NCBI GenBank assembly: GCA_000830175.1 | Contig: JQIS01000001.1 | Span: 1 to 35,471 of the forward strand | Reading direction: 5' to 3' | Length of the DNA stretch: 35,471 nt | DNA from: Sulfurovum sp. FS08-3 | GTDB taxonomy: Bacteria > Campylobacterota > Campylobacteria > Campylobacterales > Sulfurovaceae | In this document: one piece after another, positions 1 through 35,471 of the stretch | How the letters are laid out: the number at the start of each line of letters is the position of its first letter | Numbering within the stretch: position 1 is the first letter of the stretch | Notes under the pieces: model-generated | The model's input: the letters and a program-made list of their open reading frames with translations, nothing else | Database searches by the model: none | What the model was told of the DNA's origin: nothing | Translations under genes and position numbers: made by a program

Positions 1-3
1 CAT

Positions 4-1602
4 TTGTCTATCGCACTTGCTCGAAAATATCGCCCCTCTACCTTTGATGCCCTTATTGGTCAAGAGTCTGTTTCGCAAACACTCACACAAGCACTCAACA
101 GCCATCGTCTCTCCCATGCTTATCTTTTTTCTGGATTGCGAGGGAGTGGCAAAACCTCTACGGCTCGTATCTTTGCCAAAGCCTTGCTTTGCGAGGTGGG
201 CGAATCGGCACACCCTTGCAACCAATGTCCTAATTGCAACATGGCAAATGAAAATAGACATATTGACATTATCGAGATGGATGCAGCCAGTAATCGAGGG
301 ATTGATGATATTAAAGAACTCATCGAACACACCAAATACAAACCCAGTAGCGGACGTTATAAGATTTTTATTATTGATGAGATTCATATGCTTACCCCAC
401 AAGCTTTTAATGCTTTGCTTAAAACTCTCGAAGAACCGCCCGATTTTGTCAAATTTATACTTGCTACTACCGACCCGCTTAAACTCCCCGCTACTATTCT
501 CTCACGCACTCAACACTTTCGCTTCAAAAAAATACCCCAACAACTTGTCAAAAAACATTTGGCTCACATTCTCAATCTTGAAAACGTTGAGTTTGAAGAT
601 GAGGCACTTGAGATTATCGCCCGAAGCGGTGAGGGAAGCTTGCGAGACTCTTTGACACTGCTTGATCAAGCCATAGTTTATTCCAAAAATTATGTCGATA
701 CAGCAACTGTGGTAGGAATGCTGGGCATTATTGACCCCTATGTCATCGAGACTCTTCTTCATGATATTTATGAGCAAAACGAAACAAAAATCATCGCATT
801 TATCAACAAAAATCGTGACTACGAAGCCCAAATGATACTTGATGAAATCACACTCTATCTCAAAGAGTTGCTTTTAGCGGGTAACAAAAAATTCACACCG
901 CTTATCATAGAGCGATTCTTTAGGGCTCTCTCACAATCCAAAAGACTCTTCGATATGGGCGGTGATGGAGAGTTTATCCTCTCTTTGACACTCTTTAAGA
1001 TGATGGAAGCGATGAAAATCAAAACCATTGATAGCTTGATAAAGTCACTCGAAAATGAACTCATTGGCTCTTCCTCGCAAACAAACATGAGCCAAACGCC
1101 CCAACAAGAGGTACAAGTCAAACCACAACCTGTTCCAATGGATACGGGAGCTTTGCATTTCAAAAAGCTTATAGAAAAAATATACGACCGCAATTATACT
1201 TTGGGTGAAATTTTTGAAAAAAATATTGAGTACGTTAGCTACGACAATACCACCTTAACGTGGAACTCATCGGCTCATGACGAGGACAAGAAGGTGCTTA
1301 TTTCGCAATGGGGACTTATCAAAACTTTTGTGCAAGAGATATTTGGTATCAACACGGTTATCAAAAGTAACCCCAAAGAAAAACCCATCCCTACACCCCC
1401 GCAAGAGGAACAAAACGCATCTCAAAATGAAGAGAGTACAGGCTCTATGATAGAAGCCATTGAGATGCAAAGCTCCTGCCTCTCGCCAGAACACAACAGC
1501 TCCAATGAGATCGAACCCTCGCAAATCCTCCAAGAGACTATGGTTAAAGAGACCATTAAGCTTTTTGAGCCTACCAAAGTAAGAGTACGGACAAAAGTCT
1601 AA
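4..1602 (+). CDS. dnaX: DNA polymerase III subunits gamma/tau (DnaX clamp loader)
   Basis: ATPase subunit of the clamp loader, which puts the beta sliding clamp on primed DNA in the replisome. The N-terminus ALARKYRPSTFDALIGQ is the DnaX signature. Walker A GLRGSGKTS is at about residues 44-52, a zinc-binding Cys set at C63, C72, C75 and C78, Walker B with DEIHML at about 124-129, and sensor-1 ATTDP followed by the SRTQ arginine finger near 165. The last ~170 residues are divergent, as usual for tau. The reading frame is open at the window edge and the first start codon in it is TTG at base 4, so the true start could lie a few codons further upstream. It converges on the TonB/TolA gene with only 3 nt between stops. 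I saw no slippery A-rich site that would clearly make a separate gamma product. Confidence 0.95.
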   Translation: MSIALARKYRPSTFDALIGQESVSQTLTQALNSHRLSHAYLFSGLRGSGKTSTARIFAKALLCEVGESAHPCNQCPNCNMANENRHIDIIEMDAASNRGIDDIKELIEHTKYKPSSGRYKIFIIDEIHMLTPQAFNALLKTLEEPPDFVKFILATTDPLKLPATILSRTQHFRFKKIPQQLVKKHLAHILNLENVEFEDEALEIIARSGEGSLRDSLTLLDQAIVYSKNYVDTATVVGMLGIIDPYVIETLLHDIYEQNETKIIAFINKNRDYEAQMILDEITLYLKELLLAGNKKFTPLIIERFFRALSQSKRLFDMGGDGEFILSLTLFKMMEAMKIKTIDSLIKSLENELIGSSSQTNMSQTPQQEVQVKPQPVPMDTGALHFKKLIEKIYDRNYTLGEIFEKNIEYVSYDNTTLTWNSSAHDEDKKVLISQWGLIKTFVQEIFGINTVIKSNPKEKPIPTPPQEEQNASQNEESTGSMIEAIEMQSSCLSPEHNSSNEIEPSQILQETMVKETIKLFEPTKVRVRTKV

Positions 1603-1605
1603 ACG

Positions 1606-2421
1606 CTACTCTTTGGCAATAAGTTCGACCGTAAAAATATAAGGCTCGACATTGGTATGTCTATCCAATCCAATGTTTTGAAGTTGCTCTAGGTAGGCAA
1701 TGATAGCTTCATTGTACTCTGAATTAGCATCATAACGAACGATTTGAAAACGAAAATCACCATTTGGATAGATGGTAAGCTTAACATCAACTTGACAACC
1801 TACATATTGCTCCTCCATAGGAATAGCATTCTCAAGCTGAGATGTTATTTTAGCAATATAAGCATCGCTTACCCCTTTGGCACCATCGCTTTTGTTTTGG
1901 GCAGGTTTTTCACTCGTTTGAATGATATTCTTTTTCTCTTTGGGCTTAGTTGTCTCAATATCACTAAAGAGATCATCGACACTCTGCTTTTTGACCTCTT
2001 TTTTAGGCTGCGGTGTTGGTTTGGGCGTTGGCTTAGGTATTGGCTTCTCTATGGGCTTGGGCTTTTCAATGGGTTTTGGCACAGGTTTAGGTGTTGGCTT
2101 AGGTTTTTCAACAGGCTTTGGCTTTGGCTTCTCAATGGGTTTGGGTTTTTCAACAGGCTTTGGCTTTGGCTTCTCAATGGGTTTGGGTTTGGGTTTTTCA
2201 ACAGGCTTTGGTTTGGGTTTTTCAATGGGTTTAGCAAGTGGCTCTGATTTGTTTTGTGCTGTTTTGGGTTGTGTTGCAAGAGCTACCGATACCCCTTTGT
2301 CACCTGACACAAGATATTTTTTTGTGTTGTAATCTTGCAGATAGAGATACAAAAGAGTAAGCAGTGCGATATAAAATCCCACCGATAAAACACCGCCTAA
2401 TACAAAAAATTTATCTTTCAT
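1606..2421 (-). CDS. TonB/TolA-type energy transducer with Pro/Lys-rich spacer
   Basis: Periplasm-spanning protein that would transmit proton-motive force from the TolQ/TolR-type motor encoded just upstream to the outer membrane. It has one N-terminal membrane anchor (about residues 6-28, [20 protein letters not shown]), a long spacer (about 55-140) made of KP, EKPKP and IEKP repeats, and a C-terminal TonB/TolA-like domain (about 190-270) with the pattern [14 protein letters not shown]...[10 protein letters not shown] chose the ATG at 2421, with AAGAAG a few bases upstream; a TTG two codons earlier (2427) is possible. In C. jejuni the corresponding gene is followed by tolB and pal. Here the next gene is dnaX on the opposite strand, so tolB-pal lies elsewhere or is lost. 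Whether it is functionally TonB or TolA cannot be decided from sequence alone. Confidence 0.85.
2104..2187. repeat. 42-bp tandem repeat in the TonB/TolA spacer
   Basis: Two exact copies of a 42-bp unit lie at 2104-2145 and 2146-2187, and degenerate partial copies continue from about 2030 to 2235. The unit encodes 14 residues of the EKPKPKP type, so copy-number changes keep the reading frame and alter only the length of the periplasmic spacer. Confidence 0.85.
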
Positions 2422-2503
2422 CTTCAATCTTCTTTTTGCTTAAGCTTCGCCCTTGAAAAGAGAAAGCCTCATAATCGTTTGTGTTGTTTATCAAATATTT
2501 CAT
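2411..2503 (-). CDS. Small ORF (30 aa) between tolR and the TonB/TolA gene
   Basis: An ATG at 2503 overlaps the tolR stop codon (ATGA), and the frame runs 30 codons to a TAA at 2411-2413, just inside the start of the TonB/TolA gene. It therefore fills exactly what would otherwise be a 78-nt gap in a tightly packed operon. The product starts [14 protein letters not shown] and ends KKKIEDER: mixed polar N-terminal half, basic then acidic C-terminus, no membrane segment and no cysteine. I recognise no family. Coupling to tolR and overlap with the next gene argue for translation, but at 30 codons chance is possible. It might alternatively act as a coupling leader that carries ribosomes to the next start. 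Confidence 0.5.
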
Positions 2504-2889
2504 TGGGTTATTAGCGATACTTTTGAAAAGCCCTGTTTTTTAATCTCTGACAACACCTCAATAACCTGACCATAGTCAATCCCTTCATCAGCAGCAATAG
2601 ATATGAACGTATCTTTTTTATACTCACCGCTCTTAAGTACAAAGTGATTGGCAAAATCTTCAAAAGTTGAAAATTTTTCACTGTTGAGATAGACACTGCC
2701 CTCTTTTGTGATTTTAATATCAAGGGGTTTGGCTTTGGATATTTGAGTCGATTGCGATCCTTTGGGCAACTCAATCTTCTCTTCAAAATGAATAGAAGGA
2801 GCTGTAATCATTAAGATTGCCATTAACACCAACATGACATCCACAAGGGGAGTAATATTTAAATCCGGGCTATCATCCCAATCAAACAT
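2500..2889 (-). CDS. tolR: ExbD/TolR-family proton-motive-force transducer subunit
   Basis: Inner-membrane partner of the ExbB/TolQ channel subunit encoded immediately upstream. The 129-aa protein has the ExbD/TolR layout: a short cytoplasmic N-terminus, one membrane helix with the conserved acidic residue (SPDLNITPLVDVMLVLMAI, Asp in PLVDVML at about residue 17), and a periplasmic domain of about 95 residues. ATG follows the tolQ stop directly with no gap. The family usually runs 130-145 aa. ExbD and TolR are hard to tell apart by sequence. The context (ATP synthase, then Q-R-TonB/TolA) matches C. jejuni exbB2-exbD2, so either name could be used. Confidence 0.88.
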   Translation of the reverse strand: MFDWDDSPDLNITPLVDVMLVLMAILMITAPSIHFEEKIELPKGSQSTQISKAKPLDIKITKEGSVYLNSEKFSTFEDFANHFVLKSGEYKKDTFISIAADEGIDYGQVIEVLSEIKKQGFSKVSLITQ

Positions 2890-3459
2890 CTAGGCTTCAC
2901 CATTATGCGAAAGTATCACTTCGACTTGCGATTTGAGTATAGAATTGAGTTCATAGGCTTTGCGTTTCATAAGCAAATGGAAACTGTAGGCAAAAATAGC
3001 CACAAATATCCCAGCTGCCGTAGCCACCAATGCCTCGCTAATCGCAGGTGCAATCACGCCCAAAGAAGAGCTACCTTTGCCAAGCTTTGCAAATGTCTCC
3101 AATATCCCAATCACTGTACCAAAAAGACCAATAAAAGGCGATGTTGAAGCAATAATAGAGAGCATCGTAAGACCTTTGGTTGCATTGCGTACCGTATCGC
3201 TAATGGCAGCTTCCAAGATAGCACGATTGGCAACTACACTTCGATGAAGATACTTATAAAGAAGTGATTGGTTGGATGCGGTAGTAGATTTACCCAAATA
3301 GATAGTGTCCAATGATTTTTTTTCTATTGCAATATAGTATTTAATAATAGCGTAGCGATAGAAAAATATCCAAAACGTAGCCACAAGATAAACCGAGAGC
3401 AGTAGTAGAACTACTATCGTTATAAAACCACTCTCCGAAAGATAATTCAACAGACTCAA
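2890..3459 (-). CDS. tolQ: ExbB/TolQ-family proton channel protein
   Basis: Inner-membrane ion-channel subunit of the ExbBD/TolQR motor. The 189-aa protein shows the MotA/TolQ/ExbB domain: a first membrane segment at about residues 12-32, then the long conserved core SIIASTSPFIGLFGTVIGIL, and ALVATAAGIFVAIFAYSF as the last segment. The start is a TTG 2 nt after the atpC stop with only a weak purine stretch upstream, so translation probably depends on coupling to atpC; no in-frame ATG precedes it. tolR follows without a gap. It lies in the same apparent operon as the F1 genes, linking two proton-driven systems in one transcript. Confidence 0.9.
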   Translation of the reverse strand: MSLLNYLSESGFITIVVLLLLSVYLVATFWIFFYRYAIIKYYIAIEKKSLDTIYLGKSTTASNQSLLYKYLHRSVVANRAILEAAISDTVRNATKGLTMLSIIASTSPFIGLFGTVIGILETFAKLGKGSSSLGVIAPAISEALVATAAGIFVAIFAYSFHLLMKRKAYELNSILKSQVEVILSHNGEA

Positions 3460-3461
3460 GG

Positions 3462-3845
3462 CTAAATAGACTTTTTCATGCTACTAAGTTTACTAGCTGT
3501 TGCAATAGCCGCATTGGAGTTTTCAACACTTTTTACCAATGCTTGAGCTTTTTCGATAGCTTTTGCAATATTGGCATCACTACTATCAAGCGCAACAGCA
3601 CCCTCTACAAGGCAAACCGCCTTGTTTTCATCAATCTTTACATATCCCGAATCAATTGCAACCGATATTTTTGTAGAATCGGCTTCTTCAATCTCAATCA
3701 GTCCTGTGTGCAGGAGTGAAACCAAAGAGGCGTGTTGTGGCAAAACACCAAACTCCCCTTCGGCTCCAGGAAATGTAACTTGTTTGACATCGTCATCGTA
3801 TATGACACCCATGGGTGTCACAACTTCAAGCTTCATCAGTTCCAT
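3462..3845 (-). CDS. atpC: ATP synthase F1 subunit epsilon
   Basis: Epsilon subunit of the F1 rotor, which binds gamma and regulates ATP hydrolysis. The 127-aa protein has the N-terminal beta-sandwich with the signature MKLEVVTPMGVIYDDDVKQVTFPGAEGEFGVLP (given here as key residues T-P-x-G and the GAEGEFGVLP loop), then GYVKID and a C-terminal helical part rich in Ala. The start is ATG at 3845 with AAGGA seven bases upstream. It is the last ATP synthase gene of the operon, followed after 2 nt by the TTG start of tolQ. Confidence 0.95.
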   Translation of the reverse strand: MELMKLEVVTPMGVIYDDDVKQVTFPGAEGEFGVLPQHASLVSLLHTGLIEIEEADSTKISVAIDSGYVKIDENKAVCLVEGAVALDSSDANIAKAIEKAQALVKSVENSNAAIATASKLSSMKKSI

Positions 3846-3870
3846 AATAATTCCTTTTAAAGCTTTGCGA

Positions 3871-5295
<1,425 letters not shown>

Positions 5296-6186
5296 TTATT
5301 TCATTGATTCTACACCACTGATAATCTCTATGAGTTCAGTAGTAATAGCTTGTTGTCTTGCTTTATTATATTGCACTTTTAAATTAGCAACCATCTCTTT
5401 TGCATTGTTTGTTGCTGCATCCATCGCTTGCATTCTCGCACTGTGCTCGGCTGCAAGAGAGTCAATAAGTGCATAATACATATTGTATTCAATATATTTG
5501 GTTACCAACGCTTCCAAAAGCGTATCATCATCTTGCGGTTCCATATCCAAATCCGATAGAGAAGCTTTGCTATTATCAACCACTTTTTCTGGGTCTATTG
5601 GCAAAAGATTATCTTCTCTTATCACTTGAGTAATCATATTAACATACCCATTATGAACCAAAACAATCTTATCGGTTACTCCGTTTAAGCAATCGTCCAC
5701 CACTTTGCTGATAAATTTCTTTGCTTTCTCATGAGTTGGAGCAGAGCTAAGCCCTACTTCCGTACTCACAAGTTCAACATTGTTGAATTTAAAGTAGTCA
5801 ATACCCTTGCGTCCAACACCTCGAAGACGGATTTTTATGCCTTGAGCTTTGTACTCTTCGATAAGTTGCTTAACACGCTTAATGGTTTGTGCATTAAATC
5901 CACCGCAAAGACCTTTGTCGGCCGTAACAAAAATAAGATCAATAACCTTTATCTCTTTGTTACTTGCAAAAAACTTTGAACTCAATCCCTCTACATTGGA
6001 TTTTTGGATTTGATAGGATATCTCCGACAACATCTCCGTCAATTTACTTGCATAGACTCGTGACTGCTTTGCCAACTCTTCCGTTCGTCGCAATTTTGCC
6101 GTCGAGACTAGCTTCATCGCACGAGTCGTTTTTTGTGTATTGGATACACTCGAAATCTTTCGTTTGATATCTTTTAAATTAGCCAT
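5296..6186 (-). CDS. atpG: ATP synthase F1 subunit gamma
   Basis: Central rotor stalk of F1. The 296-aa protein starts MANLKDIKRKISSVSNTQKTT and ends ITTELIEIISGVESMK, the two conserved coiled-coil ends of gamma; the DKGLCGGFN segment at about residue 90 is also diagnostic. Length fits the family (285-300). It lies 13 nt after atpA and 12 nt before atpD in the same operon. Confidence 0.97.
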   Translation of the reverse strand: MANLKDIKRKISSVSNTQKTTRAMKLVSTAKLRRTEELAKQSRVYASKLTEMLSEISYQIQKSNVEGLSSKFFASNKEIKVIDLIFVTADKGLCGGFNAQTIKRVKQLIEEYKAQGIKIRLRGVGRKGIDYFKFNNVELVSTEVGLSSAPTHEKAKKFISKVVDDCLNGVTDKIVLVHNGYVNMITQVIREDNLLPIDPEKVVDNSKASLSDLDMEPQDDDTLLEALVTKYIEYNMYYALIDSLAAEHSARMQAMDAATNNAKEMVANLKVQYNKARQQAITTELIEIISGVESMK

Positions 6187-6199
6187 TTTTTAGCCTTTA

Positions 6200-7714
6200 T
6201 TAACCTGCAAAAGAGATTTTGAAATCTTTTAATGCACTGTGTAGAGCCTCTTCAGTATCATCTTCAATTTTCTTTTTGTCTCTTATACTTGCCAAGATTT
6301 CAGGATACTTTGTCTCAATAAATGGATAAAGCTCTGCTTCAAATTTAGTTACCGAAGAAGCTTGAATATCATCAAGATACCCTTTGGCTCCTGCAAAAAT
6401 AATGACAACTTGCTTTTCTACTGCCAAAGGTGAGTAGGGTGGTTGCTTAAGAACCTCTACCATTCGTTGTCCTCGGCTCAATTGCGACTTGGATACATCA
6501 TCCAAATCCGAAGCAAACTGAGCAAAAGCTTGAAGTTCACGATATTGAGCAAGGTCGAGTCTCAATGTTCCCGCTACTTGTTTGGTTGCCTTAATTTGAG
6601 CAGCCCCACCAACACGAGAAACCGAAAGACCAACGTTAATAGCAGGTCGAATACCTGAGTTGAAGAGATCGGTTTCAAGGAAAATCTGGCCATCGGTAAT
6701 AGAGATAACGTTGGTTGGAATATAAGCTGCAACATCTCCTGCTTGTGTTTCAATGATAGGAAGTGCTGTAAGCGAACCCGCACCGTTTTCATCGCTTAGT
6801 TTCGCTGCACGCTCAAGCAATCTTGAGTGTAGATAGAATACATCCCCTGGATATGCCTCTCGACCTGGAGGTCTTCTAAGAATAAGCGACATTTCACGGT
6901 AAGCAACAGCGTGTTTGGAAAGGTCATCATAGATAATAACAGCATGTCGCCCATTGTCTCTAAAATACTCACCCATAGTTACACCTGAGTAAGGAGCCAA
7001 GAATTGAAATGCAGCCGAATCAGCAGCTGAAGCATTGACAATAATAGTATAATCCATTGCTCCATGCTCTTCAAGTTTTTTCACGATAGAAGCAACGGTT
7101 GATTGTTTTTGTCCAATAGCTACATAGATACAAATAACATCTTGACCTTTTTGGTTAATAATCGTATCAATAGCTACCGTTGTTTTTCCTGTTTGTCTAT
7201 CACCAATAATCAACTCTCTTTGACCTCGACCAATTGGAACCAATGCATCAATAGCTTTGATACCCGTTGCAAGTGGCTCATGAACTGATTTTCTAGCCAT
7301 AATCCCTGGTGCTCGCTCTTCAACGTATCGCACCTCTGTCGTCTCAATCGCACCTTTTCCATCAATAGGTTCTCCAAGTGGATTGACTACTCTACCCACA
7401 ATTGCATCGCCTACAGGTACTTTAAGCAAAGAAGCGGTACGCTTAACGCTCATCCCCTCTTTGATACCCTCCATAGAACCCAATACAACGATACCTACAT
7501 TAGACTCCTCTAAGTTTAATACCATTCCTTGTCGTCCATTTTCAAACTCTACAATCTCACCTGCCATAACATTGTTGAGTCCGTAAACCGATGTAATTCC
7601 ATCGGCTACACCTACTACTTTTCCTACTTCGTTGATATCGACATCAATGTTAAAATTTTCGATTCTCTCTTTGATGATTGAGCTGATTTCATCTGCTCGC
7701 AATTTTGTTGCCAC
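6200..7714 (-). CDS. atpA: ATP synthase F1 subunit alpha
   Basis: Non-catalytic nucleotide-binding subunit of F1. The 504-aa protein has Walker A GDRQTGKT at residues 171-178, the [13 protein letters not shown] loop, and the signature [17 protein letters not shown]. The start is GTG at 7714 with AGGAG five bases upstream, giving [14 protein letters not shown], the usual N-terminus in Campylobacterota. Length is standard for the family. Confidence 0.98.
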
Positions 7715-7737
7715 TGTTACTCCTTTCTTTAAATTGC

Positions 7738-8271
7738 TTAAAGTGATTTTTTAATAAAATCTATTAGTTGTTGTTTAACTTTATCTTTTGAAAAGCTAAC
7801 CTCTATACCTAAATCTTCAACTGAAACCTTCATGCCATCAATATCGCCACTCTCTTGAACAAGCTCAATTTGTGAACCTGTATATTTAGCTAGTGTCTCT
7901 TGAAGAGAATCAATAGAGGCTTGACTAAGTGTTTCATGCGAAATTACCACTCCTTTGTATTGATTGCTCTCTTTTTGAATTTGCATATTGATAATAGAAG
8001 CGATATTAGGAATAAGTCCCAAACGTCTATTGTCGGATAATATTTTAATAAAATTGCCCATCTTATCATCCAAGTCACTATCCAAGGATGCCATGACCAT
8101 AGCAAGTTTATCTTCTTTGCTTACAATAGGAGATTCCAAAATTGTCACAACACCGCTTGTGCTAAAAGCCTCGCTAAGAGCATTGAGGGTATCAATATAG
8201 TGAGTTTTTTTATTCTCTGGTGTTACATCAAGAAGTGCTTTAACGTATCGTTTTGCTATCAAATCTTCCAT
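7738..8271 (-). CDS. atpH: ATP synthase F1 subunit delta
   Basis: Delta (OSCP-like) subunit that joins the top of F1 to the peripheral stalk. The 177-aa protein starts [15 protein letters not shown], the typical delta N-terminus (AxRYAxAL), and ends with the C-terminal domain [29 protein letters not shown]-like strand, where D-x-D-G-M and a G-I/V motif are the recognisable parts. ATG overlaps the atpF stop by one base (TAATG), indicating coupled translation. Confidence 0.93.
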
Positions 8272-8798
8272 TATGCCACCTTCTTAGTTAATAAATTTAC
8301 AACTCTATCATTGCTAAGTTCAATATCCGAACTTTGGAGCGAGGTACTCAAAACATCATCAATAACTTCTCGACTCATCTTACGCATTTGAGTTTCGCAT
8401 CGTTCATTGTAATTTTTTGACATAAGCTCCAACTCATATCTGTTCATCTCTTCAATTTTTTTAGAGATTAGTTCTGCCTCTTTGTGTGCTGTTTCAACAA
8501 TCTCTTTTGCTTTTGCTTTGGACTCTTCAACTTTTACCAAAGCCTCCTCTCTTGCTTTTTTGGTATCCTCCAATCGTTTTTCAATCTCAACAAGTTGTGA
8601 TTCAATCCCCTTTTTGCGTCCAATAAAAAAGTTTTGAATTGGATTTGCCAAAAGATAATACATCAAACCCGCAAAAATAGCGAAGTTAAATACTCGATAG
8701 AAAAAATCAGAGTTGCCCATGCTTACATCGGCATGACCCCCTCCGCTTGCAACAATCAGTGTGGGTAAAACTAAAATCAGTAAAAACATTAATCTCAT
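8271..8798 (-). CDS. atpF: ATP synthase F0 subunit b
   Basis: Peripheral-stalk subunit b. The protein begins with a hydrophobic, signal-peptide-like stretch (about residues 3-18), as is usual for Campylobacterota b subunits, then a membrane helix at about 30-52 (DFFYRVFNFAIFAGLMYYLL) and a long charged amphipathic helix (about 60-160, ESQLVEIEKRLEDTKKAREEA). I chose the ATG at 8798 because GGAGG lies seven bases upstream; a TTG one codon earlier is the alternative. 175 aa. It follows atpF' after 12 nt and overlaps atpH by one base. Confidence 0.92.
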   Translation of the reverse strand: MRLMFLLILVLPTLIVASGGGHADVSMGNSDFFYRVFNFAIFAGLMYYLLANPIQNFFIGRKKGIESQLVEIEKRLEDTKKAREEALVKVEESKAKAKEIVETAHKEAELISKKIEEMNRYELELMSKNYNERCETQMRKMSREVIDDVLSTSLQSSDIELSNDRVVNLLTKKVA

Positions 8799-8810
8799 CA
8801 ACTTGCCTCC

Positions 8811-9233
8811 TTATAAACTTGCCAGTTTGGTTTTTAGACCGCTTTTAATCGTTGGCATATCGTTAAGAAGAGCGTTTTTGAGTTGCTCTTTTTCCTGATT
8901 GAGTCTATCCAAAAAGTTTTGGTACTCTTTTTCCAACTCACCTTGTTTGCTTGCGATTTTTTCAGATGCCTTTGCCTTTGCCTCTTGCATCATCTTTTCA
9001 CGGATTGCAGAGGCTTGCGACTTAGCATCATCAATAATATTAGCTGCTTGCGCATTAAGCTCATCGGTGTTTCCTGTTAGCTCTTTGGCTGATTTTAAAT
9101 CATTTGCTATTGAACCATCTCTATCATTCATAAAATCAAGTAGTGGTTTGTAAAGCATAGTATTTAAAACAAAAAGAAGCAAGAAGAAAACAAAAAGAAC
9201 TGCTAACATCAACTCTAAATGTAGATCAAGCAT
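8811..9233 (-). CDS. atpF': ATP synthase F0 subunit b'
   Basis: Second, divergent b-type stalk subunit, which pairs with b as a heterodimer. The 140-aa protein has one N-terminal membrane helix (about residues 8-28, LMLAVLFVFFLLLFVLNTML), the motif YKPLLDFMNDRDGSIANDL typical of b', and a charged helix to the end. The start is ATG at 9233 with AAGGAG upstream. It is the first gene of the ATP synthase series; the 61-nt gap to parB contains an AT-rich region with a possible -10 (TAAAAT on the minus strand, about 9259-9264) but no convincing -35. Subunits a (atpB) and c (atpE) are not in this window, as expected for this phylum. Confidence 0.93.
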   Translation of the reverse strand: MLDLHLELMLAVLFVFFLLLFVLNTMLYKPLLDFMNDRDGSIANDLKSAKELTGNTDELNAQAANIIDDAKSQASAIREKMMQEAKAKASEKIASKQGELEKEYQNFLDRLNQEKEQLKNALLNDMPTIKSGLKTKLASL

Positions 9234-9294
9234 TAAAACTCCTTAAAAAATTTGCAATATTTTAGCATTATGGTTGTAAAAGCCTAATTAAAAA

Positions 9295-10161
9295 TCAGAC
9301 TTTTTGCAAAATTGAAAGGAATTTTTCTATCTCATGGGTATTGGCAAAGCTAATTTCTAGGCTATTTTTTTTAATTTTATGCTTAAATTTTAATACTTTA
9401 TCCAACTCTTTTCTATAATCTTCTAAAATACTATTATCTTTACTTATAGCACTATGACTCTTTGGATTGCTTTTGTGCGATTGAACCAAATTTTCAGTTT
9501 GTCGAACACTGAGTTTTTGTCCTATAATAGTATCGGTGATGCTTTTTTGTTTGGCTTCATCAATTCCTACAAGCACCTTAGCATGACCTTGCGAGATAGA
9601 CTCGTCGAGCAACTTCTCTTGTACATACGGTATGAGATTGAGCAATCGAAGGGTATTAGTAATGTGCGAACGACTCTTATGAACAATATCAGCCAAATCC
9701 TCATGACGAATTTTGTGTTCGTAGATAAGTTCTTGATAAGAGCGTGCCAACTCCATAGCATTGAGATTTTCTCTTTGGATATTTTCAACCAAAGCAAGTT
9801 CTCTAAGTCGCAAATCATCCAAATCGACATCGGCAATAATGGCTTTTATTTTTTCAATATTGGCCAACTTATGCGCTCTAAGTCGTCTCTCGCCCGAAAC
9901 CAAAATGTAGTGTTGATAATCTTTTTTGATTACCACAATGGGTTGGAGTAACCCATGACGCTTGATAGAAGCACTTAGCTCTTCGATAGAATTTTGATCA
10001 AAATGTTTTCGGGGCTGATAGGGGTTGGGAGTAATATGCTCAACATCAATCTCTTGCGCATCAATATACTCGCCCCTTTGGTCGCCAAAAGAGTCCATCT
10101 GTGTACTGTAGGCTTGTTCTACCTCTTCAAGAATTGAACCTAAACCTTTTCCAAGTGCCAT
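9295..10161 (-). CDS. parB: ParB-family chromosome partitioning protein
   Basis: Site-specific DNA-binding CTPase of the ParABS system that spreads from parS sites and recruits condensin. The 288-aa protein starts MALGKGLGSILEE, has the box NPYQPRKHFD (about residues 46-55), the CTP-binding VSGERRLRAHK segment (about 88-98), and the helix-turn-helix region around KSRSHITNTLRLLNL. The C-terminal dimerisation part is short. It starts 3 nt after parA. I did not find an obvious parS 16-mer in the window by eye. Confidence 0.95.
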   Translation of the reverse strand: MALGKGLGSILEEVEQAYSTQMDSFGDQRGEYIDAQEIDVEHITPNPYQPRKHFDQNSIEELSASIKRHGLLQPIVVIKKDYQHYILVSGERRLRAHKLANIEKIKAIIADVDLDDLRLRELALVENIQRENLNAMELARSYQELIYEHKIRHEDLADIVHKSRSHITNTLRLLNLIPYVQEKLLDESISQGHAKVLVGIDEAKQKSITDTIIGQKLSVRQTENLVQSHKSNPKSHSAISKDNSILEDYRKELDKVLKFKHKIKKNSLEISFANTHEIEKFLSILQKV

Positions 10162-10164
10162 ACA

Positions 10165-10947
10165 CTACACCAACAAGGCATTGGCTAGATTTTTGTATGC
10201 CACACTTCCTTTGGAGGTAGCAGCGTAATTAATAACAGGCTGACCAAAACTAGGCGATTCGGCAATTTTAACATTTCGTGGAATAACAATGCACTCCTCT
10301 TCGCCTTTGACATGAAAGAGTTTGTCTTTGAAATGACGATCCAAATCGGCCAAAACTTGTTTGGATAGATTGTTTTGAGCTGAGTACATCGTGGGCAAAA
10401 AGCCTTTGATGCTTAGTTTGGGATTGATGGTTTTTTTGAGCAATGAAACGGTATTGAGCAGCTGTGCCAATCCTTCAAGTGCAAAAAATTCACATTGAAT
10501 AGGTATAATGACTGAATTGGCAGCACTCAAAGCATTGATGGTAATGGGTCCCAAAGCAGGAGGAGAGTCAATAACAATAAAGTCGTAACTCTCTTCAACA
10601 TCTTTGAGCGTGTTTTTAAGCATCAACTCTTTGTGTTTATTTTTGGGATTGTGAAACTCTTTTTCAATTCCAACGAGTCCAATATTGGAGGGGGCTAGAT
10701 GAAGTTTTTCAATATCACTTTTGAGTACAATTTCGGATAACTTTTTGCTCCCTGTTAAGACATGATAGATATTAAACTCATAATCGTTTCGGCTAAAGCC
10801 TAAGCTTGTAGTCGCATTGGATTGAGGATCGGCATCAATTAAGAGTACCTTTTTCCCACTATCGGCTAATGAAGCAGCAAGATTTACCGCAGTCGTTGTT
10901 TTTCCTACGCCACCTTTTTGGTTGGCTATACAAATAATCTCACTCAT
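10165..10947 (-). CDS. parA: ParA/Soj-family chromosome partitioning ATPase
   Basis: Deviant-Walker ATPase that moves or positions ParB-bound origins. The 260-aa protein starts MSEIICIANQKGGVGKTTTA, with the KGGVGKTT deviant Walker A at residues 11-18, LLIDADPQSNATTSLG as A', and DFIVIDSPPALGPIT as Walker B. The ATG overlaps the birA stop (ATGA), so translation is coupled. The soj-spo0J pair upstream of the ATP synthase genes is conserved in Campylobacter. Confidence 0.96.
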   Translation of the reverse strand: MSEIICIANQKGGVGKTTTAVNLAASLADSGKKVLLIDADPQSNATTSLGFSRNDYEFNIYHVLTGSKKLSEIVLKSDIEKLHLAPSNIGLVGIEKEFHNPKNKHKELMLKNTLKDVEESYDFIVIDSPPALGPITINALSAANSVIIPIQCEFFALEGLAQLLNTVSLLKKTINPKLSIKGFLPTMYSAQNNLSKQVLADLDRHFKDKLFHVKGEEECIVIPRNVKIAESPSFGQPVINYAATSKGSVAYKNLANALLV

Positions 10948-11579
10948 CTTAAACTATATATCCTCTTTTTGTTGATTAAAAGTGACCCGTCGTCACATAA
11001 AACAGCATCGTGTAAACTGATTTTTTGTCCCATAATATGTGTAGAAATATTTTTGTGATAGTCAAATTCTAACTTATACTTTCTAAAAATATGCTTCCAT
11101 TTTGGTTTTTTATCAAGTCTAGTTAGATACATTTTGAATACAAAAGTGGCTTCAACCCCGATAGGTAGAGTCTCAAAGCCTTTTTGATTTTTTTTCAAAT
11201 TGATACCCATACCACACACCAAATTCTTGCCTATCATCTTCGTGACAACTCCCCCGATTTTATTTTCACGATAGTAGATGTCGTTGGGCCATTTGAGCCA
11301 AATATTCGATTGAAACTCACTTAAAATCTCTTTCATAATATAGGCAAAATAGATCGAACTTGAACCCAACGGCAAATCATCGGGAAGCCAAGAGAGTGGC
11401 AAAGCAAACGAAAAGAGCAAGTCGCCTTTGGATGAATGCCATAGATTCTCACGGCTGCCAATACCTCCTGTTTGCTCACTGGTGATAACAGCAACGGGAG
11501 CTTGAAGTTGAGATTTTTCAAGAGCCTCTACAAGATAGTTTTGAGTTGAATCAAGTTGCTCAAACGATACAATCTCCAC
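10944..11579 (-). CDS. birA: Biotin-[acetyl-CoA-carboxylase] ligase, monofunctional
   Basis: Attaches biotin to the biotin carboxyl carrier protein through biotinyl-AMP. The 211-aa protein has the class I architecture: it lacks the N-terminal DNA-binding domain of E. coli BirA and starts directly with the catalytic domain. Visible motifs are the nucleotide loop TGGIGSRENLWHSSKGDLLFSF (in the family GRGRxxRxW, here G-G-I-G-S-R-x-x-x-W) and KWPNDIYYRENKIGGVV. The GTG start at 11579 has AGGGGG seven bases upstream, lies 20 nt inside fmt, and gives the usual short N-terminus EIVSFEQLDSTQ. The loss of one Arg in the nucleotide loop compared with GRGR is common in this phylum. Confidence 0.92.
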   Translation of the reverse strand: MEIVSFEQLDSTQNYLVEALEKSQLQAPVAVITSEQTGGIGSRENLWHSSKGDLLFSFALPLSWLPDDLPLGSSSIYFAYIMKEILSEFQSNIWLKWPNDIYYRENKIGGVVTKMIGKNLVCGMGINLKKNQKGFETLPIGVEATFVFKMYLTRLDKKPKWKHIFRKYKLEFDYHKNISTHIMGQKISLHDAVLCDDGSLLINKKRIYSLR

Positions 11580-12471
11580 TTTTTATCCCCCTGGCCACAC
11601 AATATGCTTTAGCCTCCATGGGCTTTTTGGATTGAGGCTGGAGTTTTTTGATGCGTACCTTTCCTTGCAAACACCCTACAACTACACCCTCTTTATCAAT
11701 GCTTAAAATCTCTCCTTCTTGATGGATACTCTCACTATCCAACAACTCCACCTCAAGAAGTTTAAGTTTCTCTTTCGTAAAAATATTAGGCCACCCCTCA
11801 TAGGCTCTGTATCGATTGTAAAGATCTTTGGCGTCTCTAAAATCAACCTCACCCGCTTCACGTTTAATTTTTTTACACAATGATGCCTCAACATCAAGCT
11901 GCCTAAGTGCTACCAATCCATCAAAACGCTCCAAAACATCCAATGTAAGTTTCGCAGCATCGTAGGTGAGTTGCTCCATTAATCCATTAAGGCACATAGT
12001 AGGAGGAATGTTAAAGTAGCGGTACCCCAAAATATCTCCCGTATCCAACCCTTCATTCATAAGCATAGCACTCACTCCTGTGTAGCTCTCATTTTCCAAT
12101 AAAGCTTGCTGCAAGGGCGAAGCACCACGAAATTTAGGCAATATTGAGGCGTGCAAATTGATACAAGGAGCTATATCTAAAATAGCTTTGGGTAGTATCT
12201 GTCCAAATGCAGCAACGATGATAAAATCAGGCTCTAGCTCACGGAGTCTATCGGTTAGCTCTTGCGATTTTAAGTTGTGAGACTGAAGTACCTCAATGGC
12301 GTGTTGCAGTGCCAACTCCTTGACGGGAGGTGGTGTTAAGAGCATCTTTCTGCCTGCTGGTCGATCAGGCTGAGTTAGAACTAAAACAACCTCATAGCCA
12401 TTGGTTTGAACAATAGCATCCAAAATCTCTTTGGCATAATGAGGCGTTCCCATATAGATAATTTTTTTCAC
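11560..12471 (-). CDS. fmt: Methionyl-tRNA formyltransferase
   Basis: Formylates initiator Met-tRNA using 10-formyl-tetrahydrofolate. The 303-aa protein starts MKKIIYMGTPHYAKEIL, has the folate-binding QPDRPAGRKMLLTPPPVKELA region, the catalytic site CINLHASILPKFRGASPLQQA (Asn-His-Ser/Asp set: N and H in INLHAS) and the downstream conserved Asp in GLDTGDILG. The start is GTG with AGGGG seven bases upstream. Its 3' end overlaps birA by 20 nt. Confidence 0.96.
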   Translation of the reverse strand: MKKIIYMGTPHYAKEILDAIVQTNGYEVVLVLTQPDRPAGRKMLLTPPPVKELALQHAIEVLQSHNLKSQELTDRLRELEPDFIIVAAFGQILPKAILDIAPCINLHASILPKFRGASPLQQALLENESYTGVSAMLMNEGLDTGDILGYRYFNIPPTMCLNGLMEQLTYDAAKLTLDVLERFDGLVALRQLDVEASLCKKIKREAGEVDFRDAKDLYNRYRAYEGWPNIFTKEKLKLLEVELLDSESIHQEGEILSIDKEGVVVGCLQGKVRIKKLQPQSKKPMEAKAYCVARGIKSGDCIV

Positions 12472-12531
12472 ATTTCACCCCTCTAAAAAACTAAAGGGAT
12501 TATAGCACAAAATTCTAAAGCCAAATATAAT

Positions 12532-13779
12532 TTAATTTTTAGCTGCGCTACCGAGATCCCACATGGGCATAAAGATACCCAACGCCAAAAGCGTTACCAA
12601 TACCGCAATAAAGAACATCATAATAGGTTCAATGTAGGCAGAGAGGTTATCAATAAGTTCAGTAAATTCACTGTAGTAGTACTCTGTAACCTTATCAAGC
12701 ATCGCATCAAGCTGTCCACCTACCTCTCCAGCACGAATCATCTGCAATAACATATTTTCATACAGTCCCGTCTCCACAAAAGAGTCCGTTAGGCTTTTAC
12801 CTCGTCCAATATTGGCTCCAATGCTTCCAAGCTTCTCTTTTAAAACCTCATTATCAACCATTCCAACAGCCGTACCCAAAGCCTCTGCTACTGGCAATCC
12901 TGATTTCACCAACTCACCAAAAATAAGATTGTAGCGGTGCATGGTTGAGAGGAAAATCGCTTTATTAATAAGATAAAATTTAGGACTAATTAACACCTTA
13001 TCGGTTTTATACTTATACTCTTTGTTGCTTTTATAGAAATAACCATGTGTCTTAATAAGAACCACCAAGGTGACAATTATATGAGGCAAATAGTTAGACA
13101 TATAGTGCTCAAGAAAGAGGAGCAGTCGTGTTGGAAAAGGTAGCTGAGCCCCCAATTGTTCAAAAATCTCTTTAAATTTAGGCACAACGGCCAAAATCAA
13201 AATCGAAAAGGCAATACCCATCGCTATTAGAGTCGTACGAGGTCCCTTAATTGCTTTTTTAAATTTCTTTTTATTATCTAAAATATCTCGCATAATTTCT
13301 GATAGCTTTCGATAAGCCCCAGAGATATTACCCGTTTTTTCTCCTAGTTCAGTCATTGCCACAACGACATTTCCAAAATCACTTCGATACTTATTCATCG
13401 AATCCGATAGTGATTTTCCTGCATTGATATCATCGCAAACACTTTGATAAATCTCTTTGAGTTTTGGATTTTCGGTATTTTTTGCGATCTCCTCAAGGGT
13501 ATCATTGATAGGAATACCCGCATCGGTCATAACCGAAATTTGACGAATGGTTGCAATTTTATCCTCTTCTGGGATTTTTCCCTCAAAGGATTTCTTAATT
13601 TTTTCAATAAAATCTGAAAAACTATCCTCAACAGGTGCAGCGGTCTCGGTGGCACGCACGACAACCGCTCCCTTAAATTGTCGTTTAGCCATCGCAACAG
13701 CAGCCATTTTGCTGTTAGCCTTGACCAACTCTTGAGATTTTTTACCCTTATTGATTAAATCTACATTAAAATATTTCAT
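12532..13779 (-). CDS. mshG: MSHA-type pilus assembly platform protein (GspF/PilC family)
   Basis: Polytopic inner-membrane platform of type IV pilus/type II secretion machines, which contacts the assembly ATPase. The 415-aa protein starts with a short soluble region (KYFNVDLINKGKKSQELVKA) typical of GspF, then has two T2SSF domains, about residues 65-190 and 270-395, each ending in membrane helices (TLIAMGIAFSILILAVVP; IMMFFIAVLVTLLALGIFMP). The conserved motif GEKTGNISGAY and its partner GEVGGQLDAML appear once in each half. ATG overlaps the mshE stop by one base. It is the last gene of the operon; fmt follows after a 60-nt gap on the same strand, which shows no strong hairpin. Confidence 0.9.
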   Translation of the reverse strand: MKYFNVDLINKGKKSQELVKANSKMAAVAMAKRQFKGAVVVRATETAAPVEDSFSDFIEKIKKSFEGKIPEEDKIATIRQISVMTDAGIPINDTLEEIAKNTENPKLKEIYQSVCDDINAGKSLSDSMNKYRSDFGNVVVAMTELGEKTGNISGAYRKLSEIMRDILDNKKKFKKAIKGPRTTLIAMGIAFSILILAVVPKFKEIFEQLGAQLPFPTRLLLFLEHYMSNYLPHIIVTLVVLIKTHGYFYKSNKEYKYKTDKVLISPKFYLINKAIFLSTMHRYNLIFGELVKSGLPVAEALGTAVGMVDNEVLKEKLGSIGANIGRGKSLTDSFVETGLYENMLLQMIRAGEVGGQLDAMLDKVTEYYYSEFTELIDNLSAYIEPIMMFFIAVLVTLLALGIFMPMWDLGSAAKN

Positions 13780-15515
13780 TACAACCTCGCTACTCTAAAG
13801 ACCTCTTCAACGGTTGTTTTACCCGCCAAAGCCTTTTCGATTCCATCAGCAAACATCGGCTTAAAACCATCTTTGTAAGCCAATTTAGTCATCTCTTCTT
13901 TGGAACCACCCGAAGCAATAAGTCTTCCAAACTCTTCACTAATACTCAATACCTCGCAAATCATCTCACGCCCTGCATATCCGCTATGATTGCACTCTTT
14001 ACATCCTTCACCTCGGTAGAATTGAAACTCCTCAGTTGTTATATACTCTTTAATTTCCGACAACACTTTTTCATTGAGCGTATCGGGGACTTTACAGTGA
14101 ACGCAGAGTTTTCGCACGAGCCGTTGAGCTTGAATGACCACCAAAGCACCACTTACCAAATAACTCTCAATTCCCATATCCAAAATACGCGTTACAGCAC
14201 TAATGGCATCGTTGGTGTGGAGCGTAGAGAGTACCAAGTGACCCGTTAGAGCTGCTTGAATAGCAATACGCAACGTCTCTTGATCCCGTATCTCCCCAAT
14301 CATGATTTTATCAGGGTCTTGACGCAAAATGGAACGCAGTGCTGCAGCAAACGTAAGTCCAGCAGCCACATTAACATGAACTTGTTGAAGACCCGCCATT
14401 TGATACTCGACGGGGTCTTCAACGGTAATAATTTTATCTCGAACATCCCTTAGGGCATTGAGTGCACCGTAAAGCGTTGTTGTTTTACCACTACCCGTAG
14501 GACCCGTAACCAATACAATACCATAAGGCACTGCGATACCAGCGGTAAATTTTTTATAGTTTGACTCACTCATACCAGAATCTTGTAAACGAATCATCGC
14601 CTTGGATTTGTCCAAAATACGCAAAACGATTGATTCACCATGAAGCGTAGGCAAAGTAGAAACCCGAAAATCGTATGGATTTCCTGCGACAGTGGTTGAA
14701 AAACGCCCATCTTGAGGTTTTCGTTTTTCTGCAATATCCAAGCTTGAAACCAGTTTCATCCGTGAAGCAAGTGGCGAAAATATATCTTTATCGAAGGTAA
14801 AGAGCTGCTGAAGCATACCGTCAATTCTTGCCCTAACAATACAGTTTTTTTCGGTTGCTTCTATATGAATATCACTCGCTTTAGAAGTAATGGATTGACG
14901 CAAAATAATATGAATAAGTTTTAATACAGCGGGATTATCCTCTTCGTTATCTTTTCCTAACTCTTTGAGGTCTCCTCGAATCTCCGCTACAAGCCCTTTG
15001 ACCGACTCATTGATTTCAAGTCTTTGAAGATACTCGTGAATTTGTCTAGGTCTTGCTATTCCTACATCTATAGGTTTTCGAGGAAAAATACGTTGCATTA
15101 CATCTTGGGCTTCCATATTAAATGGGTCAGCAAAAACAATCAAGATATTGAGTTCACTCTCTTCAACAGGAATCACTTCGTATTTGAGGAGTTGCTTATA
15201 GGGTGTTTTTGCAAAGAGATTCATATCCAAATCAATATCGTCGAGATCCACAAATTTTACTTTTAGCTCAGTAGCAACAAGCTGTAAAATTTTATTGACA
15301 TCCATACCCTCAATCTTCTCAAGATGACCCAGCGTAATAACCCCTTGGCGAATCTTTTTTGCCAAAAAATCTTCAACGGTATTAATATCAATAAACTTAT
15401 GTTCAACGAGATTTGCAAAATTAACCTTTTTGGGCGGTCTGCTTCGCACCAAAAATGAGATACTCTCTTTTTTTAAGAGTCCCTCTTTTAGCATCATCTC
15501 AATTAATTTAACCAT
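13779..15515 (-). CDS. mshE: MSHA-type pilus extension ATPase (GspE/PilB family)
   Basis: Cytoplasmic hexameric ATPase that powers pilus subunit assembly. The 578-aa protein has a GspE N-terminal (MshEN-like) region to about residue 160, Walker A GPTGSGKTTT at about 338-347, Asp box and Walker B around KIMIGEIRDQETL, the His box STLHTNDA, and the four-cysteine zinc element CVHC...CKEC in the C-terminal part. In Vibrio MshE the N-terminal domain binds c-di-GMP through repeats with the pattern RLGxxLV/LxxGLI; here the corresponding region is diverged (LIEMMLKEGLLKKESI), so c-di-GMP binding is uncertain. Confidence 0.93.
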   Translation of the reverse strand: MVKLIEMMLKEGLLKKESISFLVRSRPPKKVNFANLVEHKFIDINTVEDFLAKKIRQGVITLGHLEKIEGMDVNKILQLVATELKVKFVDLDDIDLDMNLFAKTPYKQLLKYEVIPVEESELNILIVFADPFNMEAQDVMQRIFPRKPIDVGIARPRQIHEYLQRLEINESVKGLVAEIRGDLKELGKDNEEDNPAVLKLIHIILRQSITSKASDIHIEATEKNCIVRARIDGMLQQLFTFDKDIFSPLASRMKLVSSLDIAEKRKPQDGRFSTTVAGNPYDFRVSTLPTLHGESIVLRILDKSKAMIRLQDSGMSESNYKKFTAGIAVPYGIVLVTGPTGSGKTTTLYGALNALRDVRDKIITVEDPVEYQMAGLQQVHVNVAAGLTFAAALRSILRQDPDKIMIGEIRDQETLRIAIQAALTGHLVLSTLHTNDAISAVTRILDMGIESYLVSGALVVIQAQRLVRKLCVHCKVPDTLNEKVLSEIKEYITTEEFQFYRGEGCKECNHSGYAGREMICEVLSISEEFGRLIASGGSKEEMTKLAYKDGFKPMFADGIEKALAGKTTVEEVFRVARL

Positions 15516-15532
15516 TCTATAGCCCCTTGAGT

Positions 15533-16288
15533 CTATTTTTTAGATAATTTTGCCTTATACTCTTCAAGTAATTTCCTAGCCCCCAAAGAGTTTGTCTTTT
15601 GAAGATAGGAGTCTAAAATATGTATTGCCTTTAGATACTCTCCTCGTGCTGCTTTTGCTTTGGCATAAATAAGCCAACTCTCTTCAGATTCATCATTGAG
15701 TTCATTGGCAATAAATGCCCACTCTTCAGCTTTTTTGTAATTCTTTTTCTCATAATATATTCTAGCCAAAAAGAGTGCATCTTCTGGGTCTTGTGATGTT
15801 GCAAATCGCTTTTCAACCTCTCGATAAGCATCAGAACTCTTTTTGATATGGATATACTTTTTCTCATGACGCTTCTCAATTTCATCTTCAAGTATCTCTT
15901 CGGGTGTCTTTTTATCAACCTCTGGAGCATCTTTAATCGAAGAGAAAAAAGGATTCGAGCTGTTTGTTTCATAAAGCGTATCATTGACATCAAATATCTC
16001 ATCGCTTACATTGAGTTCATCTTCGCTCTCATTTATATCAGGCAACGGCACTTCAACAACTTCACTACGATTATCCAATACAACAATCGTGGTATTGGTC
16101 TCTATTTTTTTAGGAAAATATCTTTCTGAAATCTGATCATAATAATACATTAAAAGAGTATTGACTTTTACTCGATTATTATAGTATAGAATCATTAACG
16201 CCACGACTATCACAAGCATAAACCATGGAATAGATTGCTTGATTTTATACTTAAGCCACTTTTTTTCCAACTCTTTCATATCATACAT
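15533..16288 (-). CDS. mshN: MshN-like membrane-anchored TPR protein
   Basis: 251-aa protein with a short basic N-terminus, one membrane helix (about residues 19-36, SIPWFMLVIVVALMILYY), an acidic linker rich in Asp/Glu/Asn (about 70-120) and C-terminal TPR-like helices (about 155-250, DPEDALFLARIYYEKKNYKKAEEWAFIANELN). This is the architecture of Vibrio MshN, and the position between the ExeA-like ATPase and the assembly ATPase matches. It overlaps the previous gene by 8 nt; an internal ATG at 16279 is a possible alternative start. The identification rests mainly on position and architecture. Confidence 0.7.
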   Translation of the reverse strand: MYDMKELEKKWLKYKIKQSIPWFMLVIVVALMILYYNNRVKVNTLLMYYYDQISERYFPKKIETNTTIVVLDNRSEVVEVPLPDINESEDELNVSDEIFDVNDTLYETNSSNPFFSSIKDAPEVDKKTPEEILEDEIEKRHEKKYIHIKKSSDAYREVEKRFATSQDPEDALFLARIYYEKKNYKKAEEWAFIANELNDESEESWLIYAKAKAARGEYLKAIHILDSYLQKTNSLGARKLLEEYKAKLSKK

Positions 16289-17090
16289 GAATATACCCCA
16301 ATCGAATAGCAGCCATCTCTATAAATTTTGTTGAAAATTTTTTGGGTTCAATTTTATAATGAGGCTGTGCTTCATAATACTCATAAATCTCAAAGATTTT
16401 AAACATCACCTTATTGCACTCTCTAAAATTTCCTTTTGTAAAACTATAGATAAGATGAATATGTTTATCCTTAATCGTATCGGCTATATCAAAATAGTTG
16501 CGCTTGAGTAGCTTTTTATGAATATAGGTCTTAAGCTCCTCTTTGGAGATATTGCGCAACTCTATAGTCTCCCAAATACGGGTTTGAAAATGCTCTTTAG
16601 CAATTAAATCCTCATTTTGGGTCTTATGAATAGAGATGACAAACTTGATAGCACCTGTATCGGAAAGGACTCTAATCTTCTCTAGCATCTGCTCATCATA
16701 CATTTGGGCTTCATCTAGCAAAATAGTAATCTCTCGTTTACCTCGAATGCTTTTGCAATAGTCTATCAGCGTTGTAAAATTCACTTCGGTATTTTTGGGC
16801 AACTCTTTTAAAGTAACCAATTTGAAAAACTTTCTAAAAAACTCTCTGGGTTCAATCGACGGAGCATCAAAATAGTGAATTTCACGTTGATACTTCAAGT
16901 TTTGGTAGATTCGATTGAGCAACACACTCTTGCCCGTTCCTGGACGACCAAAGAGAAGTATCATCTTAAGCGGTCGTGAGATGCTATCGAAGAGCGTATT
17001 ATAGGAATAAAGAGCCGATTCCAACTCTATATACTCATCGACATCAATCGTATCAACAAAGATGTTTTTTAATAATTTATAGCTACTCAT
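16281..17090 (-). CDS. mshM: MshM-like AAA ATPase (ExeA/GspA family)
   Basis: 269-aa AAA ATPase. Walker A GRPGTGKS lies at residues 48-55, Walker B ITILLDEAQMYD near 120-131, and a sensor-type FVISIHK follows. The family (ExeA, GspA, MshM) works with the secretin and helps it to insert or pass through the cell wall. It lacks the transmembrane and peptidoglycan-binding C-terminal part of ExeA, as does MshM. It overlaps mshL by 8 nt and mshN by 8 nt. Confidence 0.85.
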   Translation of the reverse strand: MSSYKLLKNIFVDTIDVDEYIELESALYSYNTLFDSISRPLKMILLFGRPGTGKSVLLNRIYQNLKYQREIHYFDAPSIEPREFFRKFFKLVTLKELPKNTEVNFTTLIDYCKSIRGKREITILLDEAQMYDEQMLEKIRVLSDTGAIKFVISIHKTQNEDLIAKEHFQTRIWETIELRNISKEELKTYIHKKLLKRNYFDIADTIKDKHIHLIYSFTKGNFRECNKVMFKIFEIYEYYEAQPHYKIEPKKFSTKFIEMAAIRLGYIHV

Positions 17091-18705
17091 TGTTCAATTT
17101 TTTATACCCTAAATCTTTAAGCGACATATCTTTTGAGCTTTTTATAATACGAGGCGTAATGATTATGACTAGCTCCTCAACCTTGTCTATATTCTCTTCT
17201 CGCTTAAAGGCATACTCAAGCAGAGGCAAATCTCCCAAAAGAGGTACTTTGCTAATGACTCGTCCTTTTTTGGTTGAGATTAAACCACCCAATATAGCAT
17301 GGTCACCATCTCGCACTGTAATAACCGAAGCAATCTGTCGTCGTATCAAATCGGGTGGAATGGTTCGTACTGCACCATCCGAAGCAACTGTATTAGCAGT
17401 ATCAGAAATGGATGGATTAATCTTTAGCGTTACCATTCCATTAGGAGCAATCTCTGGTGTAATATCAAGCAAGATACCTGCAAATACTGAACTCACTTGC
17501 TCGCCCTCTGTAGCTGTACCACCTGTGGTACCTGTCGTAGCTGTTGAAGCTTTGATTTTGTAAAAAAGCTCACGCCCGACACTGATTAATGCGGGTTGGT
17601 TATTCAATGTAAGCACTCTAGGTGATGAAATAGACTTGACGTCCCCTTGTGTTCCCAAAAACTTAACAACATCGGAGACTTCAGCGGTAGCTCCTACTTC
17701 AAAAATACCCGCTTGTTGAGGTACTGTATTTTCAGCAAAAGTAGTTTCCGAAAATGGAAAAGTTCCACCACCCTCACCTGTTAATCGTGTATAGCTTTGA
17801 ATATTCTTTTGATTCATAGTCATCGCATTGAGAGTAAAGTTTTGCAATCCATAAATTTGTGACCAATCAACTCCTGTTGTAGTCGAGTTATCAAACTCAA
17901 CACTTAAAATCCGTACATCAATCAAGACTTGTGATTTGAGCTGGTTGCTAAGCATTTCTATATACTCTTCTACTCTCTTAAGCTGCTGAGCTGTTCCCGT
18001 CACAGTAATCATACCCGCCGTTGGATTGACAATAGGAGCCAACGGATTATACTCCCAAACTTGACCATCAGGACCTGTCCATCCACTCCCCTCTTTGGTA
18101 AAATAGGTACTGCCATCTTCGGCACTTACAAGTATCTTTTGAATCTCTTTTTCAATCGTATCCCAAAATTCAAACGTATCATCACTCGTAATAGAGATAC
18201 CCGTTTCGGAGTTTGCACCACCACCTCCACCGCTTGTCGTGCCACCCGTTGTGCCACCCGTTGTACCCCCTGTAGCACCACCTGTAGCAGAGTTGCTTGA
18301 GTTGGCAATGGTTACATTAGCCTTTGAGCTTCCTTTTCTTGTGCCTGCAATATAATGGACTCGAAAAGTTTTAGTAGTAAGATAGGAGATACTTAATTTA
18401 TTCCCCTTAAGTGTATAGAGGAGATCATTATCAAGCAAAACAGTCTCCAAAAAACCCTGCAAAGTTGCATTTTCTAACTTCACATAGTAAAGACGTTTAC
18501 TTAATCTCTTTTTTGCTGCACTGTCTTTAACAATAAGTGTCAATCCACATGTATCAGCTAAATTCTCTATTGCATCGGCAATGGTCAATTCACTGTTCAT
18601 GGTTGCAGTGAAAAGTTTGGTCGAACACCCTTTTGCACTTGCACTGTTTGGCAATAACAGTATCATTAATAGTGATACTATTGCTAATTTTTTCAATCCA
18701 TTCAT
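17083..18705 (-). CDS. mshL: MshL-like outer-membrane secretin
   Basis: Outer-membrane channel through which the pilus or pseudopilus passes. About 540 aa. A signal peptide (about residues 5-24, ending SASA) is followed by an STN-type domain (ADAIENLADTCGLTL), a Gly/Thr/Ser-rich linker (about 135-165), an N-domain (PIVNPTAGMITVTGTAQQLKRVEEYIEML), and the C-terminal secretin domain with GTQGDVKSISSPRVLTLNNQPA and HAILGGLISTKKG...VPLLGDLPLL signatures. I chose the ATG at 18705, with AGGAG seven bases upstream; a GTG one codon earlier is the alternative. Length and signature match MshL. The linker is a likely site of length variation between strains. Confidence 0.9.
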   Translation of the reverse strand: MNGLKKLAIVSLLMILLLPNSASAKGCSTKLFTATMNSELTIADAIENLADTCGLTLIVKDSAAKKRLSKRLYYVKLENATLQGFLETVLLDNDLLYTLKGNKLSISYLTTKTFRVHYIAGTRKGSSKANVTIANSSNSATGGATGGTTGGTTGGTTSGGGGGANSETGISITSDDTFEFWDTIEKEIQKILVSAEDGSTYFTKEGSGWTGPDGQVWEYNPLAPIVNPTAGMITVTGTAQQLKRVEEYIEMLSNQLKSQVLIDVRILSVEFDNSTTTGVDWSQIYGLQNFTLNAMTMNQKNIQSYTRLTGEGGGTFPFSETTFAENTVPQQAGIFEVGATAEVSDVVKFLGTQGDVKSISSPRVLTLNNQPALISVGRELFYKIKASTATTGTTGGTATEGEQVSSVFAGILLDITPEIAPNGMVTLKINPSISDTANTVASDGAVRTIPPDLIRRQIASVITVRDGDHAILGGLISTKKGRVISKVPLLGDLPLLEYAFKREENIDKVEELVIIITPRIIKSSKDMSLKDLGYKKLNNE

Positions 18706-18709
18706 CACT

Positions 18710-19120
18710 CTACTCCTTTTGATCTAAGATATTTTTTTTCTTAAAAATAAATATCTGTTTTGTGCTGTTGTTGTCTGCCCGATAGAGTGTTACCACCCCA
18801 GATGCAATGTGCGATACATTGTAATCTGCAATCGTATCACCAACCTCCATCCATTTGCCATTAATTCTTGCTTTTTGATTAATCACTGCATCCACACTGA
18901 GTTTTATCTCTACCTTTTTGGGCTTAAAGACCACTGTTGTGGTTTGATTATCATCCTTTTGAACCGATACAAAGGGGTTTTCGGTATATTCTAGCTGACT
19001 CATATCAATACCTTTTCGTTTGTCACGAATCTTGTGTACCATCATCTTAATATCCTCTATTGATATACTACTACCCAACGCAAAAGAGACAAACGTTAAA
19101 AATAATACTATCTTTTTCAT
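18710..19120 (-). CDS. mshK: MshK/PilP-like periplasmic pilus assembly protein
   Basis: 136-aa protein with a signal peptide (MKKIVLFLTFVSFALG) and a C-terminal beta-rich part (VIQN/INQKARINGKWMEVGDTIADYNVSHI ... VVTLYR) resembling the homology-region domain of PilP and GspC, where an 'INGKxxxxGD' turn is typical. These proteins link the inner-membrane PilN/PilO subcomplex to the secretin. The call depends largely on its place between mshJ and mshL. Its start overlaps the mshJ stop by one base (TAATG). Confidence 0.65.
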   Translation of the reverse strand: MKKIVLFLTFVSFALGSSISIEDIKMMVHKIRDKRKGIDMSQLEYTENPFVSVQKDDNQTTTVVFKPKKVEIKLSVDAVINQKARINGKWMEVGDTIADYNVSHIASGVVTLYRADNNSTKQIFIFKKKNILDQKE

Positions 19121-19773
19121 TAGTGATTAATCCCCCACACTGAGATATTAATATCCGCCAAAGCATCGGAGGAGTTTTGATCAGAATAGATATGTGTAGC
19201 GAAAATATCCGTTACCAATACATTTTGTTCCAAATCATTAACAAATTTAACAATTCCATTATAATCCCCCTTGCAAGCAACGCTCACTTCGAGTACATAT
19301 CCAAAACTACCGTTGTTATCAATATTTTTATTGGTAATATTGGAAATAGCCACATCTCTTGTATCAGCCGTTGAGCTAATGGAGTCAATGAATTTAGACC
19401 AACTCTTTTTATTAAAAAGCATACCCGAGAGCTGTTTAAGGTTGAGATCTACAAACTTAATTTTTGCTTCAAAAGTGCTTATATCACTCTTTTTGGTTGA
19501 TATTTCTCTGTTTTTAGCTTTTACATGATAGTCTCTATCTCCACCAACAGTAATAGATCGAAGATACTCTTTTTGTTGGTCAATATTCTTTTTGATTTCA
19601 AGTTTTTGAGCTTTTGATGTCTCGTATTCACTTTGAGTGTAAGGCAAAAAGAGCATATAGGCTATAAATCCAATGATTCCTGCCACTCCAACAATAATTA
19701 AATAACTCTCGCTAGGCTTTTTGTGTTCAAAAAACTTATCAAGTGCTTCCATATTATCTGCAAACATCTTCAT
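19120..19773 (-). CDS. mshJ: MshJ/PilO-like inner-membrane pilus assembly protein
   Basis: 217-aa protein with one membrane helix at about residues 24-43 (LIIVGVAGIIGFIAYMLFLP), a coiled-coil segment (about 50-105) and a ferredoxin-like C-terminal domain (NGSFGYVLEVSVACKGDYNGIVKFVNDLEQ), the layout of PilO/GspM/MshJ proteins. It would dimerise with the PilN-like part of the product encoded upstream. Its ATG overlaps the mshI stop (ATGA). Confidence 0.72.
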   Translation of the reverse strand: MKMFADNMEALDKFFEHKKPSESYLIIVGVAGIIGFIAYMLFLPYTQSEYETSKAQKLEIKKNIDQQKEYLRSITVGGDRDYHVKAKNREISTKKSDISTFEAKIKFVDLNLKQLSGMLFNKKSWSKFIDSISSTADTRDVAISNITNKNIDNNGSFGYVLEVSVACKGDYNGIVKFVNDLEQNVLVTDIFATHIYSDQNSSDALADINISVWGINH

Positions 19774-21347
19774 CGTAACTTCACCTTTAATATTCCCTTG
19801 TAGTATCCACTTGTTTCCTCTTTGTGAATCTGTGCAATGTCAATCTCATCAATCTTTTCGAAATATTTTTCAGAAATATATTCAATAAGCCTCGTAATAC
19901 TCTTTGGATTTTCACTCACTAGTGAAATCTCATAGGTATCGTTGCTACTTTTTATACTATCGGTTCGGACATCGTGCGCTTTTAAATCTCCTGCAAAGCG
20001 ATAAAACGACTCTGATTTTAATTTATAATTGACTTTTTTATCAAAGATAGCTTCTAGTGTTTTAATTTTAGAATCATGAATCTTTTCTAAAATTTCAATT
20101 TGCTTATCAAGTCCTTCAATCTCTTTTGATTTTTGAGCCAGTATCTCTTTGTATTTTGTTGCTGTAGCGGTTAGTTGTTTCTCTTCGTCGCTGAGTATAT
20201 AAATCTCTGCCTTGTTGGCATAAGCTCCAATCAAATAGACCGAAGGATAAGCAATTCCTACAATGCTTACAAGTGAAGTAGTAATAAGAAATTGTCCCCC
20301 TGGACGCATATGAAAGGGGGGTGGTCTATGAAACTGTGTGAGATTTACAACTTTGCTCTCTTCGTTGTCGATATAATCATAAGAGCTTAATATCATCAGA
20401 CATTGAAGTTGATCCAAATACCACTCGTCGGTATTAAACTCATAGTCAAAGTTTAACTCACTTAACACATGACCCAAATAGGTTTGGCTATACTCTTCCA
20501 ATCCTGAAATGGGTCCAAATTCACTTCCAATATAAATTTTATCAATACCATCAAGATCAAAGGCTCGTTTGGCATAAATCAAAATATCATTAATTCCAAT
20601 AAAGACTTCCCCAAAAATCTTCATAACATCTTTTTGATAATCCGAATTGGAAGATTTTAACCCTTCGCTACCTAATATTTTATAAAACTCATCTTCGTGA
20701 ACCTTATCCCCAGGAAGTTCCAAATATTTTTCATAGATACGAGTCAAGGAGTGTTCAATTGATTTGGAATAGAGATAGCCTCCATCTTGATAAAGGACTA
20801 CTACTGTATCAAAACGTGTAAAATAAACAAAACAATCGACACCAACATTGTGCAAAATCTTGTTTTGGTAAAGTTGCATAAATAGCATCGGTGAAGGAAC
20901 AAGCAGGTCAATATATTTGGTCTCAACCAACATTTCAGCGTAGCGTTCTTGAATCGTTTTTGGCTCGATGACAAAAACATGAAAACTTCGAGAATTTTCT
21001 ACTTGAGCTGTCTCAATAGAGCTAATAATATACTCATTAGCCTGATCTAGCCCTAGCTCTTCATAGGTTTTAAGCTCAATGGTATCATGCACATCTTCTT
21101 GGGGAATATTATTGCTCACCTCCACAACTGCACTAATGAGGTCTTTATTGCTAATATAGGATGTTACGAAGTTTGTAATGTTATACTCAGGCTTTTTTTT
21201 GATAGAGATTTCAGCATCTTTTTCTTTATAGACTCTATCCAAATAGGGATCCACAGTCAAGATGCCTTTGTATTTAGAGGAGAGCTTGCTTTGTACTTTT
21301 TTGCTCTTCTTACCTTTTTTGCCAAAATCAAGATTCAAATTAAACAT
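19770..21347 (-). CDS. mshI: MshI-like protein, PilM-like and PilN-like parts
   Basis: 525-aa protein, first gene of the operon. A soluble part (residues 1 to about 345) has a weak actin-like (PilM) look, ending IYIGSEFGPISGLEEYSQTYLG, the equivalent of the PilM loop before its last subdomain. A membrane helix follows (about 353-375, FLITTSLVSIVGIAYPSVYLIG), then a coiled coil and a PilN-like domain to the end. Vibrio MshI also combines these roles. ATG at 21347 follows AAGGGG at a rather long spacing (about 11 nt). An AT-rich leader of 110 nt upstream contains a candidate -10 (TACAAT on the minus strand). Confidence 0.72.
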   Translation of the reverse strand: MFNLNLDFGKKGKKSKKVQSKLSSKYKGILTVDPYLDRVYKEKDAEISIKKKPEYNITNFVTSYISNKDLISAVVEVSNNIPQEDVHDTIELKTYEELGLDQANEYIISSIETAQVENSRSFHVFVIEPKTIQERYAEMLVETKYIDLLVPSPMLFMQLYQNKILHNVGVDCFVYFTRFDTVVVLYQDGGYLYSKSIEHSLTRIYEKYLELPGDKVHEDEFYKILGSEGLKSSNSDYQKDVMKIFGEVFIGINDILIYAKRAFDLDGIDKIYIGSEFGPISGLEEYSQTYLGHVLSELNFDYEFNTDEWYLDQLQCLMILSSYDYIDNEESKVVNLTQFHRPPPFHMRPGGQFLITTSLVSIVGIAYPSVYLIGAYANKAEIYILSDEEKQLTATATKYKEILAQKSKEIEGLDKQIEILEKIHDSKIKTLEAIFDKKVNYKLKSESFYRFAGDLKAHDVRTDSIKSSNDTYEISLVSENPKSITRLIEYISEKYFEKIDEIDIAQIHKEETSGYYKGILKVKLR

Positions 21348-21457
21348 AGCGCTTTAGCCCCTTATGATATCTAAATACTATTGTATATGTTTTAATATTA
21401 ATAATAGCTTATTTAACATTTTTTTATATATTTAAAAATAGAAAAATGGCTTAATAA

Positions 21458-22348
21458 CTAAAAAATATACCCCAACTCTTCAAGTGACTGGGCATTTTTA
21501 CTCCAGCCTTTTTTTACAGAAACAAAGAGGTTAAGATAGATCTGTTTGCCCGAGAAATCTTCCAATGCCTCTCGTGCCAATTTGCCTACTCGCTTAATCC
21601 CCTCACCTTTCTTGCCCAATATTATACCTTTTTGATTCTCTTTTTCGACAATAATTGTAGCATAGATTTTATCCAATTGCTCACTCTCTTCTATTTTTTC
21701 GATTACCACATCGCTCTCATAAGGAATCTCATCGCTAAGATTTTCAAAAATGGACTCACGAATAAGCTCTTTGTAGATGTCTCGAATATTATCCGTTGTT
21801 AGCAACTCATCATCAAAAAGATAGGGCGAATAGGGCAGATGTTTGATAATTTCATCCAAAAGTGCATCTTGAGTCGTTCCCCTTTTGACTGAAAAAGGAA
21901 TAATGGCTTCAAATTTTTCTTGGTATTTTTGGTATTGTGAAAGTTTTTGGAGAAGCTGGTGATGATTGATAAAATCCATTTTGGTTAGCACAACAATATG
22001 TTTGCTCTTTTTAGCTTTGATAAGCTCCAAAAACTTCTCATACTCAACGAGTGAATCGGTAACGGGAGCCAAAAAAAGTATCAAATCGCTATCACCTATC
22101 GCCTTGAGTGCCTCTTCAAGCATAAATTGATTGAGCAGTTGCTCTTTTTGATGGATGCCAGGGGTATCTACAAAGATAATTTGACTCTTTTGATGCATCA
22201 CAATGATATTCATACGTTTGCGAGTAGCTTGAGCCTTTTTGGATACCATAGCCAATCGCTCTCCTACGATATGGTTGAGCAATGTGCTTTTTCCTGCATT
22301 GGGTCGCCCCACAACCGCTACAAACCCCGCTTTTGTCTCACTGTTCAC
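21458..22348 (-). CDS. era: GTPase Era
   Basis: Ribosome-assembly GTPase that binds the 3' end of 16S rRNA. The protein has G1 GRPNAGKS at residues 14-21, G2 in ATRKRMN, G3 DTPG at 61-64, G4 TKMD, and a C-terminal KH domain with ILGKKGEGIKRVGKLAREALE. I chose the GTG at 22348, which has AGGA seven bases upstream and gives MNSETKAGFVAVVGRPN, 296 aa, the usual Era length. An in-frame ATG 15 codons upstream would add an unconserved extension. Confidence 0.95.
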   Translation of the reverse strand: MNSETKAGFVAVVGRPNAGKSTLLNHIVGERLAMVSKKAQATRKRMNIIVMHQKSQIIFVDTPGIHQKEQLLNQFMLEEALKAIGDSDLILFLAPVTDSLVEYEKFLELIKAKKSKHIVVLTKMDFINHHQLLQKLSQYQKYQEKFEAIIPFSVKRGTTQDALLDEIIKHLPYSPYLFDDELLTTDNIRDIYKELIRESIFENLSDEIPYESDVVIEKIEESEQLDKIYATIIVEKENQKGIILGKKGEGIKRVGKLAREALEDFSGKQIYLNLFVSVKKGWSKNAQSLEELGYIF

Positions 22349-22592
22349 TCTTTTTTCCTTTTGGCACACAATTACATTGCATGAGTTTACCATAATCTCT
22401 CTTAACCCCCTGCCCTTTTACACCCATAGCCCAATAAAAACCTCTACCAAAAGTAATTTTTATTTGATAAGCCATTACCAAAGTGTTCACATATCGCCAT
22501 TTTTTTATCTTCTTAATTGAAATAGATAGATTTTATAGAAAAGCTTTAAAATATCTGTTTTGGATGCTTTGGTGATTTTTTAGATTGTGGGT

Positions 22593-22669
22593 TGGTGGGT
22601 TCTCAGGGACTCGAACCCTGGACCACTCGGTTATGAGCCGAGTGCTCTAACCAGCTGAGCTAAGAACCC
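22593..22669 (-). tRNA. tRNA with CAU anticodon (elongator Met, or Ile2)
   Basis: A full 77-nt cloverleaf on the minus strand with encoded 3' CCA. The acceptor stem is GGGTTCT/AGAACCC, the anticodon stem CTCGG/CCGAG around loop CTCATAA (anticodon CAT at 22633-22635), and the T arm contains GGTTCGAGTCC. The G1-C72 pair rules out the initiator tRNA, which has an unpaired position 1-72. A CAU anticodon can belong to elongator Met or to Ile2 whose C34 is changed to lysidine by TilS; I favour Met but cannot settle it. The 5' end lies 13 nt after the rodA stop, so it may be processed from the rodA transcript. Confidence 0.95.
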
Positions 22670-22682
22670 AAAAATAGTTGAT

Positions 22683-23825
22683 TTATTTCAGTCTATTTTT
22701 AGATAGCATGAAAGTTTTGTGATCGCTATTATACTTTAAAAAGTCTTTAAAAGCAATAAGATTTTGCAAAATTCCAAAAATTACCGAAAAAATAATAAAC
22801 GAAGTACCACCATGGCTAAACATTGGCAAGGGTAAACCTACGACGGGTGCTAAACCGATAATCATATAGATATTGACCGTCATATAGACAAAAAACAAAA
22901 ATGCCAATCCCGAAGCAAAGACTTGTATCAAATAGTCTTCATTGTGTTGCGAAGCAATAAAGAGCAGATGAAAAATAAGCAAAATATAGACAAGCACAAT
23001 CGACACCATCCCCACAAAGCCAAAACGCTCTCCTAGATAGGCAAAGATAAAATCACTCGTGGAGATGGGGAGAAATTTGAGTTGCGTTTGGGTCGCTTCA
23101 TCTTTTTGGTTGCCATCGACTCCCCCCGCACCAATAGCAATAAGCGCTTGTTGGACATGGTAGCTAGGTTCATTGAGAAAATCATTGATACGCTTTTTTT
23201 GGTAATCGTGAAGATTGGGATAGATGAGCGATGGGATAGCAATCACCACAAAAGAGACAAGTACTGCCCATATTTGCCACTTGACTCCCACGATAAAAAG
23301 CACTCCGTATCCAGCGATAAGCAACACCAACGCCGTACCCAAATCGGGTTCTTTGGCAATCAAAACAAAAGGTACCAAAATAACAATGGAGAGTTTGAGA
23401 AACATCCACAATCCATATCCCGATTTTGATGGAGGGTTGCGACTAATGATATAACCCAACATCATCAATACCGCTACTTTCATAAACTCAGAGGGCTGTA
23501 CTGTAATGCCAACTCCTGGAATCTCAACCCAACGAGTAGCTCCCAAAATACTCTTGCCCACAAACTCTACCGAGACCAAAAGCCCCAAATTGATAGCATA
23601 AAAGATAGGCACAAACCACCACAAAATCTTTCGCCACGGCATAATAAATGCGACGAAGAAACCTACTAATGCCACAGCGTAGTAGAGCATTTGCTTATCG
23701 TAAAGCGAGGGTTGAATCTCATTGACAAGCATAGCCGATATGACCCAAAGCGGTATCATTTGGAGCATCAAGATAAGGTTAAAGTTTTTTAATAATTTGG
23801 TATCGATCTCTAATAGATGTTTCAT
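22683..23825 (-). CDS. rodA: Rod shape-determining peptidoglycan glycosyltransferase RodA
   Basis: SEDS-family polymerase that makes lateral-wall peptidoglycan with PBP2. About 380 aa and about ten membrane helices. The signatures are PSEFMKVAVLMMLG, LIAKEPDLGTALVLL (the catalytic Asp in EPDLGT) and the C-terminal GLPLPMFSHGGTSF. I chose ATG at 23825 because it gives the family length; the open frame runs 34 codons further upstream into the aminofutalosine deaminase gene. No clear ribosome-binding site is visible. The 46-nt gap to the gene upstream suggests a common transcript. Confidence 0.93.
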   Translation of the reverse strand: MKHLLEIDTKLLKNFNLILMLQMIPLWVISAMLVNEIQPSLYDKQMLYYAVALVGFFVAFIMPWRKILWWFVPIFYAINLGLLVSVEFVGKSILGATRWVEIPGVGITVQPSEFMKVAVLMMLGYIISRNPPSKSGYGLWMFLKLSIVILVPFVLIAKEPDLGTALVLLIAGYGVLFIVGVKWQIWAVLVSFVVIAIPSLIYPNLHDYQKKRINDFLNEPSYHVQQALIAIGAGGVDGNQKDEATQTQLKFLPISTSDFIFAYLGERFGFVGMVSIVLVYILLIFHLLFIASQHNEDYLIQVFASGLAFLFFVYMTVNIYMIIGLAPVVGLPLPMFSHGGTSFIIFSVIFGILQNLIAFKDFLKYNSDHKTFMLSKNRLK

Positions 23826-23871
23826 TGATTTTATACTTATTTTTAGATGAGATATTATCTCTAAATGTTGA

Positions 23872-25101
23872 TTAGATTTTGTTAAAAACCACCTCTCCAT
23901 CAATATAAACCCTACTGGCTCTCTCATTATGCAAGATACTCCATAGCGAAATCAAAGCACTTTGACTAGGGGGATTGGGTAAACGCAAAAGCACAAAATG
24001 GGCATCTCTACCCTTTGCAATGACTCCGCCGTTGAGTCCCAAAATCGCATTGGCACTTTTGGTAATCGATTCAATGAGTTTATCTGCCAGAGTCGAGAGT
24101 TGGATATCGCTATGTATCATCAAAGCACTGCGTAGCTCATCAAGAATATTCAGCGAATAGTTGGAGCTAAGCCCATCAGTAGCGGTACTAAATGGAATTT
24201 CTTTTTCAATAATCTTTGCAAGAGGCATAGGCGTAGAACCCAATAAACGATTGGAACGAGGACAATGGGCAATGGTGTGATGATAGGATTTAAGGGTATC
24301 AATATCCTCTTCATCAATTTGCGTAGCATGGGTAAAGTGCGTAGGAGTAGCTTTAAAGAGACTCAAAAACTCCTCTTTGCTACACAATGACGACGAAACG
24401 CCTAGATACTTCTCAAAAAAGGGCTTAAACTCTCCGTAACTTCCCCCCAACCACTCCTTTTCGGCACGACTCTCCATAAGGTGTGACGAGACCAATAGAT
24501 TTTTCTCTTTTGCCAACCGTAATGCTTTGGCAATAGCAATAGGATGCACCGAATAGGGAGCGTGAATAGCAATAGCGGGAGTGATATGGGGATAGCAACT
24601 TGACTCTTCGATGCGTCTTACAAAATCAGCGTAGAGTGCATCGATACCTTGGGGATTGCTACCGATTAGCTCATTAAAAAAAACCACTTTTTGTTTGGTG
24701 GTTGCAAGTGCTTCAAGTTCAAGGGCGTAGCTACTAATAGCCCCAAAGGCACACACTCCGCTAGAGAGCATGGCATCCATTGCTCCTTGAATCACCTCCA
24801 AAGTTGAGCCTTGGATAATCTCCTCACGAGCCATCAAAACACTCTCAAGCCATCCTACAAATGAGCCGTATTGAAATGTGGTTTGATGAGAGGAGAACTC
24901 CAAATGGACATGCGTATTGACAAACCCAGGAAAAAGCAGACTCCCCTCTCCCAAATCCTCCACAAACCAATCGGGATAGTTGGCTTTGATTGTCTCAACG
25001 CTTCCCACCTCTATAATGTGCCTATCAAAAACCACAGCATACTCTCGACAATAGACTCCATCGACATAGATGTAGTCTGCTTTTAAAATTTTTTTACTCA
25101 C
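23872..25101 (-). CDS. Aminofutalosine deaminase-like amidohydrolase (futalosine menaquinone pathway)
   Basis: Metal-dependent deaminase of the TatD/SsnA-type amidohydrolase superfamily. In Helicobacter and Campylobacter the orthologous family deaminates 6-aminodeoxyfutalosine in menaquinone synthesis. Metal ligands are visible: THVHLEFSS (H64, H66), HAPYSVHP, a further His in VSSHLMES and Asp in TDGLSSN near the C-terminus; HCPRSNRLLG is another family signature. I chose the GTG at 25101, with AGGAG six bases upstream, giving 409 aa, close to the family length as I remember it. An ATG 19 codons earlier would add an unconserved tail. Other pathway genes are not in the window, so the substrate is inferred from the family. 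Confidence 0.8.
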   Translation of the reverse strand: MSKKILKADYIYVDGVYCREYAVVFDRHIIEVGSVETIKANYPDWFVEDLGEGSLLFPGFVNTHVHLEFSSHQTTFQYGSFVGWLESVLMAREEIIQGSTLEVIQGAMDAMLSSGVCAFGAISSYALELEALATTKQKVVFFNELIGSNPQGIDALYADFVRRIEESSCYPHITPAIAIHAPYSVHPIAIAKALRLAKEKNLLVSSHLMESRAEKEWLGGSYGEFKPFFEKYLGVSSSLCSKEEFLSLFKATPTHFTHATQIDEEDIDTLKSYHHTIAHCPRSNRLLGSTPMPLAKIIEKEIPFSTATDGLSSNYSLNILDELRSALMIHSDIQLSTLADKLIESITKSANAILGLNGGVIAKGRDAHFVLLRLPNPPSQSALISLWSILHNERASRVYIDGEVVFNKI

Positions 25102-25312
25102 TTTTGCTCCTTTTCCCAAAACTTTTTGTTGTTTGACGGGTAAAAAATTTGAACTCATACAATCTTTTTCTATTCATTCTTTTTGAATTGTATTATATTG
25201 TAAAATTTCTAGTAGTTCATAATATTTTCAAACAACTTATTGATAGCTCTTTTCTCTAAAATAAATTTTACAAAATTGAAATCATTTGATTTGCTAATTT
25301 TGAATAATTTTG

Positions 25313-25321
25313 TGATAGAAT
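25313..25321 (+). promoter_or_regulatory. Putative extended -10 promoter of the sodium channel gene
   Basis: TGATAGAAT has the extended -10 form TGnTAnAAT and ends 34 bases before the ATG. No good -35 is present, which is common in Campylobacterota. The 254-nt region between the divergent deaminase and channel genes (25102-25355) is AT-rich and shows no further gene; AGGAG precedes the channel ATG by seven bases. Confidence 0.45.
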
Positions 25322-25355
25322 GCCGCTCTTATTTTATTTTATTAGGAGTACACGC

Positions 25356-26159
25356 ATGCTACACTCAATCAAAAAGATTGTAGAGTCATCATTGTTTCAA
25401 AATTTCATCATTACGCTTATTATTCTCAATGGTATTACCATGGGACTTGAAACTTCAAAAAGCTTTATGGCGTACGGGAGTTCATTTATTTATCTCTTTG
25501 ATAAATTTGTTATTACCGTATTTACAATAGAGATAATTCTTCGTATTACGACATACCGTTTTGCCTTTTTCAAAGACCCGTGGAGTTTGTTTGACTTTGT
25601 AGTTGTGGGTATCTCCTTGGTGCCTTCAAGTGCAGGTTTTGGTATCCTAAGAATCCTAAGAGTATTGAGACTCTTTCGACTCGTCACTGTCGTACCGCAA
25701 ATGCGTAAAATCGTCGCTGCTCTTATGAGTGTCATTCCTGGTATGCTCTCCATTGCGAGTTTGATGATACTCTTTTTCTATATTTTTGCCATCATGGCGA
25801 CCAATCTTTACGGCGAGAGTTTTCCATTGTGGTTTGGTACACTAGGGGAGTCTTTTTATACACTCTTTCAGATTATGACACTTGAGTCTTGGTCTATGGG
25901 AATAGTTCGCCCCGTTATGGATGTTCATCCCTTAGCATGGGTCTTTTTTGTTCCTTTTATCTTTATTGTTACTTTTGTAATGATTAACCTCATTGTAGCC
26001 GTCGTAGTCGATGCCATGGCAATCATCAACAAAGAAGAAGAACAACATATCGTAGAGGCACTCCAAGAAAATGAATCAAGCCTTCAAGATGAGATAAGCC
26101 AACTTCGCAAAGAGATAGATGAACTCAAAATCCTTTTGATTGCACAAAAGCATAACTAA
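25356..26159 (+). CDS. Bacterial voltage-gated sodium channel (NavAb-like)
   Basis: Homotetrameric six-helix voltage-gated Na+ channel of the inner membrane. The 267-aa protein has S1-S4 with gating arginines at R99, R102, R105 and R108 ([14 protein letters not shown]), the pore loop with filter TLESWSM at 175-181, S6 (about 200-222, [14 protein letters not shown]), and a C-terminal coiled coil (about 225-262). Length, arginine numbering, and E177 in the filter match NavAb of Arcobacter butzleri as I know it. I chose the ATG at 25356 because of the AGGAG seven bases upstream; an upstream ATG at 25320 lies within the promoter -10. It is monocistronic and divergent from the neighbouring genes. 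Native roles of such channels are unclear; sodium homeostasis or pH response are suggested. Confidence 0.93.
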
Positions 26160-26167
26160 AATCACCG

Positions 26168-26188
26168 CAAACAGCCCTAGGGCTTTTG
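26168..26188 (+). terminator. Possible hairpin terminator after the sodium channel gene
   Basis: The 12-base palindrome AGCCCTAGGGCT (26173-26184), extended by CAAA/TTTG flanks with one bulged C, lies just after the channel stop codon. Its loop is tight and the T-run is only four bases, so it may be a weak terminator. Confidence 0.4.
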
Positions 26189-26277
26189 TGGATGGTGAGA
26201 GTGGCTAATAAAATGTTTGTGATTTGTAATAACCTATTTTTGTTAGGACTATACCCACCAAAAACAATAAATCACAA

Positions 26278-26502
26278 CTACAATCTATCCTCATCAAGTG
26301 GTTCATTATTTGGCACTTTTTTTAAAGCATTTAAAAATCTATCCTTGGAAGCTTTGGAGGCTTTTTGTTCGATAATGTCAGCAGATACCTTTTCGCTTAG
26401 AGCATTGAGTATAAATTGATTGAGTGAAATTTTCTCATCCAAACATACATCACTAATCGCTTTTTTTAGATAATTGGGCATTCGTAAACTCATGGTGTGC
26501 AT
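26278..26502 (-). CDS. Ribbon-helix-helix antitoxin (HicB/Arc-like)
   Basis: 74-aa protein with the N-terminal pattern SLRMPNYLKKAI...ISLNQFILNALSEKV, a ribbon-helix-helix DNA-binding domain (about residues 4-46) of the Arc/HicB-antitoxin type, and a charged tail that would bind a toxin. ATG overlaps the stop of the truncated PIN ORF by one base and has AGGAG eight bases upstream, so it was co-expressed with that toxin. The toxin has lost its N-terminal half, so this is now an orphan antitoxin that could still repress its own promoter or cross-react with a PIN toxin elsewhere. A 9-bp inverted repeat (TTGTGATTT at 26217-26225, AAATCACAA at 26269-26277) lies just beyond its stop; I do not know its role. 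Confidence 0.7.
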   Translation of the reverse strand: MHTMSLRMPNYLKKAISDVCLDEKISLNQFILNALSEKVSADIIEQKASKASKDRFLNALKKVPNNEPLDEDRL

Positions 26503-26690
26503 TATATCTCTCCTATATATTCCAAAAACTCTTTGGGTGTCATAACAACCAACCCAAACTCACTAGCCAAAATAAAATCTTTTTTATCCAAAGTGATAAT
26601 CATTGCATTTGATTTTACAGCTAATTCCAATAAAAAATCATCATTGGGGTCTCTTAGCTTGGGTCGCCATCTACAAATACCGCTTCTCAT
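26502..26690 (-). pseudogene. C-terminal fragment of a PIN-domain toxin
   Basis: The retained part reads CRWRPKLRDPNDDFLLELAV, then AMIITLDKKDF and FGLVVMTPKEFLEYI, which is the C-terminal half of PIN toxins of the pattern RP-L-DP-DD-LE-A...T-DF...P-EFL. The third acidic position (D in DPNDD) and a later D are present, but the first catalytic Asp and the N-terminal ~70 residues are missing. The homology starts at the 3' end of the RND efflux gene, whose stop at 26671 lies inside it. The frame could start at ATG 26690 or at TTG 26714. It is coupled to the antitoxin by TAATG. A rearrangement joining the efflux gene to the middle of a toxin gene explains this. Confidence 0.7.
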
Positions 26691-29600
26691 AAAATTTCCG
26701 TAGCCATCTATCAAGAGGATACAAAATTCTATAGATAGCAGGAATAACGATAAGGGTGAGGAATGTGGAGCTTACGAGTCCCCCAATAATCGCCAACGCC
26801 ATGGGGGCATTTCCCTCATGTCCCGCACCGCTACCAAAAGCTAGAGGAACCATCGCTCCAATCATCGCAAAAGTGGTCATCAAAATAGGGCGTAGTCGCT
26901 TTTGACCCGCTTCGACAATGGCATCTTGAACACTTTTGCCCCTCTCTACGGCTTCATTGGCAAAATCGACTACCAAAACCCCGTTTTTCCCCACCATGCC
27001 CATAAGCAAAATAATACCAATCATAACAAAAAGCGAGTAGTTCATCCCTGCTAGTCCCAAAGCAACCGTCACACCCGTAAAGGAGAGCGGCATTGATACC
27101 ATGATGATGAGAGGCTGAATGATGGATTCATAAAGCGAAGCCAGTACGAGATAGATAAGGATAATAGCAAGTCCCAACGCCGCTCCAAAGGCCGCTCCCG
27201 TATCTGCCATTCGCTCAATCTCACCTGTGAAACGATACTCGTATTGGGAGGGTAAAATTTCGGGTAGATGAGCATCAAGCTCTTTGACAATGGTATCGAG
27301 GGGGACATCTTCACGCTTGAGAGCCGTTACAAGTACCTTTCGAGACCTATCGTAGCGATTGACGGAGGCTACTGAACTGCCCTCTTCGATTTTGACAAGC
27401 GATTCTAATGGTATGAGTTGTCCTTGATTGTTGGTTACCATCATTTTTTTAATATCGGCTATGCTTTGGCGGTATTTATCTTCAAAACGCAACGTAATAT
27501 CGTACTCTCTGCCTTTGTCTTCAAAGTTGGAGATTTTGATTTCGCTTGAAAAAGCAGCGTTGAGGCTTAGGGCAATGTCGTTGCTGCTCACCCCTTGGGC
27601 TTTGGCGTTTTCTCTTAAAATTGAGATTTTAATCTCGGGTTTGCCCGATTCAAAGTCTCTATCGATATCGACTACCCCATCGACACTCTTCATATACTCC
27701 ATCACTTTTTGACTGGCTTTATCCAATCCTTCAAGCGTATCGCCTGTAATAACGATTTGAATAGGAGCGTTGGCTTCACCCGTCGAAAAGGGAGGTACCT
27801 CTTCAACCAAAACAAGCAATCCTTTGGTATTGCTAAAGCTTTTACGAACCTTCTCTACAATAGCGGCTTGTCCCATTTGACGCTCTTCTACGGGTTTGAG
27901 CTTGACATAGATTTTGGCTTTGTGCGACTCTTTGGAATCGGTATAGCCAATGGATGTGACGTAATCAACCGTATTTTCATCCTTTTTAATCACCTCCACA
28001 AAGGGAGCAACTTTTCGCTTCATCTCCTCGACCGATGTACCTACGGGTGCTTTGACAATGACTTGATACTCGCTATTATCCTCCATAGGCACAAAATCCA
28101 TCCCCACGTTTTTACCTATAGGCAAAAGCAACATCATACCTACAATGACACCTATAATGGTAAAATATTTAAAGCGTACCAAATAGCCCAATATCCACCC
28201 GTACCCTTTTTCAACGGCAACAAAAATCGCTTCGGTGAAGTGGTAAAATCGACTGTGTTTATCGCTTACGATGCGTGCTGCGATAGCGGGAATGACCAAA
28301 ATAGCGACAAAAAAGGAGATAATCACCCCACTTGCAACCGTCATCGCAAAGGAGTTAAAAAATTTCCCCACAATTCCATCCATAAAGGCAATAGGGATAA
28401 AAACCGCCAAAAGCATCATCGATATACCCAAAATCGAAAAACCAATCTCTTTAACTCCCTCGATAGTAGCCTCCAATCGACTCATCCCCATTTCAAGCTT
28501 TTTGGTAATGTTTTCAATCACCACGATAGCATCATCGATAAAGATACCAATAGCCAGAGTGAGTCCAATAAGAGAGAGTTTGTTGAGGTCGTATCCCAAT
28601 ACATCAATGACCCAAAACGTCCCAATGATAGAGATAGGGATAGCAATAGCCGACAAAATCGTAGCTTGAAGAGAGCGTAAAAACAAAAAGACAATCAATA
28701 TCGCCAATATCGCCCCATAGACAAGGTCAAATTTGACTTGGTTAAGATTGACCAAAATCTTCTCGGAGCTATCTTGGATGAGTTTGAGGTTGTAATTCTC
28801 CCCTGCGATTTTTTCAAGGTTGGGCATGACCTTTTTGACTTGGAAGATAATATCCAAAGCGTTTTCACCGCTAATCTTTTTGACCTCCATCATCACACCC
28901 TCTTCACCGTTGATAGATGAATAGCTTTTGAGGTCGCTTAGTCCATCTTCAATCGTGGCTATATCGCTTAATCGTACCCCCTCCTTGACAATGAGATTGG
29001 AAAGCTCCTCAATCGTACTCGCATCGCCCCTTGATTTGACGATAATCTCTTGTTTGTTATTGATAAGTTTACCCGCACTCAAACGCACATTTTCACTCGC
29101 AATGACCCCTTGAAGTTGGGCGATACTCATGCCGTATTTGTTGAGATTGTCGGGATTGACAAATATGCGTATCTCTCTATCACGAAGCCCTATAATAGTG
29201 ACATCCCCTACCCCTTTGATGCGTTGAAGCTGGGGTTTGAGTCGCTCATCGGCCAACATCATCAACTCTTTTGCATTGCCACTTTTGGAAGAGACGAAGA
29301 GATTAATGACACTCCCACCCGTATCGATTTTTTTGACCGCTGGAGTCTCCACCCCATCGGGCAAACTTATCGCTCCAATCTTGTCTCGTACATCGTTGGT
29401 AGCTTCGGTAATATCTCGTTCTATATCAAACTCAATAATAACGACACTCATCCCCTCTACCGAACTCGACGTGACCTTATCGATTCCATCAATCCCACTA
29501 ACCGCCTCTTCAATAAGATCGGAAACTTTGGACTCCACCGTAAGCGGATCGGCACCGGGATAAATCGTCTGCACCGTCACGACAGGAAAGTCGATATTGG

Positions 29601-29706
29601 GAAAAAGATTAACAGGCATCTTTTTATAGCTCATCATCCCAAAGATAAGCAGAGTCAATACCATCATCAAGACGGTAATGGGTTTATTAATTGCGAATTT
29701 GTACAT
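26671..29706 (-). CDS. RND multidrug efflux permease (HAE1/AcrB family)
   Basis: Inner-membrane proton/drug antiporter, trimeric, normally working with a periplasmic adaptor and an outer-membrane TolC-type channel. The 1011-aa protein starts MYKFAINKPITVLMMVL, has the TM4 acidic pair D391-D392 (GIFIDDAIVVIEN), two large periplasmic loops and the symmetric C-terminal half with GTPRGEE-like conserved MVGKNGVLVVDFANEA and RLRPILMTT. Length is normal. ATG has AGGAG six bases upstream. No adaptor or TolC gene is next to it. The 97-nt region before it has a promoter-like element pointing the other way. Substrates cannot be told. Confidence 0.9.
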   Translation of the reverse strand: MYKFAINKPITVLMMVLTLLIFGMMSYKKMPVNLFPNIDFPVVTVQTIYPGADPLTVESKVSDLIEEAVSGIDGIDKVTSSSVEGMSVVIIEFDIERDITEATNDVRDKIGAISLPDGVETPAVKKIDTGGSVINLFVSSKSGNAKELMMLADERLKPQLQRIKGVGDVTIIGLRDREIRIFVNPDNLNKYGMSIAQLQGVIASENVRLSAGKLINNKQEIIVKSRGDASTIEELSNLIVKEGVRLSDIATIEDGLSDLKSYSSINGEEGVMMEVKKISGENALDIIFQVKKVMPNLEKIAGENYNLKLIQDSSEKILVNLNQVKFDLVYGAILAILIVFLFLRSLQATILSAIAIPISIIGTFWVIDVLGYDLNKLSLIGLTLAIGIFIDDAIVVIENITKKLEMGMSRLEATIEGVKEIGFSILGISMMLLAVFIPIAFMDGIVGKFFNSFAMTVASGVIISFFVAILVIPAIAARIVSDKHSRFYHFTEAIFVAVEKGYGWILGYLVRFKYFTIIGVIVGMMLLLPIGKNVGMDFVPMEDNSEYQVIVKAPVGTSVEEMKRKVAPFVEVIKKDENTVDYVTSIGYTDSKESHKAKIYVKLKPVEERQMGQAAIVEKVRKSFSNTKGLLVLVEEVPPFSTGEANAPIQIVITGDTLEGLDKASQKVMEYMKSVDGVVDIDRDFESGKPEIKISILRENAKAQGVSSNDIALSLNAAFSSEIKISNFEDKGREYDITLRFEDKYRQSIADIKKMMVTNNQGQLIPLESLVKIEEGSSVASVNRYDRSRKVLVTALKREDVPLDTIVKELDAHLPEILPSQYEYRFTGEIERMADTGAAFGAALGLAIILIYLVLASLYESIIQPLIIMVSMPLSFTGVTVALGLAGMNYSLFVMIGIILLMGMVGKNGVLVVDFANEAVERGKSVQDAIVEAGQKRLRPILMTTFAMIGAMVPLAFGSGAGHEGNAPMALAIIGGLVSSTFLTLIVIPAIYRILYPLDRWLRKFYEKRYL

Positions 29707-29721
29707 TTTTTGCTCCTAGAT

Positions 29722-29750
29722 TTGACTTTTTGGGTTTTGTTTGGTATAAT
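29722..29750 (+). promoter_or_regulatory. Sigma-70-like promoter facing the accessory operon
   Basis: TTGACT (29722-29727), a 17-nt spacer and TATAAT (29745-29750) make a near-consensus promoter on the plus strand, upstream of no plus-strand gene. A transcript would start near 29757, pass the hairpin at 29778-29798 and run antisense to the pemK remnant and the accessory operon. It could be a relic, an antisense or small RNA promoter, or a chance match in AT-rich DNA. Confidence 0.5.
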
Positions 29751-29777
29751 GTTCTTGCAAATGTCTGAATAAGACCC

Positions 29778-29798
29778 CAGAGAAGTTTAACTTCTCTG
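29778..29798. other. Perfect 9-bp inverted repeat hairpin
   Basis: CAGAGAAGT and ACTTCTCTG are separated by TTA. It lies between the end of the accessory operon (29804) and the efflux gene start. No U-tract follows on either strand, so it is not a standard intrinsic terminator. It could be an operator, a 3' stabilising hairpin, or part of a transcript from the promoter at 29722. Confidence 0.6.
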
Positions 29799-29803
29799 AA
29801 CAA

Positions 29804-30001
29804 CTACATAATTTCAAACAATTTTTCTTTTAACTTTTTAAAATCCTCTTCATTGATTTTTCCTATCTTTCTATCAAGTCGTCTGCAATCAAAAAGTTTA
29901 ATTTGAGACAACAATGCCACGCTCTTTTTGTCTGCTTTGAAGACAAAATCAAAATAGTAAATACCCTTTTTGACCTCATTCCATTGGTTAAAGTTTTTCA
30001 T
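29804..30001 (-). pseudogene. PemK/MazF-family toxin with internal deletion
   Basis: 65-codon ORF. It begins MKNFNQWNEVKK, the usual first residues of a PemK-like toxin family, and continues directly into the C-terminal third (YYFDFVFKADKKSVALLSQ, then IKLFDCRRLDRKIGKI). The middle of about 60 residues, which holds the catalytic fold and its RPVLI core, is absent, so it should be inactive. The ATG lies inside the end of the DUF1703 fragment; the GGAGAGGG of the FEWERV codons acts as its ribosome-binding site. I rely on memory of the family for the alignment. Confidence 0.65.
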
Positions 30002-30134
30002 TTTGCACCCTCTCCCACTCAAAGCTACTAATATTACGCTTCTTTTCATCGAAGTTTATCCCTACCAAATAGATTGTTTTACCATCATTACTATACTTTT
30101 GAGCATAGTTTTTGGCTTTGATTTGGCTTATCAT
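29988..30134 (-). pseudogene. C-terminal fragment of a DUF1703 (AAA-ATPase-like/PD-(D/E)XK) gene
   Basis: 48 codons reading MISQIKAKNYAQKYSNDGK, then TIYLVGINFDEKKRNISSF and EWERVQNEKL. All but the ends match the last residues of the larger gene at 34681-35471. It lacks the nuclease motif. Its ATG overlaps the stop of the 135-aa ORF (ATGA). It pairs with the N-terminal fragment at 30538-30666: together they are the two ends of one gene from which about 95% is gone. Confidence 0.85.
30008..30126. repeat. 119-bp direct repeat, copy 1
   Basis: By hand alignment 114 of 119 bases match 34689-34807 with no gap, in the same orientation. The repeat covers codons for QIKAKNYAQKY through FEWER. The spacing is 4,681 bp. 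Of the five differences, some change an amino acid (for example N/D and K/E). Confidence 0.9.
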
Positions 30135-30538
30135 GCTCTAATATTGATAGCAAAATCTTTTGATAATCTATCGTATTGATTTTTATCTACCACTGCACCA
30201 TTGCTATTGTAATCATTTTCTTTTATATCAAAATAAACGCTAACTGTATGATTTTTTCTATGAGGACTTTTGTGTTTAAATTCTATAAAATCTTCATACA
30301 TTCTATCAAAGATAAGCTCTTCAGCTAAAAGACTTTTTGGCTGAAGATATATTTTATAATACTCCTCATCACGACTAAAATTTTGATTCGTTTCTATAAA
30401 TTCTTGATATAGTTCAAAGGCAATACTATTAATTTTGCTATAGAGTTTATCAAATTTTTTATCTAGTTTTATTTTTTCTATATTTAATTTTGTCTCTTTT
30501 TCAAAAATACCATTGAGCCTCTCTGATATGCTTTTCAT
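30131..30538 (-). CDS. Hypothetical protein inside a gutted DUF1703 gene (135 aa)
   Basis: No family recognised. The protein is soluble, Lys/Glu-rich, helical in its first 70 residues (SERLNGIFEKETKLNIEK), with an N-terminal amphipathic region and a C-terminal part with SVYFDIKENDYN and KNQYDRLSKDF. I chose ATG 30538 because AGGAG lies seven bases upstream; a GTG one codon earlier is the alternative. The start overlaps the stop of the N-terminal DUF1703 fragment and the stop overlaps the C-terminal fragment ATG (ATGA). It therefore replaces the middle of that gene. It could be an antitoxin, an immunity protein or part of a small defence unit, but nothing in its sequence proves this. Confidence 0.65.
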   Translation of the reverse strand: MKSISERLNGIFEKETKLNIEKIKLDKKFDKLYSKINSIAFELYQEFIETNQNFSRDEEYYKIYLQPKSLLAEELIFDRMYEDFIEFKHKSPHRKNHTVSVYFDIKENDYNSNGAVVDKNQYDRLSKDFAINIRA

Positions 30539-30666
30539 CACTCATCTCCTTTTAAATTGTTTGATTTGTTGAATCTAAAATTTTTGGTCTTATCAATATA
30601 AATATAATCACCTTGGCGTATTTCGCTAAAGGTTTGGATTCCTATGGGGAGTTTTTTTAGGGTCAT
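30538..30666 (-). pseudogene. N-terminal fragment of a DUF1703 (AAA-ATPase-like) gene
   Basis: A 42-codon ORF starts MTLKKLPIGIQTFSEI and continues RQGDYIYIDKTKNF, the conserved first 30 residues of AAA-ATPase-like/DUF1703 proteins (KLPIGIQ-F--IR---YIYIDKT). After that the sequence changes to FRFNKSNNLKGDE, unrelated to the family, and stops. Its ATG overlaps the stop of the methyltransferase-like gene (ATGA). The break in homology is near 30577. It is too short to have the Walker A motif. Confidence 0.85.
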
Positions 30667-32042
30667 AGTGTTGCCTTAAATACTTTTTCATATCGTTTAT
30701 AACTCCATATATCACTCTCTCTACTAGAGATAAGTTCTGTTTTGTAGTTATCATCAAAGTATCGATAAAACATATCTAGCCTAGCATTTCGTTTGTCATT
30801 AATATTTGGACTAACACAGATAAAGTAGTTTAATCCACTTTGAGAGTTTGATATTTTTTCTAAAAATGCTCTATCGAGTCTAAAAAACTCTACATCTAAA
30901 ATATTTGAAAAGAGGTGTAGTGTAATATTCTTATTATTGACTTTTAAATCTCTCTCTTCCAAACAATCAATATCTTTATTTATCGCTTTGATATAGAGTT
31001 CATTCTCTTTTAATATATCAATATGTAACATTCCACGACTTAAGGCAATAGATGATGGCTCAATAAGTATAACATTTGAAATATCTATATTTAACTGCTT
31101 TTCTTTGATATAATCTATTAATAAAGTACTAGCCAAAGCTTGACCACAACCCCAATCTATAATATTTATTGTTTGATTATCCAGTTTATGGATGACTGTA
31201 TCAAAAGATGAGTAGAGTTTTGCTTTGTGCATTGTGCTATAAGAGAATATGTACTGAGATAGTTCATCATATTCTTCTAGGATTTTTACTCCTCTGTTTA
31301 ATTGACAAAAAAGAGCATCACTATCACAATATGTATTGATGTAGTCTATATTAACTCTTCTGATTTTATCAAAATTTGGATTTATAATGTCGTGCAGTAC
31401 TGAGCTATAATCACTATCTTCTATTTCTTTTTTTTGTATGTTTTGAAGTTGTATCGAAATGTATTGATACTCCTCTTCAAACTCTTTTTTTTGACTCTCA
31501 AAAAATACTTCAAAGTTTTCAGTAGTATCAATTATTGCATAGCTATCACTTTGTTTAATTTCTTCTATTTCTCTTGTCTTAGTTGCAATAGTGTTTTTTA
31601 AATTTTTTATATTCTCACTCAAAGAATCATAGCTATTAATGTCATTTTGAGAAAACTCTAAAATACTTTCTAATACTTGAACAGTATTCTCGTTACTATA
31701 AAATTCATTATAACTCTCTACAATATTTTGATACTGTTGATAATCTTCTTCGTCACGAGAATTTTTAAATTGAAGATAATAAAATACCTCTTTGATATTC
31801 AGAAGCTTTTTTATAATATCTTCTAAATTTAAGATGTATTGAGTATTGAAATCATTAATTGTATCAAGTAGTTTATCTCTTATTTCATTGATGTTTTCTA
31901 ACTCTACCTCTAGCGATTTTGTTTGATATTGTATTATCTCTATTTCTTTATTTCGTAACTCTGTTTTAAGAGTATCAATCTCTTCTTGTAGTTTTTCAAT
32001 TTCCCTATTGCCAAACACAATATTCCAAATTTTTTTAAACAT
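30663..32042 (-). CDS. Coiled-coil protein with SAM-methyltransferase-like domain
   Basis: 459 aa. Residues 10-60 and 140-205 are predicted coiled coil by heptad-like Leu/Ile/Glu/Lys pattern, with a charged middle segment. Residues about 215-459 look like a Rossmann methyltransferase: motif I INIIDWGCGQALAS (D296, G298, G300), motif II VILIEPS (E328), and a later hydrophobic strand FICVSPN. Motif I normally is DxGxGxG; the third Gly is Ala here, and a Cys lies in it. No target-recognition domain is present. The substrate is unknown; protein or small-molecule methylation is as possible as nucleic-acid modification. 25 nt after the LRR gene with AAAGG before the ATG. Confidence 0.65.
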   Translation of the reverse strand: MFKKIWNIVFGNREIEKLQEEIDTLKTELRNKEIEIIQYQTKSLEVELENINEIRDKLLDTINDFNTQYILNLEDIIKKLLNIKEVFYYLQFKNSRDEEDYQQYQNIVESYNEFYSNENTVQVLESILEFSQNDINSYDSLSENIKNLKNTIATKTREIEEIKQSDSYAIIDTTENFEVFFESQKKEFEEEYQYISIQLQNIQKKEIEDSDYSSVLHDIINPNFDKIRRVNIDYINTYCDSDALFCQLNRGVKILEEYDELSQYIFSYSTMHKAKLYSSFDTVIHKLDNQTINIIDWGCGQALASTLLIDYIKEKQLNIDISNVILIEPSSIALSRGMLHIDILKENELYIKAINKDIDCLEERDLKVNNKNITLHLFSNILDVEFFRLDRAFLEKISNSQSGLNYFICVSPNINDKRNARLDMFYRYFDDNYKTELISSRESDIWSYKRYEKVFKATL

Positions 32043-32067
32043 CTTTAGCCTTTGGTGTCTTTATTTT

Positions 32068-33036
32068 CTAAAATGGTATTTCGTCATCATCTATTTCTAT
32101 TTTAGAATGGTTGTACACTATACTAGGGTATCCCAATGTCTCAAACTCGGTACTTTTTATATAAACACATCGTTGATTATCTGCCATTTCATGAAACTCT
32201 TCTTCGCTATAAACGCGATAAACATTTTTTTTACACTCTTCACAGTATTTAATATCCGTATCGTCAGTAAAGTTTAAATTGTCCCATTCTAAAGGACATT
32301 TATAAGAAAAATAACAGTTTTTTATTCTTCCATTAAAAAAAGTTCTATCTAATAAATCATCATCAATATAAACTTTACAATTTTGTAACTGTAAATTTTC
32401 AATCCACTCTTTTTGTTCTTTTGTTAATATTAAATTTGAATTTATTTCTAAATTAAGATATGTTAAATTAGTAAGATTGGCTATCTCTTTTGGTAATTCA
32501 GTTAAGCCACAACAAGATAGGTCTAGTTTTCTTAAATTTATAAGTTTAGCAATTTCTTTAGATAATTCTACTTTGTATATACTGCAACCTTCTTTATATC
32601 CTAAAATAATCTTTTTTAAATTAGTAAGATTTCCTATCTCTTTTGGTAATTCTTTTATAGGGTTGCTACCACCTCTATCGCCTGATACATTAATTTCAGT
32701 TAAATTAATAAGATTTTCTATCTCTTTTGGTAGTTCGGTTAATTCATTACCATTCAAATAAAGCTCTGTTAAATTAAAGAGATTCCCTATCTCTTTTGGT
32801 AGTTCTGTTAATTGATTATAAGATAAATCAAGCTCTGTTAAATTAAGCAATTTCACTTTATCTCGTGGTAAACCTCTCCAATCTTCACATCTCCACTCTA
32901 AATCACTTATACCCTTCTCATCTGCCCACTCCCAAAGCCTATCTATCCAGCTATCATCCACTAAATCTTTTCTGTCTTTAGTAATAAGCTTATCTCTTAA
33001 TGATAAATAAAATTTTGTTTTTTCTAATGTATTCAT
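32068..33036 (-). CDS. Leucine-rich repeat protein with C-terminal Cys cluster
   Basis: 322 aa. Residues about 60-200 hold six or more leucine-rich repeats of about 23 residues (LTELDLSYNQLTELPKEIG), some degenerate. Residues 240-292 hold a small domain with C247, C265, C268 and C290 (KCPLEWDNL...YCEECKKNVYRV...RCVYI), a pattern I have seen in other bacterial proteins and that may bind zinc. No signal peptide or transmembrane helix, so a cytoplasmic sensor or scaffold is likely. ATG directly follows the MazF stop. LRR proteins in bacteria can recognise proteins; here its partner could be the neighbouring methyltransferase-like protein (inference). Confidence 0.78.
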   Translation of the reverse strand: MNTLEKTKFYLSLRDKLITKDRKDLVDDSWIDRLWEWADEKGISDLEWRCEDWRGLPRDKVKLLNLTELDLSYNQLTELPKEIGNLFNLTELYLNGNELTELPKEIENLINLTEINVSGDRGGSNPIKELPKEIGNLTNLKKIILGYKEGCSIYKVELSKEIAKLINLRKLDLSCCGLTELPKEIANLTNLTYLNLEINSNLILTKEQKEWIENLQLQNCKVYIDDDLLDRTFFNGRIKNCYFSYKCPLEWDNLNFTDDTDIKYCEECKKNVYRVYSEEEFHEMADNQRCVYIKSTEFETLGYPSIVYNHSKIEIDDDEIPF

Positions 33037-33357
33037 TTATTGTACTCTTAAAAAATTACAATATCTATCATATATTTCAACTAAACTACTTTCATTAATA
33101 TGAGCTACTTTTCTATCTAATAAACTTTTTTGAATCGTGCAAGTTTTATCAATTATAAGATAACTTACTTTATTGAAACTGCCACTTTGTAAAAAATTAT
33201 TGGTAAATTTAATACTATTAATATTCGTAGAATTTGTTGTAAATGGTATATAGATATAATCACCAAATGAATTTTCTTTTATAATCAAAATGGGTCTTAA
33301 TTTAAACTTTACACCATCTGTAAAATATATCTTTGCTAAATAAATACCTCCTACCAT
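33037..33357 (-). CDS. MazF/PemK-family mRNA-interferase toxin
   Basis: 106-aa protein with the MazF/PemK fold signature: GGIYLAKIYFTDGVKFKLRP (IYLAKI-F-DG---K-RP) then ILIIKENSFGDYIYIPFTT, and a C-terminal ICTIQKSLLDRKVAHI-like segment (TCTIQKSLLDRKV). The catalytic Arg is in KLRPILI, and the Ser/Thr in PFTT is present. It overlaps the 71-aa gene upstream by 7 nt, as toxin-antitoxin pairs do. It looks intact, in contrast to the deleted relative at 29804-30001. Confidence 0.8.
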   Translation of the reverse strand: MVGGIYLAKIYFTDGVKFKLRPILIIKENSFGDYIYIPFTTNSTNINSIKFTNNFLQSGSFNKVSYLIIDKTCTIQKSLLDRKVAHINESSLVEIYDRYCNFLRVQ

Positions 33358-33566
33358 TGGCTATAATCCTCTTCATCTTTGATAGGTGTTGATAAATCAA
33401 CTTTAGAGATATGTTCCAACTCTTTATCACTCCACAATTCATAATCATCGTTTTGATTTAAATCTGATAACTCTCTTATCTTTACAACATTTTTAGGAAG
33501 TAACTTCAAAAAATTCAAGATATTATCTAAGTAATCATCTGTTATTTCTAATTGTATTGTTTTCAT
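33351..33566 (-). CDS. Putative antitoxin of the MazF/PemK pair
   Basis: 71-aa acidic protein: MKTIQLEITDDYLDNILNF, then KLLPKNVVKIRELSDL and a tail with many Asp/Glu (KDEEDYSQW). The beta-strand followed by a helix and acidic disordered tail is common for antitoxins, but the family is not one I can name. The 7-nt overlap with the MazF toxin is the main evidence. ATG directly follows the DUF1848 stop. Confidence 0.65.
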   Translation of the reverse strand: MKTIQLEITDDYLDNILNFLKLLPKNVVKIRELSDLNQNDDYELWSDKELEHISKVDLSTPIKDEEDYSQW

Positions 33567-34583
33567 CTAATCCCCCTTAATCGTTTCACCATTTGGACTC
33601 TCCAAGTGCAACTGATAATTTTTCTTAGCCACCTCTTTTGAAGCATTGGCATAGCAGTAATTGCACTCATGAGGGCAAGTGTTGTATGCTCCTATGTCTT
33701 TGCTCATGATACAGCCACAATCTTCTCTTTGCCCTTTGTCTTTGAGTTTTTTCTTTTTTACTATTTTACCATCACTAAATAAATCAGCTTGTTCAATCTC
33801 TACTCCCAAAAAATCCATCAAGACTTTATCATCACTAAACAAATCTATCATCAAATCATCATCAATGCACTTATTGTGTGTGATTTTGTATTGTTCAAGG
33901 TCTATTTTTTCGCTACAAGTACCTAGTTCTAATCCCCAATCTTTATTAATCTCATAAATACCTCGTGCAAACTCATCCATCAATTGAGGAGTCCACTCTA
34001 TATAATTGACATTTTCTTTTTTAAGATTACTCTCTACTTTGCGATAAATACCAATATCCACAAACGAAAATACCAATTTAGTAGTACACTCTTTAAGCTC
34101 ATCTCCTATCTTTTTGATGCGTCTCAAAAGCTCATCTATATCAATTGTATCGGTCAAAATTAGAGGGTCATATCTCCATACCACTCTTTTTTTACCCAAT
34201 CGTTGCGATAACTCTTTAAATATTTTGATTCTACTCTCAACACTTGGCACTTTGGCTTCAAAGCCCTCATTGTCGTAATCATTCAAACTAAATTGAAAAT
34301 AGTAATGGGGAATATTTTTGTCCAAAAAATCCAAATGCTTCATCATCGGTTTTGGGTTTTTTGTCCAAAAAACAACCACTTGTGTATTTTTAAACGATAC
34401 ATAAAGAGGTACATTATTAAAAGGATTTATCCATTTGATATATCCTGCTTTCCAGCGAGAAACAAACCAATCACTATAAAAGGTGGGAATATCCGTCGAG
34501 CGACTTGCCGAGATAATTATAGGAGCTTGTGCCTCCACTTCTTCACCACTATCTATAATTATTGTCTCTTTCTTCCATTGCAT
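33567..34583 (-). CDS. DUF1848 family protein with C-terminal Cys cluster
   Basis: 338 aa. The N-terminus APIIISASRSTDIPTFYSDWF and the segment VVVFWTKNPKPMMKHLDF are typical of DUF1848. The C-terminus CGCIMSKDIGAYNTC, then PHECNYCYANAS, has cysteines at 289, 291, 303, 307 and 310, CxxxCxxC, as in radical-SAM enzymes, and may bind an iron-sulphur cluster. The function of the family is unknown. ATG overlaps the stop of the 22-aa stub (TAATG). The protein appears intact. Confidence 0.85.
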   Translation of the reverse strand: MQWKKETIIIDSGEEVEAQAPIIISASRSTDIPTFYSDWFVSRWKAGYIKWINPFNNVPLYVSFKNTQVVVFWTKNPKPMMKHLDFLDKNIPHYYFQFSLNDYDNEGFEAKVPSVESRIKIFKELSQRLGKKRVVWRYDPLILTDTIDIDELLRRIKKIGDELKECTTKLVFSFVDIGIYRKVESNLKKENVNYIEWTPQLMDEFARGIYEINKDWGLELGTCSEKIDLEQYKITHNKCIDDDLMIDLFSDDKVLMDFLGVEIEQADLFSDGKIVKKKKLKDKGQREDCGCIMSKDIGAYNTCPHECNYCYANASKEVAKKNYQLHLESPNGETIKGD

Positions 34584-34651
34584 TATATCTTCTCCCGTTC
34601 AAACCCAATATTGTTCTTATAACCCTCTACCCAAAGATACACCAACTCCAT
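34583..34651 (-). pseudogene. 22-aa N-terminal stub resembling an AAA/OLD-like ATPase
   Basis: The ORF starts MELVYLWVEGYKNN with AGGGG upstream, continues IGFEREKI and stops. In Campylobacterota a group of AAA ATPases begins M-L-YLWVE-YKNI--QGFNFSP, so this appears to be the start of such a gene with the rest deleted. The stop overlaps the DUF1848 ATG by one base, so the ribosome-binding site of the lost gene now drives DUF1848. It could instead be a real leader peptide. From memory of the family; not searched. Confidence 0.55.
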
Positions 34652-34680
34652 ATTTTCCCCTTTCACTACCGATTGGATAC

Positions 34681-35471
34681 TCACTCCGCCCTCTCCCACT
34701 CAAAGCTACTAATATTACGCTTCTTTTTATCAAAGTTTATCCCTACCAAATAGATTGTTTTTCCATTATTGCTATACTTTTGAGCATAGTTTTTGGCTTT
34801 GATTTGGGCTAGGGCGTTTTCGTTGCCTACTTTGAACTCTAGGATATAGATTTTATTTTCTATCTTAACCGTAAGGTCGATTCTACCCAAATTGGTCACA
34901 TCTTCACCGATGATATCAAGCCCCAATGATTGCAAATAGACATAGATTACACTGGCATAAAAGCCTTCGTATTGTGGAAGATTATTTTTGGTGTAGTTGT
35001 TGTAGAGGATATGGGCAAACATCGACTCTAAGGCATTTTTGAACTGCTCTAACTCACCATCTATCAAAGCATCGTAGATACTATCTTGAAATCTTAGTTT
35101 TTCGCTCGTTTGGTTGGTGAGAAAATCGATCAGTACATCATTGAGTGAGTTTTTGACCTCCCTATTGGGGAGTTTTAATTTATACTCTATCCCACCTCTT
35201 CGCTTCTCTATCATCCTATCAATCGTCAAATACCCCGCTTGATAGAGTATCACCTCAAAATCAATATTTTCAATATCAAAGCTCTCTAGTATCTGTTCAC
35301 CCACTGTTATATTGGAGAGCTTGGGCAAGAAGTAGTGATTTTGTTCGATGAGTTTAATGAGAAAAGTAGGTGTACCAGAGCTAAACCAGTAGTTATTGTA
35401 CTTGTAATCATTTTTGATAAATTTAAGCAAATCAAAAGGGTTATAGACATCATCTTTGAGGAAATTATAGC
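34681..35471 (-). CDS. AAA-ATPase-like / PD-(D/E)XK nuclease (DUF1703) protein, partial
   Basis: The frame is open to the window edge, so only the last ~263 codons are seen. YNPFDLLKFI followed by YWFSSGTPTFLIKLI is the DUF1703 (PDDEXK_9) segment after the AAA-ATPase-like domain. The nuclease core near the C-terminus has GRIDLTV (Asp), YILEFKVG (E-x-K) and the helix QIKAKNYAQKY. The gene ends FEWERAE. The function of this family is not established; it is often in variable or defence-rich regions. The N-terminal ATPase half lies outside the window. The 3' end is repeated at 30008-30126. Confidence 0.85.
   Translation of the reverse strand, partial: YNFLKDDVYNPFDLLKFIKNDYKYNNYWFSSGTPTFLIKLIEQNHYFLPKLSNITVGEQILESFDIENIDFEVILYQAGYLTIDRMIEKRRGGIEYKLKLPNREVKNSLNDVLIDFLTNQTSEKLRFQDSIYDALIDGELEQFKNALESMFAHILYNNYTKNNLPQYEGFYASVIYVYLQSLGLDIIGEDVTNLGRIDLTVKIENKIYILEFKVGNENALAQIKAKNYAQKYSNNGKTIYLVGINFDKKKRNISSFEWERAE
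34689..34807. repeat. 119-bp direct repeat, copy 2
   Basis: Lies in the 3' end of the larger DUF1703 gene and matches 30008-30126 at 114 of 119 positions. Homologous recombination between the copies would remove the DUF1848, antitoxin/MazF, LRR, methyltransferase-like genes and the 135-aa ORF as a 4,681-bp circle. Confidence 0.9.

Follow-up and report, generated by a model that had tools for sequence, protein, structure and literature searches.

The tolR-tolA junction

The window analysed here is a stretch of 35,471 nucleotides from Sulfurovum sp. FS08-3 (genome G000). Its minus strand carries the gene order atpG-atpD-atpC-tolQ-tolR-30-codon ORF-TonB_2-domain gene, where atpG, atpD and atpC are presumptive names read off the sequence. 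Pfam searches assigned tolQ (3459..2890, minus strand) to the MotA/TolQ/ExbB family (MotA_ExbB, 2.2e-27) and tolR (2889..2500, minus strand), the gene upstream of the ORF, to the ExbD family (ExbD, 1.5e-25). The downstream tolA-like gene (2421..1606, minus strand) encodes proline-lysine repeats and a C-terminal TonB_2 domain (TonB_2, 3.8e-08), with a long Lys-Pro repeat region at 2040-2240. Its start is an ATG at 2421, and an alternative TTG at 2427 is possible.

The 30-codon ORF runs from 2503 to 2411 on the minus strand. Its ATG (2503-2501) overlaps the tolR stop TGA (2502-2500) as ATGA, and its 3' end, with the stop TAA at 2413-2411, lies 11 nt inside the TonB_2-domain gene. The initial annotation had read both overlaps correctly, as well as the fact that the ORF spans the largest spacing in this part of the operon, which is 78 nt from the tolR stop to the tolA-like ATG and the widest in atpG-atpD-atpC-tolQ-tolR-tolA. 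The length of the ORF alone is within chance, as 72 ORFs of at least 25 aa overlap the same 6 kb. The 30-aa peptide matched no Pfam family; it is charged and hydrophilic, and no obvious membrane segment was seen by eye.

For the same junction in relatives, the 30 best places of a TolR search were read from 120 genomes. An insert of the family described below was found only at L006 (the window), L007 and L008 among these 30 loci, the last two belonging to its closest relatives. Genome G003 has the same insert as the window (87% aa identity), and the junction of G004 holds a longer homologous insert of 38 codons; the lengths differ by a net 36 nt, which is divisible by 3. The genus-mate G001 has no insert (TAAtATG). 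The other 26 loci mostly have a tolA-like gene that abuts or overlaps tolR; L033 has a longer gap in which the motif is absent, and L023 and L035 have no tolA-like start adjoining tolR. Conservation of the frame in close relatives, a check proposed with the ORF, thus held for G003 and for the homologous insert of G004, and failed in G001 and beyond, where the whole ORF is absent. A search of 60 genomes with the peptide gave a good match only in G003 (87%) and a 50% match elsewhere in G004.

Comparison of the insert between G000 and G003 revealed 6 differences in 81 bases, 2 synonymous and 4 nonsynonymous, resulting in pS 0.123 and pN 0.054, with similar values in both other frames; the same comparison of TolR yields pS 0.375 and pN 0.038. 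As the changes are too few and the other two frames look alike, codon selection on the ORF cannot be shown, and the synonymous-bias check suggested earlier found no clear protein-level constraint.

Structure and distribution of the repeat

Judged from the alignments, the window insert derives from a dispersed repeat some 70-130 bp long, of which it is a degraded copy. The second match in G004 is flanked by a fumarate reductase cytochrome-like gene and frdA, starts with ATGA and ends in AAAAGGAGATTAAAAAATG; this full-length copy at the frdC-like/frdA junction is 78% identical in DNA to 2439..2498 of the window (minus strand; E 1.6e-7). Used as a DNA query, it found 19, 17 and 10 matches at E<=1 in G000, G003 and G004, the weakest of which are at chance level, and chance-level matches only in G001 and G002. 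The copies stand next to genes for a response regulator, an ABC transporter, a gmhB-like protein, a yefM/yoeB-like pair and others.

The unit consists of an optional 5' inverted repeat (SL1), CTCTTGCC-AAA-GGCAAAGC, the core TTTAGTGAGAGGAATT, the SL3 hairpin and AAGGAGA. Exact self-inverted repeats of at least 10 nt were found upstream of the core in 23 of 137 copies, compared with 1.7 in controls. The core consensus TTTAGTGAGAGGAATT is the most conserved stretch. In one frame it contains the double stop TAG-TGA, after which comes a Shine-Dalgarno-like GAGAGG; the TAG-TGA frame is closed in all 169 copies examined. SL3 is a hairpin with a variable stem around CTTTG. Eight of its 12 pairs are changed on both sides, 95.8% of the cells pair (74.8% when shuffled), and the covariation is 0.641 against 0.231 for shuffled alignments and 0.238 for the best slide. 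Four full copies have folding z values of -1.58 to -4.40. The window insert has a z of 0.39 and lacks SL3, the 45 nt of it that match the covariance model R1 being aligned to 68 model positions.

Tandem arrays of 2-4 units with a spacing of about 74-77 nt were seen at L069:1448-1611, L134:1108-1309 and G184:C1:526775-527063, and tandem units can carry entirely different, perfectly paired SL3 stems. An origin of the SL3 arms from the host sequence, hinted at by L267, did not hold by eye in L036, L105 and L145. At seven loci of family genomes (L089, L099, L100, L104, L110, L150 and L157) the 3' end of the upstream gene, which encodes a peptide like MRAMYENGTI, is found again downstream of the element, and part of this 3' end also stands inverted ahead of the core.

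R1 was built from 17 sequences and trained on the genus of the window. It matched 2461..2417 of the window on the minus strand (22.2 bits, E 1.5e-4); a second match at 11707-11782 (E 0.14) is at chance level. In a sample of environmental genomes, many of them incomplete, R1 matches were found in 93 of 150 genomes of the family (10 of 11 genera, E<=0.01) and in 75 of 248 genomes of the order (25 of 73 genera, E<=1e-4). A draw of 150 genomes from the phylum gave 15 with matches, all from the same family or order as the window. The core motif occurs in at least 119 stretches; the 80 listed are all from Campylobacterota, and the carriers among the matches listed include Sulfurovum, Sulfurimonas, Sulfurospirillum, Hydrogenimonas and other Campylobacterota, one of them being the cultured Sulfurospirillum arcachonense DSM 9755. 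Two genomes of another family (f20, g30) have a copy inside the RNase P RNA (Rfam RF00010 match 1363-1768), at L217:1501-1567 and L218:1501-1567, where a variable helix of the ribozyme seems to carry the repeat.

Placement at translation starts and the reading path

The position relative to genes was measured in two sets that have some genomes in common: one of 113 copies (105 used of 116 matches plus 8 of 13, with weak, N-containing, opposite-strand and partial ones left out) and one of 87 copies on named contigs (87 used of 95 matches). Gene starts were called by simple ORF rules, and short genes such as rpmJ were therefore missed; gene names not tested by Pfam are our assumptions from the N-termini. 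Of the 113 copies, 64 have a start codon no more than 15 nt after AAGGAGA, and the number rises to 83 at a limit of 30 nt. In the second set, 54 of 87 copies have a same-strand start codon no more than 12 nt beyond AAGGAGA, with a peak at 6-8; the opposite strand gives 2 of 87. Of the 82 copies (out of 87) that have an upstream stop on the same strand, 72 have it within 150 nt. Copies inside an ORF of at least 120 codons are few (3/87 same-strand, 10/87 opposite-strand).

Several sites are empty in relatives. The frdC-frdA site is filled in G004 and empty in G000 and G003. A site filled in G026, where the insert has ATGA at both ends and the ORF MKYLSQRRSFSERNLKEALLVLKEKKI, is empty in G065, G112 and G116, where the ATG start directly overlaps the upstream stop; these empty relatives differ within the would-be duplicated region. 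The insert at L105 is absent in G093, G099 and G032. At the ABC-transporter site, G003 has no core and keeps ATGAAAC, and loss is therefore as possible as gain.

Counts of direct repeats, inverted repeats and reading frames use copies with flanking sequence, and identical copies were dropped from the score-based direct-repeat and the reading-frame counts. Exact direct repeats of at least 12 nt between the 5' and 3' flanks were found in 15 of 137 copies (1.05 in the control), a count that includes tandem copies. After removal of most of these, a score of at least 12 was reached by 15 of 130 copies, compared with 2.38 in re-paired controls, and there is no excess at weaker scores of at least 8 (55/130 against 48.2). 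Inverted repeats of at least 10 nt between the two flanks showed no excess (2 against 1.95). The best direct repeats run from the Shine-Dalgarno to ATGAA(A): L267 has AAGGAGACATTAGTATGAAA, perfect over at least 20 bp, followed by L105, L145 and L036. The 5' flank of the tol junction has no Shine-Dalgarno, and a duplication there would therefore be ATGAAA at most. Taken together, the empty sites and the flanking direct repeats of some copies, from Shine-Dalgarno to ATGAAA, indicate that the repeat probably inserted at translation starts.

Two further junctions were recorded. At L222 (G003:C43:4000-4900) and L187, the G003 junction holds another insert, a REP/BIME-like GTAGG...CTAC palindrome pair, where G000 (L057) has the repeat. 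At L066 (G000:C43:61200-64400) a copy lies between genes that we take to be a yefM-like antitoxin and a yoeB-like toxin, and most of the toxin gene is seemingly lost at the orthologous site of G003.

The reading path was followed in 111 copies that have a gene start just after the Shine-Dalgarno. An ATG-started ORF in the SFSERN frame is present in 37 and absent in 74 of them; in 31 of the 37 it stops between -8 and +4 nt from the next start, with an exact ATGA in 17. The upstream gene stops within 130 nt in 93 of the 111 copies, and an ATG stands near that stop in 64 of these and in none of the other 29. The ATG nearest to the stop is in the SFSERN frame in 33 copies, in the ALVRGIF frame in 27 and in the frame closed by TAG-TGA in 4, i.e. 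in open frames in 60 of 64, and 40 of these 64 ORFs end at the next start. With one copy per downstream gene the numbers are 32, 21 and 4 of 57, or 53 of 57 in open frames; the frame bias gives a binomial of 2.6e-6 against a third with copies treated as independent, a value that exaggerates the bias, since the long copies inherited their 5' ATG from a common ancestor. Among the 64 coupled copies, 38 have an open SFSERN frame and 50 an open ALVRGIF frame; among the 105 others the numbers are 43 and 65. At L051 (G004) a one-base deletion shifts the frame relative to L043. A conserved peptide SFSERNFQGALLLEKE was considered and dropped, as the second frame, ALVRGIFKELCFLKRR, is used nearly as often. 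That one repeat yields two unrelated peptides speaks against a function of the peptide and in favour of a property of the reading path. Judged from its boundaries, the small ORF is a product of the insertion: it has its start at the upstream junction and, in most cases, its stop at the following start codon. The coupled reading path that the initial annotation had proposed across the tol junction is thus continuous in sequence, which is probably its key property, and its translation is presumed.

Interpretation and relation to known systems

The analysis has shown that the DNA is repeated, lies sense-oriented in front of diverse genes with AAGGAGA at the distance of a ribosome-binding site, and carries a covarying hairpin, and that there are empty sites. 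Based on these features, we consider it very likely that the 30-codon ORF represents, in worn form, a short dispersed Campylobacterota repeat which inserts at translation starts inside operons. We propose that the repeat, probably moved by a trans-acting enzyme, lands on a translation start and duplicates the segment from Shine-Dalgarno to ATGAAA, leaving a start codon upstream and a Shine-Dalgarno with a start codon downstream. The open frame through the repeat would then stop at the next start codon, and a ribosome that has finished tolR could pass along the insert and reach the tolA-like gene. With two stop-free frames, a start codon upstream and the Shine-Dalgarno and start downstream, a coupled operon can keep working, and the repeat may spread or persist because the operon stays coupled, the peptide being a by-product. 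In the lineage of the window the copy has lost SL3 and kept a frame ending just after the tolA-like ATG. Several observations count against this explanation: the copy in the window is much decayed (22 bits; z of folding 0.39), the 5' flank of the tol junction has no Shine-Dalgarno, clear flanking direct repeats are found in a minority of copies, the empty relatives of the G026 site differ in the region in question, loss is as possible as gain at the ABC-transporter site, 29 of 93 copies have no ATG near the upstream stop, and the frame is shifted in L051.

The initial annotation had thought of a small accessory protein of a membrane motor. As a rival explanation, this would be a genuine component of the Tol motor, made from the ORF and working alongside TolQ and TolR. 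The frame is indeed open in G000, G003 and the homologous insert of G004, where the length differs by a multiple of 3. However, we regard such a protein as most improbable, since the ORF is missing at the same junction in G001 and nearly all other loci of the family that were read, the hydrophilic peptide has neither a Pfam match nor an obvious membrane segment, no codon signature was found, and one element read in two frames gives different peptides. Homologous inserts also stand in front of many unrelated genes, such as those for fumarate reductase, a response regulator and an ABC transporter. With the insert family at 3 of 30 loci, an accessory role in Tol-Pal conserved at this locus was rejected. 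Short ORFs are abundant and the window insert folds no better than shuffles, as expected for a chance ORF in a neutral spacer; this reading has almost no probability left, because the insert is homologous to a multi-copy structured repeat, by its match to R1 and by that to the copy in a relative.

The strong covariation of the structure, the Shine-Dalgarno inside the conserved unit and its stable placement before starts would also suit a cis-regulatory RNA, i.e. a translational leader with a regulon, recognised for example by an RNA-binding protein on the GGA motifs flanking the hairpin (CsrA being our presumed candidate) and spread by duplication because it is regulatory. Some junctions are occupied in more than one genome, such as those at purH, purQ, hslV and murI, gene starts which we presume to have recognised correctly. 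We find this rather unlikely, as the downstream genes are diverse, presence varies between close relatives, tandem arrays occur, one copy lies inside the RNase P RNA, and the window copy has kept its frame without the hairpin. A palindrome of the REP/BIME type, moved by a RAYT (tyrosine) transposase, would likewise be short, palindromic, dispersed and found in tandem; Sulfurovum sp. NBC37-1 is reported to have repeats of the GTAG and CGTC kinds (PMC3733652), and the G003 junction described above holds a GTAG-type pair where G000 has the repeat. The strict sense orientation before start codons, the bridging ORF and a consensus lacking any GTAG or CGTC tag next to its palindrome make this very unlikely, and identity with the GTAG/CGTC REPs was rejected.

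In an extension of this explanation, which we hold to be improbable, the insertion machinery might recognise the translation initiation region itself, the right boundary being the Shine-Dalgarno and the left boundary following ATGAA(A) at any spacing. Target choice might then depend on initiating ribosomes or cleaved mRNA and involve an RNA or single-stranded intermediate, and the repeat would be a SINE-like bacterial element that duplicates a start signal into a bridging cistron. Many tiny ORFs between coupled Campylobacterota genes may be explained as products of one repeat family, and the filled and empty operon junctions offer a natural series for repeat movement and for the insert tolerance of termination-reinitiation.

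In a limited search of the open-licence PMC literature, no paper describing the repeat was found. Known RNA families share its RNA-type structure, and none matched above the Rfam gathering threshold in the 10 loci tested (E up to 1); TeloSII_ncR30 matched below threshold (E 0.05, L043, opposite strand), and the RNase P match is the host gene of an inserted copy. Similar to REP/BIME elements of the GTAG/CGTC type, the repeat is palindromic, dispersed and intergenic, whereas it has no tag tetranucleotide, is sense-oriented at start codons and carries a bridging ORF. Rickettsia palindromic elements are also short palindromic mobile repeats compatible with translation, and according to a review (PMC10969869) they are inserted in frame within genes and encode a conserved peptide; the present repeats lie between genes and use more than one frame. 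With two frames and 3 of 87 copies inside a same-strand ORF of at least 120 codons, assignment to these elements was rejected.

The closest likeness is to the MIRUs of mycobacteria, which, as a 2025 review (PMC12548453) describes them after Supply et al. 1997, appear mobile, insert at start codons and have an internal ORF coupled at -4 nt. The Campylobacterota repeats are likewise short and dispersed at intercistronic sites, stand at start codons in an orientation fixed to the gene (54/87 against 2/87) and contain an ORF that is joined to the following gene by ATGA, exact in 17 of 37 ORFs. They differ in their phylum, all 80 listed core motifs of at least 119 being from Campylobacterota, in the covarying hairpin, AAGGAGA and the two frames used, and in a flanking direct repeat that can span Shine-Dalgarno to ATGAAA. 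By the description of MIRUs, the repeats look to work in the same way in another phylum, and repeats that target start codons while preserving coupling thus seem to exist far outside the mycobacteria.

Follow-up and report, generated by a model that had tools for sequence, protein, structure and literature searches.

How does an intact gene of unrelated sequence come to stand between the two ends of one DUF1703 gene? A locus in the window, by which we mean the whole stretch of 35,471 nucleotides analysed here, raises this question. DUF1703 proteins (AAA-ATPase_like PF09820 plus PDDEXK_9 PF08011; described in PMC1913061) form a poorly understood multi-copy ATPase-nuclease family, and the locus illustrates the gain and loss of such genes in defence islands. 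The relevant features, all on the minus strand, are the following:

29804..30001 (-): mazF/pemK remnant of 65 codons, carrying the tail of PF02452
30008..30126 (-): DUF1703 3′ remnant, residues ~469-508, with a PF08011 match (listed ORF 29988-30134)
30131..30538 (-): ORF135, an intact gene of 135 codons with an ATG start and AGGAG upstream
30539..30582 (-): 44-bp spacer with the AGGAG site, not DUF1703 by its sequence
30583..30666 (-): DUF1703 5′ remnant, first ~28 codons, with a PF09820 match (frame continues to 30538)
30663..32042 (-): 459-codon coiled-coil protein with a methyltransferase-like C-terminal part (weak PF13679, E 0.0039)
34583..34651 (-): 5′ stub of a PDC-M62A (Septu-like) AAA ATPase, MELVYLWVEGYKN..., starting as the 610-aa protein of the related genome G021
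34681..35471 (-): 3′ part of a neighbouring DUF1703 paralog (PF08011, E 8.3e-23), which extends to C59:36225

The original prediction had read the two fragments as ends of one DUF1703 gene, in order and in the same orientation, and profile searches agree with it: the N fragment (ORF 30538-30666, minus strand) matches PF09820 AAA-ATPase_like at profile positions 1-22 (E 3.2e-6), and the C fragment (ORF 29988-30134, minus strand) matches PF08011 PDDEXK_9 at positions 69-103 (E 1.1e-7). The peptide from 30583-30666 (-), MTLKKLPIGIQTFSEIRQGDYIYIDKT, is a DUF1703 protein start, and the N-terminal signature KLPIGIQTFS..YIDKT is present in the N fragment. Both remnants find their closest match in a single paralog about 4 kb away (C59:34.7-36.2 kb): 30583-30656 is 90.5% identical in nucleotides to C59:36148-36221 over 74 bp, and 30008-30126 is 95.8% identical to its 3′ end over 119 bp. 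The 5′ remnant also matches G027, a genome discussed below, at 87% over 85 bp. Local scores were 113 for the N and 213 for the C fragment, compared with maxima of 32 and 29 in 200 shuffles. The alignment to intact DUF1703 proteins that had been proposed as a check places the remnants at residues 1-26 and 469-511 of a 511-aa protein, with an interior of about 442 codons (86% by protein) missing. The two gene ends thus stand as predicted, while their extents, first given as ~30 and ~45 codons with ~95% replaced, are corrected to ~28 and ~40 codons and 86%.

Little of functional significance is left in these remnants. Walker A (RPRRFGKS) and Walker B (DEYD) are both deleted from the locus copy, the PD-(D/E)XK catalytic core is gone, and positions 69-103 of the 105 in PF08011 are all that is left of that domain. 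DUF1703 homology in the N fragment stops at 30583 and is followed by 14 unrelated codons and a stop; the C fragment is without its own last codons and stop, and enters the mazF remnant out of frame. Both stubs are presumably without independent function. The N-fragment ATG overlaps the stop of the upstream 459-codon gene (ATGA), and ORF135 overlaps both fragments, as had been noticed earlier, its start sharing TGATG with the N-fragment stop and its own stop sharing ATGA with the C-fragment ATG. In view of the ATGA and TGATG overlaps, the 5′ stub may act passively as a leader to which translation of ORF135 is coupled. There are no Ns in the window. The genome it comes from (2.54 Mb, 68 contigs) holds ten PF09820 matches in a profile search, several of them partial. 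Its gene content looks Campylobacterota-like.

ORF135 itself is indeed unrelated to DUF1703, as originally claimed: its local score of 28 is at shuffle level. The suggested profile and structure searches did not identify it, giving only chance-level matches to PHROGs and the PDB and an unusable AlphaFold model (pLDDT 47). Pfam, NCBIfam and PADLOC hold no matching family, and plasmid, phage and IMG/VR sequences no relatives. The spacer upstream of it gave only short AT-rich chance matches among 150 family genomes. Among 399 genomes of the order, a second intact copy was found only in G027; it is of equal length, with 48% amino acid and 71% nucleotide identity. The comparison of the two copies (dN 0.35, dS 0.78) suggests a maintained, fast-evolving gene. 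Weak matches in G225 and at G027:C60 (E 0.009) did not stand on inspection.

ORF135 is found near DUF1703 sequences elsewhere too. The order in G027 is DUF1703, 6 kb of genes, ORF135, and then an intact DUF1703 gene starting 17 bp downstream, and ORF135 is there an ordinary gene outside the DUF1703 genes. The gene upstream of it (L031 7444-8085), 214 aa long and possibly truncated, looks like the first half of a Septu/OLD-like AAA ATPase. On contig C53 of the window's genome, a shortened ORF135 tail (94.7% identical over 75 bp) follows a DUF1703 5′ stub behind mqnE, with a TGATTA-like microhomology recognised by eye at the junction. In the sister species G011 the contig breaks off within an ORF135 tail, 34/35 bp of which are identical. 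A DUF1703 3′ end of the type found on C48 adjoins this tail, the junction falling at a codon unlike the window's and over a AAGCCAAA microhomology, again recognised by eye. Junctions vary among C59, C53, G021 and G011. Those in C53 and G011 indicate that the association with DUF1703 remnants predates one strain, and make an assembly error unlikely.

The locus sits between HlyD and RND genes, an interval whose gene content varies among relatives; the RND protein is 99% identical to that of the window in G021 and 98% in G011. The G021 interval contains toxin-antitoxin genes, an intact DUF1703 gene (91% nucleotide identity to the window's neighbouring paralog), PDC-M62A (the 610-aa protein, E 5.9e-123), PDC-M62B (E 2.7e-64) and the same mazF remnant (97% amino acid identity), and ORF135 is absent from it. 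The mazF remnant and RND are common to G021 and the window at 98.9% nucleotide identity. In the window PDC-M62A is cut to its 5′ stub, with other genes in its place. The neighbouring DUF1703 paralog reads as an ORF of 514 aa that includes a 10-N scaffold gap (C59:35472-35481) past the window end, and is putatively intact. The HlyD-RND interval is a high-turnover defence region or hotspot. It resembles known defence islands that combine toxin-antitoxin genes with the Septu-like PDC-M62A/B (PADLOC), in that G021 has DUF1703, PDC-M62A and PDC-M62B at exactly this position; the window differs in retaining only the PDC-M62A 5′ stub. The island also contains a DUF1848 radical-SAM-like gene (window 33567-34583, minus strand; PF08902, E 1.7e-92). 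Elements that are palindromic and look mobile, with CGTAGGTTTGGCA(G/C)TGCCAAAC at their ends and a hairpin of GTGGGTGAAACCCAC, occur at L059 15590-15770 (G021), in L201 and in the 3′ part of L058, repeatedly just upstream of PDC-M62A genes and stubs.

Truncated DUF1703 genes are also found in relatives. Among 20 short N-end frames, 13 were contig-end artefacts, two were near full length (one with frameshifts) and five were real; 16/20 short C-end frames were contig-end artefacts. Three of the five real N-end cases are internal deletions with both ends kept; the fourth, G030:C8, is a serial deletion, and the fifth, in G084, is a bare 5′ stub lying between truB and ispE. The first three retain residues 1-70 and 415-509, in frame (G001:C51), 1-178 and 250-509 (G030:C35), and 1-147 and the last ~10 (G132:C61). 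This last copy is 96% identical in nucleotides to an intact-gene copy of the same bin across their common 3′ end and downstream DNA, and has lost its interior. The mazF remnant has a similar form, its first 12 and last ~53 codons being kept and ~64 between them lost, as judged by eye against intact homologs of ~130 aa. Since the DUF1703 copies of G001, G030 and G132 and mazF all show such deletions, loss of the interior with retention of the ends is common here. Bare 3′ stubs were found in G079:C34, G132:C66, G057:C155 and C48 of the window's genome. Three species have a 5′ stub after mqnE, a core gene; these stubs are 10, ~22 and ~24 codons long and continue differently, the third running into a contig end. 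A genus-wide pattern search turned up the exact DUF1703 start six times, four of these in stubs; the reversed control gave none. The mqnE-locus stubs (L024 7491-8654, from G000:C53; L142; L143) begin a few bases from the mqnE stop, and other DUF1703 starts overlap the stop of whichever unrelated gene precedes them, which gives the impression that copies settle right behind gene ends. A cobalamin operon of G132 was considered as a possible insertion between two DUF1703 halves (C61 and C66). This was dismissed, since there is no join between the two contigs and an intact copy, followed by the same downstream gene, is present on C66 itself.

We think it likely that the locus is a decay scar in a high-turnover defence island, produced by illegitimate deletions around ORF135 and perhaps one capture step. 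ORF135 would have been a normal small operon gene that came into a run of DUF1703 genes, where it may have stood between two copies, comparable to the gene order in G027, or have been captured into a single copy during deletion. The DUF1703 bodies would then have been removed by illegitimate, probably microhomology-based deletions, halted before the upstream overlapping gene and before ORF135, and the leftovers would be the 28-codon 5′ stub and the ~40-codon 3′ stub, bounded by overlapping neighbours. We infer both this order of events and the deletion mechanism. The statement that simple decay would not give this arrangement holds insofar as point decay or a single deletion cannot place ORF135 there, but not as a general argument, given how common ends-kept deletions are in DUF1703 and mazF. 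Since the two ends of a single gene cannot come to enclose ORF135 by deletion alone, the route requires a capture or a minimum of two deletions, and no intermediate on it was found. Several observations fit a decay scar poorly: the two remnants share one closest paralog; at C53 what is left of ORF135 follows a DUF1703 5′ stub, which plain decay alone does not predict; and the DUF1703 gene that comes after ORF135 in G027 belongs to a subfamily unlike that of the C fragment. The microhomologies, moreover, were judged by eye. The shared closest paralog, together with the agreement of both ends in order and orientation, speaks for a single deletion-insertion, by which ORF135 DNA would have been captured at break repair into one DUF1703 gene as its interior was lost; recombination between DUF1703 5′ ends would then have carried the hybrid to a second locus. 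A shorter derivative of the pair of N stub and ORF135, located behind mqnE at C53, is consistent with this, as is the recombination of DUF1703 paralogs (PMC6387759; a hypervariable block between conserved arms). No relative, however, carries ORF135 within an otherwise complete DUF1703 gene, and that of G027 lies outside the intact ones, which leaves a single deletion-insertion possible but rather doubtful.

Recurrent cassette exchange, in which the conserved DUF1703 ends act as homology arms and the cargo between them is swapped, was the mechanism favoured by the original prediction. ORF135 does occur in a DUF1703 slot at two loci and in the sister species, and DUF1703 paralogs do trade an internal segment (~88-148) between near-identical flanks. 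The search for different cargo between the same ends, however, found a second cargo in 0/150 family genomes, a survey limited in sensitivity by the position of most truncated copies at contig ends. The breakpoints vary from the 10, ~22 and ~24 codons at mqnE to 28 in the window, the 3′ junction in G011 is unlike the window's, and the arms are short, at 74 and 119 bp. We regard the homology-arm proposal as very improbable. Integron-like or phase-variable exchange also puts unrelated sequence between two conserved ends; the window differs in its lack of recurrent cargo and fixed boundaries, and an unsystematic look noticed no recombinase gene or attachment site. A broader version, that DUF1703 paralogs are portable recombination platforms whose conserved ends let unrelated ORFs replace the interior, and that the ORF135 hybrid moved between DUF1703 loci in this way, seems to us very unlikely. 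If exchange were true, it would be a new gene-shuffling route; the locus rather advises caution, as a foreign ORF flanked by two gene ends need not signal cassette exchange. An assembly chimera of unrelated contigs joined at DUF1703 repeats might be suspected in a draft of 68 contigs with a 10-N gap inside the neighbouring DUF1703 copy, the more so as DUF1703 copies break contigs in many genomes. We consider it very improbable: the locus is without Ns, its junctions lie outside long repeats, and the side joining ORF135 to the C stub recurs in G011 and that joining the N stub to ORF135 at C53.

A limited literature set on DUF1703/PF09820 offers no description of a DUF1703 gene filled by another ORF. 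The closest parallel is Cardinium cCpun, in which, according to PMC6387759, the DUF1703 family is expanded and recombining, with partial copies and intragenic recombination. The locus fragments belong to this same multi-copy family with partial copies; the cCpun partial genes lie at scaffold borders, whereas the remnants in the window are contig-internal, with an unrelated ORF between them.

Contig C88 of G106 carries four DUF1703 copies with other genes between them (L185 1776-3320, 4789-6333, 11629-13173, 14613-16154). In these, and in G132:C61 (L106), paralogs otherwise 93-100% identical differ in a sharply bounded hypervariable block that lies between the Walker A and Walker B motifs (residues ~88-148) and from sequence comparison looks like a swapped specificity segment. 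What is exchanged here is a part of the DUF1703 gene itself and no foreign ORF. Copies 1 and 2 are 54-62% identical within the block and nearly 100% identical after it.
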